Assembly: GCF_001748145.1 (NCBI RefSeq)
Contig: NZ_BCQA01000001.1
Coordinates: forward strand, 2,167,501 to 2,231,500
Source of the DNA: Bosea sp. BIWAKO-01
GTDB taxonomy: Bacteria; Pseudomonadota; Alphaproteobacteria; Rhizobiales; Beijerinckiaceae
DNA: 64,000 nt
Direction: 5' to 3'
Both the position numbers and the translations under genes were made by a program. This document shows positions 1 to 64,000 of this stretch, in pieces (position 1 is the first letter of the stretch; each line of letters begins with the position of its first letter). The notes beneath the pieces were generated by a model. The model was not told the DNA's origin and made no database searches. It saw only the letters and a program-made list of their open reading frames with translations.

Positions 1-41
1 CCGGCCATCTCGAGGACGAGGAGATCGACGCGCTGGCCTGA
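1..41 (+). CDS. 3' end of an upstream gene (partial)
   Basis: The window opens inside a reading frame that ends with residues GHLEDEEIDALA and a TGA at 39-41. The rest lies outside the window, so the product cannot be named. It runs in the same direction as the NifU-like gene that follows after about 95 bases, and the gap contains only a short 7-bp hairpin at 61-77 with no T-tract. Confidence 0.5.
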   Translation, partial: GHLEDEEIDALA

Positions 42-136
42 GCCGCAAGGCCGGGTTGGCGCTGGAATGATTCCAGCAACGCGCCTATATCGGGCTCAGG
101 AACGGCGGCCTTGACCCGCCGGCACCGGAGGCCACC

Positions 137-697
137 ATGTTCATCCAGACTGAAGCCACGCCGAACCCGGCGACATTGAAATTCCTGCCTGGGCGCACCG
201 TCATGCCGGACGGCACCCTGGAGCTGCGCGACGCCGAGCAGGCCGACCGTTCGCCGCTGGCCTTGCGTCTCTTCGCCGTCAACGGCGTCTCCGGCGTCTT
301 CCTCGGTTCCGACTTCATCACGGTCACCAAGTCGGGCGGCGAATGGCCGCATCTCAAGCCCGCGATCCTCGGCGCGATCATGGAGCACTTCATGTCGGGC
401 GCGCCGGTCCTCTCGGACGGCTCGAAGGCCGATGTCACGGACGAAGGCGAATTCTTCGCACCGGAGGACGCGGCCACCGTCGAGACGATCAAGGACCTGC
501 TGGAGACGCGCATCCGCCCGGCGGTCGCCGGCGATGGCGGAGACATCACCTTCCGCGGTTTCAAGGACGGCGTCGTCTACCTCGCGATGAAGGGTTCCTG
601 CTCGGGCTGCCCGTCCTCGACCGCAACGCTGAAGCACGGCATCCAGAATCTGCTGCGCCACTTCCTTCCGGATGTGCGCGAAGTCGAGGCCGTCTGA
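137..697 (+). CDS. NifU/NfuA-type Fe-S cluster scaffold protein
   Basis: Predicted to carry or assemble an iron-sulfur cluster for transfer to client enzymes in the cytoplasm. The 186-residue protein has the two-part build of the family: an N-terminal Nfu domain (about residues 2-87, starting MFIQTEATPNPATLKF) and a C-terminal NifU domain whose CSGC motif places the cluster-binding cysteines at C155 and C158. The start is fixed by a GGAGG box at 127-131, five bases before the ATG. It precedes tsaB in the same direction with a 63-base gap. This is the standard housekeeping Nfu of Rhizobiales, not a nitrogen-fixation-specific NifU, because there is no nif context. Confidence 0.92.
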   Translation: MFIQTEATPNPATLKFLPGRTVMPDGTLELRDAEQADRSPLALRLFAVNGVSGVFLGSDFITVTKSGGEWPHLKPAILGAIMEHFMSGAPVLSDGSKADVTDEGEFFAPEDAATVETIKDLLETRIRPAVAGDGGDITFRGFKDGVVYLAMKGSCSGCPSSTATLKHGIQNLLRHFLPDVREVEAV

Positions 698-760
698 TAT
701 CCTTCGCCTGGGCATGATCTCGTCCGAACGCCGTTCTGCATTCCTCAGGATCGTGACCTG

Positions 761-1444
761 ATGCGCATTCTCGCCATCGACACCGCGCTTGGCGCCTGTT
801 CCGCCTGTGTCCTCGACATGGGCGAAACCACGCCCCTCGCACGCGAACAGGTTGCGATGGATCGCGGACATGCCGAGGCGTTGATGCCGCTGATCGAGCG
901 GGTGATGAACGCCGTCGACGGCGGGTTCTCCTCGCTTGACCGCGTTGCCGTGACCATCGGGCCGGGCAGCTACACCGGCCTGCGCGTCGGAATCAGCGCC
1001 GCACGCGCCATCGCGCTGGCTGCGGGAATCCCCGCCGTCGGCGTGACCACGCTGGCGGCAACCGCCGCGCCGCTCATCGGAAAGGAGTCGGGCCGCGTCA
1101 TCGCCGCCGCTCTCGACGCCAAGCACGGCCAGGTCTGGTTCCAGGCGCTGAGCTCGCAGGGCAAGCAGCTCGTTTCGATACGGCAGGCCAATTATCGGGA
1201 CGCTGCACGGGCGATCGGTGCCGGCCCGGTGAGTCTCGTCGGCTCCTCCGCGCTTGCCGTTGCGAATGAGGCTTGGGCGATCGGGCTCGACGCGCTGGTC
1301 ATCGACGACGCCAAGGCTCCGGATGTGACCTGGGTCGCCCGACTCGGGCTTCTCGCCGATCCTGCCGCCGCGCCGCCGCGCCCGCTCTACCTCAAGGAGC
1401 CGGAGACGACACCGCAGGACCGCGCCCGCTTGCCGCGGCGCTGA
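761..1444 (+). CDS. tsaB: tRNA threonylcarbamoyladenosine biosynthesis protein TsaB
   Basis: TsaB is the non-catalytic partner of TsaD in making N6-threonylcarbamoyladenosine at position 37 of tRNAs that read ANN codons. The 227-residue protein starts with the ASKHA-type strand ILAIDTALGACSA and carries the GPGSYTGLRVG signature near residues 66-76. Length and order fit the family. The downstream gene is rimI, the usual neighbour of tsaB in alphaproteobacteria, which supports the call. The ATG at 761 is preceded by an AGGATC element. Cytoplasmic; no odd features seen. Confidence 0.93.
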   Translation: MRILAIDTALGACSACVLDMGETTPLAREQVAMDRGHAEALMPLIERVMNAVDGGFSSLDRVAVTIGPGSYTGLRVGISAARAIALAAGIPAVGVTTLAATAAPLIGKESGRVIAAALDAKHGQVWFQALSSQGKQLVSIRQANYRDAARAIGAGPVSLVGSSALAVANEAWAIGLDALVIDDAKAPDVTWVARLGLLADPAAAPPRPLYLKEPETTPQDRARLPRR

Positions 1445-1496
1445 CGGCGTTCATTTCGACGTTTTGCCGGCTCCCGTGAACATGCGATCAAGCGGC

Positions 1497-1994
1497 ATGG
1501 ATTGGCTGCGTAAACTTCTGCACCCTCACGCTGCGCCGGCGCGGACAGCGCGCCTCGACGTGCGGCACGCACGCCATGTTGCGGCACTTCATCATCTCGG
1601 CGGTTTTGCCCGCGGCTGGGAGCCCGGAGAATGCGCGGGGCTTCTGGTGGACAGTGCCGTTGTCGCCGACGGCGTGTTCGCCGGCAACGAGCCCAATCCC
1701 GCCGGCTTCGTGATGTCGAGGCGGGCTGTGGACGAGGCCGAGATCCTGAGCATCGTCGTCTCGCCCCGGCAGCGCGGCAGCGGCCTCGGTCGCGCATTGC
1801 TCTCGGCCCATCTCAGCCAACTTGGCGGCATGGGCGTCGCCCATGTCTATCTCGAGGTGGAAGACGGCAACGCCGCTGCCGACCGGCTCTACCGGCATTT
1901 CGGCTTTCGTGAGGTCGGGCGGCGCAAGGGCTACTATCCCAAGGCCGACGGCACGCGCGCCACCGCCGTCACCATGCGACTCGATCTCGCGTGA
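1497..1994 (+). CDS. rimI: Ribosomal protein S18-alanine N-acetyltransferase (RimI family)
   Basis: A GNAT-fold acetyltransferase of 165 residues. The acetyl-CoA pyrophosphate-binding motif RQRGSGLG lies at residues 91-98, followed by the GNAT segment VYLEVEDGNAAADRLYRHFGF. In RimI the substrate is the N-terminal alanine of ribosomal protein S18, but the target cannot be read from the sequence, so the specific name rests on synteny with tsaB. I chose the ATG at 1497 (MDWLRKLL); ATG 1482 and TTG 1464 are in-frame alternatives and would add 5 or 11 residues. The gene follows tsaB by about 50 bases and is probably co-transcribed. Confidence 0.85.
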   Translation: MDWLRKLLHPHAAPARTARLDVRHARHVAALHHLGGFARGWEPGECAGLLVDSAVVADGVFAGNEPNPAGFVMSRRAVDEAEILSIVVSPRQRGSGLGRALLSAHLSQLGGMGVAHVYLEVEDGNAAADRLYRHFGFREVGRRKGYYPKADGTRATAVTMRLDLA

Positions 1995-2079
1995 CAGCGG
2001 CAGCCACGTCGTCCATGAAGCGCACCGGATTTCTGTCCTTCACACTTTCGCGATCTGCGCGACGGGAGCCAAGCCCCGC

Positions 2080-2886
2080 ATGAACGGTCTACGCCCCGGC
2101 GCGATCCTGCGGCTCATCCTGCTCGGTCTCGGCACTGCCGCGCTTGTTCCGGTGCAGCTCGTCGCATTGCGCCTTGGGCCACGGCATGGCTGGACCGTGC
2201 CGCTGTGGTTTCATCGGCTCGCCTGCACCTGCCTCGGCGTCCGGCGTCATGTCCGCGGTACCCCGCCGCCGAAGGGCGCAGGCGGCCTGATCGTCGCGAA
2301 CCATGTCTCCTGGCTCGACATTCCGGTGATCGGTGCCGCGCAGCCGCTTTCCTTTGTTGCCAAGGCCGAGGTTGCGACCTGGCCGGTGATCGGCTTCCTG
2401 GCTGCGGTGCAGCGCACGCTGTTCATCGACCGAACGCGCAAGACCGCAACGGCCGGCATCACCGCCGAGATGGGCAAGCGAATTTCCGACGGGCAGGCGG
2501 TGGTGCTCTTTGCCGAAGGCACCACGGGCGACGGCACAAGAACATTGCCGCTGCGGTCTTCCCTGCTCGGTGCCGTTCACGAAGCGCTCGGCCGCAACGA
2601 CAATAACGGCGACATCACCGTCTATCCGCTTTCGATCACCTATACCGGCTTTCACGGGATGGCGGGCGGACGCGTCGAGCGTTCTTCGCTGGCGTGGTAT
2701 GGCGATACGGAGCTCGCACCCCATCTTAAAGCCATGCTCAATTCCGGTGCGATCGATGTTGAGCTCGCTTGGGGCGAGCCGATCCGCATGGGCCACGAGA
2801 TTTCGCGGAAGGTCGCGACCCGGCGGGCGGAGCAGGCGATCCGCCGCGCGCGTCGCGAGGCGGTGACCGGGCGGCCCGTCTCGTGA
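2080..2886 (+). CDS. plsC: 1-acyl-sn-glycerol-3-phosphate acyltransferase (PlsC family)
   Basis: Transfers an acyl chain to lysophosphatidic acid to give phosphatidic acid in phospholipid synthesis, at the inner face of the cytoplasmic membrane. The 268-residue protein begins with a hydrophobic helix (about residues 8-31). The catalytic HX4D motif is NHVSWLD with H75 and D80, and the substrate-binding EGT motif sits at about 146-148. The frame stays open upstream to 1822 but overlaps rimI; the ATG at 2080 is the first start that leaves rimI intact and gives a normal family length. A lyso-ornithine lipid acyltransferase (OlsA) is a closely related alternative that the sequence alone does not exclude. 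Confidence 0.85.
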   Translation: MNGLRPGAILRLILLGLGTAALVPVQLVALRLGPRHGWTVPLWFHRLACTCLGVRRHVRGTPPPKGAGGLIVANHVSWLDIPVIGAAQPLSFVAKAEVATWPVIGFLAAVQRTLFIDRTRKTATAGITAEMGKRISDGQAVVLFAEGTTGDGTRTLPLRSSLLGAVHEALGRNDNNGDITVYPLSITYTGFHGMAGGRVERSSLAWYGDTELAPHLKAMLNSGAIDVELAWGEPIRMGHEISRKVATRRAEQAIRRARREAVTGRPVS

Positions 2887-2980
2887 AGGTCATTACGCGT
2901 ATTGGCGCGGATGTTGCTTTGTGAAGGACGCATAGCGCGAGCTCATTTTCACGGCGCGCGATCCAGAGTAAGGAGACGGT

Positions 2981-4357
2981 TTGGAGACCCGATCCGAAAC
3001 GATGAAGAAAGTCCACATCAAGTCCTTCGGCTGCCAGATGAACGTCTATGACGGGCAGCGCATGGCCGACATCCTGGCCGCGCAAGGCTACGAGGAAACG
3101 GCGGCGCCGGAAGGCGCGGACCTCATCCTGCTCAACACCTGTCATATCCGCGACCGCGCGGTGCAAAAGGTCTATACCGAGCTCGGCAAGCTGCGCGACC
3201 TGAAGAACGGCCAGAACGCCGCCGGCCAGGAGACGAGAATCGTCGTCGCCGGCTGCGTCGCCCAGGCTGAAGGCGCGGAAATCCAGCGCCGGCAGCCTGC
3301 CGTGGACCTCGTCGTCGGCCCGCAAGCCTATCACCGGCTGCCGGAGCTGCTGGCGGAGGCGAAGCGCAAGCGCGTCGTCGACACGGACCTGCCCATCGAC
3401 GACAAGTTTGGCTTTCTGCCCGCGCCGAAACCTGCGGCCATCCGGGGCCGCGGCATCTCGGCTTTCGTCACCATCCAGGAAGGCTGCGACAAGTTCTGCG
3501 CCTTCTGCGTCGTCCCTTATACGCGGGGCGCCGAATTCTCGCGGCCGGTCACGGCGCTCGTGAGCGAAATCGAGCGGCTGGCGGATGCCGGCGTGCGCGA
3601 CGTCACGCTGATCGGCCAGAACGTCAATGCCTATCATGGCGAAGGCCCCGACGGGCAGATCTGGGGCCTGGCGCGGCTGATGCACCGCGTCGCCGAGGTC
3701 GCAGGCATTGCCCGTATTCGCTATACGACGAGCCACCCGCGCGACATGGATGACGATTTGATCGCCGCCCATCGCGACCTGCCGCAGGTCATGCCGTTCC
3801 TGCACCTGCCGGTGCAGGCGGGCTCGGACCGCATCCTGGCAGCCATGAATCGCAAGCACACGGCAGACGAGTATCGCCTGCTGATCGAGCGCGTGCGCAA
3901 GGCACGGCCCGATATCGCGTTGTCCTCCGACTTCATCGTCGGCTTCCCCGGCGAGACCGAGGCGGATTTCGCCGAGACGCTGCGGCTGGTCGAGGATATC
4001 GGCTTCGCTTCGAGCTACACGTTCAAATACTCGCCCCGTCCGGGCACGCCCGCGGCCGAGCTGGACCACCAGATCGCCCCGGACGAGATGAGCGAACGGC
4101 TGCAGCGCCTGCAGGAGCGCGTCGAGCATCACCGGCAGGCCTTCAACCACGCCATGGTCGGCCGCACCGTGGATGTCCTGTTGGAACGTGCCGGACGTCA
4201 CCCCGGACAGCTTGCAGGGAAATCGCCATACCTTCAGGCTGTGCAGATCGACACCAAGGCGAATCAGATCGGCGACATGGTGAAGGTGCTGATCGAACGG
4301 GCTGGCTCCAATTCGCTGTTCGGCCGCGAGGCCGGGCCAGAGGAGCTCGCCGCGTGA
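2981..4357 (+). CDS. miaB: tRNA-2-methylthio-N6-dimethylallyladenosine synthase MiaB
   Basis: A radical-SAM methylthiotransferase that adds the 2-methylthio group to i6A37 of tRNAs reading UNN codons. Of 458 residues, the N-terminal UPF0004 domain carries three cysteines for the auxiliary cluster (SFGCQMN with C18, then LLNTC and AGC), the radical SAM motif is CDKFCAFC with C169, C173 and C176, and a TRAM RNA-binding domain ends the protein. I favour the TTG start at 2981 because AGGAG at 2971-2975 lies five bases before it; the ATG at 3002 would remove seven residues and has no comparable ribosome-binding site. A phoH gene follows, as in many proteobacteria. Confidence 0.96.
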
Positions 4358-4499
4358 GCGCCAGATCGCCAGGCCCAGCTTTCGAGCCAGCTCTCAATGC
4401 CTGTCATCAGGATGAGATCGACGCGTCCGGATATGCCGAAGGACTACCCGGCCTCACGCCCCTGTTCGGCCGGGCACGCGCGCCAGGGAGACGACTCTA

Positions 4500-5666
4500 T
4501 TGGCACAGACTGACCAGGTGACCCCGAGATCCGATCGAGAGCCGCGCCGCGAGGGCGCATCGCCACGTGTCGAGAGCCTGACACGCGACGGGGTCCCCGC
4601 CACGGAAGTCGTGTTGTCCTTCGAGGATAACCGGCTGGCCAGTCTGGTCTTCGGTCAATACGACCAGAATCTGGCGCATCTCGAGCGCCGGCTCGGTGTC
4701 GTGATCAGCCCGAACGGCAACCATGTCACCGTCAAGGGCCCGCGCGAGACGGCCGAGCAGGCCGGGCGCGTGCTGAAGACGCTCTATACCCGCGCCAAGG
4801 CGGGCGCTCCGCTCAATCTCGGCGAGGTCGACGGAGCCATCGAGGAAAGCAACGTCCAGCGTTCGCTGTTCCCGGCGGAAAATACCGGCAAGGCCTCGTT
4901 CGAGGCGATCGTCACCCGCAAGCGCGGGCCGGTGCGGGCCCGTAATGCGGCGCAGGATGCATATCTGCGCCAGCTCAAGCGCCACGAACTCGTGCTCGCG
5001 GAGGGGCCGGCCGGCACCGGCAAGACCTGGCTCGCGGTCGGTCATGCCGTCTCGCTGATCGAGCAGGGCGTGGTCGAGCGCATGGTGCTGTCACGTCCGG
5101 CCGTCGAGGCCGGCGAGCGCCTCGGCTTCCTGCCCGGCGACATGCGCGAAAAGGTCGATCCCTATCTGCGCCCGATCTATGACGCGCTGAACGACTTCAT
5201 GGAGGCGCGGCATGTCGAGCGCGCCCTGCAGACCGGCATGATCGAGATCGCTCCGCTCGCTTTCATGCGCGGACGGACCCTGACCAATGCGGTCGTGCTG
5301 CTCGACGAGGCTCAGAATGCGACCTCCGTGCAGATGAAGATGTTCCTCACCCGGCTCGGCGAGGGCTCGCGCATGATCATCACGGGCGATCCGAGCCAGA
5401 TCGATCTGCCGTCGGGACAGCGCTCGGGATTGGTCGAGGCCGTGAGGCTCTTGGCCGGTGTCGAAGGCGTCGGCCATGCCCGCTTCGAGGAAGGCGACGT
5501 GGTCCGGCACGATCTCGTGCGCCGCATCGTGATGGCCTACGAGGATGCTTCCCGCCGAGAGCGGGATGAGCGCGAGGAGCGTGCCCGTTCCGTCGTCGCG
5601 GAGGCGGCGCCTGAAGACCATAGCGAGGGTCTGCGGCGCACATTGTCGCGGGAGAGGCCGCGATGA
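4500..5666 (+). CDS. PhoH-like ATPase (PhoH family protein)
   Basis: A cytoplasmic P-loop ATPase linked to RNA metabolism and usually encoded beside ybeY, as here. The 388-residue protein has an N-terminal KH-like segment and then the ATPase domain with Walker A GPAGTGKT at about residues 169-176 and Walker B VVLLDEAQN near 263-271. Translation probably starts at TTG 4500 behind an AGGGAG box at 4485-4490. Its stop overlaps the ybeY start as ATGA, so the two are translationally coupled. The last 40 residues are highly charged (Arg/Glu-rich) and probably disordered. The biochemical activity of PhoH proteins is only partly defined. Confidence 0.92.
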   Translation: MAQTDQVTPRSDREPRREGASPRVESLTRDGVPATEVVLSFEDNRLASLVFGQYDQNLAHLERRLGVVISPNGNHVTVKGPRETAEQAGRVLKTLYTRAKAGAPLNLGEVDGAIEESNVQRSLFPAENTGKASFEAIVTRKRGPVRARNAAQDAYLRQLKRHELVLAEGPAGTGKTWLAVGHAVSLIEQGVVERMVLSRPAVEAGERLGFLPGDMREKVDPYLRPIYDALNDFMEARHVERALQTGMIEIAPLAFMRGRTLTNAVVLLDEAQNATSVQMKMFLTRLGEGSRMIITGDPSQIDLPSGQRSGLVEAVRLLAGVEGVGHARFEEGDVVRHDLVRRIVMAYEDASRRERDEREERARSVVAEAAPEDHSEGLRRTLSRERPR

Positions 5667-6232
5667 ACGATCGACCTCGTTCGCGGCGCGCGGCGCCGCG
5701 AACGCAAAGCCTTGCGATCGACATCCGCCTGGAGTCGCGCCGCTGGCGCGATCTCGCGGATCTGCGCGAGCGCGTTGCCCGGGCAACAGAAGCGGCGCTC
5801 AGCGTCGCCGCCATCAAGCCGCTGGCCGAAGCAGAGCTCAGCCTTCTCTTCACCGACGACAAACGCATCCGCATCGTCAACCGCGACTGGCGTGGCTTCG
5901 ACAAGGCGACGAATGTGCTGTCCTTTCCGGCCGCGCCGCCGGAGCGGATCGGATCGAGCCCCGTCCTCGGCGATATCGTGCTGGCCTATGAAACCCTTGC
6001 GCGCGAAGCCGAGAGCGAAGGCAAGAGCATGGGCGACCATCTCAGCCATCTCGTCATCCACGGCCTCCTGCACCTGCTGGGCGAGGATCACGAGACCGAA
6101 GCCGAAGCGACGCGGATGGAAGGGCTCGAGATCGCCGCGCTCGCGAGCCTCGGTATCGCCAACCCCTATGCCGGCACAGAACCAGAAGCCGCTCCAGCGG
6201 CACAGACCAAGGCAGATCACCCCGTACCATGA
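5663..6232 (+). CDS. ybeY: Endoribonuclease YbeY (16S rRNA maturation)
   Basis: A single-strand-specific metallo-endoribonuclease needed for 16S rRNA 3'-end maturation and late 70S quality control. The zinc-binding signature HX3HX5H reads HGLLHLLGEDH with H133, H137 and H143 near the C-terminus, which identifies the family. Length 189 residues is slightly long, because of an Arg-rich N-terminus and an Ala/Pro-rich tail. It overlaps phoH upstream (ATGA) and corC downstream (ATGA), so phoH, ybeY, corC and lnt form a tight cluster. Confidence 0.95.
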   Translation: MNDRPRSRRAAPRTQSLAIDIRLESRRWRDLADLRERVARATEAALSVAAIKPLAEAELSLLFTDDKRIRIVNRDWRGFDKATNVLSFPAAPPERIGSSPVLGDIVLAYETLAREAESEGKSMGDHLSHLVIHGLLHLLGEDHETEAEATRMEGLEIAALASLGIANPYAGTEPEAAPAAQTKADHPVP

Positions 6233-7212
6233 GCGACGACAGTAGACCCTCCCCAAGTGAACCTCCCAGTCGCGGCCTGGCACAATGGCTGAGCCATTTC
6301 CTCGACCGGCTAGGCCTGCGAAACGGGGCAACGATTCGCGAGGACATCACCGAAGCGCTCGCCCAGGGGAGCGGGCAGCTCGCCGATCTGAGCCCGCAGG
6401 AGCGGGCCATGCTCTCCAATGTTCTGAGCCTGCGCGAGCGCCGTATCGCCGATGTCATGGTCCCGCGCGCCGACATCATCGCGGTCCAGTCCGAGGCAAC
6501 ACTCGGCGAATTGCTGGCCCTGTTCCGCACCGCCGGCCATTCGCGCCTCCCGGTCTATGGCGAGACGCTCGATGACCCCCGCGGCATGGTCCATATCCGC
6601 GATTTTCTCGACTTCATCGCAGCCCGGGCCAAACCTGGTCGCCGCGGCGCGCAGCCGGGAACGGCCGGCCCCAATCTCGGCGCGATCGATCTTTCCGTCA
6701 CTCTGGCTTCGGCCAAGATCCTGCGGCCCGTGCTCTATGTGCCGCCGTCGATGCCTGCCGTCGATCTGCTGGTCAGGATGCAGGCCACCCGCACGCATAT
6801 CGCCCTCGTCATCGATGAATATGGCGGCACCGATGGCCTGGTCTCGATCGAGGACCTGGTCGAGATCGTGGTCGGCGATATCGAGGACGAGCATGATCTC
6901 GACACTGCGCCGACGATCGCGGTGGCTGGCGAGAACCGCTTCACCGCCGATGCCCGCGCAACGCTGGAAGACCTGAAGGACGCCACCGGGATCGACCTTT
7001 CCGAGACGGACGTCGCCGAGGACGTCGACACGCTCGGCGGGCTCATCGTCACGCTCGCCGGGCATGTCCCGGCGCGGGGCGAGCTGATCCAGGGCCCCGA
7101 GGGCCTCGCCTTCGAGATTCTCGACGCCGACCCGCGCCGCATCAAGCGGCTGCGCATCCATCGGAATGTTCCCGCCGCGCCTGAGGCTCCAGCGACGACG
7201 GATCCCGGCTGA
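6229..7212 (+). CDS. corC: CBS-domain protein of the CorC/HlyC (hemolysin-like) family
   Basis: The 327-residue protein has two CBS domains (about residues 75-215) and a C-terminal CorC/HlyC transporter-associated domain (about 225-310, with the DTLGGLI segment). It has no DUF21 membrane domain, so it is the short soluble form, as in E. coli CorC. That form is associated with magnesium/cobalt efflux and ion homeostasis, but the mechanism is unsettled. CBS domains usually bind adenine nucleotides. It overlaps ybeY by four bases and its stop shares one base with the lnt start (TGATG), the common phoH-ybeY-corC-lnt arrangement. Confidence 0.88.
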
Positions 7213-8807
7213 TGCGCTTTGCCGCCCTGGCCGACAGGGTCATTCTCGCCTGGGGCTGGCCGAAGCGCCTGATCGCGCTCGTCGCCGGTGCCAGCGGCGC
7301 CCTCGCCCTGCCGCCCCTCGATCTCTGGCCACTGATCGTCGTGCCGATGACCATTTCGGTCTGGCTGATCGACGGCGCCGTCGGCACAAGCCGCGGGGCG
7401 CGCGTCCGCGCAGCCATGGCGGCCGGCTGGTGGTGGGGTTTTGGCTTCTTTCTCGCGGGACTGTGGTGGCTTGGTGCTGCCTTCCTTGTCGAGGCCGATA
7501 AATTCGCCTGGGCCATGCCGCTCGGCGTCATCGCCCTGCCCGCCTTCCTCGCCGTCTTTCCGGCCCTGGCCTTCGGTGCCGCCCGCCTGGTCTGGCCACA
7601 TGGCGGCGGCCGCATCCTCATCCTCGCCGTCGCGCTTGCCTTGAGCGAGTGGCTGCGCGGGCATGTGCTGACGGGCTTTCCCTGGAACGTCTACGGCATG
7701 ATGCTGGCCGGTCAGCCATGGATTGCGCAGTTCGCCTCGGTCGCCGGCCTTTACGGCCTGACTTTGGTGGCGGTCGCGCTCGGCGCCGCACCAGCGACGC
7801 TAGGGACCGGCAAGCCGGGCCCGGAGCGCTGGCAGGCGCCAGTTCTGGGGCTCGTGGTTCTGTGCGCGCTGCTCGGCTTTGGTGCTTGGCGCATTCCCGC
7901 CACGCCATCGCCCACCGTCCCCGGCGTGAAACTTCGCCTGATGCAGCCCAATCTGCCGCAGGACGCCAAGTTCAATCCACGCAACGGCGAGGCGATCCTC
8001 AACCGCTATCTTGCGCTCAGCGACCGGGCGACAAGTCCCACGACTCTGGGCGTCCAGGACGTCACCCATCTGATCTGGCCGGAATCGGCCTTCCCTTTCC
8101 TGCTCGGGCGAACCCCGGGAGCGCTTTCGCGGATCGCGGCCCTGCTGCCGCCGAACACAACCTTGATCACCGGCGCAGCCCGCGCCGGCGAAACGCTGCC
8201 GGGCGAAAGTCGGCCGCCGATCTTCAATTCGGTCCAGGTTGTCGACGATCAGGGCGTGATCCTCGCGAGCTACGACAAGGTCCATCTCGTGCCGTTCGGG
8301 GAGTACCTGCCCGCGTTCCTCGAGACGCTGATCCGCAGTGTCGGACTGTCCGAATTCGTTGCCGTTCCCGGTGGTTTCACGGCCGGTGCACGCCGGACAC
8401 CGCTCACCGTGCGCGGCTTGCCGCCGGTCGCATCGCTGATCTGCTATGAGGCCGTGTTTCCCGGCGAGGTGATGCCGCAGGGCCCGAGACCGGGCTTCAT
8501 GCTCAATCTCACCAATGACGGCTGGTTCGGTCAGACGAGCGGTCCTTACCAGCATCTCGCCCAGGCCCGGTTGCGGGCCGTCGAGCAGGGATTGCCCCTG
8601 GTGCGCGTCGCCAACACCGGCATATCCGCTGTGATCGACGCCTATGGCCGGATCACCGGCAGCCTGCCGCTCGGGAGCGAGGGGGTGCTCGACGCGGCCC
8701 TGCCCACTCACGCCTCTGTTACGCCTTACGCGCAGCTCGGGGATGTCATTTTTGCAGGCCTTGTTATAATATTCTTGCTTACCGCGCGGTTGCGACGTTC
8801 AAAATAA
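7212..8807 (+). CDS. lnt: Apolipoprotein N-acyltransferase Lnt
   Basis: The last enzyme of lipoprotein maturation: it N-acylates the lipid-modified cysteine of apolipoproteins at the periplasmic face of the inner membrane. Of 531 residues, the first 230 form several hydrophobic helices and the rest a nitrilase-like domain. The catalytic triad is visible as E291 (WPESAFPF), K356 ([12 protein letters not shown]) and C411 (LICYEAVF). A final hydrophobic helix precedes the stop. This supplies the machinery for the lipoprotein LptE encoded later in the window. The end of the gene contains an extended -10-like element at 8762-8770. Confidence 0.96.
8762..8770 (+). promoter_or_regulatory. Possible extended -10 promoter element for the xre gene
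   Basis: The sequence TGTTATAAT at 8762-8770, inside the last codons of lnt, matches an extended -10 (TGN-TATAAT) exactly. This is unusual in such GC-rich DNA. No good -35 is present at the normal distance. It could drive the helix-turn-helix gene at 8947 with a leader of about 170 bases; the intergenic stretch 8808-8946 is notably AT-richer than its surroundings. Confidence 0.3.
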
Positions 8808-8946
8808 TTCCAACTGGAACTATTCCCAGCGCGGAAGATGTCGTTTAAGAAGCGATTCAGTTGAAACTAGTGTATTCTATTTGACCATAGGACACTGCCG
8901 GATTGCGGCTTCGGCAGAATGACCCTGATCCGAGGCCCGTCGATCC

Positions 8947-9360
8947 ATGCTGAAGAAAATCCCCAATCCGATCGATCGCCATGTCGGCAGCCGCGTCCGG
9001 ATGCGCCGCATGCTTGCCGGCGTCAGCCAGGAAAAGCTTGGTGAAGCACTTGGGCTGACCTTCCAGCAGGTTCAGAAATACGAAAAGGGCGCAAACCGCA
9101 TCAGCGCCAGCCGCTTGCAGCAAATCGCCAAGATGCTGGATGTTCCGGTTTCGTTTTTCTTCGAGGGCGCCCCGTCCGGCGACATGCCGTCGGGAGGCTT
9201 CTCGGACGCCGCCTCGACGACCTATATCTCGGATTTCCTGGCTACCAGCGAAGGCGTGCAACTCACCAAGGCCTTCGTGCGCATCAAAAATGGCCAGGTT
9301 CGACGCCGGGTTATCGACCTGGTTGAGGCGATTGCCGAGGAACACGCTGAAAAGCCGTGA
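8947..9360 (+). CDS. XRE-family helix-turn-helix transcriptional regulator
   Basis: A 137-residue DNA-binding protein with a Cro/C1-type helix-turn-helix at about residues 12-65 (GSRVRMRRMLAGVSQEKLG, then LTFQQVQKYEKG). The C-terminal half has no recognised domain. The same small regulator lies between lnt and metK in many Rhizobiales, so this is a conserved chromosomal gene and not a phage remnant. Its targets are unknown; control of the adjacent metK is possible but is only inference from position. A hairpin at 9375-9392 follows it. Confidence 0.88.
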   Translation: MLKKIPNPIDRHVGSRVRMRRMLAGVSQEKLGEALGLTFQQVQKYEKGANRISASRLQQIAKMLDVPVSFFFEGAPSGDMPSGGFSDAASTTYISDFLATSEGVQLTKAFVRIKNGQVRRRVIDLVEAIAEEHAEKP

Positions 9361-9374
9361 TTGAAGCGCCTCGG

Positions 9375-9400
9375 CGTTCGTCTTGACGAACGTTTCTCCC
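9375..9400 (+). terminator. Probable terminator after the xre gene
   Basis: A perfect inverted repeat CGTTCGTC/GACGAACG (9375-9382 and 9385-9392) is followed by TTTCTC. It starts 15 bases after the xre stop. The T-tract is short, so termination may be weak. Confidence 0.45.
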
Positions 9401-9501
9401 GATAAACGGATTTGAGCGCTTGACGGCGAACACGTTCGCTGCAAGAACGCTGCGCCCCGCACCGGCAGGGTCCGTGCTGGCGGCCACCAGCTTGCCCGTG
9501 C

Positions 9502-10725
9502 ATGAAGGATCCTTCGTCCGTGTCACGCCAGAACTATCTCTTCACCAGCGAGTCCGTTTCAGAAGGTCATCCTGACAAGGTTTGCGACCGGATTTCCGAC
9601 GAGGTCGTCGATCTGTTCTTCAAGGAAGCCGTCAAGGCCGGGATGGATCCCGCCCAGGTGCGCGTTGCCTGCGAGACCCTGGCCACGACGAACCGCGTCG
9701 TCATCGCCGGTGAGGTCCGCACCTCGCTCGACGAGAAGGCGCTGAAGAGCAAGGTCAAGTCGGCAGCCCGCAAGGCGATCCGCGCGATCGGCTACGAGCA
9801 GGACGGCTTCCACTGGAAGAAGTGCAAGATCGACGTGCTGCTGCACTCGCAATCGGCCGACATTGCCCAGGGCGTCGACGCCGCCGGCAACAAGGAAGAA
9901 GGCGCGGGCGACCAGGGCATCATGTTCGGCTACGCCTGCCGCGAGACGCCCGAGCTGATGCCGGCGCCGATCTACTACGCCCATAAGATCCTCGAAGTCC
10001 TGGCCAAGGCCCGCCATGCGGGTGAAGGACCGGCCGCCAAGCTCGGCCCCGATGCCAAGAGCCAGGTCACTGTCAAGTACGAGAACGGCAAGCCGGTCGG
10101 CGTCACGCAGATCGTGCTCTCGACCCAGCATCTCGACGACTCGCTGAGCTCTGCGGATGTCCGCAAGATCGTCGAGCCGCATATCCGCGAGACGCTGCCC
10201 GAAGGCTGGATCTCGAAGGACACCGTCTGGCACGTCAATCCGACCGGCAAGTTCGTGATCGGCGGCCCTGATGGCGATGCCGGCCTCACCGGCCGCAAGA
10301 TCATCGTCGACACCTATGGCGGCGCTGCCCCGCATGGCGGTGGTGCATTCTCCGGCAAGGACCCGACCAAGGTCGATCGTTCGGCTGCCTACGCTGCGCG
10401 CTACCTCGCCAAGAACGTGGTTGCCGCCAAGCTCGCCGAGCGCTGCACGATCCAGCTCTCCTACGCCATCGGTGTTGCCAAGCCGCTCTCGATCTATGTC
10501 GACCTGCACGGCACCGGCAAGGTCGACGAAGCCAAGCTCGAAAAGGCTCTGGGCGAGGTGATGGATCTCAGCCCGCGTGGCATCCGCACCCATCTCAACC
10601 TCAACAAGGCGATCTATGCGAAGTCTGCCTCCTATGGCCATTTCGGCCGGAAGGCCGGTCGCGACGGCAGCTTCTCCTGGGAGAAGACCGACCTGATTGA
10701 CACGCTGAAGAAGGCCGTAGCCTGA
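9502..10725 (+). CDS. metK: S-adenosylmethionine synthetase MetK
   Basis: Makes SAM from methionine and ATP. This feeds the many SAM-dependent enzymes nearby (MiaB, TrmB, RsmG, HemE-pathway enzymes elsewhere). The 407-residue protein carries the family signatures [12 protein letters not shown] (about residues 133-144) and [16 protein letters not shown] (about 279-294), and the ATP-binding N-terminus [12 protein letters not shown]. The 141-base leader has two short hairpins (9375-9392 and 9426-9439) but nothing I can match to a known SAM riboswitch. A strong intrinsic terminator follows the gene at 10772-10800. Confidence 0.97.
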
Positions 10726-10771
10726 TCCAGCGCGGATGTTATGACGGGGTTCGGTCTACCGGATCCCGGAG

Positions 10772-10800
10772 AGGCCGGAGCGATCTCGCTCCGGCCTTTT
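10772..10800 (+). terminator. Intrinsic terminator of metK
   Basis: An 11-bp perfect stem AGGCCGGAGCG/CGCTCCGGCCT (10772-10782 and 10787-10797) with a 4-base loop is followed by TTTTG. It lies 46 bases after the metK stop and separates it from trmB. Confidence 0.88.
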
Positions 10801-10832
10801 GCTTTCGCCGGTAACGACGGGGTTTTGGGATC

Positions 10833-11537
10833 ATGAGCGAAGAACGAGACCTGGAGAGAGATCTCGAACGAGCCTTCTTCGGTCGGCGCAAGGGCAAGCC
10901 TCTACGCGAAGGTCAAAGCGTGCTGATCGAGGGCACCCTGCCACGGCTGCGCCTGCCCGAAGGCGAGATCCTGGATCTGAAGGCGTTGTTTCCCAAGCCG
11001 GTTGAGGCGGTGCGGCTGGAGATCGGCTTTGGCGGCGGCGAGCATCTGCTCTCCCGCATGCGAGAGAGTCCGGAGATCGGCTTCATCGGCTGCGAGCCCT
11101 TCGTCAATGGCATGGCGAAGTTCCTGGCGGTGATCGAGCGGGAAGGCCTCACCAACGTCCGGCTCTGGGATGGCGATGCCGCGCTGATGCTGCCGCGCCT
11201 GCCGGAAGGCGGCCTCGATGCGATAGACCTGCTCTATCCCGATCCCTGGCCGAAGCGCAGGCAACGCAAGCGCCGTTTCGTCTCGGAGCGAACGCTCGCC
11301 CTGTTCGCACGGGCGCTGAGCAAGGGTGGGCGTTTCCGCTTCGCCAGCGATATCGACGACTATGTCGGCTGGACCTTGTCGCGGCTGCTGCACTCACCGG
11401 ATTTCGACTGGGCCGACGAGCGCGCCGACGACTGGCGCCAACCCTATCCGGGCTGGATCCGCACGCGTTACGAGGCCAAAGCCATCGCCGCCGGGCGCGT
11501 ACCGAGCTATCTCACTGCACGCCGTCGCGCATCCTGA
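10833..11537 (+). CDS. trmB: tRNA (guanine-N7-)-methyltransferase TrmB
   Basis: Methylates N7 of G46 in the tRNA variable loop with SAM as donor. The 234-residue protein has the SAM-binding motif LEIGFGGGEHL (about residues 64-74) and the family signature YPDPWPKRRQRKRRFV (about 136-151). It lies just downstream of metK, which makes its cofactor, although a strong terminator separates the two. Its last 26 bases overlap the end of the convergent DUF2336 gene. Confidence 0.95.
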   Translation: MSEERDLERDLERAFFGRRKGKPLREGQSVLIEGTLPRLRLPEGEILDLKALFPKPVEAVRLEIGFGGGEHLLSRMRESPEIGFIGCEPFVNGMAKFLAVIEREGLTNVRLWDGDAALMLPRLPEGGLDAIDLLYPDPWPKRRQRKRRFVSERTLALFARALSKGGRFRFASDIDDYVGWTLSRLLHSPDFDWADERADDWRQPYPGWIRTRYEAKAIAAGRVPSYLTARRRAS

Positions 11538-12600
11538 GGAAGCCGAGGACGCGCTGCGCCGTCACCGGCGTCAGGTTGCGGTAGTTCTGGCGGGCCCGCT
11601 CGACCGCAGGTGCCGATCTGCCATCGCCCTTGCGCAGGGTGATCAGGGCGCGAGTGGTCTCCCAGGACCAGCCAAGCCCCCGGCCGACGAGCAACACCGC
11701 ATCGCGATCCGGGCCGAGGATGATCTGCTCCGTCGCCTGCAGGCCGAGCCTCGCCAGGATGGCGACGCCGCAGATGGCGTGTTCGGTTGCACCCGAAGCG
11801 GCGAGCTCGGCGACCTTGGCCTCGTCGAGTTTGCCTTGGTCATGGAAGGCCTTGATATCGGCCAGCGCGGCGCTGAACTTGCCGAGATCGTCCTGAAGCT
11901 GGTCTTGCGCGGCGACAGCATCGGCGCTGCGCTCGACCGCGCGGTCGACCGCTCCGCCCATCGCCGGCTCGAACGTCGCAGCGAGCCTGCGGCGCGCCGA
12001 ATTCTTCGCAGCCAGCGTCAATTGCTCGACCAGCTCTGCCGGGATGTCGCTCCGGCTTCCCAGCGTCGCCTGCAGGCCATCATCCTGGACCGCGCGCATC
12101 ACCAGCACGCCCATGCCATGCCGCGAGAAGCGGGCGGACTGGTTGGCCGCAACCGCGTGGGTCACGACACGACCGCCCCGCAGGATCAGGAAATCCGTCA
12201 CCGGCTCAGCGAGATCCGGACGCTCGGTGATCGCGAGCATATGGTCGCGCCCCTTTGCGGCGGAGATCGCAACCAGATCCTGATCTGACAGCACGGGCGA
12301 GCCGACCAGAACCGGCCGCGCAACCGCGATCTCGTCGAGCGCAAGCTGGCGAACCACGCCGCCTGGCGCATTCGGCACGACGGACAGCCGCTCGGATAAT
12401 TCGACCCGCGCGCGGGTTTCGATGGCGCGGGCGAGCCTGCCGATCACCACGTCGAAGACGCTGATCTGGTCATCGCCCATCGTCGCGGCCGTACTGACGA
12501 AGAGATCGGTCAGACGCATCAGGATCTGGACGCGCTCATCGCCCGAGCCACGCGACATCGTCGCTTCAAGATCACGCAACAGCGCGCTGACCGAACTCAT
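11512..12600 (-). CDS. DUF2336 domain-containing protein
   Basis: A 362-residue, mostly helical alphaproteobacterial protein of unknown function. Residues from about 8 to 260 match the DUF2336 pattern as I remember it: an initial RGSGDERVQILMRLTDLF-like helix, then repeated two-helix units with acidic and leucine-rich faces (for example PVLSDQDLVAIS). This resembles a HEAT-like solenoid. There is no signal peptide or membrane helix. It is transcribed towards trmB and overlaps its 3' end by 26 bases. No function should be inferred beyond a possible protein-interaction scaffold. Confidence 0.8.
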   Translation of the reverse strand: MSSVSALLRDLEATMSRGSGDERVQILMRLTDLFVSTAATMGDDQISVFDVVIGRLARAIETRARVELSERLSVVPNAPGGVVRQLALDEIAVARPVLVGSPVLSDQDLVAISAAKGRDHMLAITERPDLAEPVTDFLILRGGRVVTHAVAANQSARFSRHGMGVLVMRAVQDDGLQATLGSRSDIPAELVEQLTLAAKNSARRRLAATFEPAMGGAVDRAVERSADAVAAQDQLQDDLGKFSAALADIKAFHDQGKLDEAKVAELAASGATEHAICGVAILARLGLQATEQIILGPDRDAVLLVGRGLGWSWETTRALITLRKGDGRSAPAVERARQNYRNLTPVTAQRVLGFLRMRDGVQ

Positions 12601-12756
12601 TACGCAACCTCTTTACGCACCATTGGCCGACGCTAGACGAGAAGAATGACCAGCCGGTTAGCGCAATTGCATAAAGCCGGACGCGGAAAGGAAGCACCAT
12701 TGCCGTTACATGGCGTTCCTTTCGACACCCTGCTTCCTGACAGGGCAGCTTTGATC

Positions 12757-12785
12757 TTGCATGCCCGGCCGTTGCGGACTAAATA
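12757..12785 (+). promoter_or_regulatory. Putative promoter of the rimP-nusA-infB operon
   Basis: TTGCAT (12757-12762) and TAAATA (12780-12785) are separated by exactly 17 bases and resemble sigma-70 -35 and -10 elements. Transcription would begin near 12792, giving a leader of about 105 bases before the rimP ATG at 12898. That leader contains the terminator hairpin at 12825-12854. Confidence 0.45.
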
Positions 12786-12824
12786 GCGACGCAACAGCTC
12801 TGGTTTCGGTGTAAGCCGATGATC

Positions 12825-12854
12825 AAGAGCGGGCCGGCCGGCCCGCTCTTTTTT
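12825..12854 (+). terminator. Intrinsic terminator in the rimP leader (candidate attenuator)
   Basis: A perfect 26-base palindrome (12825-12850; arms AAGAGCGGGCCGG and its complement) runs into TTTTTT (12849-12854). The T-tract faces rightward, towards rimP. No rightward gene ends upstream (the neighbouring DUF2336 gene is divergent), so it most likely acts on transcripts that would otherwise continue into rimP. Confidence 0.75.
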
Positions 12855-12897
12855 GTTGGCCGCAAGCCCTGCCGGAGCGAAGGCAGGCAGTCCGAAC

Positions 12898-13578
12898 ATG
12901 AACGAGCCGACAGCAGCAGATCAGGACAGGCGCGTAGTGACCGAAAGCGGTGTGGCCGCGCGTGTCGCTGCCATCATCGAGCCGGCGATCATCGATCTCG
13001 GCTACAGGCTGGTGCGCGTGCGCGTCTCCGGCCAGAACGGTTGCACCGTGCAGATCATGGCCGAACTCCCGGACGGCACGATGACCGTCGAGGGTTGCGA
13101 GGCGGTGAGCCAGGCGGTCTCGCCGGCGCTCGACGTCGACGATCCGATCCAGGCCGCGTATCATCTCGAGGTGTCGTCGCCGGGGATCGACCGGCCACTG
13201 GTGCGCCCGAGCGATTTCGCGCGCTGGTCCGGTCACCTTGCCAAGATCGACACGCACGAGCCGGTCGGCGGCCGCAAGCGCTTCCGCGGCATCCTGCGTG
13301 GCGTCGAGGGCGATACGGCCCTGCTCTCGCGCGACGATGCGAAGACCGAGGAGGAGCGCGACGTCGCGATTCCGATGAACGCCATTGGCGAAGCACGGCT
13401 TGTTCTGACCGACGCCCTGGTCACCGAATCACTGCGGCGGGGCAAGTCTGGCCTGCCGCCCGAGATGCCGCCGGCGGACGATATCGCCAGCCCTAAGAAG
13501 GGCAGGGGCAAATCACTGGGACCGCGCCCGGGTAAGCAGCCCAAGCCGGCTCCGCAGAACGACAACGAAGAGGAGTGA
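12898..13578 (+). CDS. rimP: Ribosome maturation factor RimP
   Basis: Assists maturation of the 30S ribosomal subunit. The 226-residue protein has the DUF150/RimP two-domain layout: an alpha/beta domain ending in the conserved [11 protein letters not shown] segment (about residues 95-105), then an SH3-like domain. The C-terminal 40 residues are Lys/Pro-rich. I chose ATG 12898; an in-frame TTG at 12853 lies inside the terminator T-tract and is unlikely. It heads the rimP-nusA-ylxR-infB operon, and nusA starts five bases after its stop. Confidence 0.93.
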
Positions 13579-13583
13579 GCGTC

Positions 13584-15173
13584 ATGGCTGTTAGCGCCAA
13601 CAGGCTCGAACTGCTGCAGATCGCGGATGCCGTCGCCCGCGAGAAATCGATCGATCGGCAGATCGTCGTCGATGCGATGCAGGACGCCATCGCCAAGGCC
13701 GCTCGCTCGCGCTACGGCGCCGAGACAGACGTCCATGCCGAGATCAACACCAAGTCGGGCGAACTTCGCCTGGCGCGCCACCTCCAGGTCGTTGAGCAGG
13801 TCGAGAACACCTCGACCGAGATCACCCTGGCCGAGGCCAAGCGCCACAATCCGGCGGCCCAGGTCGGCGACGTCATCTCCGATCCCCTGCCGCCCTTCGA
13901 TTTCGGCCGCATCGCCGCTCAATCGGCCAAGCAGGTCATCGTGCAGAAGGTGCGCGAGGCCGAGCGCGATCGCCAGTATGACGAGTACAAGGATCGCATC
14001 GGCGAGATAGTCAACGGCGCAGTGAAGCGCGTCGAATACGGCAATGTCTTCGTCGATCTCGGCCGCGGTGAAGCCATCATCCGTCGCGACGAGATGATCC
14101 CGCGCGAGACCTTCAAGGTCGGCGACCGCGCCCGCGCCTATGTCTACGACGTGCGCCGCGAGCCGCGTGGCCCGCAAATCTTCTTGTCGCGCACGCATCC
14201 GCAGTTCATGGCCAAGCTGTTCGGCCAGGAAGTGCCGGAGATCTATGACGGCATCGTCGAGGTGAAGGCTGTCGCCCGCGACCCCGGCTCGCGTGCCAAG
14301 ATCGCGGTGATCAGCCGCGATTCCTCGATCGATCCCGTCGGCGCCTGCGTCGGCATGAGGGGCTCGCGCGTGCAGGCCGTCGTCGGCGAGCTGCAGGGCG
14401 AGAAGATCGACATCATTCCGTGGTCGCCGGATGTTGCGACTTTTGTCGTCAATGCACTGCAGCCGGCTGAGGTCGCGAAGGTCGTGCTCGACGAAGAGGC
14501 CGACAAGATCGAGGTCGTGGTTCCCGACGAGCAGCTCTCGCTCGCCATCGGCCGCCGCGGTCAGAATGTCCGCCTCGCCTCGCAGCTGACCGGCTGGGAC
14601 ATCGACATCCTGACCGAGGCCGAGGAATCGGAGCGCCGCCAGAAGGAATTCCTGCAGCGCACCGAGACCTTCATGAACGCGCTGAATGTCGACGAGACCG
14701 TCGGCCAGCTGCTGGCCTCGGAAGGCTTCCGCTCGGTCGAGGAGGTCGCTTATGTCGACCTCGCCGAACTGGCCACGATCGAAGGCTTCGACGAGGAGAC
14801 GGCGGGTGAGATCCAGTCGCGCGCACAGGAGTACCTGGCGACGGTGGAAGCCGAACTCGACGACAAGCGTCGTGCTTTGGGTGTCGAGGACGCATTGCGC
14901 GAAGTCGAAGGCATCACCACATCGATGATGGTCGCGCTCGGAGAGAACGATGTGAAGTCCGTCGAGGATCTGGCGGGCTGCGCGACCGACGATCTGGTCG
15001 GTTGGACCGAACGCAAGGATGGCGAAAGCACGCGCCATTCCGGCTATCTCGACGGGTTCGACCTGTCGCGTCAGGATGCGGAGGCCATCATCATGGCCGC
15101 GCGCATCAAGGCCGGCTGGGTCGAAGCTCCCGCCGAGGAGCCCGAGGCCGACAGCGAAGCGGCCGAGGCCTGA
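13584..15173 (+). CDS. nusA: Transcription termination/antitermination factor NusA
   Basis: Binds RNA polymerase and nascent RNA, affecting pausing, termination and antitermination. The 529-residue protein has the expected order: N-terminal polymerase-binding domain (to about 130), S1 domain (about 135-200, VNGAVKRVEYGNVFVDLG), two KH domains (about 230-345, with GMRGSRVQAVVGEL and AIGRRGQNVRLAS), and two C-terminal helix-hairpin-helix repeats. The ATG at 13584 follows GAGGAG at a good distance; GTG 13575 is an alternative. In E. coli NusA controls its own operon through leader terminators, which fits the hairpin upstream of rimP. Confidence 0.96.
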   Translation: MAVSANRLELLQIADAVAREKSIDRQIVVDAMQDAIAKAARSRYGAETDVHAEINTKSGELRLARHLQVVEQVENTSTEITLAEAKRHNPAAQVGDVISDPLPPFDFGRIAAQSAKQVIVQKVREAERDRQYDEYKDRIGEIVNGAVKRVEYGNVFVDLGRGEAIIRRDEMIPRETFKVGDRARAYVYDVRREPRGPQIFLSRTHPQFMAKLFGQEVPEIYDGIVEVKAVARDPGSRAKIAVISRDSSIDPVGACVGMRGSRVQAVVGELQGEKIDIIPWSPDVATFVVNALQPAEVAKVVLDEEADKIEVVVPDEQLSLAIGRRGQNVRLASQLTGWDIDILTEAEESERRQKEFLQRTETFMNALNVDETVGQLLASEGFRSVEEVAYVDLAELATIEGFDEETAGEIQSRAQEYLATVEAELDDKRRALGVEDALREVEGITTSMMVALGENDVKSVEDLAGCATDDLVGWTERKDGESTRHSGYLDGFDLSRQDAEAIIMAARIKAGWVEAPAEEPEADSEAAEA

Positions 15174-15187
15174 GTCAGGCGCGCGTG

Positions 15188-15916
15188 ATGAAAAGGCCGG
15201 AAGCGGCGCGGCCCGCGCACAAGGACGGCCCTGAGCGCAGCTGCGTCGTGACCCGCATGGTCAAGGCGCCGGAGGATCTGATCCGGTTCGTGGTCAGCCC
15301 CGACGGGGTTCTCACGCCGGATTTACGCCGCAAGCTTCCGGGCCGCGGCGTCTGGACGAGCCTCAGCGCGGCCACGGTCGCCGAGGCAATCAAGCGTAAG
15401 GCCTTCGAGCGCTCGCTCAAGACCAAGGTCACGATACCGCCTGATCTTGCCTCTATGATCGATGGCTTGATGCATCGCGACGCCGTCCAGGCGCTGGCCA
15501 TGGCCAACAAGGCGGGACTGGTTTCGTCCGGTTTTGCCAAGGTCGAGGCTTCTATCGGATCGGGGCGGCTCGCCGCGGTCATCGAAGCCAGCGATGGCGC
15601 CGAAGACGGCCGGCGCAAGATAGGACAGGCTCTCAGGCGGGTCGCGGCAGCGCGAGCCGAAGATGGGCTGAAGGTCCGAAAGACACCGGTTGTCGCGGAA
15701 TTCGCGGCGGCTGATTTGGAATTGGCGTTGGGGCGGTCACATGTGATACATGCGGCCCTTGCTCCGGGACCGGCGGCCGAGGGTTTCCTCTCCCGCTGGC
15801 GTCGGCTCGTCCGATACCGGACGGGCGATGCCGGTGCGTTGGGCCCGGAAAGCCCGACGGATTTCGACGAGACAGACGAACACACGACCGAACCGGCAGG
15901 ACCGAAAGCGGAATGA
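15188..15916 (+). CDS. YlxR (DUF448) RNA-binding protein with L7Ae-like C-terminus
   Basis: Conserved partner gene between nusA and infB. In the 242-residue protein the N-terminal YlxR domain (about residues 10-85) carries the CVVTR start and the LPGRGVW signature of this RNA-binding fold. The C-terminal part (about 95-190) resembles the L7Ae/L30e RNA-binding domain that alphaproteobacterial YlxR proteins carry as a fusion. The tail is acidic. The stop overlaps the infB start as ATGA. The molecular role is not well defined; a link to ribosome or nucleoid RNA functions is only inferred from context. The GTG at 15185 is an alternative start. Confidence 0.87.
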
Positions 15917-18771
15917 GCGATACCAAAAACCCGGGCGACAAGACTTTGACGGTCAGCCCTCCGAAGACCCTGACGCTGAAGCGGCCGATCGAGCAGAGCA
16001 CGGTTCGGCAAAGCTTCTCGCATGGGCGCTCGAAGCAGGTCGTCGTCGAGGTCAAGCGCCGCGTCGGTGGGCCCGAAGTCAAGGAAGCGCCGGTGGCTCG
16101 CGCGCCGCAGCCCGCGGTGCAGCCTGCTGCCCCGCGTCCGGTCGTGCCTCAGCCGGCTCCCGCAGCTCCGAAGCCGAGCGGCATGCTTCTGCGCACCCTC
16201 TCGGACGACGAGAAGGATGCGCGTCAGCGCGCCCTGTCCGACTCGCGAGCCCGTGAGCTCGACGAGCGCCGTCAGGCCGAAGAGGAAGCCCGCCAGCGTG
16301 CGCTTGTTGCGGAGCGCGAACGGGCCGAGCGCGAGGCAGCCCTTGCCCGCCAGCGCGAGGAAGAAGAGCGCCGTCGTCAGGAAGACGAGCAGAAGCGTCG
16401 CGCCGAAGTCGCCGCTCGCCAGCGCGATGACGCCCAGGCCGCTCGTCCGGCAGCCCCCCAGCAGCCGCGTGATCAGGCCCCGGCCCCGGCCCCATCCGCT
16501 CCGCCGCAGCAGCAGGCGCAGCCGTCCCAGCCTTCAACCTATGCTCCCGCCGCACGGCCCGCATCCGGCCCGCGCGAGTTTGGTGCTGCACGTCCGCAGA
16601 TGCGCGACGTCGGTGCACGTCCGCCGCGGCTCGACTCGCGTCCTGCGCGGGTCGACGCGCCGCGTCCCCCCCGTGCCGGTGATCCGAGCGCTCCCGCAGA
16701 GCCGGCGGTCGTCCGTCCGGCCCGCCAGGCCCCCTCGGCCGGCGCCCCGCGCAGCCGTCCCGATGACGGTGAAGCCCGGCCGGCGTTCCGTCGTCCTGGC
16801 GGCGCTCCTGGCGCAGCCAATCGCGGTGCGCCCACTCCTGCCCCGAAGACGCCCAAGGCCGGTGAGAAGCCGCGTGGCCGCCTGACGCTCTCGACCGCTA
16901 CCGGCGGTGATGACGAGCGGACACGGTCGGTTGCAGCCTTCCGCCGCCGCGTCCAGCGCATGACCGGGCACCGTGCCTCGGACGTCGCCAAGGAACGCGT
17001 GATGCGTGAGGTGATCATCCCCGAGACGATCACCATCCAGGAACTCGCCAACCGCATGACCGAGCGTGGCGTCGACGTCATCCGCCTGCTGATGAAGCAG
17101 GGTGCGATGCACAAGATCACCGACGTGATCGACGCCGACACTGCTCAGCTCGTGGCCGAGGAAATGGGCCATACCGTCAAGCGCGTCGCCGAATCCGACG
17201 TGGAAGAAGGCTTGTTCGATACGCCCGACACCGATGAGATGCTGACGCAGCGTCCGCCGGTCGTGACGATCATGGGCCATGTCGACCACGGCAAGACCTC
17301 GCTGCTCGATGCGATCCGCCAGACTCATGTCGTGACCGGCGAAGCTGGTGGCATCACTCAGCATATCGGCGCCTATCAGGTGACGACGCCGACCGGCTCG
17401 AAGGTGACCTTCATCGATACCCCCGGCCACGCCGCCTTCACGGCGATGCGTGCGCGCGGCGCCAAGGTGACGGATATCGTCGTTCTCGTGGTGGCGGCCG
17501 ACGACGGCGTGATGCCGCAGACGGTCGAGGCCATCAACCACGCCAAGGCGGCCAAGGTTCCGCTGATCGTGGCGATCAACAAGATCGACAAGCCCGACGC
17601 CAATCCGGACCGCGTGCGGTCCGAGCTGCTGCAATACGAGATCCAGGTCGAGACGCTGGGCGGCGAAACGCTGGAAATCGAGGTTTCGGCCAAGACCGGC
17701 AAGAACCTCGACAGGCTTCTCGAGGCCATTTCGCTGCAGGCTGAACTGCTCGATCTCAAGGCCAACCCCGACCGCGCTGCCGAAGGCACCGTGATCGAGG
17801 CGAAGCTCGATCGTGGCCGCGGCCCGGTTGCCACCGTGCTCGTCCAGCGCGGCACGTTGCGCACCGGCGACATCGTCGTGGCCGGCTCGGAATGGGGCCG
17901 GGTGCGCGCTCTGATCGGCGACACCGGCGCCCAGATCAAGGAAGCGCCCCCGTCGCTCCCGGTCGAGGTTCTCGGTTTCAACGGTACACCTGAGGCCGGT
18001 GACCGCGTCGCGGTCGTCGAATCCGAAGCGCGGGCCCGCGAGATCACCGATTACCGTGAGCGCCAGAAGCGCGACCGCATCGCGGCACGTGGCGGTGGAT
18101 CGGGCGCAGGCCGCTCGCTCGCCGAAATGATGCGCGACCTCAAGGAAGGCGCCGGCCGCAAGGAATTCCCGCTTGTCGTCAAGGGCGACGTGCAGGGTTC
18201 GGTCGAGGCCATCGTCGGCACGCTCGAGAAGGTCGGCAACGACGAGGTGCGCGCACGCGTGCTTCAGTCCGGCGTCGGCGGCATCACCGAATCCGACATC
18301 ACGCTCGCCCAGGCTTCGGGCGCGGCCGTGATCGGCTTCAACGTGCGTGCCCACAAGGAAGCGCGCGAGGCGGCCGAACGGGCCGGCGTCGAAATCCGCT
18401 ACTACAACATCATCTACAACCTCGTGGATGACGTGAAGGCGGCGATGTCGGGCCTGCTGGCTCCGACGCTGCGCGAAACCATGCTCGGCAATGCCCAGAT
18501 CCTCGAGATCTTCAACGTCTCGAAGGTCGGCAAGATCGCCGGCTGCCGCGTCACCGACGGCACGATCGAACGCGGCGCCAATGTCCGCCTGATCCGCGAC
18601 AATGTCGTGGTTCACGAGGGCAAGCTCTCGCAGCTCAAGCGCTTCAAGGACGACGCCAAGGAAGTGGTTGCCGGCCAGGAATGCGGCATGTCCTTCGAGA
18701 ACTATCAGGACATGCGCGCTGGCGACGTGATCGAGTGCTATCGCGTCGAGGAGATCAAGCGGACGCTGTGA
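15913..18771 (+). CDS. infB: Translation initiation factor IF-2
   Basis: GTPase that delivers initiator fMet-tRNA to the 30S subunit and promotes subunit joining. Of 952 residues, the first 320 or so form a long low-complexity extension: an Arg/Glu-rich coiled-coil-like stretch (about 90-175) followed by Pro/Ala/Arg-rich sequence. Then come the IF2 N-terminal module (about 370-420), the G domain with G1 GHVDHGKT at about 454-461, G3 DTPGH and G4 NKID, then domains II, III and the C-terminal tRNA-binding domain. Such long N-termini are common in alphaproteobacterial IF-2. It is translationally coupled to ylxR. Confidence 0.97.
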
Positions 18772-18775
18772 TCCG

Positions 18776-18871
18776 TCATGGCCGGGCTTGTCCCGACCGC
18801 CTGACGATGACGAGCGCGCGCTCCTTCGCAGAACCTTGACGTCATGGCCGGGCCAAGCCCGGCCATGACGT
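18776..18871. repeat. Extragenic palindromic repeats between infB and rbfA
   Basis: Two copies of a GTCATGGCCGGGC-type motif lie in the 146-base gap. The first (about 18775-18812) reads into GACCGCCTGACG. The second is a perfect 15-bp inverted repeat ACGTCATGGCCGGGC (18839-18853) with its complement at 18857-18871 around a CAA loop, followed by TTTCT. A related element lies at 62491-62523. The second hairpin could also terminate the infB transcript. Confidence 0.7.
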
Positions 18872-18917
18872 TTCTACGATCCACGCTCATCCGGTCCGAG
18901 TCCGGAGAACGAGAACC

Positions 18918-19349
18918 ATGGCAAGACCAGCAAAACCCAGCGGCCCCTCGCAGCGACAACTGCGCGTCGGCGAACTCATCCGTCACGCACTGGCCGAGAT
19001 GCTAGCCCGCGGCGACATTCACGACGACGTGCTGGCGAAGCATGTCATCACCGTGCCGGAGGTGCGGCTCTCGCCCGATCTCAAGCTCGCGACGGCCTAC
19101 ATCATGCCGCTCGGCGGCAATGACATCGCGCCGGTCCTAAAGGCGCTCGATGGCCACAAGCGCTACATCCGGGGCGAGATCGCCCATCGGGTGAACCTGA
19201 AATACGCGCCTGATATCCGCTTCCGGCAGGATGAGAGCTTCTCGGAGGCCGAGCGCATCGATGCGCTGCTCGATTCCGAGACGGTGCGCCGCGACACGCT
19301 GCGCCAGCCCCTGAAGATCGACCAAGACGACCATCATGACGACGAATAG
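18918..19349 (+). CDS. rbfA: Ribosome-binding factor A
   Basis: A KH-fold protein that binds the pre-30S subunit and helps 16S rRNA processing. The 143-residue length and the segments [18 protein letters not shown] and [25 protein letters not shown] core identify the family. It lies 146 bases downstream of infB beyond a palindromic repeat and overlaps truB by 14 bases, so rbfA-truB is a translationally linked pair. Confidence 0.94.
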
Positions 19350-20274
19350 CGAGACAGTGGCGCCTCCGCAGGCGCAGCAGCCGCGCCCGAAGAAGCGCGA
19401 CGTTCATGGCTGGGTGGTGCTCGACAAGCCCGTCGGCATGACCTCGACCCATGCGGTCAGCGTGGTGAAGCGCGCCTTCAGCGCCAAGAAGGCCGGCCAT
19501 GCCGGAACGCTCGACCCGCTCGCTTCAGGCCTGCTGCCGATCGCACTGGGGGAGGCGACCAAGACCGTCCCCTTCGTCATGGATGGTCGGAAAGCCTATC
19601 AGTTCACCGTCGCCTGGGGCTCGCAGACCGAGACCGACGATACCGAAGGCCGCGTCATCGCGACCTCGGAGCTGCGCCCGCTGGAAGACGCCATTGCGGC
19701 CCTCCTGCCGCGCTTCACCGGCACGATCCTGCAAACGCCTCCCAAATACTCGGCCATCAAGATCGCCGGCGAGCGCGCTTATGACCTCGCCCGGGACGGT
19801 GAAGAGGTGGTGCTGGAGCCGCGCCCCGTGGAGATCGATGCATTGTCGATCGTCAGCCATGACGGCGCGACGACGACCTTCGAGGCGGAATGCGGCAAAG
19901 GCACCTATGTGCGCGCCATCGCTCGTGATCTCGGCGTTGCGCTCGGCTGCCTCGGGCATGTCGCCCATCTCAGGCGCACGCGCGTCGGCCCCTTCACGGT
20001 GACCGAGGCAACGACCGTCGAGACGCTGCGCAGCAGCCAGGAAGAGGCCGAGGGCGCACTCCGGCCGGTCGCGGCAGCGCTTGAGCTCATTCCGGAGATC
20101 GTGGTCCATCGCGATGCGGCCCTGCGGCTGAAGCGTGGTCAGAGCGCGCTATTGCGCGGTCGCGATGCCCCGATCGAGGCCGAGGCCGTCTATGCCACCA
20201 GCGGCGGCGTGCTGATCGCCACTGGCTCGATCAGCAATGGCGAGCTGGTGCCGCATCGTGTCTTCAATCTCTAG
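19336..20274 (+). CDS. truB: tRNA pseudouridine(55) synthase TruB
   Basis: Makes pseudouridine 55 in the T-loop of nearly all tRNAs. The 312-residue protein shows motif [14 protein letters not shown] (about residues 21-33) and the catalytic segment [14 protein letters not shown] (about 55-68) with the nucleophilic aspartate. The later [12 protein letters not shown] motif is also present. Its start lies inside the end of rbfA. A 13-bp hairpin follows the stop directly. Confidence 0.96.
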
Positions 20275-20276
20275 TC

Positions 20277-20307
20277 CATGGGGTCGGATCTCGTATCCGA
20301 CCCCATG
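20277..20307 (+). terminator. Stem-loop directly after truB
   Basis: A perfect 13-bp inverted repeat CATGGGGTCGGAT (20277-20289) with its complement (20295-20307) around CTCGT. It starts two bases after the truB stop. It lacks a T-tract, so it may serve as an RNA 3'-end stabiliser or a weak terminator. Confidence 0.5.
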
Positions 20308-20523
20308 ATTCGCCCCCCTGGGTTTGCGTCGGCTCTTCCGAAAGCCGCAATTCATTTTTCGGGCCGCCGGGACGAGATTGAACTGCGTGGCACGCAAGCG
20401 TGCAGCGTCACGCAGGGGCGGTGCGCGAAACAGGCGGCTGTACTTCCCGGCTGAACTACGATGGGCTTTCATAGCCCATTTTGAAGCCCGCCGAGGCGGC
20501 ATCGAGCGCCGCTCCGGGGGACC

Positions 20524-20874
20524 ATGTCCCTCAGCCAGGTTTTTCACGCTTTTGGCGCCCTTGCTGCCAACATCGTGCCGACCATGAGAACGGTGCGCCA
20601 TTCGAAATCGAACTTGATCGTGCCAAGCCGCTGTATCCGGCCGCGCGGGCCGTACTCGAGTTATGGGTCACGGAGGATGGCACGGTCGCGGCTCGATCTG
20701 CGCCGCGACGGCCGCTGCGGCAAGCTGCGGGGCACCGCCCCTCGTGCCTATGGCGGCCGCTACGAAAGCGACCCGTCGCATCTCTATTTCGAAGACGATA
20801 CTGGCCTCCTTGCGCTGGCGAGCTGCGTCGCGGCGACCTGCCACTCGGCGGCCGCCCGCTACCAGAAAGCCTGA
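20524..20874 (+). CDS. Hypothetical protein, low support
   Basis: A 116-residue frame preceded by a GGGGGA stretch. Its codon third positions are G/C-rich (roughly three quarters), as in real genes here, and its C-terminal half (segment YESDPSHLYFEDDTG) looks protein-like. The upstream half reads less convincingly. Another frame (segment FEIELDRAKPLYP at about 20600-20640) also looks protein-like, so a frameshifted or decayed gene is possible. I recognise no domain. The 20308-20523 stretch before it holds nothing I can identify. The gene converges on the reductase gene 16 bases away. Confidence 0.35.
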   Translation: MSLSQVFHAFGALAANIVPTMRTVRHSKSNLIVPSRCIRPRGPYSSYGSRRMARSRLDLRRDGRCGKLRGTAPRAYGGRYESDPSHLYFEDDTGLLALASCVAATCHSAAARYQKA

Positions 20875-20889
20875 ATTGCTCGCGATGGT

Positions 20890-21501
20890 TCAGTAACCGA
20901 CAGTGAAGCGTCGGCGCGAATGGGCTGGCTTCTCCAGTTCGTCGACCAGTGCGATCGCGTAGTCCTCGGCCGAAATCGCGCTCTTGCCCTGCGCATCGAC
21001 CAGAAGCTGATCCCCGCCGAGGCGGAACGTGCCGGTGCGCTCGCCGGGCTGGATCAGCGCTGAGGGTGACAGGAACGTCCAGTCCAGTTTGTTCTCACCC
21101 TTGAGCAGCTCGAGGAAGGCGCCGCCCTTCTTCGCTTCGGCCAGATAGATCGCCGGGAACTCCGGCGTGTCGAACAGTTGCTTACCTGGCGCGACCTCGA
21201 GACTTCCCGCGCCACCGACGACGAGATAGCGCTTCACGCCGGACTGCTTGACGGCGGCCAGCAGAACCGCCGGGTCGCTCGCGGTGAAATGAACGGCGCT
21301 GATCACCGCGTCATGATCGGCGAGCACACTGGCCAGCCCGTCGCGATCGAACACATCGCCCTTCAGCGCCGTCACACCGGTCGCCGCTGCGACCTTTTCG
21401 GGGTTGCGGGTGATCGCCGAAACCGCGTGTCCGCGGGCGGAGAGCTCGGCCAGCAGGCGCGAGCCGATGAAGCCGGTAGCGCCAATGAGAGCGATTTTCA
21501 T
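20890..21501 (-). CDS. NAD(P)-binding atypical SDR / NmrA-like reductase
   Basis: A 203-residue Rossmann protein with the dinucleotide-binding motif GATGFIGSRLL at residues 7-17 and an atypical short-chain dehydrogenase layout (YLVVGGAGSLEV around 95-106). Enzymes of this group (YwnB/YesF-like) are NAD(P)H-binding oxidoreductases or redox-sensing proteins whose substrates are mostly unknown. It is divergent from an HxlR-type regulator, and the 40-60-base control region between them contains an 8-bp inverted repeat. This pairing is frequent in proteobacteria and suggests induction by an electrophile or quinone stress, which is inference only. Confidence 0.85.
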   Translation of the reverse strand: MKIALIGATGFIGSRLLAELSARGHAVSAITRNPEKVAAATGVTALKGDVFDRDGLASVLADHDAVISAVHFTASDPAVLLAAVKQSGVKRYLVVGGAGSLEVAPGKQLFDTPEFPAIYLAEAKKGGAFLELLKGENKLDWTFLSPSALIQPGERTGTFRLGGDQLLVDAQGKSAISAEDYAIALVDELEKPAHSRRRFTVGY

Positions 21502-21516
21502 GAGACCTGCCTTTAC

Positions 21517-21555
21517 CTAGTATCTTTCAGAAACCAACATCCTGTGTGATACTAG
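21517..21555. promoter_or_regulatory. Putative HxlR operator between divergent genes
   Basis: CTAGTATC (21517-21524) and its exact complement GATACTAG (21548-21555) are centred 31 bp apart, about three helical turns. They lie between the reductase start (21501) and the regulator gene. This is what one expects for a dimeric winged-helix repressor controlling both promoters. Position of the right arm argues against a regulator start at 21546. Confidence 0.55.
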
Positions 21556-21623
21556 ATGGAGGCAGCGTGGAGCCTCGTAAAGAAGGCACTTTCACGCGAC
21601 ATGGTCACCTCAGGGAAACCCCG

Positions 21624-22010
21624 ATGCTGCAACGCCCGGACGCCTTCAACGCGCAATGCCCGACCCGCCAGGTCCTCGACCGCATCGGCGACAAATGGGC
21701 GGTGCTGATCCTGATCCTGCTCGGAGAGGGGACCTTGCGGTTCAACGAGCTGCGCCGGCGCATCGACAACATCTCGCAGAAGATGCTCTCGCAGACATTG
21801 CGAAGCCTGGAGCGCGATGGGTTGATCAGCCGCGAGGCGTTCCCCACCGTGCCCGTGACTGTCGAGTATTCGCTGACCGAGCTCGGCCGCACGCTTGCAG
21901 CGACCGTGCACGGATTGACGCGCTGGGCCGAGGCCCATATCGGCGAGGTCGAGGAAGCGCAGAGGCGCTACGACCGCGGTCTGCCCCGGCCTGCCTCGTC
22001 GCCGCGCTAG
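21624..22010 (+). CDS. HxlR-family winged-helix transcriptional regulator
   Basis: A 128-residue MarR-like winged-helix protein. It has the HxlR hallmark N-terminus with a cysteine before the DNA-binding domain (CPTRQVLDRIGDKWAVLIL, C at about residue 12), then the recognition segment LRFNELRRRIDNISQKMLSQTLRSLE. HxlR members often sense reactive aldehydes, quinones or oxidants through this cysteine. In-frame starts exist at 21546 and GTG 21567; I chose ATG 21624 because the upstream options run into the probable operator. It presumably controls the divergent reductase and itself. Confidence 0.85.
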   Translation: MLQRPDAFNAQCPTRQVLDRIGDKWAVLILILLGEGTLRFNELRRRIDNISQKMLSQTLRSLERDGLISREAFPTVPVTVEYSLTELGRTLAATVHGLTRWAEAHIGEVEEAQRRYDRGLPRPASSPR

Positions 22011-22163
22011 CGTTTTGCCCAGATTCGTGTATATCCCGCGCCAACCGGCCTTGCGGCTGGCTGCGCATCTCCTCCGCGATGAGGTGGATTGCGGGTTCCG
22101 GACCTTGCTGGACGACATCCCGGCCTGGCCCGCCAGATCAACATCCAACTGAAGGATCACACG

Positions 22164-22433
22164 ATGTCGATTACGCCGGAGCGCAAGACGGCGCTCGTGA
22201 AGGAACATGCCACCAAGCCGAATGACACCGGTTCGCCGGAGGTCCAGGTCGCGATCCTGACGGAGCGCATCAACAACCTGACCGGTCACTTCAAGTCGCA
22301 TGTCAAGGACAACCACTCGCGTCGCGGCCTGCTCAAGCTGGTTTCGCAGCGCCGTTCGTTGCTCGACTATCTCAAGGGCAAGAGCGAAGCGCGCTACAGG
22401 ACGCTGATCGAGAAGCTCGGCATCCGCCGCTGA
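22164..22433 (+). CDS. rpsO: 30S ribosomal protein S15
   Basis: The 89-residue protein begins [12 protein letters not shown] and contains the S15 signature [21 protein letters not shown] (residues about 23-43) and [15 protein letters not shown]15 binds the central domain of 16S rRNA early in 30S assembly. A GAAGGAT ribosome-binding site precedes the ATG. The order truB-rpsO-pnp is kept, apart from the intruding reductase/HxlR pair. An intrinsic terminator follows at 22451-22483. Confidence 0.97.
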
Positions 22434-22450
22434 TCGATCGCAAGAGCTTC

Positions 22451-22483
22451 CCGCCCGGCACCGATCGGTTCCGGGCGGTTTTT
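22451..22483 (+). terminator. Intrinsic terminator of rpsO
   Basis: The outer stem CCGCCCGG (22451-22458) pairs with CCGGGCGG (22471-22478), with an inner CCGA/TCGG pairing, and is followed by TTTTT (22479-22483). It starts 17 bases after the rpsO stop. Confidence 0.85.
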
Positions 22484-22485
22484 CC

Positions 22486-22535
22486 AGAGCATGATGCCGA
22501 AGGGTGGGAACCACTTTTTGGGCGACATGATGCTC
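22486..22535. repeat. Dispersed intergenic repeat, copy 1
   Basis: A roughly 50-base element with AGAGCATGATG at one end and CATGATGCTC at the other and an internal GGGAACCACTTTTT core. Its layout resembles short palindromic repeats scattered through Rhizobiales genomes. A diverged copy lies at 50681-50733. It occupies part of the 318-base rpsO-pnp gap; the rest of that gap (22536-22751) is the pnp leader, in which I see no clear hairpin pair. Confidence 0.55.
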
Positions 22536-22751
22536 CTACTCCAGGGTCTGGCCGCAATGGTGCGGCGCCCTGACTCCAACGCGGCGGCCGCATGGGTGGC
22601 TTAGCCGCAGGCCTCCGCCGGACGCCCCGACGTCCATGGCAGGATCGCCGAGCGCTCGGGCGCAATGCTCACCGTCTCCCGAGCTTTCCGCCGTCTTGCC
22701 CATGGGCTTGAGACGTCCGGACGTGTGCCACATCCGATCCGAAAGAGAACC

Positions 22752-24926
<2,175 letters not shown>

Positions 24927-24953
24927 GCTCCGGCTTCATCGCCAGACCACAGG

Positions 24954-24991
24954 ACGCCCCGCATCCCAGGATGCGGGGCGTTTTCTTTTTT
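24954..24991 (+). terminator. Intrinsic terminator of pnp
   Basis: A 13-bp perfect stem ACGCCCCGCATCC (24954-24966) with its complement (24969-24981) around CA, followed by TTTCTTTTTT. It lies 28 bases after the pnp stop and is the strongest terminator in the window. Confidence 0.93.
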
Positions 24992-25025
24992 GTGGTGCGA
25001 AGGGGCTGGCGCTCACGCCTGTCGC

Positions 25026-25046
25026 CCAATAGTCTAGACTTATTGG
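25026..25046. promoter_or_regulatory. Palindrome upstream of the flavin-binding gene
   Basis: CCAATA (25026-25031) and TATTGG (25041-25046) flank the inner palindrome GTCTAGAC. It ends 15 bases before the ATG at 25062. A self- or redox-regulated operator is possible; no regulator gene is adjacent. Confidence 0.35.
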
Positions 25047-25061
25047 CTCTTGGAGATCGGC

Positions 25062-25697
25062 ATGACCGACCACAGCATCACGTCGCTCGAGACGCTCGCC
25101 GCCCGATATCCGAACCCCGTCGCGCCAGCCTCGGTTGCCAAGGAGATCGACCATGTCGACGAGAACTATGCTGCGCTGATCGCTGTCTCGCCCTTCATGG
25201 TGCTCGCGACCAACGGTCCGGAGGGCCTGGATTGTTCGCCGCGCGGGGATCTGCCGGGCTTTGTCACGGTCCGGGACGCGAAAACGCTCCTGATTCCAGA
25301 CAGAAAAGGCAATAACCGTCTGGATTCATTAAGAAATATCCTGTTCGATCCGAGAATCGGAATGCTCTTCCTGGTCCCCGGTTACGGCGAAACCCTTCGG
25401 GTGAACGGCACAGCGACCCTTTCGGCCGACCCCGAGCTCTGCGCGCGCTTCGAGATGGCCGGAAAGCTGCCGGCCTGCGTGATCGTGGTCGATGTGGAAC
25501 AGGTCTACTTCCAGTGCTCGCGCGCCGTGGTCCGGGCCGACCTTTGGAGCCCGGCCAAGCATGCCGACAGGCGTGAGTTGCCAAGCGCCGGACAGATCCT
25601 GCGTGACATCACTGCGCGGAACGAGGCGATCGAGACCTTCGACGGCGCAGCCTATGACAAGGCGCTGCCGGAGCGCGTGAAGGCAACGCTGTACTGA
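25062..25697 (+). CDS. Pyridoxamine 5'-phosphate oxidase-family FMN-binding protein
   Basis: The 211-residue protein has the split-barrel fold of the PNPOx-like family: FMVLATNGPEGLDCSPRGD (about residues 45-63) and LLIPDRKGNNRLDSLRNIL (about 83-101) match the MSMEG_1061-type subfamily, in which FMN or F420 may bind. True pyridoxine oxidase activity is unlikely because the PNPOx C-terminal signature is missing. I prefer ATG 25062 with GGAG seven bases upstream; TTG 25050 is an alternative. It stands alone between the pnp terminator and a convergent kinase gene. Substrate unknown. Confidence 0.82.
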   Translation: MTDHSITSLETLAARYPNPVAPASVAKEIDHVDENYAALIAVSPFMVLATNGPEGLDCSPRGDLPGFVTVRDAKTLLIPDRKGNNRLDSLRNILFDPRIGMLFLVPGYGETLRVNGTATLSADPELCARFEMAGKLPACVIVVDVEQVYFQCSRAVVRADLWSPAKHADRRELPSAGQILRDITARNEAIETFDGAAYDKALPERVKATLY

Positions 25698-25706
25698 AAC
25701 CGTCAT

Positions 25707-25793
25707 GCTCGGCCCCCGGCCGAGCAGCCGCGTCTTGCGACGCGACTCGTTGAAGGGCGTGTCACGATGGGTTCAGGCCCAACGATGACACGC
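25707..25793. repeat. Three tandem stem-loops in a convergent intergenic region
   Basis: Three separate perfect stems lie in a row: GCTCGGCC/GGCCGAGC (25707-25725), CGCGTC/GACGCG (25729-25744) and GCGTGTCA/TGACACGC (25757-25764 with 25786-25793). They fill the gap between the stops of the flavin-binding gene and the convergent kinase gene. They may end both transcripts or represent a mosaic palindromic element. Confidence 0.6.
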
Positions 25794-25814
25794 CGAGCCT
25801 GAACCCCGATCAGG

Positions 25815-26813
25815 TCACAGCAGGCCGTTGTCGCCCGCCAGCACCTTCAGGTTCACATCCGGCCTTGCACCGACATGGCTGATGATTTCGGCAGCCGCGA
25901 GCGCGCCAAGCCGCAGCGAGTCCCGCACCTCGCGCCCCGAGGTCAGGCCGAAGAGGAAGCCCGCGGCGAAGAGGTCGCCCGCGCCGGTTGAATCGACGAT
26001 GCGCTCCACCGGGAAGACCGGTTCGGCAACAATACCGTCCGGCGTCACCGCCAGAGCGCCCTTCTCCGAGCGCGTCACCGCCGCAACGATGTTCTCCGCG
26101 CGCAGCGCAGCGAGCGCGCTGTCGAAATCGCCGGTCTGGTAGAGGCTCTTCAGCTCGTGCTCATTGGCGAAGACGATATCGACCAGCCGGTTGCGGATCA
26201 GCCCGAGGAACTCGTCGCGATAACGATCCACGCAGAAGGAATCCGACAGGGTGATCGCGACACGGCCGCCTGCTGCATGGGCAAACTCAGAGGCCTTGCG
26301 GAAGGCTTCCTTGGCTGCCGGCGGATCCCAGAGATAGCCCTCGAGATAGATGATATCGGCGTTCTGGACCGTATCCTTGTCGACATCCGCGACGGTGAGG
26401 CCCTGGCAGGCGCCGAGATAGGTGTTCATCGTGCGCTCGCCATCAGGCGTGACGAAGATGAAGGAGCGGGCGGTCGCCGGGCCCTCGGCGGCGAAAGCCG
26501 TATCGAAGCTGACGCCCTGCGAGGTCAGGTCATGCCGGTAGAGCTTGCCGAGTTCGTCCTGCTTCACCTTGCCGATGAAGGCACCCTTGCCGCCAAAGGA
26601 GGCTAGGCCCGCGATGGTATTGGCGGCGGAACCGCCCGAGATGACCTTGGCCGGGCCCATCGCCGCGTAGAGCGTCTCCGCACGGGGCTCGTCGATCAGC
26701 ATCATCGCGCCCTTGGTCAGCTCATGCGCGACCAGAAAATCCTCTTCCGCGCGAGCGATGACATCGACGATGGCGTTGCCGAGCGCCAGGACATCATAAC
26801 GGGCATTTTTCAT
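25815..26813 (-). CDS. PfkB-family carbohydrate kinase, probably adenosine kinase
   Basis: The 332-residue protein has both ribokinase-family signatures: the N-terminal GGSAANTIAGLASFGG segment (about residues 60-75) and the C-terminal catalytic STGAGDLFAAGFL segment with the anion-hole GAGD and catalytic aspartate near residue 277. The family in Rhizobiales is annotated as adenosine kinase, which converts adenosine to AMP; this would recycle adenosine from S-adenosylhomocysteine breakdown. Substrate choice inside PfkB proteins is hard to read, so inosine-guanosine or sugar kinase remains possible. Monocistronic, leftward. Confidence 0.85.
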   Translation of the reverse strand: MKNARYDVLALGNAIVDVIARAEEDFLVAHELTKGAMMLIDEPRAETLYAAMGPAKVISGGSAANTIAGLASFGGKGAFIGKVKQDELGKLYRHDLTSQGVSFDTAFAAEGPATARSFIFVTPDGERTMNTYLGACQGLTVADVDKDTVQNADIIYLEGYLWDPPAAKEAFRKASEFAHAAGGRVAITLSDSFCVDRYRDEFLGLIRNRLVDIVFANEHELKSLYQTGDFDSALAALRAENIVAAVTRSEKGALAVTPDGIVAEPVFPVERIVDSTGAGDLFAAGFLFGLTSGREVRDSLRLGALAAAEIISHVGARPDVNLKVLAGDNGLL

Positions 26814-26880
26814 GAAGGAGTTCCGCGGGTTGGCGAGGATGGGACGAATGATGGGCGTTTCGCATCAGGACCGGATGCGG

Positions 26881-27255
26881 TCAAGCGCGGCCGCGCCGGC
26901 GACTGGCCTGGTCAAGCACGGCGCGCAGCGCAGCAAGTTCGTCGGGGCCGAGTTCGGCGATCTCAAGGGCAAGGCGGTTGGCGATCAGCGTCGCCTCCGG
27001 TGCAAGTCCCGCAGTATCGACCGTGATGCGGGGGTGGGACAGCTCGGCGAGACGAACAAGTTCGTCAGCCTCGTCCCAGATCACGCCGAGCAGATGGATC
27101 ACGCCCTGGATCAGCGCAAAGGTCGGCTGGCCGCGCTTGCCATGCTCAAGGGCCGAGAGATAGGCCGGCGTGACGCCCAGCGCCGCCGCCATTCCGGCCA
27201 GCGTCACGCCGCGAGCTGCGCGCAGCTCCCGAACGCGCTGGCCAAAAGGTGTCAC
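26881..27255 (-). CDS. XRE-family helix-turn-helix protein
   Basis: A 124-residue DNA-binding protein with a Cro/C1 helix-turn-helix at about residues 5-60 (VRELRAARGVTLAGMAAALGVTP, then LSALEHGKRGQP). It is the last gene of a leftward operon tim44-like, mltA, smr, xre. Its start overlaps the smr stop as ATGA. The target genes are unknown; the same smr-xre pairing occurs in other Rhizobiales, so it is a stable chromosomal gene. Confidence 0.86.
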   Translation of the reverse strand: MTPFGQRVRELRAARGVTLAGMAAALGVTPAYLSALEHGKRGQPTFALIQGVIHLLGVIWDEADELVRLAELSHPRITVDTAGLAPEATLIANRLALEIAELGPDELAALRAVLDQASRRRGRA

Positions 27256-27809
27256 GCGCCACTCTCACGGTGCCGGCGCAGGCGGATATAGAGCGCGCCG
27301 GCGCCGCCATGACGCTGCTCGGCCTCCTCGAAACCGACGACGAAAGGGCGCAGATCCGGTAGCCGCAGCCAGTGCGGCACGCTGCGGCGCAGGACCCCAC
27401 GCTCTTCGCCGAAGATCGCATCGCCTGCGGCGCCCTTGCCTGTCACGACCAGAGCCAGCCTGGTGCCGCGTGCCTGCTCGCGGCGCAAAAAGGCACATAG
27501 CGCCGCATGAGCAGCATCCTGCCGCAGGCCGTGCAGGTCGATTACCGCCTCGACGGATTGGGTTCCGCGACGCAACTGCGTGCGCAGGCGGCGCTCGAGC
27601 GGCGCCAGCGGCGGCGGGGTGGTCTTGGTCGGTTTGACGGCAACCACCACAACAGGGGTGGCAGCTTCGGCAGGAGGCGGCACCGGGGCTGCTGCAGGCT
27701 CCTCAGGCGGCAGCGCGGCGCGCCCCGGCAGTGGCGTCACCGAACGCGCAACCTGCCGCCACAGGGCAATGTCGGCTTCCGACAGGGTCTTCTCGCGACG
27801 GCGGCGCAT
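27252..27809 (-). CDS. Smr domain-containing protein (Smr/MutS2 C-terminal family)
   Basis: The 185-residue protein ends in an Smr domain (about residues 95-180) recognised by the DLHGLRQDAAHAAL start and the TGKG motif, as in MutS2 and E. coli SmrA/SmrB. Smr domains have endonuclease activity; some act on branched DNA, others (SmrB) on mRNA at collided ribosomes. The first 80 residues are Pro/Ala-rich and probably flexible. It is three bases from mltA and overlaps the xre gene. Which nucleic acid it cuts cannot be decided here. Confidence 0.88.
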   Translation of the reverse strand: MRRRREKTLSEADIALWRQVARSVTPLPGRAALPPEEPAAAPVPPPAEAATPVVVVAVKPTKTTPPPLAPLERRLRTQLRRGTQSVEAVIDLHGLRQDAAHAALCAFLRREQARGTRLALVVTGKGAAGDAIFGEERGVLRRSVPHWLRLPDLRPFVVGFEEAEQRHGGAGALYIRLRRHRESGA

Positions 27810-27812
27810 TCC

Positions 27813-28988
27813 TCAGCGCGCCTCCGCCCGCGGCCAGAGCACCGTGAAGTCAAAGGAATGGCGGACCAGCCCGGCGCGATGACCCGCCGCCTGGCCCGAA
27901 CCGACGAACAGATCGACCCGCGACGGTCCGACGATGGCGGATCCCGTATCCTGCGCAATCATCAAGCGTGACAGCCGCTCCATGTCGCCGCTGCCGGTGG
28001 GAATTGTCGCATCGATCCAGGCCGGCAGTCCGTAGGGCCAGATGGCGCGGTCGATGGCGATGCTACGCAGCGGCGTCAGGGCCAAACCCGCACCACCGAT
28101 CGGCCCCAAGTTGGGCGGCAAATCGTCCTTGCGGGCGAAGAAGACGAAGGAGCGGTTCAGGCGGATCAGGTCGCGGGCAAAACCGGCATCGGCCTTCAAC
28201 CGCGCGACCAGCTTGTCCATGGTCATCTCGGCCGGCGGGATGTTCTCGCGCTCGCTGAGCACCCGGCCGAGCGAGGTATAGGCGTGGCCGTTGCGGCCGG
28301 AATAGACCAGCCGCACGACCCTGCCGTCCTGCAACCGAACCCGTCCGGAGCCCTGCACCTGCAACACGAAGCGGTCGACCGGATCGCGCAGCCAGGCGAT
28401 TTCCAGGCCCTGCCCGTCGAGCGCGCCACTCTCGATCGCCGTCCGATCGGGATAGGGCTCCAGGCCCCGTGGAGTGCGGCGGGCGGCGGACAAGGCAGGT
28501 TCCAGCCCTGGCCAGGCGTCGCCTGCAAGGCGCGTCACCAGATCGGCAGGGCGGGCATAGAGCGGCGTTGGGAACTGGGCGGAGGGGGTGAGCGAGCCTT
28601 CGAACTCCGGCTCGAAATATCCGGTCATGAAGCCGCGCTCGGCGCCGCTCGGCCGGATGCGCCAGAAACTGAAACGCTCCTCGAAGAACCGACGCGCCGC
28701 CGTCCGGTCGACCGGCCCGCGAGCCGTCAGCCTGCCGGCTTCGGCGCAGATGCCGCTGAGCGCAGGCGGGATCGGGGCGCCTTGCCGAAGCGGGGGATCG
28801 GCGGCGCAGCCAGCTGCGAAAATCGCCAGCGCAATGCGGTGATCGTCATCGGGCCATCCCGGTATCGCGCCGGGAGAGATGGCCTCTGCGCGGGCGCCGG
28901 GCGGCAAGCTTGGACCGGCGGGCGCTTGTGTCATTGCAGCGGACAACATGGCGGCCACCAGCGCAATGCGCCCGAGGCCACGGGTCAC
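27813..28988 (-). CDS. mltA: Membrane-bound lytic murein transglycosylase A
   Basis: Cleaves the glycan strand of peptidoglycan to give 1,6-anhydromuropeptides. Of 391 residues, the N-terminus is a signal peptide (hydrophobic run LGRIALVAAMLSAAM); there is no clear lipobox, so it may be periplasmic instead of lipid-anchored. The MltA domain (about 90-270) includes LQVQGSGRVRL, and the 3D domain (about 285-385) includes AQDTGSAIVGPSRVDLF with the catalytic aspartate region. I chose GTG 28988 because it overlaps the upstream stop as GTGA and places the signal peptide at the start; ATG 29018 would add ten charged residues. Confidence 0.92.
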   Translation of the reverse strand: MTRGLGRIALVAAMLSAAMTQAPAGPSLPPGARAEAISPGAIPGWPDDDHRIALAIFAAGCAADPPLRQGAPIPPALSGICAEAGRLTARGPVDRTAARRFFEERFSFWRIRPSGAERGFMTGYFEPEFEGSLTPSAQFPTPLYARPADLVTRLAGDAWPGLEPALSAARRTPRGLEPYPDRTAIESGALDGQGLEIAWLRDPVDRFVLQVQGSGRVRLQDGRVVRLVYSGRNGHAYTSLGRVLSERENIPPAEMTMDKLVARLKADAGFARDLIRLNRSFVFFARKDDLPPNLGPIGGAGLALTPLRSIAIDRAIWPYGLPAWIDATIPTGSGDMERLSRLMIAQDTGSAIVGPSRVDLFVGSGQAAGHRAGLVRHSFDFTVLWPRAEAR

Positions 28989-29716
28989 GCGCCGGCTTCG
29001 GTCGCGACCAAAAGCCAATTCGGGTCGCGGCTGCCGAGCTGACGCGAGAAGGTCCAGATATCGTTGACCTCCGAGACCGCTTCGGCGCTGCCGTCCACCA
29101 CGACGCCCTGTGCATCACGGACAACACTGATCAGCTGCGAAACGAATGCGATCGTCACCTGAGCCGTCTTGCCCTTGACGTCGACGGCGGTGATCTCGGC
29201 CTTGTCGATCGAGACGAAAGAGGATTCCGCCTTCTCGCCGCGCTTCTCTCGGTCGGTAATCGCCTGCTCGAAGCCATCATAGACTTCCTTGGCGAGGAGG
29301 CCCTTCAGGACCTTGCGGTCGCCGCGGGCGAAGGCCGTGACGATGGTCTCGTAAGCCGATTTCGCACCCTGCAGGAAACCCTTCGGGTCGAAATCCTGCT
29401 CCTGCCGAACGATGGCCTCGATGCCGGCAATGATCGGCGAATCCGCAGGCGCAATGTCCTTCCAGCGCTCGGCCGCAGGAACCGCCGTCGCAGCGGGATC
29501 ATTGGCTGCGCCCGGCAGGCGAATGACATTGTCGCGCTTGGCCTCGGGAGCGCCGGCCTGATCAGGTCGCATCGGCGGCGTCTCACGCCGGGCGAAGGGA
29601 TCCTTTGGCGGCTGCTCGCTCCCGGTCTTCTGGCCAAGCACGGAGCGAAGCTTCCAGGCGACGAAAACGGCCAGAGCCAGGAAGACCAAAGTCGTCATGT
29701 CGAAGGAATTTTGCAT
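28985..29716 (-). CDS. Tim44/TimA-like domain protein
   Basis: A 243-residue protein with one N-terminal membrane helix (about residues 8-24, LVFLALAVFVAW), a Pro-rich linker, and a Tim44-like domain in the C-terminal half (about 95-240; segment FLQGAKSAYETIVTAFARGD). Alphaproteobacterial members (TimA) are bacterial relatives of mitochondrial Tim44. They sit at the inner membrane and their role is poorly known. It is the first gene of the leftward operon and lies divergent from secB, 245 bases away. Confidence 0.87.
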   Translation of the reverse strand: MQNSFDMTTLVFLALAVFVAWKLRSVLGQKTGSEQPPKDPFARRETPPMRPDQAGAPEAKRDNVIRLPGAANDPAATAVPAAERWKDIAPADSPIIAGIEAIVRQEQDFDPKGFLQGAKSAYETIVTAFARGDRKVLKGLLAKEVYDGFEQAITDREKRGEKAESSFVSIDKAEITAVDVKGKTAQVTIAFVSQLISVVRDAQGVVVDGSAEAVSEVNDIWTFSRQLGSRDPNWLLVATEAGA

Positions 29717-29961
29717 CGAACGCTGATCCGGAACCCCAGTGACCGCCTCGCATCAACGGCGGCGGTCGGCCGGCCGCCGCATGCGATATGGTGATCAAGG
29801 CTCGTAACATCCACCCCCGAGCTTGTGAAGGCGGCTTCTTGTGCCTGAGGAAGCTCCATGATAGCCGACGCAAGCATTGCACCGGGGAGCGGTGCGCAGT
29901 CCCGGGCGCCGGCAAGGCGTGGGATTTCCCGATTAAAGCCTGCCAGACGATGATGGGACCG

Positions 29962-30459
29962 ATGGCCAACGACATCCCCAACGGCAACGGCGCGAGCGAG
30001 GCGAACGCTCAGCCGAGCATGAATGCCCTGATCCAGTACACCAAGGACTTCTCTTTCGAGAATCCGAAGGCGCCGCGCGCGCTCGGCCAGCAGAACGAGC
30101 AGGGCCCGCAGATGTCCCTGCAGGTCAATGTCTCGACCACCGCGCTGTCGGAAACCGACTACGAGACCGTGCTCCAGCTCGAGGGCAAGGCCGTCCTGAA
30201 CAACGAGACGCTGTTTGCGTTCGATCTCAGCTATGCCGGTGTGTTCCGGCTGCTGAATATCCCGCAGGAGCATATTCACCCCGTTCTGGTGATCGACTGC
30301 GCGCGGCTGCTGTTCCCGTTCGCCCGCCAGATCATCGCGGACGCGGTCCAGACCGGCGGTTTCCCGCCCTTCTATGTTCCGCAGATCGACTTTGCGATGC
30401 TCTATCAGCAGCGCATGCAGGAGCTTCAGGCCCAGCAGCCGCAGGCGCCCAACGCCTGA
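29962..30459 (+). CDS. secB: Protein-export chaperone SecB
   Basis: Cytosolic tetrameric chaperone that keeps preproteins unfolded and hands them to SecA. The 165-residue protein has the SecB core (about residues 20-145) with YTKDFSFENPKAP and LQLEGKAVL segments and the conserved PPFYVPQIDF near the C-terminus. The frame is open upstream to 29788; ATG 29962 (MANDIPNGNG) gives a normal-length N-terminus, with ATG 29950 as alternative. Divergent from the Tim44-like gene. An intrinsic terminator follows at 30494-30518. Confidence 0.95.
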   Translation: MANDIPNGNGASEANAQPSMNALIQYTKDFSFENPKAPRALGQQNEQGPQMSLQVNVSTTALSETDYETVLQLEGKAVLNNETLFAFDLSYAGVFRLLNIPQEHIHPVLVIDCARLLFPFARQIIADAVQTGGFPPFYVPQIDFAMLYQQRMQELQAQQPQAPNA

Positions 30460-30493
30460 GCGAGCCTACTGCCTCTGCAAGCCGACGATATCG

Positions 30494-30518
30494 AAAGGGC
30501 CCTCTCGGGCCCTTTCTT
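30494..30518 (+). terminator. Intrinsic terminator of secB
   Basis: AAAGGGCCC (30494-30502) and GGGCCCTTT (30507-30515) form a perfect 9-bp stem around TCTC, followed by CTTGCATTTC. It starts 35 bases after the secB stop. Confidence 0.85.
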
Positions 30519-30642
30519 GCATTTCAATCAATAATCACGCGCATTTCGCGACGCCTTGCGCATCGGCAAGGCAACCTCCATTTCCCACTTTCATTGAAGC
30601 GGGCGCCAATCCGGCGTCCGCATTTTGCTATGTGGAGACCCG

Positions 30643-31383
30643 ATGGACCATCTGATGACGCTTGCTGCCGACCCCGCCGTATGGGCGGCTCTCGGGGCAC
30701 TGATCGCCATGGAGGTTGTCCTCGGCATCGACAATCTGATCTTTATCTCGATCCTGACCAACAAGCTTCCGGAGGAACAGCGCTCGCTCGGTCGCAAGAT
30801 CGGCATCGGGCTTGCCCTGTTCATGCGGCTCGCGCTGCTCGGCACCGTTGCCTTCATCGTGCAATTGACGGAGCCGATCGTCTCGCTGTTCGGCAAGGCC
30901 TTCTCCTGGCGCGATTTCATCCTGATCGCGGGCGGCCTCTTCCTCGTCTGGAAGGCGACTGTCGAAATCCATCACAAGGTCGACGTCAATCACGGGCCCG
31001 ACATGTTCGACGGCGGCCGTGCGGTCACCGTGACCTTCGGCGCTGCGATCTTTCAGATCCTGCTGCTCGATCTGGTCTTCTCGATCGACAGCATCATCAC
31101 CGCCGTCGGCATGACCGAGCATGTCCCGGTGATGATGATTGCGGTGATCGTCGCCGTGCTGGTGATGCTGCTTGCCGCCGACCCGCTGGCGAAGTTCATC
31201 GAAAAGAACCCGACGATCGTGATGCTGGCGCTCGGCTTCCTGCTGATGATCGGCGCCACGCTGATCGGCGAGGGTTTCGGCGCCCATATCCCGAAGGGCT
31301 ACATCTACGCCGCCATGGCCTTCTCGGCCTTGATCGAAGGCCTCAACATGATGTCGCGGCGCGCCGATCGTCACCGCAACTGA
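30643..31383 (+). CDS. TerC-family integral membrane protein
   Basis: A 246-residue polytopic membrane protein with about seven hydrophobic helices and the TerC signature acidic residues in membrane segments ([14 protein letters not shown] near residues 21-34 and [14 protein letters not shown] near 142-155). TerC proteins are associated with metal ion export, often manganese, and with co-translational metallation of secreted proteins. The name comes from tellurite-resistance loci, but resistance should not be inferred here. ATG 30643 follows GGAGA; TTG 30625 is an alternative. I found no yybP-ykoY-like leader. Confidence 0.88.
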
Positions 31384-31392
31384 CCAAACCGA

Positions 31393-31419
31393 AGCTGAGC
31401 CGCGTGAGGCGGCTCAGCT
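31393..31419. terminator. Stem-loop between convergent terC-type gene and dnaQ
   Basis: AGCTGAGCCGC (31393-31403) and its complement (31409-31419) around GTGAG. It begins ten bases after the rightward gene's stop and overlaps the dnaQ stop codon (31414-31416). There is no T-tract on either side, so its efficiency as a terminator is doubtful. Confidence 0.45.
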
Positions 31420-32121
31420 CTCCTTGGCCAGACCGAGATAGCCACTCCAGAGCGGTGTCTTCAGGGTCAGGATGAAGTTTTCATGAGCGGCCATTGCCGC
31501 CTCGTCGAGGCAGGGAGCGAGCGGGCGCTGGCGCTGCGGCCGCTCTGAAAGATCGGCGAGACCGTTGCCGGGACCGGCAGCGCTGACCACGCCAAGTCCG
31601 AGATCGGCCTGTTTGCCGCCGATCAGCTCGATATAGACCTCGGCGAGAATCTCGGAATCAAGCAGCGCGCCGTGCTGGGTGCGTCTCGTATTGTCGATGC
31701 CGTAGCGCTGGCAGAGCGCATCGAGACTGTTCGAGGCGCCGGGATGCTTGCGCCGCGCCATCGCCAGCGTATCGACGACCAGCGACGGCTCGATCGGGCC
31801 ACGGCCGACGCGCTTCATCTCCATGTTCAGGAAGCCGACGTCGAAGGACGCGTTGTGGATGACGAGCCGCGCGCCATCGATGAAGGCTGCGAACTCCTCG
31901 GCGATGGCCGCGAAGAGGGGCTTGTCCGCCAGGAAGGCATCGGACAATCCGTGGACCTTGAAAGCGCCTTCCGACATCGTCCGCTCGGGGTTGATGTATT
32001 GATGGAAGGTCCGGCCGGATGGGCAGTGATTGACCAGTTCGACGCAGCCGATTTCGACGACGCGATCGCCACCATTGGCTTCAACGCCGGTCGTCTCTGT
32101 ATCGAGGACGATCTCACGCAT
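31414..32121 (-). CDS. dnaQ: DNA polymerase III subunit epsilon
   Basis: The 3'-5' proofreading exonuclease of the replicative polymerase. The 235-residue protein has the DEDD exonuclease motifs: ExoI VLDTETTG (D7, E9), ExoII in the [11 protein letters not shown] segment, and ExoIII with [14 protein letters not shown]. The gene starts inside the end of coaE: ATG 32121 overlaps the coaE stop by eight bases; ATG 32136 is an alternative adding five residues. The coaE-dnaQ linkage is common in alphaproteobacteria. It lies in the leftward block next to the putative replication origin. Confidence 0.95.
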
Positions 32122-32740
32122 GCCTGGACGCCTCATTCTGCCGGGTCCGGCCAGGTCGGCCGGCTAATGCCTGGAGGATAGAGCGGACCTGTCTCTGTGC
32201 CACCAGCAAGCCATGCGAGGTGTCCACAAGGAAGTGGGCGTGCCGGCGCTTCTCGGCATCCGGCATCTGGCGCGCAAGGATCGCGTCCAGCTTCTGCGCC
32301 GTCATCTCCGGACGCGCCAGGACGCGGGCGCGCTGCACTTCGGCTGATGCCGTGATCACGACGACGGCGTCACAGCGATTGCCGGCTCCAACCTCAAGAA
32401 GGAGCGGCACATCGAGAACCGCGATATCGCTCCCCGCTGCAATGCAATTCTTGATGAAGGTGATCTCCTCCTCCCGCACCAGCGGATGGATGATCGCTTC
32501 CAGCGAGCGCAGGGCTTCCGGCTTGCCTACAACCATCGAGGAGAGCCGGGCACGATCGACAGCGCCGTTCACCACAGCGCCCGGAAAGGCCGCCGCGAGC
32601 TGTGCGACCGCCCTGCCCCGGTAGAGCGCATGGACGGTGGCATCGGCATCATGGACAGGCACGCCGTGGGCCCGGAACATCTCCGAGGTGGTCGATTTTC
32701 CCATGCCGATCGAGCCGGTCAGTCCCAGGATGAAGGTCAT
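32114..32740 (-). CDS. coaE: Dephospho-CoA kinase
   Basis: Last step of coenzyme A synthesis: phosphorylates the ribose 3'-hydroxyl of dephospho-CoA. The 208-residue protein has the P-loop [12 protein letters not shown] (about residues 6-17), the family segment [11 protein letters not shown] with the catalytic aspartate, and HPLVREEE. It overlaps dnaQ downstream and sits 15 bases from aroE upstream, so aroE-coaE-dnaQ form one leftward unit. Confidence 0.96.
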
Positions 32741-32755
32741 GCGGCACCCAGCGAA

Positions 32756-33589
32756 TCAGGCGCCCAGGATATCGGCTTCGAGCCGGGCCCGCAGCGCTGG
32801 CGTGACCTTGGGGGCCACACCGAACCAGCGCGCGAAGCCGGGCACAGCCTGATGCAGCAGCATGCCGAGCCCATCGACCGGAACACCGCCGCGACGTTCG
32901 GCCTCTTCGAGCAGAGGCGTCCGCAGCGGCACATAGACGATATCGTCAACGATCGTGCCGGGGCGGAGTCTGGTGAGATCGAGATCGAGCGGCGGCTTGC
33001 CGTTCATGCCAAGCGCCGTCGTGTTGACGATCAGATCGGCCGCTTCGACCAGCTCATGACGCCTTGACCAGTCCTGCGCCTCGACCGGCACTCCAAGTGC
33101 CCGGGCAAGTTCCATGGCTCGGTCCGCGCTGCGGTTGACGAGGGTGATCCGCCCGAGGCCGCGCGCCTTCAGTCCATAACCGATCGCCCGCGCCGCGCCG
33201 CCCGAGCCAAGAATGAGAGCCGTTGCGACCCGTTCGCTCCAGCCGGGTACGCTGCCGTCAAGATGGGCGAGGAAGCCGGCAGCATCGGTGTTGTCGCCGA
33301 ACAGGCGCCCATCCTCACGCCAGATCGTATTCACGGCTCCCATCGCGCGGGCGACGGGGCTGAGTTCATCGACCAGCAGCAGCGATGCTTCCTTGTGCGG
33401 CACCGTGACGTTGCCGCCCACGAATTCTCCGCTCCGGACCCGGGCCATGAACGACGAGAGTGCGGCCGGTGCGACATCGATGCGTTCGTAGGATCCGTCG
33501 AGCCCATGCTCGGCGATCCAGCTGCCATGAATGAGCGGAGAGCGTGAATGGGCGATCGGGTGACCGATGACGAAGCAGCGACGGGTCAT
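32756..33589 (-). CDS. aroE: Shikimate dehydrogenase
   Basis: NADP-dependent reduction of 3-dehydroshikimate in aromatic amino acid synthesis. The 277-residue protein begins CFVIGHPIAHSRSPLIHG, the shikimate-binding motif, has the catalytic lysine region GNVTVPHKEAS (about residues 60-70) and the NADP-binding GSGGAARAI (about 130-138). It lies 18 bases from maf and 15 from coaE, inside the leftward maf-aroE-coaE-dnaQ cluster usual for Rhizobiales. Confidence 0.95.
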   Translation of the reverse strand: MTRRCFVIGHPIAHSRSPLIHGSWIAEHGLDGSYERIDVAPAALSSFMARVRSGEFVGGNVTVPHKEASLLLVDELSPVARAMGAVNTIWREDGRLFGDNTDAAGFLAHLDGSVPGWSERVATALILGSGGAARAIGYGLKARGLGRITLVNRSADRAMELARALGVPVEAQDWSRRHELVEAADLIVNTTALGMNGKPPLDLDLTRLRPGTIVDDIVYVPLRTPLLEEAERRGGVPVDGLGMLLHQAVPGFARWFGVAPKVTPALRARLEADILGA

Positions 33590-33607
33590 GGAATTCAGAT
33601 GTCCGGA

Positions 33608-34234
33608 TCAATCGACGAGAGCGCCCTGCTCGCGCAGGGCTTCGAGTACGGCAAGGAGCGGGAGACCGAGAATGGTAAAATGGTCGCCCTCGACGGCAGC
33701 GAAGAGCTGGGAACCAAGGCCCTCGAGCTGATAGCCGCCAACGCTGGTCAGGATCGCCGGGCCAGCGAGTTCGACATAGGCCGCGATGAAATCCAGCTCG
33801 AGCCGCCTCATCGTCAGTCGTGCGGTCTGCCCGCCCTCAGCCAGGATCTCGCCGTCGCGCGCCAGCACGAAGGCGGAATGAAGCTCATGCGTGCGCCCAG
33901 CCAATGTCGCGATCTGCGCGGCGGCGCCAGGGAGATTCTCGGGCTTGTGAAAGATCTGGCCCTCGCAGGTCAACGTCTGATCGGCACCGAGCACGAAGCG
34001 GCCGGGCTTCATCACGGAAACATGCAGCGCCTTCGCGCAGGCAAGCGCGGCTGCGATCGCCTCGCCTTCGACCCCCTGTGCGAGGAGCGGCGCCTCGGCG
34101 GCTCGCTCGTCGATATCGGGCTTCAGGGTGTCGACCGGGAGCCCGGCCGCGCGCAGCATCCCAGCCCGGGTCGCACTGCCGGAAGCAAGCAGCAGAGGCG
34201 CCGCCGCAAGCCAGAGAGAAGAGCTCTTCGTCAT
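33608..34234 (-). CDS. maf: Maf-family nucleoside triphosphate pyrophosphatase
   Basis: The 208-residue protein carries the Maf motif [13 protein letters not shown] (about residues 14-26) and the later VLGADQTL segment. Maf proteins hydrolyse non-canonical or selected canonical nucleotides to monophosphates and affect septation in some bacteria; the preferred substrate (dTTP/UTP or modified pyrimidines) cannot be read here. ATG 34234 overlaps the ppsR stop as ATGA and removes an unlikely upstream extension. A serine replaces the common SPRR with SATR, a usual variant in alphaproteobacteria. Confidence 0.9.
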
Positions 34235-35061
34235 GTCGCGATGAACTTCATGCGATGGTCGCGCAGCAGGTCGAGGATCGCTGCCGCCGTCTCCTCGATC
34301 GAGCGCCGGGTCACATCGATGACCGGCCAGCCCCTGCGGGCGCAAAGCTTCCGCGACTGCGCGATCTCGTCGGCCACGGCTGTGGGGTCGACATAGGGCG
34401 TCTCGTCATCCGCCTTCATCGAGAGCAACCTGTTCTGCCGAATCTGGACGATGCGCTCGGCGCTGGCGACCAGCCCGACGATCAACGGCTTTCTCAGCCG
34501 TTCAAGTTCGGCCGGCAAAGGCACATTGGGGACCAGCGGTACGTTGGCGGTCTTGATACCGCGATTGGCGAGATAGATGCTGGTCGGTGTCTTCGAGGTG
34601 CGGCTGATGCCGACGAGGATGATGTCCGCGCTTTCCAGATCGCCCCCAAGCTGCCCGTCATCATGCATCAGCGTGTAGTTCATCGCGTCGATGCGACGGA
34701 AATATTCAGCGTTGAGGACATGCTGCGCGCCCGGCCGCGGCGACCCCGCCTGGCCGAGATAGGACTGGAACAGGGACAGCACCGGGTTCAGCACCGACAG
34801 ACAGGGGCAGCCGAGTTCCTGGCAGAATTTCTCGAGCCGCTCCGCCCATTCCGCTTCGACCAGAGTGTAGAGCACGACCCCTGGAGAGGATTCGATCTCG
34901 GCCAGGACCCGGGCAAGCTGCGCCTCGGAGCGGACCAGCGGATAGACATGCTCGATGGCCGAGACCGATTCATATTGGGCGGCGGCGGCCCGGCTGACCG
35001 CAATCAGGGTCTCGCCGGTGGCATCGGACACCAGATGCAAATGAAAATAGTTGCGCGCCAC
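34231..35061 (-). CDS. ppsR: Pyruvate, phosphate/water dikinase regulatory protein (DUF299)
   Basis: Bifunctional ADP-dependent serine/threonine kinase and Pi-dependent phosphorylase that switches PEP synthetase or pyruvate phosphate dikinase off and on. The 276-residue protein shows [14 protein letters not shown] at the N-terminus and the P-loop-like [18 protein letters not shown] segment (about residues 148-165). It is the first gene of the leftward block and its start borders the candidate replication origin, as in Rhizobium and relatives. Which dikinase it controls is not shown by the window. Confidence 0.93.
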
Positions 35062-35282
35062 GTGGGCTCCCGGGGCTTAACGAAGTTGCAACCTCTAGCG
35101 CGCCATATCGGCAATGCAAATTGTCGTCCTGGACCGGGACCCCCAGCGCTGGCCGCGATGAGGGGTCACGCTGGTTATGGGGACTGCTGTGGACAACCGT
35201 ACATCCGACAGGAGCCCGGGACGGCGACTGTATAAGTCCCGCTTTCCATCAACAGGCTGGCCCCTGGGGACACGTGGAGCGA

Positions 35283-35298
35283 TGTTTCACGTGAATCA
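35283..35298. other. parS-like centromere site 1
   Basis: TGTTTCACGTGAATCA matches the parS consensus TGTTTCACGTGAAACA in 15 of 16 positions. It lies in the middle of the ppsR-hemE gap, about 9.3 kb from parA. A GAATC (GANTC) site overlaps its right end. Confidence 0.7.
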
Positions 35299-35458
35299 TT
35301 TTAACGATCGGCAGCCCCGACGCCGATTCTGATTTCTTACTAATCAGTTAAGGCGCCCCGCCCCCCGGGCGATTCCGCCCTGCGACATCGGCTCGCCCTG
35401 TGGACCGGTTGTGGACAAAGTTGGGCCGGGCTATTTGCCCCTGACCAAGAGTCAAAAC

Positions 35459-35492
35459 AAAAGAATCTCTCTCTAAGATTCTTTTAAGATTC
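35459..35492. repeat. AT-rich inverted repeat with an added direct repeat
   Basis: AAAAGAATCT (35459-35468) and AGATTCTTTT (35476-35485) form a perfect 10-bp inverted repeat around CTCTCTA. AAGATTC then recurs at 35486-35492, 11 bp after its first occurrence. It ends 27 bases before the hemE start. It could be part of the duplex-unwinding element or an operator. Confidence 0.55.
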
Positions 35493-35519
35493 AGACCTGA
35501 ACGGCTGACCGGAGTGGGC

Positions 35520-36551
35520 ATGGCGAACGACGATCCGGTTTTCCTGCGGAGCCTTTCGGGCGAGGTGATGGCAAGGCCGCCGATCTGGCTGATGCGCCAG
35601 GCCGGACGCTATCTGCCGGAATACCGCGAGGTCCGGGCCAAGGCAGGAGGCTTTCTCGAGCTCTGCTACAATCCGGCCTTTGCTACCGAAGTGACCCTTC
35701 AGCCAATCCGCCGTTTCGGTTTCGATGCAGCGATCCTGTTCTGCGACATCCTCGTCGTGCCGCATGCGCTCGGGCAAAAGCTCTGGTTCGTCCAGGGAGA
35801 AGGCCCGCGGCTGGAGCCGGTGGGCGATGCAAAGAGGCTTGGCGAGATCCACGAGGAGATCGACCAGGACGTGCTGGCGCCGGTCTACGAAACGGTTGGC
35901 AAGGTCAGGGCTGCCCTGCCAGGCAACACCGCCTTCATCGGCTTCTGCGGGGCGCCCTGGACGGTCGCGACCTACATGGTGGCTGGGCGAGGCACGCCGG
36001 ACCAGGGTCCGGCCAAGGAACTCTTCACTCGAGACCCCGAGCTGTTCGCCCGGCTGATCGACCGGATCGTGGTTGCGTCCATCGCTCATCTCAATGCCCA
36101 GATCGATGGCGGCGTCGATGCGGTGCAGATTTTCGACAGCTGGGCTGGCTCGCTTGGCGAAGATGATTTCGAGCGCTGGTGCATTGCGCCGACCAAGCGG
36201 ATCGTTGACGGAGTGCGGGCGCGTCATCCCAAGGCAAAGATCATCGGCTTTCCCCGGGGCGCTGGTCGCCTGATCCCGCGCTATGTCAAAGCGACCGGGG
36301 TTGATGCTGTCGGGCTTGAGACGGATATCGATCGCGAATTTGCGCGGACGCAGATCCAGTCGCTTGCGCCGATCCAGGGTCACCTTGACCCGCAACTTCT
36401 CCGAGCAGGTGGTGCCGATCTGGAGCGGGAGGTCGAGGCAATCCGTACGTCCTTCGGTGCGGGTCCGTTCGTCTTCAATCTTGGGCATGGCATCCTGCCG
36501 GATACGCCGATCGCTCATGTCGAGCGTTTGCTTGCGGCCGTCAGGTCATGA
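35520..36551 (+). CDS. hemE: Uroporphyrinogen decarboxylase
   Basis: Decarboxylates uroporphyrinogen III to coproporphyrinogen III in haem synthesis. The 343-residue protein carries the first signature RPPIWLMRQAGRYLPEYRE (about residues 18-36) and the second GFCGAPWTVATYMV (about 141-154). ATG 35520 has GGAG five bases upstream; GTG 35514 overlaps that box and is less likely. It borders the putative origin and is followed by hemJ, 13 bases downstream, so both haem genes are probably co-transcribed. Confidence 0.96.
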   Translation: MANDDPVFLRSLSGEVMARPPIWLMRQAGRYLPEYREVRAKAGGFLELCYNPAFATEVTLQPIRRFGFDAAILFCDILVVPHALGQKLWFVQGEGPRLEPVGDAKRLGEIHEEIDQDVLAPVYETVGKVRAALPGNTAFIGFCGAPWTVATYMVAGRGTPDQGPAKELFTRDPELFARLIDRIVVASIAHLNAQIDGGVDAVQIFDSWAGSLGEDDFERWCIAPTKRIVDGVRARHPKAKIIGFPRGAGRLIPRYVKATGVDAVGLETDIDREFARTQIQSLAPIQGHLDPQLLRAGGADLEREVEAIRTSFGAGPFVFNLGHGILPDTPIAHVERLLAAVRS

Positions 36552-36564
36552 TGAGGATGCAGTG

Positions 36565-36990
36565 ATGCTGATAGACTGGATCAAGGCATTTCACGTGATG
36601 GCGGTCATCTCCTGGATGGCCGGCATGCTCTATTTGCCCAGGCTGATGGTTTATCACGCAGAGGCGCAGACCGGCTCGGTGCAGTCCGAGACCTTCAAGA
36701 TCATGGAGCGCCGGCTGCTCAAGGGCATCATCAATCCGGCGATGATCGTGACCTGGGTGCTGGGTCTGTACCTCGCCTGGGCGATCTATGGCTTCAAGGG
36801 TGGCTGGCTGCACGGCAAGATCTTGCTCGTATTCCTTCTCTCCGGCGTCCATGGCATCCTGGTCGGACGGGTCAGGGCCTTTGCCGAAGATCGTAACGAC
36901 AAGTCCGCCCGCTATTACCGGATCATCAATGAAGTGCCGGCGCTGCTGATGGTCGGCATCGTGATCCTGGTCATCGTCAAGCCGTTCTGA
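36565..36990 (+). CDS. hemJ: Protoporphyrinogen oxidase HemJ (CopD/UPF0093 family)
   Basis: A 141-residue membrane protein with four hydrophobic helices. The N-terminal FHVMAVISWMAGMLYLPRL segment (about residues 9-27) holds the conserved histidine and the LPRL motif that mark HemJ, the haem-b-containing enzyme that oxidises protoporphyrinogen IX. Its place directly after hemE supports the assignment, two steps later in the same pathway. A stretch matching the parS core (36588-36599) lies within codons for these conserved residues and may be coincidental. GTG 36562 is an alternative start. Confidence 0.9.
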   Translation: MLIDWIKAFHVMAVISWMAGMLYLPRLMVYHAEAQTGSVQSETFKIMERRLLKGIINPAMIVTWVLGLYLAWAIYGFKGGWLHGKILLVFLLSGVHGILVGRVRAFAEDRNDKSARYYRIINEVPALLMVGIVILVIVKPF

Positions 36991-37214
36991 GCGATGCTGA
37001 CGTTTCCGGCTTGAGAGTCCACCGGAAACCAGCTATCAAGCGCGACGCGACTTTTTGCGTCCTCCCTGTTGTCGATGGTTCGTGAGCTGGCTGCTGATGC
37101 AGACGCTCATGGTGCGCATCCCCTGCGCACTGGCCCTTCCGGGCCCTGTCGAGCCCTCCACTGAGTCCCTGACCTCCGCCATTCGCGTGGGGGCGTTTAC
37201 GATCCGGGTGCCCC

Positions 37215-38480
37215 ATGCGGGAAATCAAGCTTCACGAACTCAAGGTCAAATCGCCGACCGAGCTTCTTGCCTTCGCCGAAGGCATGGAGGTCGAGAACGC
37301 CAGCACGATGCGCAAGCAGGAGCTGATGTTCGCGATCCTCAAGCAGTTGGCCGCCAAGGAAACCGAGATTCTCGGCGAGGGCGTGGTCGAGGTGCTGCAG
37401 GACGGGTTTGGCTTCCTGCGCTCCTCCGACTCGAACTATCTGCCGGGTCCCGACGATATCTACGTTTCGCCTTCGCAGATCCGCAAGTTCGGCCTGCGTA
37501 CAGGTGATACGGTTGAAGGGCCGATCCGCGGACCCAAGGATGGCGAGCGCTATTTTGCGCTGCTCAAGGTCAACACGATCAATTTCGAGGACCCGGAGAA
37601 GATCCGGCACAAGATCCATTTCGACAACCTGACGCCGCTTTATCCGGACGAGCGTCTGCGGCTTGAAGTCCAGGATCCGACCAAGAAGGACTTCTCGCCC
37701 CGCGTCATCGACATCGTCGCTCCGATCGGCAAGGGTCAGCGCGCCCTGATCGTGGCGCCGCCACGCACCGGTAAGACGGTGCTGCTGCAGAACATCGCGC
37801 AGTCGATCACCAACAATCATCCCGAGTGCTATCTGATCGTGCTGCTGATCGACGAGCGGCCCGAGGAAGTCACCGACATGCAGCGTTCGGTGAAGGGTGA
37901 GGTCGTATCATCGACCTTCGACGAGCCAGCCACGCGCCACGTCCAGGTCGCGGAAATGGTCATCGAGAAGGCCAAGCGCCTGGTGGAGCATGGCCGCGAT
38001 GTCGTGATCCTGCTCGACTCGATCACGCGCCTCGGCCGTGCCTACAACACCGTGGTCCCCTCTTCCGGCAAGGTGCTGACCGGTGGTGTCGATGCCAATG
38101 CCCTGCAGCGGCCGAAGCGGTTCTTCGGCGCGGCGCGCAATATCGAGGAAGGCGGCTCGCTGACCATTGTCGCGACCGCGCTGATCGATACCGGCAGCCG
38201 CATGGACGAAGTCATCTTCGAGGAGTTCAAGGGCACCGGTAACTCGGAAATCGTCCTCGACCGCAAGGTGGCCGACAAGCGCATCTTCCCGGCGATCGAC
38301 ATCCTCAAGTCGGGCACCCGCAAGGAAGAGCTGATCACGCCGAAGGATGTGCTGCAGAAGACCTATGTGCTGCGCCGCATCCTGAACCCGATGGGACCGC
38401 AGGACGCGATCGAGTTCCTGATCGACAAGCTGCGACAGACGAAGCAGAACTCCGAGTTCTTCGACTCGATGAACACCTGA
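37215..38480 (+). CDS. rho: Transcription termination factor Rho
   Basis: Hexameric RNA-dependent ATPase that releases RNA polymerase at Rho-dependent sites. The 421-residue protein has the N-terminal RNA-binding domain with the GFGFLRS RNP1-like motif (about residues 63-69), Walker A APPRTGKT at about 181-188, and the [13 protein letters not shown]alker B region. The 224-base leader (36991-37214) contains a GGCCC/GGGCC hairpin around 37136; long leaders upstream of rho are common and serve autoregulation. The gene order hemE-hemJ-rho-mnmE is typical. Confidence 0.97.
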
Positions 38481-38540
38481 TCGGATCGGGAATCGCTGCG
38501 CGGGACGAGACTGCAGCGCTGGAGTCCAACACATTCAGCG

Positions 38541-38578
38541 AGGCGGGTCGGCAGTCATGCTGACCCGCCTTTCTTGTT
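38541..38578 (+). terminator. Intrinsic terminator of rho
   Basis: AGGCGGGTC (38541-38549) pairs with GACCCGCCT (38562-38570), with partial inner pairing, and is followed by TTTCTTGTTT. It lies 60 bases after the rho stop and just before the end of the convergent DUF255 gene. Confidence 0.82.
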
Positions 38579-38589
38579 TGGAGCCGGGG

Positions 38590-40593
38590 TCACCGCCCAG
38601 TAGCAACGGCATCCTGCAATTGATTCGGATCCGTTACGGGGGGCAGGCAACGCCCGGCGAAACAGATGAAGGCGGCACCGCTGCCTGCAAGACGCGCCAT
38701 CGAGGCGGCTGGGTGATCCGATGGTAGCGCGCTGGGATCGGGGCAGTCGACGATCGTCGTCGTCGTGTAGGGCAATGCCAGCGCGGCTTCGCGAAGGTGT
38801 TCGCGGTCGGGTCCGGCCAGGACGATCTCGATGCCGTTCCGCGCCAGATCATAAGCATTGAGCACGGAGCCATGGGCAATCGGCGCGCGCTCGGCAGCGG
38901 CCAATGCTGCTGCGAGAAACTGTTCGGCCTGGGCCCTGTCGGTCGGGGCCCCTGTCTTGGCCGCCAGACGAAGCAGGTTCCCTGCATGCACGCCATTGGC
39001 GTTCGGGACGGCGTCGTCATGAGTCGGCCTCGGTACGACCGGAAGAGTGGCACTATCGCGTTGAGTCATACCAAGTAGACTCGTATCGGCTTGGCGGTAA
39101 TACCGCCAGAGATGTGCCGACCAGCACAGGGCCTGGTCAAGGAAATGCTGGTCCGACGTGGCGTCGTGAAGCGCCAGGGCGGCATCGATCATCGCCGCGT
39201 GATCAAGCGCAAAGCCCGGGACGATCAGCCGGCCGGCGCGGTAGGAGTGAGCGAGGCCGTCGCCATGCTTCATTGATTCGGCGACGAAATGGTAGGCTCG
39301 CCGGGCAAGGACCAGCCAGGCGGGCTCCGCGAGCAGGCCGGAGGCACGCACGAGCGCCGCGATCATGAGCCCATTCCAGTCGGCCAGAATCTTGTCGTCG
39401 CGGGCGGGAGGAACGCGGCGAGCGCGCAACGCCAGGAGCTCTCGCCGGATGCTGGCCAGTTGCTGCTCGGATGCCGGATTGGGATCGGGTGTGTCGAGCC
39501 GGTTGAGGATCGTGGCCTCTTCCCAGTTACCATGGGCCGTGACGTCATAGTGCCGGGCAAAGAGTTCCGCGTCCGCTGCGGTCAGATGGCTGGCCAGTTC
39601 CGGCGCCGTCCAGACGTAGAACTTGCCTTCGACGCCTTCGGAATCGGCATCGAGGCTGGAGGCGAAAGCCCCCTCCTGCAGCAGCATGTCCCGCTCAAGC
39701 CAGGTGACGATGCCCTGAGCTGCACTGTGCGCCAGTGGATTGCCGCGGCGCTTCGCCTCAAGCGCATAGAGCTGGAGCAACTGGGCATTGTCATAGAGCA
39801 TCTTCTCGAAATGCGGCACGAACCAGCGCTCGTCGACCGCGTATCGGGCAAAGCCGCCGCCGAGGTGATCGTGAATGCCGCCACGCGCCATGCGCTCCAG
39901 GGTAAGGGCCGCGGCATGGAGTGTCCCTGTGTTCCGAGTGCGGCTGCCGTGACGCCAGAGCAACTCGATCAGGCCAGGATTGGGGAATTTTGGTGCACCG
40001 CGTAGTCCGCCATGGTGCGGATCGAAGGATTGGGCGATCTCGCTGGCGATCTGGTCGAGGTCAGGTTCGTATCGCGCTTCCAGGCTGGCTGCAGCCTCGC
40101 TCTGCTGGAGCGCAGCCTTGATCGCGGCGGCATTGCGCGCGATTCGCTCAGGCTCCTGTGCATGGACGGCTGCGATCTGCTGCAGAACCTGGCTGAAGGA
40201 GGGCCGCCCATAACGCGCTGTTGGCGGAAAATAGGTGCCGCCCCAGAATGGCTGACGGTCGGCGGTGAGGAACATGGTCAGCGGCCAGCCCCCCTGCTCG
40301 CCCAGGCTGTGCAGCGCATTCATGTAGACCTGATCGATATCGGGTCGCTCCTCCCGGTCGACCTTGATGTTGACGAAGAGCGCGTTCATCAGCGCCGCGG
40401 TTGCCAGGTCCTCAAAGCTCTCATGGGCCATGACATGGCACCAGTGACAGGCGGCATAGCCGACCGAGAGCAGGACCGGCCGACCGCTTGACTTTGCCTC
40501 GGCAAAGGCTTCCTCGCTCCATTCCCACCAGTGGACGGGGTTGTCCTTGTGCTGCAGGAGATAGGGGCTGGCGGCGGCTCCGAGACGATTCAT
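38590..40593 (-). CDS. DUF255 thioredoxin-like / glycoside hydrolase-fold protein (YyaL/SPATA20 family)
   Basis: A 667-residue cytoplasmic protein. The N-terminal domain (about residues 1-165) is thioredoxin-like with the redox motif CHWCH in [15 protein letters not shown] (about 48-62). The rest resembles a six-hairpin glycosidase-type alpha/alpha toroid (segment [31 protein letters not shown]). The function of this widespread family, homologous to mammalian SPATA20, is unknown; a role in protein thiol or sugar chemistry is speculation. It is oriented against its neighbours rho and mnmE. Its start is 51 bases from the divergent mnmE start. Confidence 0.88.
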
Positions 40594-40644
40594 CGACGGG
40601 TCTCCCAGACGGGTCAGCGTCGCAACAGAAAAGATGGGCTGCCT

Positions 40645-41961
40645 ATGACGACCGGACAGGATTACCCAACGATTGTGGCGCTATCGTCGGCCAATGGCCG
40701 TGCCGGGGTGGCCGTCGTTCGGGTATCCGGGTCGCAAGTTCGATTCGTCCTCGAAACAATTTCGGGCGTTATCCCCAACCCGCGGCATGCGGTGTTTCGA
40801 CACCTGCGCCACCCCGTTTCCCGCGAGGTGATCGACTCGGCTCTTGTCCTGTTCTTCCCGGGTCCAGCGAGCTTCACGGGCGAGGACGTCGCCGAGTTCC
40901 ATGTCCATGGTTCGCGTGCGGTGATGGCCGCCCTGCTCTCGGCATTGACCGGGTTGCCAGGAGTACGTTTGGCGGAGGCCGGCGAATTCACCCGGCGGGC
41001 CTTTGAGGCGGGAAAGCTGGATCTTGCAGCGGTCGAGGGTCTGGCGGACTTGATCGATTCGGAGACGGAATGGCAGCGTCGACAGGCGCTGCGGCAGATG
41101 GAGGGAGCGCTTGGTCACGCGGCCGGGCTGTGGCGAGATCAGTTGATCGGCGCGATGTCCTTGCTGGAGGCCGAGATTGACTTCTCGGATGAAGGGGATG
41201 TTTCCGGAGCACTGGTGGAGAAAGCCATTTCCGGCGTCGAAGATGTCCTGACCAGCCTGCGCCACGCGCTGGGGTCGTTTCGGATGGGCGAGCGCGTTCG
41301 GGAGGGATTTGTCGTCGTGCTGGCGGGGCCGCCCAATGCAGGCAAGTCAAGTCTGCTGAACGCCCTCGCCCGTCGCGACATAGCGATCGTCTCGCCGCAG
41401 CCTGGTACGACCCGCGACATGATTGAGGTCCGGCTCGATCTTGCGGGTTTCCCGGTGACGTTGATCGATACGGCGGGTTTGCGCGAGAGTGTCGATCCGA
41501 TCGAGGCAGAGGGCGTCCGCCGTGCGACGGTTCTCGCCGCGAAGGCGGATCTGGTGCTGAGACTTCGCGCAGTCGATTCGCCCCCGAACCGAACATCGGT
41601 CGATCCGCAGGATTTGATGATCGCCACCAAGTGCGACTTGCCCGGGCAAGTGGGCGCCGGCGAGCTGGCGCTCTCCGTGCAAAGCGGTGTCGGACTCGAT
41701 GCGCTATTGAGGAGCGTTTCCGAGCGGCTCGGCGCGCTGACCAATCCGGAGCCCGCATTGTTGACCCGCGAGCGGCAGCGTGTAGCGGTTACGGATGCGG
41801 TCGCGGCGCTGCATCGGGCAACGGCGTCGGGGCACGGCCAGGTCGAACTGCTGGCCGAGGATGTCAGGATCGCCGTCCGCGCGCTCGAACGACTTGTGGG
41901 GCGGATTGACGTGGAGGATGTGCTGGACCGGCTGTTTGCCGGTTTCTGCATCGGAAAGTAG
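40645..41961 (+). CDS. mnmE: tRNA modification GTPase MnmE
   Basis: With MnmG it installs the carboxymethylaminomethyl group on wobble uridine 34. The 438-residue protein has the N-terminal folate-binding domain (starting with [10 protein letters not shown]), a G domain with G1 GPPNAGKSS near residue 228 and DTAGLRE, and the invariant C-terminal CIGK (C435). ATG 40645 fits the family N-terminus. It is 86 bases upstream of mnmG, with a parS-like site in the gap. The mnmE-mnmG-rsmG-parA-parB order is standard close to alphaproteobacterial origins. Confidence 0.96.
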
Positions 41962-41978
41962 GAAAACCGCTGCGCGGC

Positions 41979-41992
41979 GTTTCACGTGAAAC
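41979..41992. other. parS-like centromere site 2
   Basis: GTTTCACGTGAAAC is a perfect 14-bp palindrome identical to the core of the parS consensus. It sits in the mnmE-mnmG gap, outside coding sequence, 2.6 kb before parA. Confidence 0.8.
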
Positions 41993-42047
41993 TTTCGCCT
42001 GGGAGATCACAAGAATCTTGACCCTCGGCACGGTGTTGGCTAGCGAC

Positions 42048-43943
42048 ATGCGCATGTCCCATTCCATTGCCACTGATCGCTATGACGTCATCGTCGTAGG
42101 CGGCGGCCATGCCGGCGCCGAAGCGGCGGCGGCTGCCGCGCGTCTTGGTGCGCGCACGGCGCTGCTGACTCATCAGCGCGAGACGATTGGCGTGATGTCC
42201 TGCAATCCTGCGATCGGCGGATTGGGCAAGGGCCATCTGGTGCGCGAGATCGATGCGCTCGACGGCATCATGGCCCGCGCAGCTGACCGTGCCGGCATCC
42301 AGTTCCGGATGCTGAACCGCCGCAAGGGCCCGGCCGTTCGCGGCCCGCGGGCGCAGGCCGATCGCAAGCTCTATCGGAGCGCGGTCCAGGATCTTCTTGC
42401 CGAACATGATCATCTCGAGATCGTTGTCGGCGAGGCCTTTGACCTCGATATCGCGAACGGCACTGTTCAAGCTGTCATACTGTCAGACGGCCGTCGATTC
42501 GCCTGCGGAACAGTTGTCCTGACGACTGGCACGTTCCTGCGTGGATTGATCCATATCGGCGAGAAGACAATTCCGGCAGGGCGCGCCGGTGAAGCCCCGT
42601 CGCTTGGTCTATCGGCGACGCTGGAGCGTTATGCCTTTCCGCTTGGTCGCCTCAAGACGGGTACGCCGCCACGTCTGGATGGGCGCACGATCGCCTGGTC
42701 CGGGCTGGTGATGCAGGCCGGCGACGAGCCGCCGGAGCCGTTCTCCGCGCTGACAGATGCGATCACGACGCCTCAGATTTCCTGCGGCATTACCCGCACC
42801 ACGCTGGCTTCGCACGAGCTGATTCGTGCCAATCTCCATCGTGCGCCGATGTTTTCGGGTCAGATCGAGGGCCGAGGGCCGCGCTATTGCCCATCGATCG
42901 AGGATAAGGTCGGCCGTTTCGGGGATCGCGACGGCCACCAGATCTTTCTGGAGCCGGAGGGGCTGGATGATCCCACCGTCTATCCCAACGGCATCTCGAC
43001 CTCGTTGCCGGAGGATGTGCAGATCGGCTTGCTGAAGACGATTCCTGGGCTTGAAGACGCAGTCATGCTGCGTCCTGGCTATGCGATCGAGTATGATTTC
43101 GTCGATCCGCGTGCCTTGAAGAACACGCTCGAGACGCGCGCAATCGCCGGTCTGTTTCTCGCGGGCCAGATCAACGGAACGACCGGTTATGAGGAGGCGG
43201 CTGCCCAGGGGCTCTTTGCGGGCCTCAATGCGGCGCGCCGTGCTGGGGGTGCAGAGCCGATCGCGATGGATCGGACGACTTCCTATATCGGCGTGCTGGT
43301 TGATGACCTCGTGACGCGCGGGGTGACAGAGCCTTATCGGATGTTCACGTCGCGTGCGGAGTTCCGGCTGTCATTGCGCGTCGATAACGCCGATGAGCGG
43401 CTGACTCCGCTCGGTATCGAACTCGGCTTGGTCGGAGGCGAGCGTGAACGCCGGTTTCAGGCCAAGGCCGAGCAGATCGACGCCTTGCGCGAGCAATTGA
43501 AGAACCTCCGGCTGACACCGCAACAGGCCGACCAGGTAGGCCTGCAATTGAACCGCGATGGCGTGCGTCGGAGTGCCTATCAGCTCCTTTCCTATCCAGA
43601 CATCAGCTTCGAGCAGTTGGCGGCGATTTGGCCGGAGCTCAGCGTCCACCCCGCCTCCGTTGCGTCGCGGGTTACGGCCGATGCGACTTATGCTGTCTAT
43701 CTCGACCGACAGGCTGCGGAGATCGGGGCCTATCAGCGTGACCAGGCTCTGGAGGTTCCAGCCGATCTCGATCTTGACGGCATCTCGGGTCTTTCAAATG
43801 AGCTCAAGGCGAAGCTGTTGCAGCAGCGCCCGGCGAATCTTGCGCAAGCATCGCGGATCGAAGGCATGACACCCGCGGCGCTGACCTTGCTGGCGGCGCA
43901 CGCGCGGCGGGATCGCAACCGCGCGACCCAGACGGCGGCTTGA
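42048..43943 (+). CDS. mnmG: tRNA uridine-5-carboxymethylaminomethyl modification enzyme MnmG
   Basis: FAD-dependent partner of MnmE in wobble uridine modification. Of 631 residues, the FAD-binding motif [12 protein letters not shown] lies near the N-terminus (about 14-25), and the family signatures [12 protein letters not shown] (about 98-109) and [14 protein letters not shown] are present. ATG 42048 and ATG 42054 are both plausible and there is no clear ribosome-binding site for either; TTG 42018 would be a longer option. The rsmG gene follows after three bases. Confidence 0.95.
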
Positions 43944-43946
43944 GTC

Positions 43947-44590
43947 GTGGCTGTTGACAAGGACGATCGCGCCCGCGCTCTGCGCTTGACTCCTGTTTCA
44001 CGTGAAACAGAGGAGCGGCTCGCACTGCTGGTCGCAGAGCTGGTCAAGTGGCAAAATGCGAAGAACCTGGTCTCTTCCGCGACGCTGTCGGATGTCTGGA
44101 CGCGGCACATCGCCGATTCGCTCCAGCTCTTCGCCCTCGCTCCCGACGCCAGGACCTGGCTCGACCTCGGCTCAGGCGGTGGATTTCCCGGACTTGTGAT
44201 CGGGATCTGTCTTGCCGAACAGGGGCAGGGCCGCATCCACCTGGTCGAGAGCAATGCGCGCAAATGCGCCTTTTTGCGCCATGCGGCCCGGGTGACCGGC
44301 GCGCCTGTGACGGTTCATGCCTCGCGGATCGAGGATATCGTTGGGGAGTTCACAGAAAAAGTCGACGTCGTGACGGCCCGGGCGCTCGCACCGCTCCCGA
44401 TTCTGCTAGGATGGTGCAAGGAGTTGTTGAGAACCGGAACACTTGGGCTCTTTCCCAAGGGACAATATCTAGATGCTGAATTGACCGAGGCGTCTAAATA
44501 TTGGAAGATTCAGGCCTCGACAGTTGTCTCCGTGACAGATCCGGCAGCTCGCATTCTGTTGATTCGCGAGGCCGAGCAGCGGGCTGATAC

Positions 44591-44594
<4 letters not shown>
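43947..44594 (+). CDS. rsmG: 16S rRNA (guanine-527-N7)-methyltransferase RsmG (GidB)
   Basis: SAM-dependent methylation of G527 in 16S rRNA. The 215-residue protein shows the SAM-binding motif WLDLGSGGGFPGLVI (about residues 70-84). The residues VSRET near the N-terminus are encoded by a perfect 18-bp parS palindrome (43993-44010). Starts at GTG 43947, three bases after the mnmG stop. Its stop overlaps the parA start as ATGA, linking it to the partition genes. Confidence 0.94.
43993..44010. other. parS centromere site 3 (perfect, inside rsmG)
   Basis: CTGTTTCACGTGAAACAG is a perfect 18-bp palindrome containing the full 16-bp parS consensus TGTTTCACGTGAAACA. It lies within the first codons of rsmG, about 580 bases before parA, and is the best ParB site in the window. 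Confidence 0.9.
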
Positions 44595-45424
<830 letters not shown>

Positions 45425-45458
45425 GTTCATTTCGTATTTAGTATCAAGAGGTTGAATT

Positions 45459-46337
45459 ATGGCCGAGGAACAGGGACGTTCACGTCTTGGCCGGGGTCTT
45501 GCCGCTCTGATTGGAGATGTCGGCGACGAGATCGGAGCCCTCGAGCGTGCCAGAGGCCAGCGTCGGGTCCCGGTCGAGTTCCTGCGGCCGAGCGCGCGGA
45601 ATCCGCGGCGCAGTTTCGCGGATGACGAACTCGAGGATCTGACGGCTTCCGTGCGCGAGCGCGGGATCCTGCAGCCGATCATCGTGCGCCCGCTCAAGGG
45701 CATGGCCGACGCCTATGAGATCATCGCCGGCGAACGGCGTTGGCGCGCGGCGCAGCGCGCCGGCCTGCATGAGGTTCCTGTCATTCAGGTCGAGGCTGAC
45801 GACCGCGAGGCGCTGGAAATCGCCATCGTCGAGAACGTCCAGCGCAGCGACCTGAACGCGATCGAAGAGGCCGCGGGTTACGAGCGCCTGATTGCCGAAT
45901 TCAGCTATACCCAGAACGATCTGGCCCGCGTCATCGGCAAGAGCCGAAGCCATGTCGCGAATACATTGCGCCTTTCAAAGCTGCCTGAGCCTGTCCGGCG
46001 GATGGTGGCTGAGGGCGCCGTTTCGGCGGGCCACGCGCGCGCGCTGCTCTCGGTCGCGGATCCTGAGCTGATGGCGCGCAAGATCGTCGACGAGGGCCTC
46101 AGCGTCCGCGATATCGAACGGTTGGTGCAGGAAGAGACGCGGGGTGAGAGCAGGAACTCCCCTGGCAAGCCGAAACCCGACAAGGATCCGGACACCCGCG
46201 CGTTGGAAAAGGCGCTGGAGGAAGTTCTCGGACTATCAGTGTCGATCCAGCACCGCCCGAGCGGCGGGGGCGATATGAAGATTGGCTACAAGACGCTCGA
46301 TCAGCTCGATGCCCTGTGCCGGCGTCTGAAGGCCTGA
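45459..46337 (+). CDS. parB: Chromosome partitioning protein ParB
   Basis: CTPase and DNA clamp that loads at parS and spreads. The 292-residue protein has the ParB N-terminal domain with NPRRSF (about residues 48-53) and the CTP-binding GERRWRAA motif (about 91-98), then a helix-turn-helix segment (SYTQNDLARVIGKSRSHVANTLRLSKLP, about 150-177) that recognises parS, and a C-terminal dimerisation domain. An AGAGG ribosome-binding site precedes the ATG. The convergent holA ends 22 bases away without a visible terminator. Confidence 0.97.
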   Translation: MAEEQGRSRLGRGLAALIGDVGDEIGALERARGQRRVPVEFLRPSARNPRRSFADDELEDLTASVRERGILQPIIVRPLKGMADAYEIIAGERRWRAAQRAGLHEVPVIQVEADDREALEIAIVENVQRSDLNAIEEAAGYERLIAEFSYTQNDLARVIGKSRSHVANTLRLSKLPEPVRRMVAEGAVSAGHARALLSVADPELMARKIVDEGLSVRDIERLVQEETRGESRNSPGKPKPDKDPDTRALEKALEEVLGLSVSIQHRPSGGGDMKIGYKTLDQLDALCRRLKA

Positions 46338-46359
46338 TCAGAACCCTTGCGCCTACTCG

Positions 46360-47391
46360 CTAGGAGCCGCGCCCGCCGCTTTGCGCCAGCCGGGCGAGGG
46401 TCCAGAGGGTGCGCGCAGCGGTCGGACGGGCGAGTTCTCCATCGCGCCTGACGGCGAGCGTCGCAGTTCCCAGGATGCCGACCGCTTCGGTGAGCTTCTG
46501 CACGGACCAGGCGTTCAACGCCGCTTCAGCGGCTGCCATGCGGGGAAAGGGCAACCGCATGCTGGAGACTGCATCCCGGGCGCTACGGCCGCCATCGACG
46601 CTTTGACGGGCTTTCAGCAGCGTCAGAGCGTGGCGCAGCAAGCCGCCAAGCATCACACCGGAATCGAGGCCTTCGCTGGACAGCTTTGTCAGCGCCAGAT
46701 CGAGCACGGCCAGACGGCCGGCGAAGACCGCATCGACAAGTGCAGCCTGTTCGCGCTGAGCCGTGTCGCCAACAACCGCCTCGATATGCGCCTCGGTGAC
46801 CGCTGGATCGTCGCCGACATAGAGCAGAAGCTTCTCGATCTCGCGGCGCGATGTCTGGCGATCGCCGCCCAGCAGTCCGGTCAGCTGCTCGCGCGTGGCG
46901 CGGTCGATGGACTTGCCGGCAGCCCGGACCATTTCGTCGATGATGCTGCCAAGATCGCGTGCCGCATCGCCGTAGCAGGGCACCGCAAGGGCCGTGCGGG
47001 CCTTCTCACAGGCCTGGCGCAGGGGATTGGTGCGCTGAAGATCGCCGGCTTCGACGATGACGATCGCGTCCTGCGATGGCGTCGACAACAGCGGCTCGAC
47101 GGCCGCGAGCAACAGCTTCGATGTGGGCGACACGCGAATGGCGCGCCGGCCGCCGAACAGGCCGATCGTGTTGGCTTCGTCGACCAGCTTGAGCGGATCG
47201 GCGGCGACGTCGTCGCCATCCATGCGAATGAGCTGGAAGGCATCATTGATATCGTCAACGCTGGCGCGAGCGAGCGCCGTCGCCCGCTCGGAAACCAGGC
47301 CGGAATCCGGTCCATAGATCAGGATGAGGCGCCAGGCCGGGTCCAGCTTGGCCAGGGCCCGGTCGGCTTCATGCGCCTTGATGGCGACCAT
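46360..47391 (-). CDS. holA: DNA polymerase III subunit delta
   Basis: Opens the sliding clamp as part of the clamp loader. The 343-residue protein begins with the typical MVAIKAHEADRAL segment, has an LILIYGPDSGLVSERA region and a divergent AAA+ layout without a functional Walker A, as usual for delta. The leftward order leuS-lptE-holA is highly conserved in proteobacteria. It converges on parB. Confidence 0.92.
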   Translation of the reverse strand: MVAIKAHEADRALAKLDPAWRLILIYGPDSGLVSERATALARASVDDINDAFQLIRMDGDDVAADPLKLVDEANTIGLFGGRRAIRVSPTSKLLLAAVEPLLSTPSQDAIVIVEAGDLQRTNPLRQACEKARTALAVPCYGDAARDLGSIIDEMVRAAGKSIDRATREQLTGLLGGDRQTSRREIEKLLLYVGDDPAVTEAHIEAVVGDTAQREQAALVDAVFAGRLAVLDLALTKLSSEGLDSGVMLGGLLRHALTLLKARQSVDGGRSARDAVSSMRLPFPRMAAAEAALNAWSVQKLTEAVGILGTATLAVRRDGELARPTAARTLWTLARLAQSGGRGS

Positions 47392-47406
47392 TGGCTGTCG
47401 TTCGGC

Positions 47407-47973
47407 TCAGCCGGCGACGAGATCGGCGGCGATCTGCCCACGGATCAGCGTTGCCAGCGACTTGCCGGCGCGGATCTGGGCATCGCGCGCAGCACGGACC
47501 GTCGCAAAACGCTGCTGCGAGCGTTCATAAGGCGCCCGGGTCACGGTCCTGCCGGAGGACACGACCTCCCCAGTGCCTTCTCGGACGACCGACCAGGTGG
47601 CTGTCGCGACGAGAACGGCCGAGTCGGCGCGGCCACTGGCGTAGTCGACGGTCACCACCTCGATCGATTCCTGGATCGAGGCCTGCAGCTTCAGGCGCTT
47701 CGGACCGGTGGCCTCTCCGGCCCCGCCGCCGTCGAGTTCGAAGACAAGTTCATTGCGCAGGTAATGTCCGACGAGACCCTTGATCTCGCCGACCTCGACA
47801 TTCCTGAGCGCCGTCTTGACGCTGCCGCCGACAGTGCTGGTGGTGTTCTCGGCATAGAGCGGGCGGAAGCAACCGCCGGCAAGCGCGGCTGCACCGAGTG
47901 CGGCGGCCAGCATGAGGCGGCGGGTAGCCACACCGCGACCAACCTGGCAGCGGCGCGAATCAGACGACGACAT
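47407..47973 (-). CDS. lptE: LPS assembly lipoprotein LptE
   Basis: Outer-membrane lipoprotein that plugs LptD during lipopolysaccharide insertion. The 188-residue precursor has a signal peptide with the lipobox LAGGC (cysteine at about residue 35), followed by FRPLY as is typical of alphaproteobacterial LptE. It overlaps the leuS 3' end by 14 bases and is 15 bases from holA. GTG 47931 would give a shorter signal peptide and is an alternative start. Lipidation would need the Lnt encoded at 7212. Confidence 0.88.
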
Positions 47974-50584
47974 TCACAATTCTCCCGGGCACCACGATGA
48001 TCTTCCGGATCGGACGATCGTCCAAGGCCTTGATGACGGCCTGGGATGACCGAACGATGGCTTCGACGGAGACCGTATCCGCATCGGCCGGCACGGTCAC
48101 CTCTGCCCGCTTCTTGCCGTTGATCTGGACCGGCAGGGTCACGCTGTCGTCACGGAGCAGTTCGGCGTCGGCAACCGGCCAGGAGGCTTCGCCAACGAGG
48201 CCGGGCTGGCCGAGCGCGTGCCAGCACTCCTCGGCGAGATGCGGCATCATCGGTGCGACAAGCTGCGTGACGATGGTGGCGGCCTCATGCAGCGCAAAAG
48301 CCATATCGGCAGAAAGCGCGGCCTCCTCGGCCGCTCCGTCGAGCGCCTTCGCGATGGCGTTCGTCAGCGTATAGATATGAGCGACGCACCGGTTGAAGCC
48401 GAGGCGCTCGATATCGGCACCGACCGCGTGCAGGGCACGATGGCTGGCCTTGCGCAAGGTGAGGGCCGCCTCCCCGATCTCCGCGGTTGCGAGGGCGGAA
48501 TTGCCGGTGCGCTCGGCGATCTCGCCGATCAGCCGCCACAGGCGCTGCACGAAACGCGCTGCGCCCTGAACGCCTTCATCCGTCCAGATCACATCGCGAT
48601 CCGGCGGCGAATCCGAAAGCATGAACCAACGGGCGGTGTCGGCGCCGTAGGAGGCGATGATGTCGTCGGGGTCGACCACATTCTTCTTCGACTTCGACAT
48701 CTTCTCGATGGAGCCGATCTCGATTGGCGCCCCGGTCTCGACATGGAAGCCGCGACGCTCGCTGCCGTTGGCTTCGATACGGACATCGCCGGGCTCGACC
48801 CAGGTTCCATCCTCGGCTCGGTAGGTCTCATGGACCACCATGCCCTGGGTGAAGAGGCCGGCAAAAGGCTCGTCCAGCCCGGCATGGCCGGTTGCCTTCA
48901 TCGCGCGGGTGAAGAAGCGCGAATAGAGCAGGTGCAGGATCGCGTGCTCGACGCCGCCGATATACTGGTCAACGGGAAGGAATCGGTCGACGACCTTGCG
49001 ATCGGTCGGGCTCTCCGTGCGCCAAGGATCGGTGAAACGGGCAAAATACCACGAGGAATCGACGAAGGTATCCATCGTGTCGGTTTCACGACGGGCCGGC
49101 TTGCCGCAATTGGGGCAGGCGACATGCTTCCAGCTCGGGTGATGGTCGAGCGGATTGCCAGGCTTCTCGAAGGAGACGTCCTCCGGAAGCTTGACCGGCA
49201 GGTCGGCATCCGGGACCGGCACGGTACCGCAATCGGCACAGTGGATGATAGGGATCGGGCAGCCCCAGTAGCGCTGGCGCGAGATGCCCCAATCGCGCAG
49301 GCGGAAATTCACCTTGCGCGTGCCAACGGGCTGGTTGCCGCGTGTCTCGCTCTCCAGACGGCGGGCCACCTCTTCTTTCGCTTCCGGAATGGTCATGCCA
49401 TCCAGGAAGCGCGAATTGATCATGCGGCCATCCTCGACATAGGCCGTGTCCGTGATGACGAAGCTCTGGGGATCGACACCCTCGGGGCAGACGACCGGGG
49501 TGTTACCGAGCCCGTATTTGTTGACGAAGTCGAGGTCGCGCTGGTCATGGGCCGGGCAGCCGAAAATAGCACCGGTGCCGTATTCCATGAGGATGAAGTT
49601 CGCGACATAGACTGGCAAAGTCCATGAGGGATCAAAGGGATGGACCGCGCGCAGGCCGGTGTCGAAGCCGAGCTTCTCGGCCTTGTCGATCGCTTCCTGC
49701 GCCGTGCCGGTGCGCTTGCACTCCTCGATGAAGGCCTGCAGATCCGGGTTCTTGGCTGCCGCGGCCTTGGCCAGCGGGTGATCGGGCGCGATCGCCATGA
49801 ACTTCGCGCCGAACAGCGTGTCTGGGCGTGTCGTGTAGATCTCCAGCTCGGATTGGCCGAAGGCATTCGATTCGAGTGCGAAACGAATCAGCAGCCCCTC
49901 CGAGCGGCCGATCCAGTTCTTCTGCATCAGCCGCACCTTCTCCGGCCAGCGCGTCAGCCCTTCGAGGGCGTCGTGCAGCTCCTGACCGTAATCGGTGATC
50001 TTGAAGAACCACTGGGTCAGCTCGCGAATCTCGACCAGAGCGCCGGAGCGCCAGCCACGCCCGTCGATGACCTGCTCATTGGCGAGCACGGTCTCGTCGA
50101 CCGGATCCCAGTTGACCTTGGCGGTCTTGCGATCGACCAGCCCGGACTTGAGGAAGTCCAGGAACATCTTCTGCTGGTGGCGATAATAGCTCGGGTCGCA
50201 GGTCGCGAGTTCGCGGCTCCAATCCAGCGACAGCCCCATCGACTGGAGCTGCGTGCGCATCGTTGCGATGTTGGCGTAGGTCCATTCGCGCGGATGGATC
50301 TTGTTGGCCTTGGCAGCGTTCTCGGCCGGCAGGCCGAACGCATCCCAGCCCATCGGGTGGAGAACGGAAAAGCCCTTGGCCCGCTTGTAGCGCGCAACGA
50401 CGTCGCCCATCGCATAGTTGCGAACATGGCCCATGTGGATGCGCCCCGACGGATAGGGGAACATCTCAAGCACGTAGTAGCTCGGGCGCGTATCGTCATT
50501 GCGTGTCTCGAAGAGCTTGCGCTCATTCCAGACCTGGCGCCATTTCGGCTCGGATTCCTTGGGATTATAACGTTCGACGGCCAT
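47960..50584 (-). CDS. leuS: Leucyl-tRNA synthetase
   Basis: Class Ia synthetase charging tRNA-Leu. The 874-residue protein carries the HIGH-type motif [13 protein letters not shown] (about residues 44-56), a CP1 editing domain, a zinc-ribbon-like insertion with CADC and CPNC pairs, and the KMSKSKKNV motif near residue 626. The anticodon-binding domain and a C-terminal tail follow. It heads the leftward leuS-lptE-holA unit. Confidence 0.98.
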
Positions 50585-50680
50585 GATGCGCGGGCAATTC
50601 TTGGATAAGCGGAGCCTGCCGGCCGCTTCCTAGGAAATCGCTGGGCGCTTTCAGAGGAAACAGAGGGCCGTTTCCGCAGT

Positions 50681-50733
50681 TAGAGCGGGATTCGGGCGGA
50701 AAACCGGTTCCGGCTTTTCCACATCATGTTCTA
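50681..50733. repeat. Dispersed intergenic repeat, copy 2
   Basis: An element bounded by TAGAGC and GTTCTA with an internal imperfect palindrome GGAAAACCGG TT CCGGCTTTTCC. It aligns loosely with the element at 22486-22535 (shared AGAGC...GAT...AACC...TTTT...CAT). It lies in the 204-base leuS-yggS divergent gap; the rest of the gap shows no clear feature. Confidence 0.5.
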
Positions 50734-50788
50734 GGACACCATTGCACGCACGCGGTCAACGTCGCGCGCGAGATGGAAGGGTTTCACG

Positions 50789-51454
50789 ATGAACGATACG
50801 GTTACGCGGCTGGCCGCCACGCAAGCGGCGATTGCACGCGCCGCGCGTGATTTCGAGCGCCGCCCAGTAGATGTGACGCTGATCGCCGTTTCGAAGACCA
50901 TGCCGGAGGAGGCGATCCTTCCTGCCCTGGAAGCGGGGCAGCGCGTCTTCGGCGAGAACTACGTCCAAGAGGCCAAGGCGAAATGGCCGGGCCTGCGCGA
51001 GCGCTTTCCCGATGTCGAGCTGCACATGATCGGCCCGCTGCAGTCGAACAAGGCACGGGACGCGGTCGCGCTGTTCGATGCGATCCATACGCTCGACCGG
51101 GAGAGCCTGGCGAAGGAACTTGCCCGCGAGATCGCGAAGGCCGGCCGGGCACCGAAACTCTTCGTGCAGGTGAATACCGGCGAGGAACCGCAGAAGGGAG
51201 GCATCAATCCGGGCGACGCCGACGCGTTCCTCGCACTCTGTCGTACGCATCACGGTTTAGTGATCGAGGGGTTGATGTGCATTCCGCCAGCCGACGAGCC
51301 GCCCTCGCCGCATTTCGCGCTGCTGGCCAAGATCGCTCTGCGCAATGGGATTGGCGGGCTCTCGATGGGAATGAGCGCCGATTACGAGGCCGCGATCCAG
51401 CTTGGTGCTACCCATGTTCGTGTCGGTAGCGCGATCTTTGGGGCCAGGGCGTAG
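50789..51454 (+). CDS. YggS-family pyridoxal phosphate homeostasis protein
   Basis: A 221-residue single-domain TIM-barrel protein that binds PLP without known catalysis and buffers vitamin B6 pools. The PLP lysine lies in VTLIAVSKTMPE (K at about residue 37), with the family segments FGENYVQEAKAK (about 54-65) and GLSMGMSADYEAAIQLG near the C-terminus. It is divergent from leuS. Length and motifs are normal. Confidence 0.93.
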   Translation: MNDTVTRLAATQAAIARAARDFERRPVDVTLIAVSKTMPEEAILPALEAGQRVFGENYVQEAKAKWPGLRERFPDVELHMIGPLQSNKARDAVALFDAIHTLDRESLAKELAREIAKAGRAPKLFVQVNTGEEPQKGGINPGDADAFLALCRTHHGLVIEGLMCIPPADEPPSPHFALLAKIALRNGIGGLSMGMSADYEAAIQLGATHVRVGSAIFGARA

Positions 51455-51544
51455 GGAGCCCCCTGTTCGCGCGCCGGCGACGGGCCGACTCGACGGTAGT
51501 GCCGAGTCGGCCCCAGGGCCTACTGAACGCGCTGACTGCCGATC

Positions 51545-52114
51545 CTAGCGGATGTCCATGACGCAGCGCCGGGCAAGGCGCGGCAGCAGCTTCTGAAAAA
51601 CATGCCGCTCGACAGCGACGCAACCCGCCGTGGGAGTGAAGCCAGGCCGGGCCAGATGCCAGAAAATCGCACTTCCACGGCCGCGAATCACCGGGGCGTC
51701 GTTCCAGCCCATTTCGACGATGACGTCGTAGAGATGGTCCTCGCGTGTGAGCCGCTCCTCGGCTTCGCCGGGCGGGCGGTCGATCAGACGATTGTAGCGC
51801 CGGTCGGCACGATCGTCGCACCAGGCATCGCGAGGTGCGATCCTGCGTAGCGGCAAGGTGCTATGGGGGCGGGGCAAGCGGTCGGCGCGATAGAAGATGC
51901 GCCGCAGCGGCAATGTGGCGCGGGGAGTGCCGCCATCGCCTTCTCGCTTGGCGACAATGATGCCGGAGCGGCCAAGTGCACAGGGAAAACAGGTGCCGCC
52001 AGCGATCAGAAAACCCTTGCGGCGATCATGCACGGAGCGGACGACCCGCAACCGGGTAAGGCCTCGCCGCAGCTCACCTGGACCGGCACTGCCGGCCTGA
52101 TCACATTTTCTCAC
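51545..52114 (-). CDS. L,D-transpeptidase (YkuD domain) family protein
   Basis: A short 189-residue protein with the catalytic YkuD motif in the form H153...TAGC165VAV (HLARPGFTPTAGCVAV). Family members cross-link peptidoglycan or attach lipoproteins via this cysteine. There is no signal peptide I can see, so localisation is unclear; a different start could change this. I chose GTG 52114, which leaves a 72-base gap to the divergent regulator gene; the frame is open further but would run into it. The N-terminal region LIAGGTCFPCALGR is consistent with the variant family common in Rhizobiales. Confidence 0.8.
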   Translation of the reverse strand: MRKCDQAGSAGPGELRRGLTRLRVVRSVHDRRKGFLIAGGTCFPCALGRSGIIVAKREGDGGTPRATLPLRRIFYRADRLPRPHSTLPLRRIAPRDAWCDDRADRRYNRLIDRPPGEAEERLTREDHLYDVIVEMGWNDAPVIRGRGSAIFWHLARPGFTPTAGCVAVERHVFQKLLPRLARRCVMDIR

Positions 52115-52186
52115 GGATATTCCACCCCACCTGACTTGCAGTCGCGATTCAGCGGGCTCATGGTGCCGGAATCGCAAACTGTTCAA

Positions 52187-52882
52187 ATGATTGCCATGCC
52201 CGCCGTCCATCATATTCTTCTGGTCGACGACGACCAGACGTTGCGTGACGCGCTCGCTGAGCAGCTCGCGCTTTATGACGAGTTCCGGATCTCGACGGCT
52301 GCGACGGCATCCGCCGGCGTGAAGGCTGTTCAGGCCGAACGGGTCGATCTCGCCGTCATGGATGTCGGGCTTCCCGACATGGATGGTCGCGAGGCGGTGA
52401 AGGTGATGCGCCGCAACGGCTTCAAGAGCCCGGTGATCATGCTGACCGGGCAGGGCTCGGACGCCGATACCGTGCTCGGGCTCGAAGCCGGCGCCAATGA
52501 TTATGTGGTGAAGCCGTTCAAGTTCGCGGTGCTGCTGGCGCGTATCCGCGCCCATTTGCGGCAGTACGAAGCGAGCGAGGATGCCGTCTTCCAGGTCGGC
52601 CCCTATACCTTTCACCCAGGATCCAAGCTGCTTGTCAGCGAGAAGGGTTCGAAGACCAAGCTCACCGAGAAAGAGACCGCGATCCTGCGCTTTCTCTATC
52701 GTGCCGGCCGCAAGCCGATTGCCCGCGAGATCCTGCTTCAGGAGGTCTGGGGCTATAATTCACAGGTCACCACCCACACGCTGGAGACCCATATCTATCG
52801 TCTGCGCCAGAAGATCGAACCCGATCCGGCCAATGCGCGACTGTTGGTGACGGATGCGGGCGGCTATCGCCTGAATCCTTGA
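52187..52882 (+). CDS. OmpR-family response regulator
   Basis: A 231-residue two-component regulator. The receiver domain (about residues 8-125) has the acidic pocket VDDD (14-16), the phospho-acceptor D59 in VMDVGLPD and K109 in VVKPF. The C-terminal winged helix (about 135-230) shows LTEKETAILRFLYRA and VTTHTLETHIYRLRQKIE, typical OmpR/PhoB. No histidine kinase gene is adjacent, so the partner is unknown. ATG 52187 and ATG 52196 are both possible. A cyclic-nucleotide-binding protein gene follows six bases later and is probably co-transcribed. Confidence 0.9.
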   Translation: MIAMPAVHHILLVDDDQTLRDALAEQLALYDEFRISTAATASAGVKAVQAERVDLAVMDVGLPDMDGREAVKVMRRNGFKSPVIMLTGQGSDADTVLGLEAGANDYVVKPFKFAVLLARIRAHLRQYEASEDAVFQVGPYTFHPGSKLLVSEKGSKTKLTEKETAILRFLYRAGRKPIAREILLQEVWGYNSQVTTHTLETHIYRLRQKIEPDPANARLLVTDAGGYRLNP

Positions 52883-52888
52883 GATTTC

Positions 52889-53353
52889 ATGGCGCTTAAC
52901 GACGACATCGCATTCCTGGCCAAACAGCCGCTGCTGGGTCTCATGGACCATGACGCCTTGCGGCTCGTGGCCTTTGCCGCCGAGAATCGTATCCTGCGAG
53001 CCGGCGATGTGCTCTTCCGCCGCAACGACGGCTCGGATGGTGCCTATCTCGTCGTCTCGGGTGCGATTGCGCTCATGAGCCGGGATGACGGCCAACCCGC
53101 CGACGAGGTGGTCGGTCCAGGCGGGTTGATCGGGGAACTGGCGCTGTTCGCCTCGATCAAGCGGCCGGTGACAGCCGTTGCGCGCGAGCCCACCCAACTG
53201 ATGAAGCTCTCGCGCAGCGTGATGCGCCGGGTGCTCGGCGAATCCCCGCAATCGGCTCAGGCGATCGCGGCTGCGATCGGAGAGAGGCTGCAGGGCTTCA
53301 TGAGCGAACTGTCACAGGTTCGCGATGCGCTGATCGCGATCGATCGAAGCTGA
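52889..53353 (+). CDS. Cyclic nucleotide-binding domain protein
   Basis: The 154-residue protein consists of one CNB (Crp-type beta-roll) domain (about residues 10-125; segment GAYLVVSGAIALMSRDDG and GGLIGELALFASIKRPVTAVA). There is no DNA-binding helix-turn-helix, so it is not a CRP-type transcription factor. In the phosphate-binding cassette the pattern GELALFASIKRPVTA retains GE-L but has K-R-P in place of the classical arginine spacing, so cNMP binding is uncertain. It lies six bases after the response regulator, which suggests a shared function. Confidence 0.85.
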   Translation: MALNDDIAFLAKQPLLGLMDHDALRLVAFAAENRILRAGDVLFRRNDGSDGAYLVVSGAIALMSRDDGQPADEVVGPGGLIGELALFASIKRPVTAVAREPTQLMKLSRSVMRRVLGESPQSAQAIAAAIGERLQGFMSELSQVRDALIAIDRS

Positions 53354-53362
53354 AGCGCTCGA

Positions 53363-54178
53363 TCAGAGCTCCAATGTCACCGTGACGGGAACGTGGTCCG
53401 AGGGCCGCTCCCAACCGCGTGCTTCACGCAGGAAGGTGACGTCGCGCAGGGTCGGCTTCAATCCGTCGGAGAGCCAGATATGGTCGAGCCGGCGACCCTT
53501 GTTCGAGGCAGCCCAGTCGGCGGCGCGGTAGCTCCACCAGCTATAGAGCTTCTCGGGTTCGGGCTGCAGCGTGCGCGCGGCATCGATCCAGCCAAGCTCG
53601 GTGCGCAACGTCTCCAGCGTCGTGGTTTCGATGGGTGTATGGCTGACCACGTCGAGAAGCTGCTTATGGCTCCAGACATCGTGCTCATAGGGCGCGATAT
53701 TGAGGTCGCCGAGCAGGATGCTTGGCCGGTCGGTTGGTCGTTTGGCGATTCCCCAGGCGCCAAGTTCGTCGAGAAAGGCGAGCTTGTGGGCGAACTTGTC
53801 GTTCAGGTTCGGATCCGGGATGTCGCCTCCGGCCGGGATGTAGAAATTATGGATGGCGACGCCCGCGGCAGCGCCAGCTCCCTTGTCGAGCACGACCGTC
53901 ATATGGCGGGCATCATTGCGTCCGCACATCGCCATGGCGTCCTTCTCGCTGAAGGGCAGGCGTGAGACGATCGCGACGCCGTTATAGCCCTTCTGGCCGA
54001 TGAAGGCCTGATGGACGTAGCCGATCTTCTCGAAGGCCTTGGCGGGAAACTGCTCGTCAGGAGTCTTGGTCTCCTGCAGGCACAGTACATCCGGCGCGGT
54101 GGTGGTCAGGAATTCCGTCACCATGCCGATGCGCAGACGCACCGAATTGATGTTCCAGCTCGTAACGGTCAGATTCAC
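53363..54178 (-). CDS. xth: Exodeoxyribonuclease III
   Basis: Mg2+-dependent AP endonuclease and 3'-5' exonuclease of base-excision repair. The 271-residue protein has VTSWNINSVRLR (residues about 4-15), LCLQETKTPDEQFP with the metal-binding glutamate, GDLNIAPYEHDVW (N and D catalytic residues) and the C-terminal RLDHIWLSD and SDHVPV. I chose GTG 54178 (VNLTVTSWN), the normal family start; the frame is open further upstream. It converges on the CNB gene, nine bases apart. Confidence 0.93.
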   Translation of the reverse strand: MNLTVTSWNINSVRLRIGMVTEFLTTTAPDVLCLQETKTPDEQFPAKAFEKIGYVHQAFIGQKGYNGVAIVSRLPFSEKDAMAMCGRNDARHMTVVLDKGAGAAAGVAIHNFYIPAGGDIPDPNLNDKFAHKLAFLDELGAWGIAKRPTDRPSILLGDLNIAPYEHDVWSHKQLLDVVSHTPIETTTLETLRTELGWIDAARTLQPEPEKLYSWWSYRAADWAASNKGRRLDHIWLSDGLKPTLRDVTFLREARGWERPSDHVPVTVTLEL

Positions 54179-54332
54179 GCAGTGTTTCCGGATCGAAAGG
54201 GAGCCGGAAACTGGGTCTTGGCAGCGGAAAAAGCAAGCCGCTCCGAAGCCTGACGGCGTTGCAGCCGCTGCCTCGCCACCAAGCAAGCCCAGCGCCCGAT
54301 ATCGCTTGGAGGGCCGCCCCTTCAGCGCGTGC

Positions 54333-55163
54333 TCAGAGCATGCGCTCGTAGTTGATCACGAAATTCTTCGGATCGGGACGCCGCTGCGTATCGAGGTTGT
54401 AGAGCGAGACCGATGTCTCGTAGCCCTGGGGATCGATGACCACCCACTGCCTGAGCTCGTTGGCCGCCATGTCGTAGTTCAGGGTGATCTTCGACGTGCC
54501 GCCAAGGGTCGAACGATCCTCGACGCTGACCGACAGGATGTCGCCCTTGGTGCTGACCTTCGTGATGGTCGAATCTCGCGCAAGGTCCATACGCTCCTTG
54601 ACCAGGAACTTCAGTGGCGTCTGGCCGATCGAGTAGAGATCCTGGGTCGCGAGCTTCTTGTCGCGGATCGCCACCGAGGTGCCATCGGCGATGACCTCCA
54701 TGGTCACGGGCGGCCGATACTCGAAGCGCATCTTGCCTGGGCGCTGGATATAGAGCTTGCCTTCGAAGCGGCGGCCGTCAGAGGCGAACTGGATGAAGTC
54801 GCCCTGCAAGGTCGCAAAGCCATTGAAATAGGCATTGAGACGCTCGACCGCTTCCTGCTGTGTGAGCGGGGCCGAATGCTTGCTGGTGGTCGACTTGACC
54901 GGGACAGCAGCCAGACGGGGCTGTTCGGCGGCGACAGTGGTGACGACCGGAGCGGAGGCGGCCTCTGCAGTTCGCGGCAGGCCGAGCCCCGGCGGTCGCA
55001 TGGGCGGCAGAGGTATCGCACGCGGAGCTGCCGGCTTGGCGGCAGGAGCTGCGGGTTTGGCCTGAAGATCAAGCGGCTGGGCCGCGAGCGGGCCAGACGC
55101 AATGGCGAGCCCAAGCGCGACAAAGGCGCCGAGCGAAGCCTGCATTGGCGAAACGCGTGTCAT
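54333..55163 (-). CDS. LolA-like outer-membrane lipoprotein carrier protein
   Basis: Periplasmic chaperone that would ferry lipoproteins from the inner to the outer membrane. The 276-residue precursor has a signal peptide (hydrophobic LGAFVALGLAIASGPLAAQP, cleavage likely after AxA), then a Pro/Ala-rich linker to about residue 85, then the LolA fold (segment GDFIQFASDGRRFEGKLYIQRPGKMRFEY). ATG 55163 is preferred over TTG 55169. The gene lies downstream of ftsK, the common ftsK-lolA order, in the same direction. Confidence 0.9.
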   Translation of the reverse strand: MTRVSPMQASLGAFVALGLAIASGPLAAQPLDLQAKPAAPAAKPAAPRAIPLPPMRPPGLGLPRTAEAASAPVVTTVAAEQPRLAAVPVKSTTSKHSAPLTQQEAVERLNAYFNGFATLQGDFIQFASDGRRFEGKLYIQRPGKMRFEYRPPVTMEVIADGTSVAIRDKKLATQDLYSIGQTPLKFLVKERMDLARDSTITKVSTKGDILSVSVEDRSTLGGTSKITLNYDMAANELRQWVVIDPQGYETSVSLYNLDTQRRPDPKNFVINYERML

Positions 55164-55345
55164 GAGCAAAGCTGCTCCGATGCTGGGGCCATATCGGCCT
55201 GGATGTTCGCGTCATTGCCTGATGCGGGCAATGACTGGAGGTGGGCGAAATGGCCCGCCGCCTCGGGTAAACGCATCAACCACCGTATGAGTTGCACTTC
55301 AGCGTGGCAATTTGAGGACCTGCCGGTCGTCTCTCTGCCGTCCGC

Positions 55346-57916
55346 TCAATCCTCGTCTTCCCTGGCGCGGCCGGCCTCGACGAGGATCTCTCGCTTGCCG
55401 GCGTGATTGGCGGGGCCGACGATGCCCTCGTTCTCCATGCGCTCCATGATCGAGGCGGCGCGATTGTAGCCGATCTGCAGGCGGCGCTGGATATAGGAGG
55501 TCGAGGCCTTCTTGTCGCGCAGCACGACCGCAACCGCCTGGTCGTAGGGATCCTCGCTCTCGGCCTGGCCCATACCGCTCTTGTCGAAGACGGCGCCGCC
55601 ATCCTCGTCATCACTGCCGGCCTCCTCCTCGGCGGTGACCGCGTCGAGATAGTCCGGCCGGCCTTGCGTCTTCAGATGGGCGACGACCTTCTCGACCTCG
55701 GCATCCGAGACGAACGGCCCGTGCACGCGGGTGATGCGGCCGCCGCCGGCCATGTAGAGCATGTCGCCCTGGCCGAGCAGTTGTTCGGCGCCCATCTCGC
55801 CGAGAATGGTGCGGCTGTCGATCTTCGAGGTGACCTGGAACGAGATGCGGGTCGGGAAATTGGCCTTGATCGTGCCGGTGATGACGTCGACCGAGGGCCG
55901 CTGGGTCGCCAGCACGACATGGATGCCGGCGGCGCGTGCCATCTGCGCCAGGCGCTGGATCGTGCCTTCGATCTCCTTGCCGGCGACCATCATCAGATCG
56001 GCCATCTCGTCGACGATGACGACGATATAGGGCAGGGGGCCCAGATCCATCACCTCTTCTTCGTAGATCGCCTCGCCGGAATGCTTGTCGAAGCCGGTCT
56101 GCACGGTGCGGGTGATGATCTCGCCGGCAGCCAGCGCCTCGCCGACTCGGACATTGAAGCCGTCGATATTGCGCACGCCGAGCTTCGACATCTTCTTGTA
56201 GCGCTCTTCCATCTCGCGCACCGCCCATTTCAGCGCGACCACCGCCTTCTTCGGATCGGTGACGACGGGGGTGAGCAGATGCGGGATGCCGTCATAGACG
56301 GAGAGTTCGAGCATCTTGGGGTCGACCATGATCAGCCGGCACTGCTCGGGCTTGAGCCGGTAGAGGATCGACAGGATCATGGTGTTGATCGCGACCGACT
56401 TGCCCGAACCGGTGGTGCCGGCGACGAGCAGATGCGGCATGCGGGCGAGATCGGCGATCACCGGCTCGCCGCCGATGGTCTTGCCGAGGCAGAGCGCCAG
56501 CTTGTGCTTGGTCGATTCGAAATCCTGGCTGGCGAGCAGCTCGCGCAGGAAGACGGTCTCGCGCTTGGCATTGGGCAGTTCGATGCCGATCGCGTTCTTG
56601 CCCTGGACGACGGCGACGCGTGCCGAGATCGCGCTCATTGAGCGGGCGATGTCGTCGGCCAGCGAGATCACCCGCGACGACTTGGTGCCCGGCGCCGGCT
56701 CGAGCTCGTAGAGCGTCACGACGGGGCCCGGGCGAACCTGGCTGATCTCGCCGCGTACGCCAAAGTCCTCGAGCACCCCTTCGAGCAGGGTCGCGTTCTG
56801 CTCCAGCGCATCCGTCGAGATGGCTGCCGAGGGGAGCTTCTTCGGTTCGGCAAGATAGGTCAGCGGCGGCAGCTCGAAATGATCGCGATCCAGCAGTGAG
56901 GGCTGGGCCTCGCGCGACAGACGCTTGCCAGGTTTCGGAGCAGCGGGCCGGGCGGTGACGCGCGGAGTATTGAGATCGCGCAGGTCCTGCGGTCCATCAT
57001 CATCGTCGATATCGCCATCGGGATAGTCGACGACGCGACTGGCCGGACGCGGGCTGGGCAACGGCTCGGGGGCGAAGACGGGGGGCGCGGCGCGGGCCGC
57101 TTCGTTGAACTGCGGTTCACGACGTACGCGGCTGACGGGCTGGTTGCCAGCGGAGCCAGTGGCGCTGACAGCCGGCTCCGGCGGGTGCGGCAGGCGACGC
57201 AGGATCGCGCCCTTGAGCGCCATTGCGCCATGGGCAAGCCAGCCGACAAGGATGACCGCGAAACCGGGCTCGTCGTCGCGACGCTCCTCGGTCTCGGCCC
57301 AGGACTCGTCTTCGTCGTCGCTGTCATTGACCGGATCTTCGTCGGTGACGAAGCCGAAGCCCGCGGCGGCGGTCACGGCGAGAATTGCGATGCCGGCATA
57401 GAGGAAAGCGACAAGGCCGCCGAGCGCGCTGCCTGCGATGCCGACGAGATTGCGCGTGCCAAACAGCAGGCCATCGCCGATCACGCCGCCCATCCCTGTG
57501 GGCAAGGGCCAGCGCGGCGTCGCCGGAAGGGCGCTCGCGACGGCTGCCGTCGCGACGATACCGACAACCCAGAGGCCGAGCTTGAGCGCGCCGCGATCGA
57601 ACAGGTGGAAGCGCATCAGGCGCAGCGCCCAGATCAGCGGCGGGAAGAGCATGGCGATGACGCCGAGTCCGATCATCTGCATGGTCAGATCGGCGATCAT
57701 GGCACCCGGGCGCCCGAGCAGGTTGTTGACGGCGCCCCCGGTGGCGTTGTTGAGGCTGGGGTCTTCAGCTGCCCAGGTGGCAAGCGCGAGTGCCACGGCT
57801 GCTGTCAGCGCCAGCAGCCCGAGCCCGACCATTTCCGACGTCCGTCGCGACAGGAATTCCCGCGCGGGATCGGGTAGGCGATCGATCAGGGATGAGGAGC
57901 GTCGGATTGTTCGCAT
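55346..57916 (-). CDS. ftsK: DNA translocase FtsK
   Basis: Septal DNA pump that clears chromosome termini during division. The 856-residue protein has four N-terminal membrane helices (about residues 28-190), a Pro/acid-rich linker, the motor alpha and beta domains with Walker [13 protein letters not shown] near residue 500 and [11 protein letters not shown], and the C-terminal gamma winged-helix domain ([24 protein letters not shown]) that reads KOPS sites. I chose ATG 57916; GTG 57937 adds seven residues. The linker is shorter than in E. coli, as usual in alphaproteobacteria. Confidence 0.97.
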
Positions 57917-58070
57917 GCCAGCCGGGCCGCCTTCCACAGGACTACAGGCCGCATCATACCGGCCTCCAGCGATCAGGGTATGAAGGTCAGGTTAAGACCC
58001 GCTTAACCTTGAAGGGGAGCGCCACTCCGGCGGATTGATCGGCCTGCTTCTGCGGGTGGGGTTACCATGA

Positions 58071-58101
58071 GAAAGGCCCCGGCGGGAAACCGCCGAGGCC
58101 T
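58071..58101 (-). terminator. Intrinsic terminator of amt (leftward)
   Basis: On the minus strand a stem built from GGCC/GGCC and CGGCGG/CCGCCG, with a small bulge and a GAAA/TTTC loop, is followed by TTTCTC. It lies about 26 bases after the amt stop, with a parS-like site between. Confidence 0.72.
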
Positions 58102-58117
58102 GTTTCACGTGAAGCGG
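58102..58117. other. parS-like centromere site 4
   Basis: TGTTTCACGTGAAGCG matches the parS consensus in 14 of 16 positions. It lies between the amt stop (58128) and its terminator, in non-coding DNA, about 14 kb from parB and 23 kb from the candidate origin. Confidence 0.65.
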
Positions 58118-58127
58118 CCGGAGGCGC

Positions 58128-59606
58128 TCACATGCTGTAGGCGCGCTCGCCGTGCTCCGCGATGTCGAGGCCTTCGCGCTCCTGATCCGTGGTAACGCGC
58201 AGGCCGACGACGACGTCGACGATCTTGTAGAGGATCAGTGAGCCGACGCCGCTGAAGACGAGGGTGAAGAGAACGGCCTTGGCCTGGGCCAGGAATGCCG
58301 GCCCGAATTCATAGGCCGCGGTGACAAGCTCGCCCGGCTTTGAGACATAGTCCGGGATGCCGCCGCCGCCGAGCGCCTGATTGACCAGGATGCCGGTGGC
58401 CAGCGCGCCGATGATGCCGCCGACGCAGTGGATGCCGAACACGTCGAGCGAATCGTCGTAGCCGAGCGCATTCTTGACGGTGGAGCAGAAGACGAAGCAG
58501 ACCGCGCCAGCGACAAGGCCGAGCACGATCGAACCCATCGGGCCTGCGAAGCCAGCGGCCGGCGTGACGGCAACGAGACCAGCCACCGCGCCCGAGACCA
58601 TGCCGAGCAGCGAGGGCTTGCCCTTGGCCGCCCATTCGACGAAGAGCCAGCCGAGCGCCGCTGCCGCGGTGGCGACGAAGGTGTTGATCATGGCGAGCGC
58701 GGCGGTGCCGTTGGCCTCGAGATTCGAGCCGGCATTGAAACCGAACCAGCCGACCCAGAGCAGGGCAGCGCCGATCAGAGTCATGGTCAGCGAGTGCGGC
58801 GCCATCAATTCCTTGCCGTAGCCGACGCGCTTGCCGAGCAGCATGCAGCCGACGAGGCCGGCGATGCCCGCGTTGATGTGGACGACGGTGCCGCCGGCGA
58901 AGTCGAGCGCACCCCATTTGAAGAGCATGCCGGCATCGGCGTTGACGGCGTCGAGCGCCGCTGTCGCGGCTGCCTTGGCATCGGGGCCCGCCTCAGCGAC
59001 AGCCTTGGCCGCATTGCCGACGGCATCGGGACCGCCCCAGTACCAGACCATGTGGGCCATCGGGAAATAGATGAAGGTCACCCAGAGGGCGGTGAACAGC
59101 ATCAGTGCCGAGAACTTGATGCGCTCGGCGAAGGCGCCAACAATCAGGGCCGGCGTGATGCAGGCGAAGGTCATCTGAAAGCAGATGTAGACGTATTCGG
59201 GGATGACGACGCCGTTCGAGAAGGTCGCCGCGACCGAGTTGCCGTCGACGCCGCGCAGAAAGGCTTTCGAGAAGCCGCCGACGAAATCGTTCAGGCCGCC
59301 GCCATGGGTGAAGGCGAGGGAGTAGCCGTAGATCACCCAGAGCAGGCTGACCATGCAGACGATGGCGAAGACCTGGGTCAGCACCGAGAGCATGTTCTTG
59401 CTGCGCACCAGGCCGCCATAGAACAGGGCGAGGCCGGGAATCGTCATCAGCAGCACGAGCACGGTCGAACTCATCATGAAGGCGGTATCGCCCTTGTTCG
59501 GCACCGGCGCGGCGGGAGCCGCTGCAGTCTGGGCCAGCGCGACGGCCGTGGTCGCGGCCAGCACCGCTCCGACTAGCCCGGCCCGCAATGGGGTCTTGAA
59601 ATTCAT
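58128..59606 (-). CDS. amt: Ammonium transporter Amt
   Basis: Channel-like ammonium importer of the Amt/MEP/Rh family. The 492-residue precursor has a signal-peptide-like N-terminus (LVGAVLAATTAVALAQ) and about eleven membrane helices, with conserved segments such as FVGGFSKAFLRG, HMVWYWGG and DVFGIHCVGGIIGAL containing one of the twin pore histidines. The C-terminal tail GLRVTTDQEREGLDIAEHGERAY is the part that contacts GlnK. It lies 34 bases after glnK; the pair is regulated by nitrogen status. Confidence 0.96.
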   Translation of the reverse strand: MNFKTPLRAGLVGAVLAATTAVALAQTAAAPAAPVPNKGDTAFMMSSTVLVLLMTIPGLALFYGGLVRSKNMLSVLTQVFAIVCMVSLLWVIYGYSLAFTHGGGLNDFVGGFSKAFLRGVDGNSVAATFSNGVVIPEYVYICFQMTFACITPALIVGAFAERIKFSALMLFTALWVTFIYFPMAHMVWYWGGPDAVGNAAKAVAEAGPDAKAAATAALDAVNADAGMLFKWGALDFAGGTVVHINAGIAGLVGCMLLGKRVGYGKELMAPHSLTMTLIGAALLWVGWFGFNAGSNLEANGTAALAMINTFVATAAAALGWLFVEWAAKGKPSLLGMVSGAVAGLVAVTPAAGFAGPMGSIVLGLVAGAVCFVFCSTVKNALGYDDSLDVFGIHCVGGIIGALATGILVNQALGGGGIPDYVSKPGELVTAAYEFGPAFLAQAKAVLFTLVFSGVGSLILYKIVDVVVGLRVTTDQEREGLDIAEHGERAYSM

Positions 59607-59640
59607 GGTTGGAAACTCCTGAACTGTAGGATCGAGAGGA

Positions 59641-60063
<423 letters not shown>

Positions 60064-60077
60064 TCACGGCCGGTCAA

Positions 60078-60093
60078 TTCAAGGCCCGTGCCA
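60078..60093 (-). promoter_or_regulatory. Sigma-54-type promoter for glnK-amt
   Basis: On the minus strand TGGCACGGGCCTTGAA matches the -24/-12 consensus TGGCACG-N4-TTGCA except for one base in the -12 element (A for C). It lies about 100 bases before the glnK start, a normal distance for NtrC-activated glnK promoters. The surrounding gap 59980-60216 holds no other clear feature. Confidence 0.6.
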
Positions 60094-60216
60094 ACTGCCG
60101 GAGGGGGATATGAGGGGATGGCGCAACGAAAGACGCCCCGTCACGCCTCTCGGCACGGGGTGATTGCCTAATAAACAGGCAAATGATTGATTGCTGTGCT
60201 TCTGCTTAGAAAGCGC

Positions 60217-61083
60217 TCATTCGCGGTCCGGACGGGGCCGGATCAGACCTTCCTGCGCCACGGACGCGACGAGCTTGCCGTGGCGATCGAAAACGAGGCC
60301 GCGGGAGAACCCGCGCGCGCCCGAGGTCGAGGGGCTGTCCTGAGCATAGAGCAGCCAGTCGTCGGCGCGGAAGGGGCGGTGAAACCAGAGCGCATGATCG
60401 AGGCTCGCGCCTTGGATCTGCTTGTCGAACACGGTCTTGCCATGCGCGATGAGGCTCGAATCGAGCAGCATCAGATCCGAAGCATAGGCAAGCACGCTTT
60501 GATGGACCGCCGGATCGTCGGGCAAAGGCTGCATCGAGCGGATCCAGACATTGAATTTCGGCTCCATCTTCTCGCCGGTAACGTAGCGCTGGAGTTCGAC
60601 GGGCCTAATCTCGATCGGGCGCTCGCGCTGGTAATAGGCGCGCACGGCTTCGGGCATATGCGGCAGTACGCTGCGCTGCATCTCCTCCCGGTTCGGCAGG
60701 TCCTCCGGCATCGGCACGTCCGGCATCGGCATCTGATGCTCATAGCCGGGTTCCTCAGCCTGGAACGAGGCCGACATCGAGAAGATCGCCTCGCCGTGCT
60801 GGATCGCCAGCACGCGCCGCGTCGTAAACGAGCGGCCATCGCGCAGCCTTTCAACCTCGTAGATGATCGGAGTCTCGGGGTCGCCCGGCAGCAGGAAATA
60901 GGCGTGCAGGGAGTGCGGCTGGCGGCCTTCCACAGTCTGGCAGGCGGCGTAGAGGGCCTGCCCGATGACCTGCCCGCCGAAGACGCGCTGCCAGCCGATC
61001 TTGGGGCTGCGACCGCGGAACAGATTGCGCTCGAGCCGCTCGAGATCGAGGATCGACGTCAGGGAGTCGCTGATCTGGGACAT
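60217..61083 (-). CDS. tesB: Acyl-CoA thioesterase II
   Basis: Hydrolyses medium- and long-chain acyl-CoA to free fatty acid and CoA. The 288-residue protein has the double hot-dog fold of TesB: VFGGQVIGQALYAA (about residues 32-45) near the start, HSLHAYFLLPGDP with the FLRPG-like turn, and the second half ending in ASLDHALWFHRPF. It is divergent from the ubiH gene and next to amt-glnK without functional link. Confidence 0.94.
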   Translation of the reverse strand: MSQISDSLTSILDLERLERNLFRGRSPKIGWQRVFGGQVIGQALYAACQTVEGRQPHSLHAYFLLPGDPETPIIYEVERLRDGRSFTTRRVLAIQHGEAIFSMSASFQAEEPGYEHQMPMPDVPMPEDLPNREEMQRSVLPHMPEAVRAYYQRERPIEIRPVELQRYVTGEKMEPKFNVWIRSMQPLPDDPAVHQSVLAYASDLMLLDSSLIAHGKTVFDKQIQGASLDHALWFHRPFRADDWLLYAQDSPSTSGARGFSRGLVFDRHGKLVASVAQEGLIRPRPDRE

Positions 61084-61233
61084 GGTTCTTCAGGCTCGAC
61101 TGGCGGGCGGATTGACGGATGGGCCGGCTGAGCCGAAGACGGTTCCGCCGTATCCTCCGCATCAGCACCGACGCACCGGGCGTCGTCAAGCGCTGGTCCA
61201 GGCGTGGTCGGCATGAGGCGCAGGAGCAGGACG

Positions 61234-62484
61234 ATGGGGCAGCAGACCGGCCATTCCGACAGGCGGATCGTGATCGCGGGTGGCGGCATCGCCGGGCTTT
61301 CGCTGGCGCTGGCGCTGAAACGTGCGCTGGGCGAGGCTTATGCGATCGTCCTGGCGGACCCGGCGCTTGCGGCACCGCCGCGTCAGGACAACCGCGCCTA
61401 CGCCGTGGCGGCGGCTGCACGCAACATGCTGGAGGTGCTGGGCGTCTGGGAGGCCGTTGCAGGCAGTTCTGCCGCGATGACCGAAATGGTGGTGACCGAC
61501 AGCCGCAATCCAGACGTGGTGCGCCCGGTCTTCCTGACCTTCGACGGCGAGATCGAGCCCGGACAATCCTTCGCCCATATGGTCGAGAACATGGCGCTGA
61601 TGACGGCGCTGCTGAGCGCCTGCCGTGAAGCGAATGTCGAGATGCGGCCGGAAGGCGTTCGCGGCTTCGATGCGCAGGACGACGCCATCGAGATCACTTA
61701 TGCGGGCGGCGAGCGCATTGCGGCGTTACTGCTCGTGGCCGCCGATGGCGCACGGTCGCGGCTGCGCGAACGCGCCGGCATCGGCTGGGTCGGCTGGTCC
61801 TACCACCAGTCCGGGCTCGTTGCGACGCTGAGCCATGAGCGGCCGCATGACGGGCGCGCCGTCGAACATTTCCTGCCTTCCGGGCCCTTCGCGATCCTGC
61901 CGCTCAGCGACGGCGGCAGGCTCGGCCACCGCTCTTCGATCGTCTGGACGGAGCGCGAGGAGAATGTCGCGGCGCTGCTCTCACTCGACGAGGCCGATAT
62001 GCTCGACGAGATCGAGCGGCGCTTCGGACTGGAGCTTGGGGAGCTTGCACTGGAGAGCAAGGTCACGGCGATGCCGCTCGGCTTTGGCGTGGCGCGTCGC
62101 TTCGTCGGCGACAGGCTGGCGCTGCTTGGTGACGCCGCTCACCTGATCCATCCGATTGCCGGCCAGGGGCTCAATCTCGGGCTGAAGGATGTCGCGGCCC
62201 TGGCCGAGGCCATTGTCGATGCGGCGCGGCTCGGACTCGATCCAGGCAGCGCCGACGTTCTCGAAGGTTATGAAAGCGCCCGGCGTTTCGACACAGTTGC
62301 GATGGGCGCGGTGACAGACGGGCTCAATCGGCTGTTTTCAAATGACGTGACGCCATTTCGCCTGGCACGCGATTTCGGGCTCGGGCTGGTCGATCGGATG
62401 CCAGGGCTGAAGCGCTTCTTCATCCGCGAGGCGGCGGGACTGGCAGGGGAGCCGCCACGCCTGCTCAGAGGCGAGGCACTCTAA
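61234..62484 (+). CDS. UbiH/UbiF/COQ6-family FAD-dependent hydroxylase
   Basis: Aromatic ring hydroxylase of ubiquinone synthesis. The 416-residue protein has the FAD-binding GxGxxG motif IVIAGGGIAGLSLAL (about residues 12-26), the DG motif AADGARSRLRE (about 168-178) and the second FAD motif LLGDAAHLIHPIAGQGLNLGLKD (about 290-312). Which ring position it hydroxylates cannot be told. ATG 61234 has AGGAG seven bases upstream, better than GTG 61204. A palindromic repeat follows the stop. Confidence 0.9.
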   Translation: MGQQTGHSDRRIVIAGGGIAGLSLALALKRALGEAYAIVLADPALAAPPRQDNRAYAVAAAARNMLEVLGVWEAVAGSSAAMTEMVVTDSRNPDVVRPVFLTFDGEIEPGQSFAHMVENMALMTALLSACREANVEMRPEGVRGFDAQDDAIEITYAGGERIAALLLVAADGARSRLRERAGIGWVGWSYHQSGLVATLSHERPHDGRAVEHFLPSGPFAILPLSDGGRLGHRSSIVWTEREENVAALLSLDEADMLDEIERRFGLELGELALESKVTAMPLGFGVARRFVGDRLALLGDAAHLIHPIAGQGLNLGLKDVAALAEAIVDAARLGLDPGSADVLEGYESARRFDTVAMGAVTDGLNRLFSNDVTPFRLARDFGLGLVDRMPGLKRFFIREAAGLAGEPPRLLRGEAL

Positions 62485-62490
62485 CAAGCG

Positions 62491-62523
62491 GCGTCATGGT
62501 CGGGACAAGCCCGACAATGACGC
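62491..62523. repeat. Extragenic palindrome related to the infB-rbfA repeat
   Basis: GCGTCATGGTCGGG and CCCGACAATGACGC form an imperfect stem around ACAAG. It shares the GTCATGG-CGGG...CCCG-ATGAC layout of the elements at 18776-18871. It sits between the convergent ubiH-type gene and trm112 gene and may serve both as terminator. Confidence 0.65.
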
Positions 62524-62556
62524 GGAACGCTCCGAGGCGTGCCTCGAGAGCGGGAT

Positions 62557-62760
62557 CTATCCCTCGATCTGCCGTGCTTCTTCCGGCAGCATGATCGGAA
62601 TGCCGTCGCGGATCGGATAGGCGAGCTTGGCAGGGCGGCTGATCAACTCCTGCTTTGCTGCGTCGTATTCGAGCGTGCTCTTGGTCACCGGGCAGACCAG
62701 GATCTCGAGCAGTTTCGGGTCGATCCGGGTGGCTGGCGTGTCGCGTTCGGTCTCGGTCAT
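62557..62760 (-). CDS. Trm112-family protein
   Basis: A 67-residue zinc-ribbon-like protein with [17 protein letters not shown] (about residues 17-33) and [19 protein letters not shown] towards the end. In eukaryotes Trm112 activates several tRNA/rRNA/protein methyltransferases; bacterial members retain only part of the cysteines (one here) and their partners are mostly unknown. The leftward order glutamate dehydrogenase, trm112 has a nine-base gap, so they may be co-transcribed. Confidence 0.88.
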
Positions 62761-62769
62761 GATCTCTTC

Positions 62770-64000
62770 TCAGTGCTTTCTCGGAAGGTCGGCGAGCATG
62801 CCGGCTGCGACCATCAATTTCGGCAGGGACAGGCCCGACATCGTGATGGCCGAGACCGTCGCGCGGGTGCGATCGGCTTCCGCGCCACGATCGGCCAGCC
62901 AGCCGTCGAGGGTGTCGGATCCGGTTGCGCCCGAGGCGATCTCCTGAGTCAACCCGGCATGAGCATCGACCAGCGTTTCGATGGCGCGGTCGCGGGCCAG
63001 GCGCTCATAATCGTCGGTTGCCGGCACGGCGGCGGCTGCTGCTGCCAGGCTGGACAGGCCGAAGACCGAATCGGCACCGAAATGAATCCGCGCCACCTCG
63101 GCAATCGACCGTTTGGTCCGGTCGGCGATGTCGACGATGTCGGTCGCCTGGGCAAGTGCGGGCAGGCTGGCAATCCGCGCGGCGAGGGTTTCGGGCACTG
63201 ATTCCGAGACGAGAACGGCGATGCGGGCCGTACGCGCCTGGGCGGCTGCCTCGGGCAGCAGGCTGTCGAGTTCACCGGCAAGTGCCGAGACGCCCCTCGC
63301 GTAATGCGCAACCGTTTGCTCGATGGAGCCCGGTTTGGCGACGCCCCGACGCAGGAACCAGCTCATCCGATCGGTGACGAGTTCCTGGGCCGCGGCATAG
63401 AGACCGATCTGGGTCTTGCCAGGGATCTTGGCGTCGAGCGCATCGATCGCCCCGTTCAGGGCGATCAGATCGAAGGAGTCACGCGCAATGGCGTAGGCCG
63501 CTGCGATCGCCGGTGCGTCGGCGCGCGTCTGGCCGGCCAGGGTCGAGACGATGGCCGGGCCGCCGCGGTTGATGATGGCATTGGCGAGCTGGGTTGCAAC
63601 GATCTCGCGACGCAGCTTGTGGCTGGCGATCTCGGCGCCGTATTTGTCGCGCAGCGCCCTCGGGAAATAACGGGCGAGCTCGTTGTTGAGATAGAGATCG
63701 TCCGGAATGGCCGATTCGAGCAAGGCATCGTGCAGGGCGAGCTTGGCATAGGCCAGCAGCACGGCAAGCTCCGGCCGGGTCAGGCCCTCGCCGCGCTTCT
63801 CACGCTCGGCCAGCACCATATCGGTCGGCAGGAACTCGACCGAGCGATCGAGGCGGCCCTGGGCTTCCAGCGTCAGCATCAGGCGACGTAGCGCGGGCGT
63901 TGCCGTCGCGCCCTGGGCCTCGGTCAGCGAAAGCGCCAGCGTCTGCAGGTAGTTGTTGCGCAGGACGAGGAGGCCGACCTCGTCGGTCATGTCGACGAGC
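62770..64000 (-). CDS. NAD-specific glutamate dehydrogenase, large type (C-terminal part)
   Basis: The final 410 or so residues of a very large (about 180 kDa) NAD-dependent glutamate dehydrogenase; the gene runs on beyond the right edge, so start and catalytic domain are not seen. The segments RNNYLQTLALSL, RPELAVLLAYAKLAL and IVATQLANAIINRGGP match the C-terminal region of the Bac_GDH family. It oxidises glutamate to 2-oxoglutarate and ammonia, and so links to nitrogen metabolism alongside amt-glnK. The stop is TGA at 62770-62772. Confidence 0.92.
   Translation of the reverse strand, partial: LVDMTDEVGLLVLRNNYLQTLALSLTEAQGATATPALRRLMLTLEAQGRLDRSVEFLPTDMVLAEREKRGEGLTRPELAVLLAYAKLALHDALLESAIPDDLYLNNELARYFPRALRDKYGAEIASHKLRREIVATQLANAIINRGGPAIVSTLAGQTRADAPAIAAAYAIARDSFDLIALNGAIDALDAKIPGKTQIGLYAAAQELVTDRMSWFLRRGVAKPGSIEQTVAHYARGVSALAGELDSLLPEAAAQARTARIAVLVSESVPETLAARIASLPALAQATDIVDIADRTKRSIAEVARIHFGADSVFGLSSLAAAAAAVPATDDYERLARDRAIETLVDAHAGLTQEIASGATGSDTLDGWLADRGAEADRTRATVSAITMSGLSLPKLMVAAGMLADLPRKH

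Follow-up and report, generated by a model that had tools for sequence, protein, structure and literature searches.

A predicted chromosomal replication origin between ppsR and hemE in a Bosea species carries a conserved parS-like site

In this study we analyzed a stretch of 64 kb (the window, C1:2167501-2231500) from the genome of a Bosea species, which comprises 7.33 Mb in two contigs. The region of interest is the gap at positions 35062-35519 of the window, corresponding to C1 2,202,562-2,203,019. It is flanked on one side by ppsR (34231-35061, minus strand), whose product matches the Kinase-PPPase family (PF03618, E 8e-91), which we take to be COG1806/DUF299, and on the other side by hemE (35514-36551, plus strand, start at 35514 or 35520) encoding uroporphyrinogen decarboxylase (URO-D, PF01208, E 8e-109). 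The Pfam matches agree with the initial annotation that genes diverge on both sides, and they place on either side of the gap the gene pair that characterizes origins of the hemE/COG1806 type. The region has a GC content of 58.3%, compared with about 61-66% in the surrounding 2-kb steps. A search for other RNA elements with Rfam returned a single sub-threshold match, which lies within hemE and was rejected as a candidate. The genome encodes dnaA, parA, parB and a methylase-like protein with a RAMA domain and DPPY (CcrM type). For comparison, hemE was found in 120 of 121 relatives, and the interval from ppsR to hemE was aligned for the best 30 HemE loci of the genus, our own included.

The region had been annotated as a probable chromosomal origin, and a skew minimum near dnaA had been named as the observation that would speak against it. 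In 500 contiguous kb (C1:1,920,001-2,420,000) the cumulative GC skew has its minimum at 2,200,941, only 1.6 kb before the candidate, and a scan of the window by itself places the minimum at 33,441, which is the same base. The dnaA gene, at C1 1,956,165 and 246 kb from the candidate, sits on the falling arm of the skew; an origin near dnaA was rejected on the basis of the skew, which turns at ppsR-hemE instead. When C1 was sampled coarsely (20 kb out of each 120 kb), the skew showed one clear minimum, bracketed by the samples at 2.16 and 2.28 Mb, and peaked near 5.2 Mb; in the same samples the majority strand of the octamer GGGNAGGG, presumably a KOPS-like motif, flips at about the turning points of the skew, with a few samples disagreeing. 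A dip in the sampled GC content, considered as a possible island, is explained by masked bases. Gene orientation counts against an origin at this place: two crude counts of ORF strands over C1:1920001-2420000 revealed no leading-strand gene bias around it, and the plus-strand share of coding within 50 kb was 0.67 on the left and 0.40 on the right (0.64 and 0.41 in the other count), opposite to expectation.

Two identical DnaA-box-like 9-mers and a third, partial box had been noted within the gap, and all three were recovered. Box 1 (35188-35196, minus strand) and box 2 (35410-35418, minus strand) both read TTGTCCACA, with one mismatch to TTATCCACA, and box 2 is paired with a weak DnaA-like box, TGTGGACCG, at 35399-35407 (minus strand). 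The copies of TGTGGACAA at 35188 and 35410 are the sole two in the window, where shuffles expect 0.13; in the genome as a whole (7.33 Mb) there are 16, two of them here and 222 bp apart, compared with 8 for the reversed control. Rarity was judged on a sample of 1.15 of the 6.83 Mb of C1, with the oriC region excluded and 7,500 bases masked. Paired DnaA-like boxes (at most one mismatch) were present in 319 of 1,125,853 sampled 458-bp windows, at two places, and two such boxes together with five GANTC sites in none of the 1,125,853. A point against the origin is that only two boxes match the E. coli consensus with at most one mismatch, a number that does not rise when two mismatches are allowed.

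The end of the region next to hemE holds the lowest-GC 50-mer of the entire window, located in a GC scan at 35442-35491 (30% GC, with AT above the genome mean) and probably acting as a DNA unwinding element. In the 30 aligned intergenic regions the corresponding 50-mer occupies a similar place, with 26-36% GC and a distance of about 25-50 bp between its end and the hemE match. Inspection of the sequence also verified the AT-rich inverted repeat noted before, AAAAGAATCT...AGATTCTTTT at 35459-35485. The predicted DNA fold of the AT-rich end (35395-35519) is not significant (z -1.67; matched by 12 of 200 shuffles). As hemE and ppsR do diverge from the region, it might be merely their divergent promoter, with the blocks serving as transcription factor sites and the origin lying near dnaA or elsewhere; CtrA, GANTC and DnaA-like boxes are also found in promoters. 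We regard this explanation as highly improbable, given that the skew turns at the region rather than at dnaA and that paired DnaA boxes, the most AT-rich stretch in the window and a cluster of parS sites come together with it.

A feature that had escaped the initial annotation is a CtrA-like box, TTACTAATCAGTTAA, at 35337-35351 (plus strand), with one mismatch to the consensus TTAA-N7-TTAA. In 27 of the 30 aligned genomes the box fits the consensus perfectly, at a distance of 52-64 bp from where the parS 16-mer (described below) begins; the background was 9 perfect sites in the 1.15 Mb sampled. Our own genome and its two nearest relatives read TTAC, with C where the CtrA consensus has A, and this was counted against. 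Perfect boxes were also seen in 21 of 40 further regions of 1,010 bp before hemE, a raw hand count without background. The IHF consensus WATCAN5WTR has no match in the oriC region and is matched in 2 of the 30 aligned intergenic regions, which likewise counts against; without an IHF site we did not file the region as a Cori-like CtrA/IHF origin. A search for a composite CtrA and GANTC pattern found nothing.

Across the 30 aligned genomes the conserved blocks follow each other in the order DnaA box 1 (aligned block identity 0.87), TCAACAGG, the 18-mer TGTTTCACGTGAATCATT, the CtrA-like box, the pair at 35399 and 35410 (0.94 for each) and the AT-rich end, and between them lies poorly alignable DNA. 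All 30 genomes have a DnaA box with at most one mismatch; 16 have two or more and 14 a single one, the latter being counted against the origin. In two loci (L083 and L090, genomes G001 and G020) the ppsR edge of the origin bears an insertion of more than 100 bp with inverted repeats, which resembles a short mobile palindromic repeat.

The palindrome described earlier as parS-like proved to be conserved. It reads GTTTCACGTGAATC at 35284-35297 (plus strand), overlaps the GANTC at 35293 and forms the core of the 18-mer (35283-35300), which shows no difference among the 30 aligned genomes of the genus. From the 16-bp parS palindrome TGTTTCACGTGAAACA it departs by one mismatch, and this variant is itself exact in all 30. 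In a family search the 16-mer occurred exactly once in 24 of 25 genus genomes, 237-265 bp before hemE; such conservation, of the 18-mer as well as of the 16-mer, rules out a chance match. The whole genome contains five parS-like sites (at most one mismatch), all within 72 kb (C1 2,202,784-2,274,520), the outermost of which lies within the oriC candidate. Two perfect sites are located between mnmE and mnmG (41979-41992) and within the coding sequence of rsmG (gidB; 43995-44008), and a one-mismatch site, GTTTCACGTGAAGC, at 58102-58115. The sites thus cluster near the origin, and parA (44591-45424, plus strand; AAA_31, E 2e-57) and parB (45459-46337, plus strand; ParB_N, HTH_ParB and ParB_C domains) are encoded in the window. 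A second copy of the GTTTCACGTGAATC variant is found at C1:2274507-2274520, 72 kb from the origin, and similar sites occur in other genomes of the genus.

Because of the skew minimum, the rarity of the boxes, the lowest-GC 50-mer, the parS cluster, the footprint common to 30 genomes, the encoded machinery and the literature, we predict with great confidence that the main chromosome of this Bosea species (C1, 6.83 Mb) has its DnaA-type replication origin at 35062-35519. The initial proposal of a chromosomal oriC between ppsR and hemE is supported by the genome-wide skew, the rarity of its motifs and the conservation over 30 genomes. This predicted origin appears to carry a conserved embedded centromere site, whose function we infer from its sequence.

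The embedded parS is present in 42 of the 44 genus genomes examined (out of 67), those without it being G041 and G047; the 44 combine the genomes of the family search and of the alignment with two loci in which HemE is divergent. Among 40 further regions upstream of hemE, four of them from the genus, parS with at most one mismatch occurs in three (G051, G017 and G071), and in G071, which belongs to another genus of the same family, it lies in the opposite orientation. HemE is only 47-64% identical in 10 of 66 genomes of the same genus (G017, G026, G031, G034, G041, G044, G047, G051, G055 and G061; in G026 and G034 it was matched in part or in pieces), and among the four of these genomes in which the origin region was read, parS is present in two and absent in two. 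A scan of the genome collection returned at least 117 stretches, all selected for carrying the 18-mer somewhere. Among the 117 listed, 20 hold both ppsR and hemE: five of these (HemE 74-79% identical) have parS in the gap together with a perfect CtrA box. Unlike the Bosea origin, the remaining 15 (HemE 50-58%, all below 70% identical) have no parS with at most one mismatch in the ppsR-hemE gap, and a perfect CtrA box in two.

It might also be possible that the origin lies here while the parS-like 18-mer serves another DNA-binding protein and loads no ParB. The 18-mer is asymmetric, with conservation running past parS (ATT) in 30 of 30 genomes where a plain parS would be symmetric, and 24 genus genomes contain a single copy of the 16-mer each, all of which would suit such a protein. 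The wider distribution of the 18-mer speaks against it: MnmE or MnmG is matched in 102 of the 117 listed stretches, ParA and ParB together in 4 of the 7 actinobacterial records among the 80 titled stretches, and mnmE/mnmG and parAB neighbourhoods are the usual places of parS. Moreover, 130 genomes of the order contain 143 sites that vary at the variant position, and the base is the same as here in 126 of them (hand count). We therefore consider another protein unlikely and favor parS as the identity of the site. In the 80 of the 117 listed stretches that were viewed singly, the 18-mer often stands at the very end of mnmE, and in other Hyphomicrobiales the neighbourhoods of the perfect mnmE-mnmG and rsmG sites also house the 18-mer variant.

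The reported cluster of GANTC sites was borne out, with 7 in the 458-bp region versus a mean of 0.67; 226 of 1,126,085 sampled windows of the same size reach 7. Over the window as a whole (1-64000) GANTC is depleted, 148 sites being observed versus 362 expected from dinucleotide shuffles, so that the cluster at the origin stands out. Two of the seven are invariant in the alignment. The one in the AT-rich part (35463-35467) is kept in 30 of 30 rows while its N changes (T 15, C 11, A 4), which we take as strong evidence that selection acts on the methylation motif itself at this site. All 30 rows also keep the GANTC at the parS (35293), where N is A throughout; the other five columns are retained in 24, 17, 7, 3 and 3 rows.

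How far the GANTC at the parS reflects methylation can be judged from the base that varies there. Within the order, the pattern GTTTCACGTGAABC was counted 143 times over 130 genomes, with T in 126 cases, G in 15 and C in 2 (a hand count that includes sites shared by descent). Full lists of one-mismatch parS sites from 16 of the 67 genus genomes contain 56 sites, of which 42 make a GANTC (hand count); the origin site itself accounts for 16 of these 42. CcrM is said to occur in most Alphaproteobacteria, according to the text of PMC11514494 that concerns it. That the T variant is kept for CcrM throughout this class is unsupported by our counts: in 28 genomes of other alphaproteobacterial orders G occurred twice and T never, and of 162 genomes of Pseudomonadota outside the class 10 had such sites, T (7) being commoner than G (3) (both hand counts). 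Since the T variant was not seen in these 28 genomes of other orders and is the commoner one outside the class, it does not track CcrM; on the sequences compared it is a habit of this order and not proof of methylation control. These counts favor the view that the overlap of GANTC and parS is a by-product of ParB tolerance and has no methylation effect, which we consider probable, although no reversion is seen across the 30 aligned genomes in a window otherwise depleted of GANTC (148 vs 362 expected).

By its location the origin is very probably ordinary, lying in the gap between hemE and COG1806/ppsR as textbook Alphaproteobacteria predict. Rhizobial origins are alike in this respect, the same gene pair being found in many members of the order, and in rhizobial loci such as L210 rho, mnmE, mnmG, rsmG, parA and parB follow in order. 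The origin of Sinorhizobium meliloti likewise adjoins hemE. It is described, in the portion of PMC4433202 dealing with CtrA, as having neither CtrA motifs nor CtrA binding, and it differs in this from the Bosea region with its CtrA-like box. The Cori of Caulobacter crescentus, between hemE and COG1806, resembles our region in its flanking genes, DnaA-like boxes, AT-rich stretch and CtrA-type box, but the account of it in PMC1914354 lists five sites each for DnaA and CtrA and one for IHF, whereas the Bosea region has a single CtrA-like box and nothing matching the IHF consensus. The parS sites of Caulobacter cluster about 8 kb from its origin, as stated in the relevant part of PMC5815017, whereas in Bosea one lies inside the predicted origin. 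Replication and partition sites overlap in other systems as well: as summarized in sections of a review (PMC4468827), parS2 of Vibrio cholerae is located within rctA beside oriCII, and a DnaA site inside a Caulobacter parS affects partition. However, oriCII is run by RctB and not by DnaA, unlike the Bosea region, and in Caulobacter a DnaA site lies in a distant parS, whereas in Bosea a parS lies in the predicted DnaA origin. In Hyphomonas neptunium the marker-frequency maximum is near hemE (PMC6650430); two parS sites are upstream of parAB, which is about 7 kb from hemE, and the pertinent passages of the source report none within the origin. For Methylocystis sp. SC2, the genome description in PMC3794950 gives, in its part on replication, an oriC predicted with Ori-Finder away from the dnaA genes. 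In those portions of the literature on parS within oriC that we covered, we met no DnaA-type origin with an embedded parS, and in the complete-genome literature we found no Bosea replication origin, neither of which proves absence from print.

As to how the predicted origin might work, DnaA would bind the TTGTCCACA boxes that flank the middle, at 35188 and in the pair at 35399 and 35410, and melt the AT-rich stretch at 35442-35491 beside hemE, where the helicase would be loaded. Phosphorylated CtrA would block initiation from the central TTAA-N7-TTAA-type box, as in Caulobacter, and the conserved GANTC sites would be targets of CcrM methylation. With ParB loading at the embedded parS (35284), replication would begin by copying centromere DNA. 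We infer every binding event in this scheme, as well as its effect. A more far-reaching idea, which we put forward as a long shot, is that ParB loads on the Bosea parS between the DnaA boxes where it overlaps a CcrM site, and that the methylation state left by the fork (full to hemimethylated) alters ParB loading and thereby the access of DnaA and CtrA, making initiation and segregation one switch.

The interest of this origin lies in its conserved embedded centromere site and in the methylation sites that are kept, its place being the expected one. How the start of replication is coupled to the segregation of sister origins is an open question in Caulobacter. In the genus studied here, about 230 bp bring together parS, DnaA boxes and a CtrA-type box, and two GANTC sites are invariant; with so compact a layout coupling becomes testable through single-base changes. 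The 15 more distant loci, which have no parS at this place and mostly no CtrA box, offer a natural contrast. In these bacteria the start of replication and segregation may thus be wired together in one short stretch of DNA.
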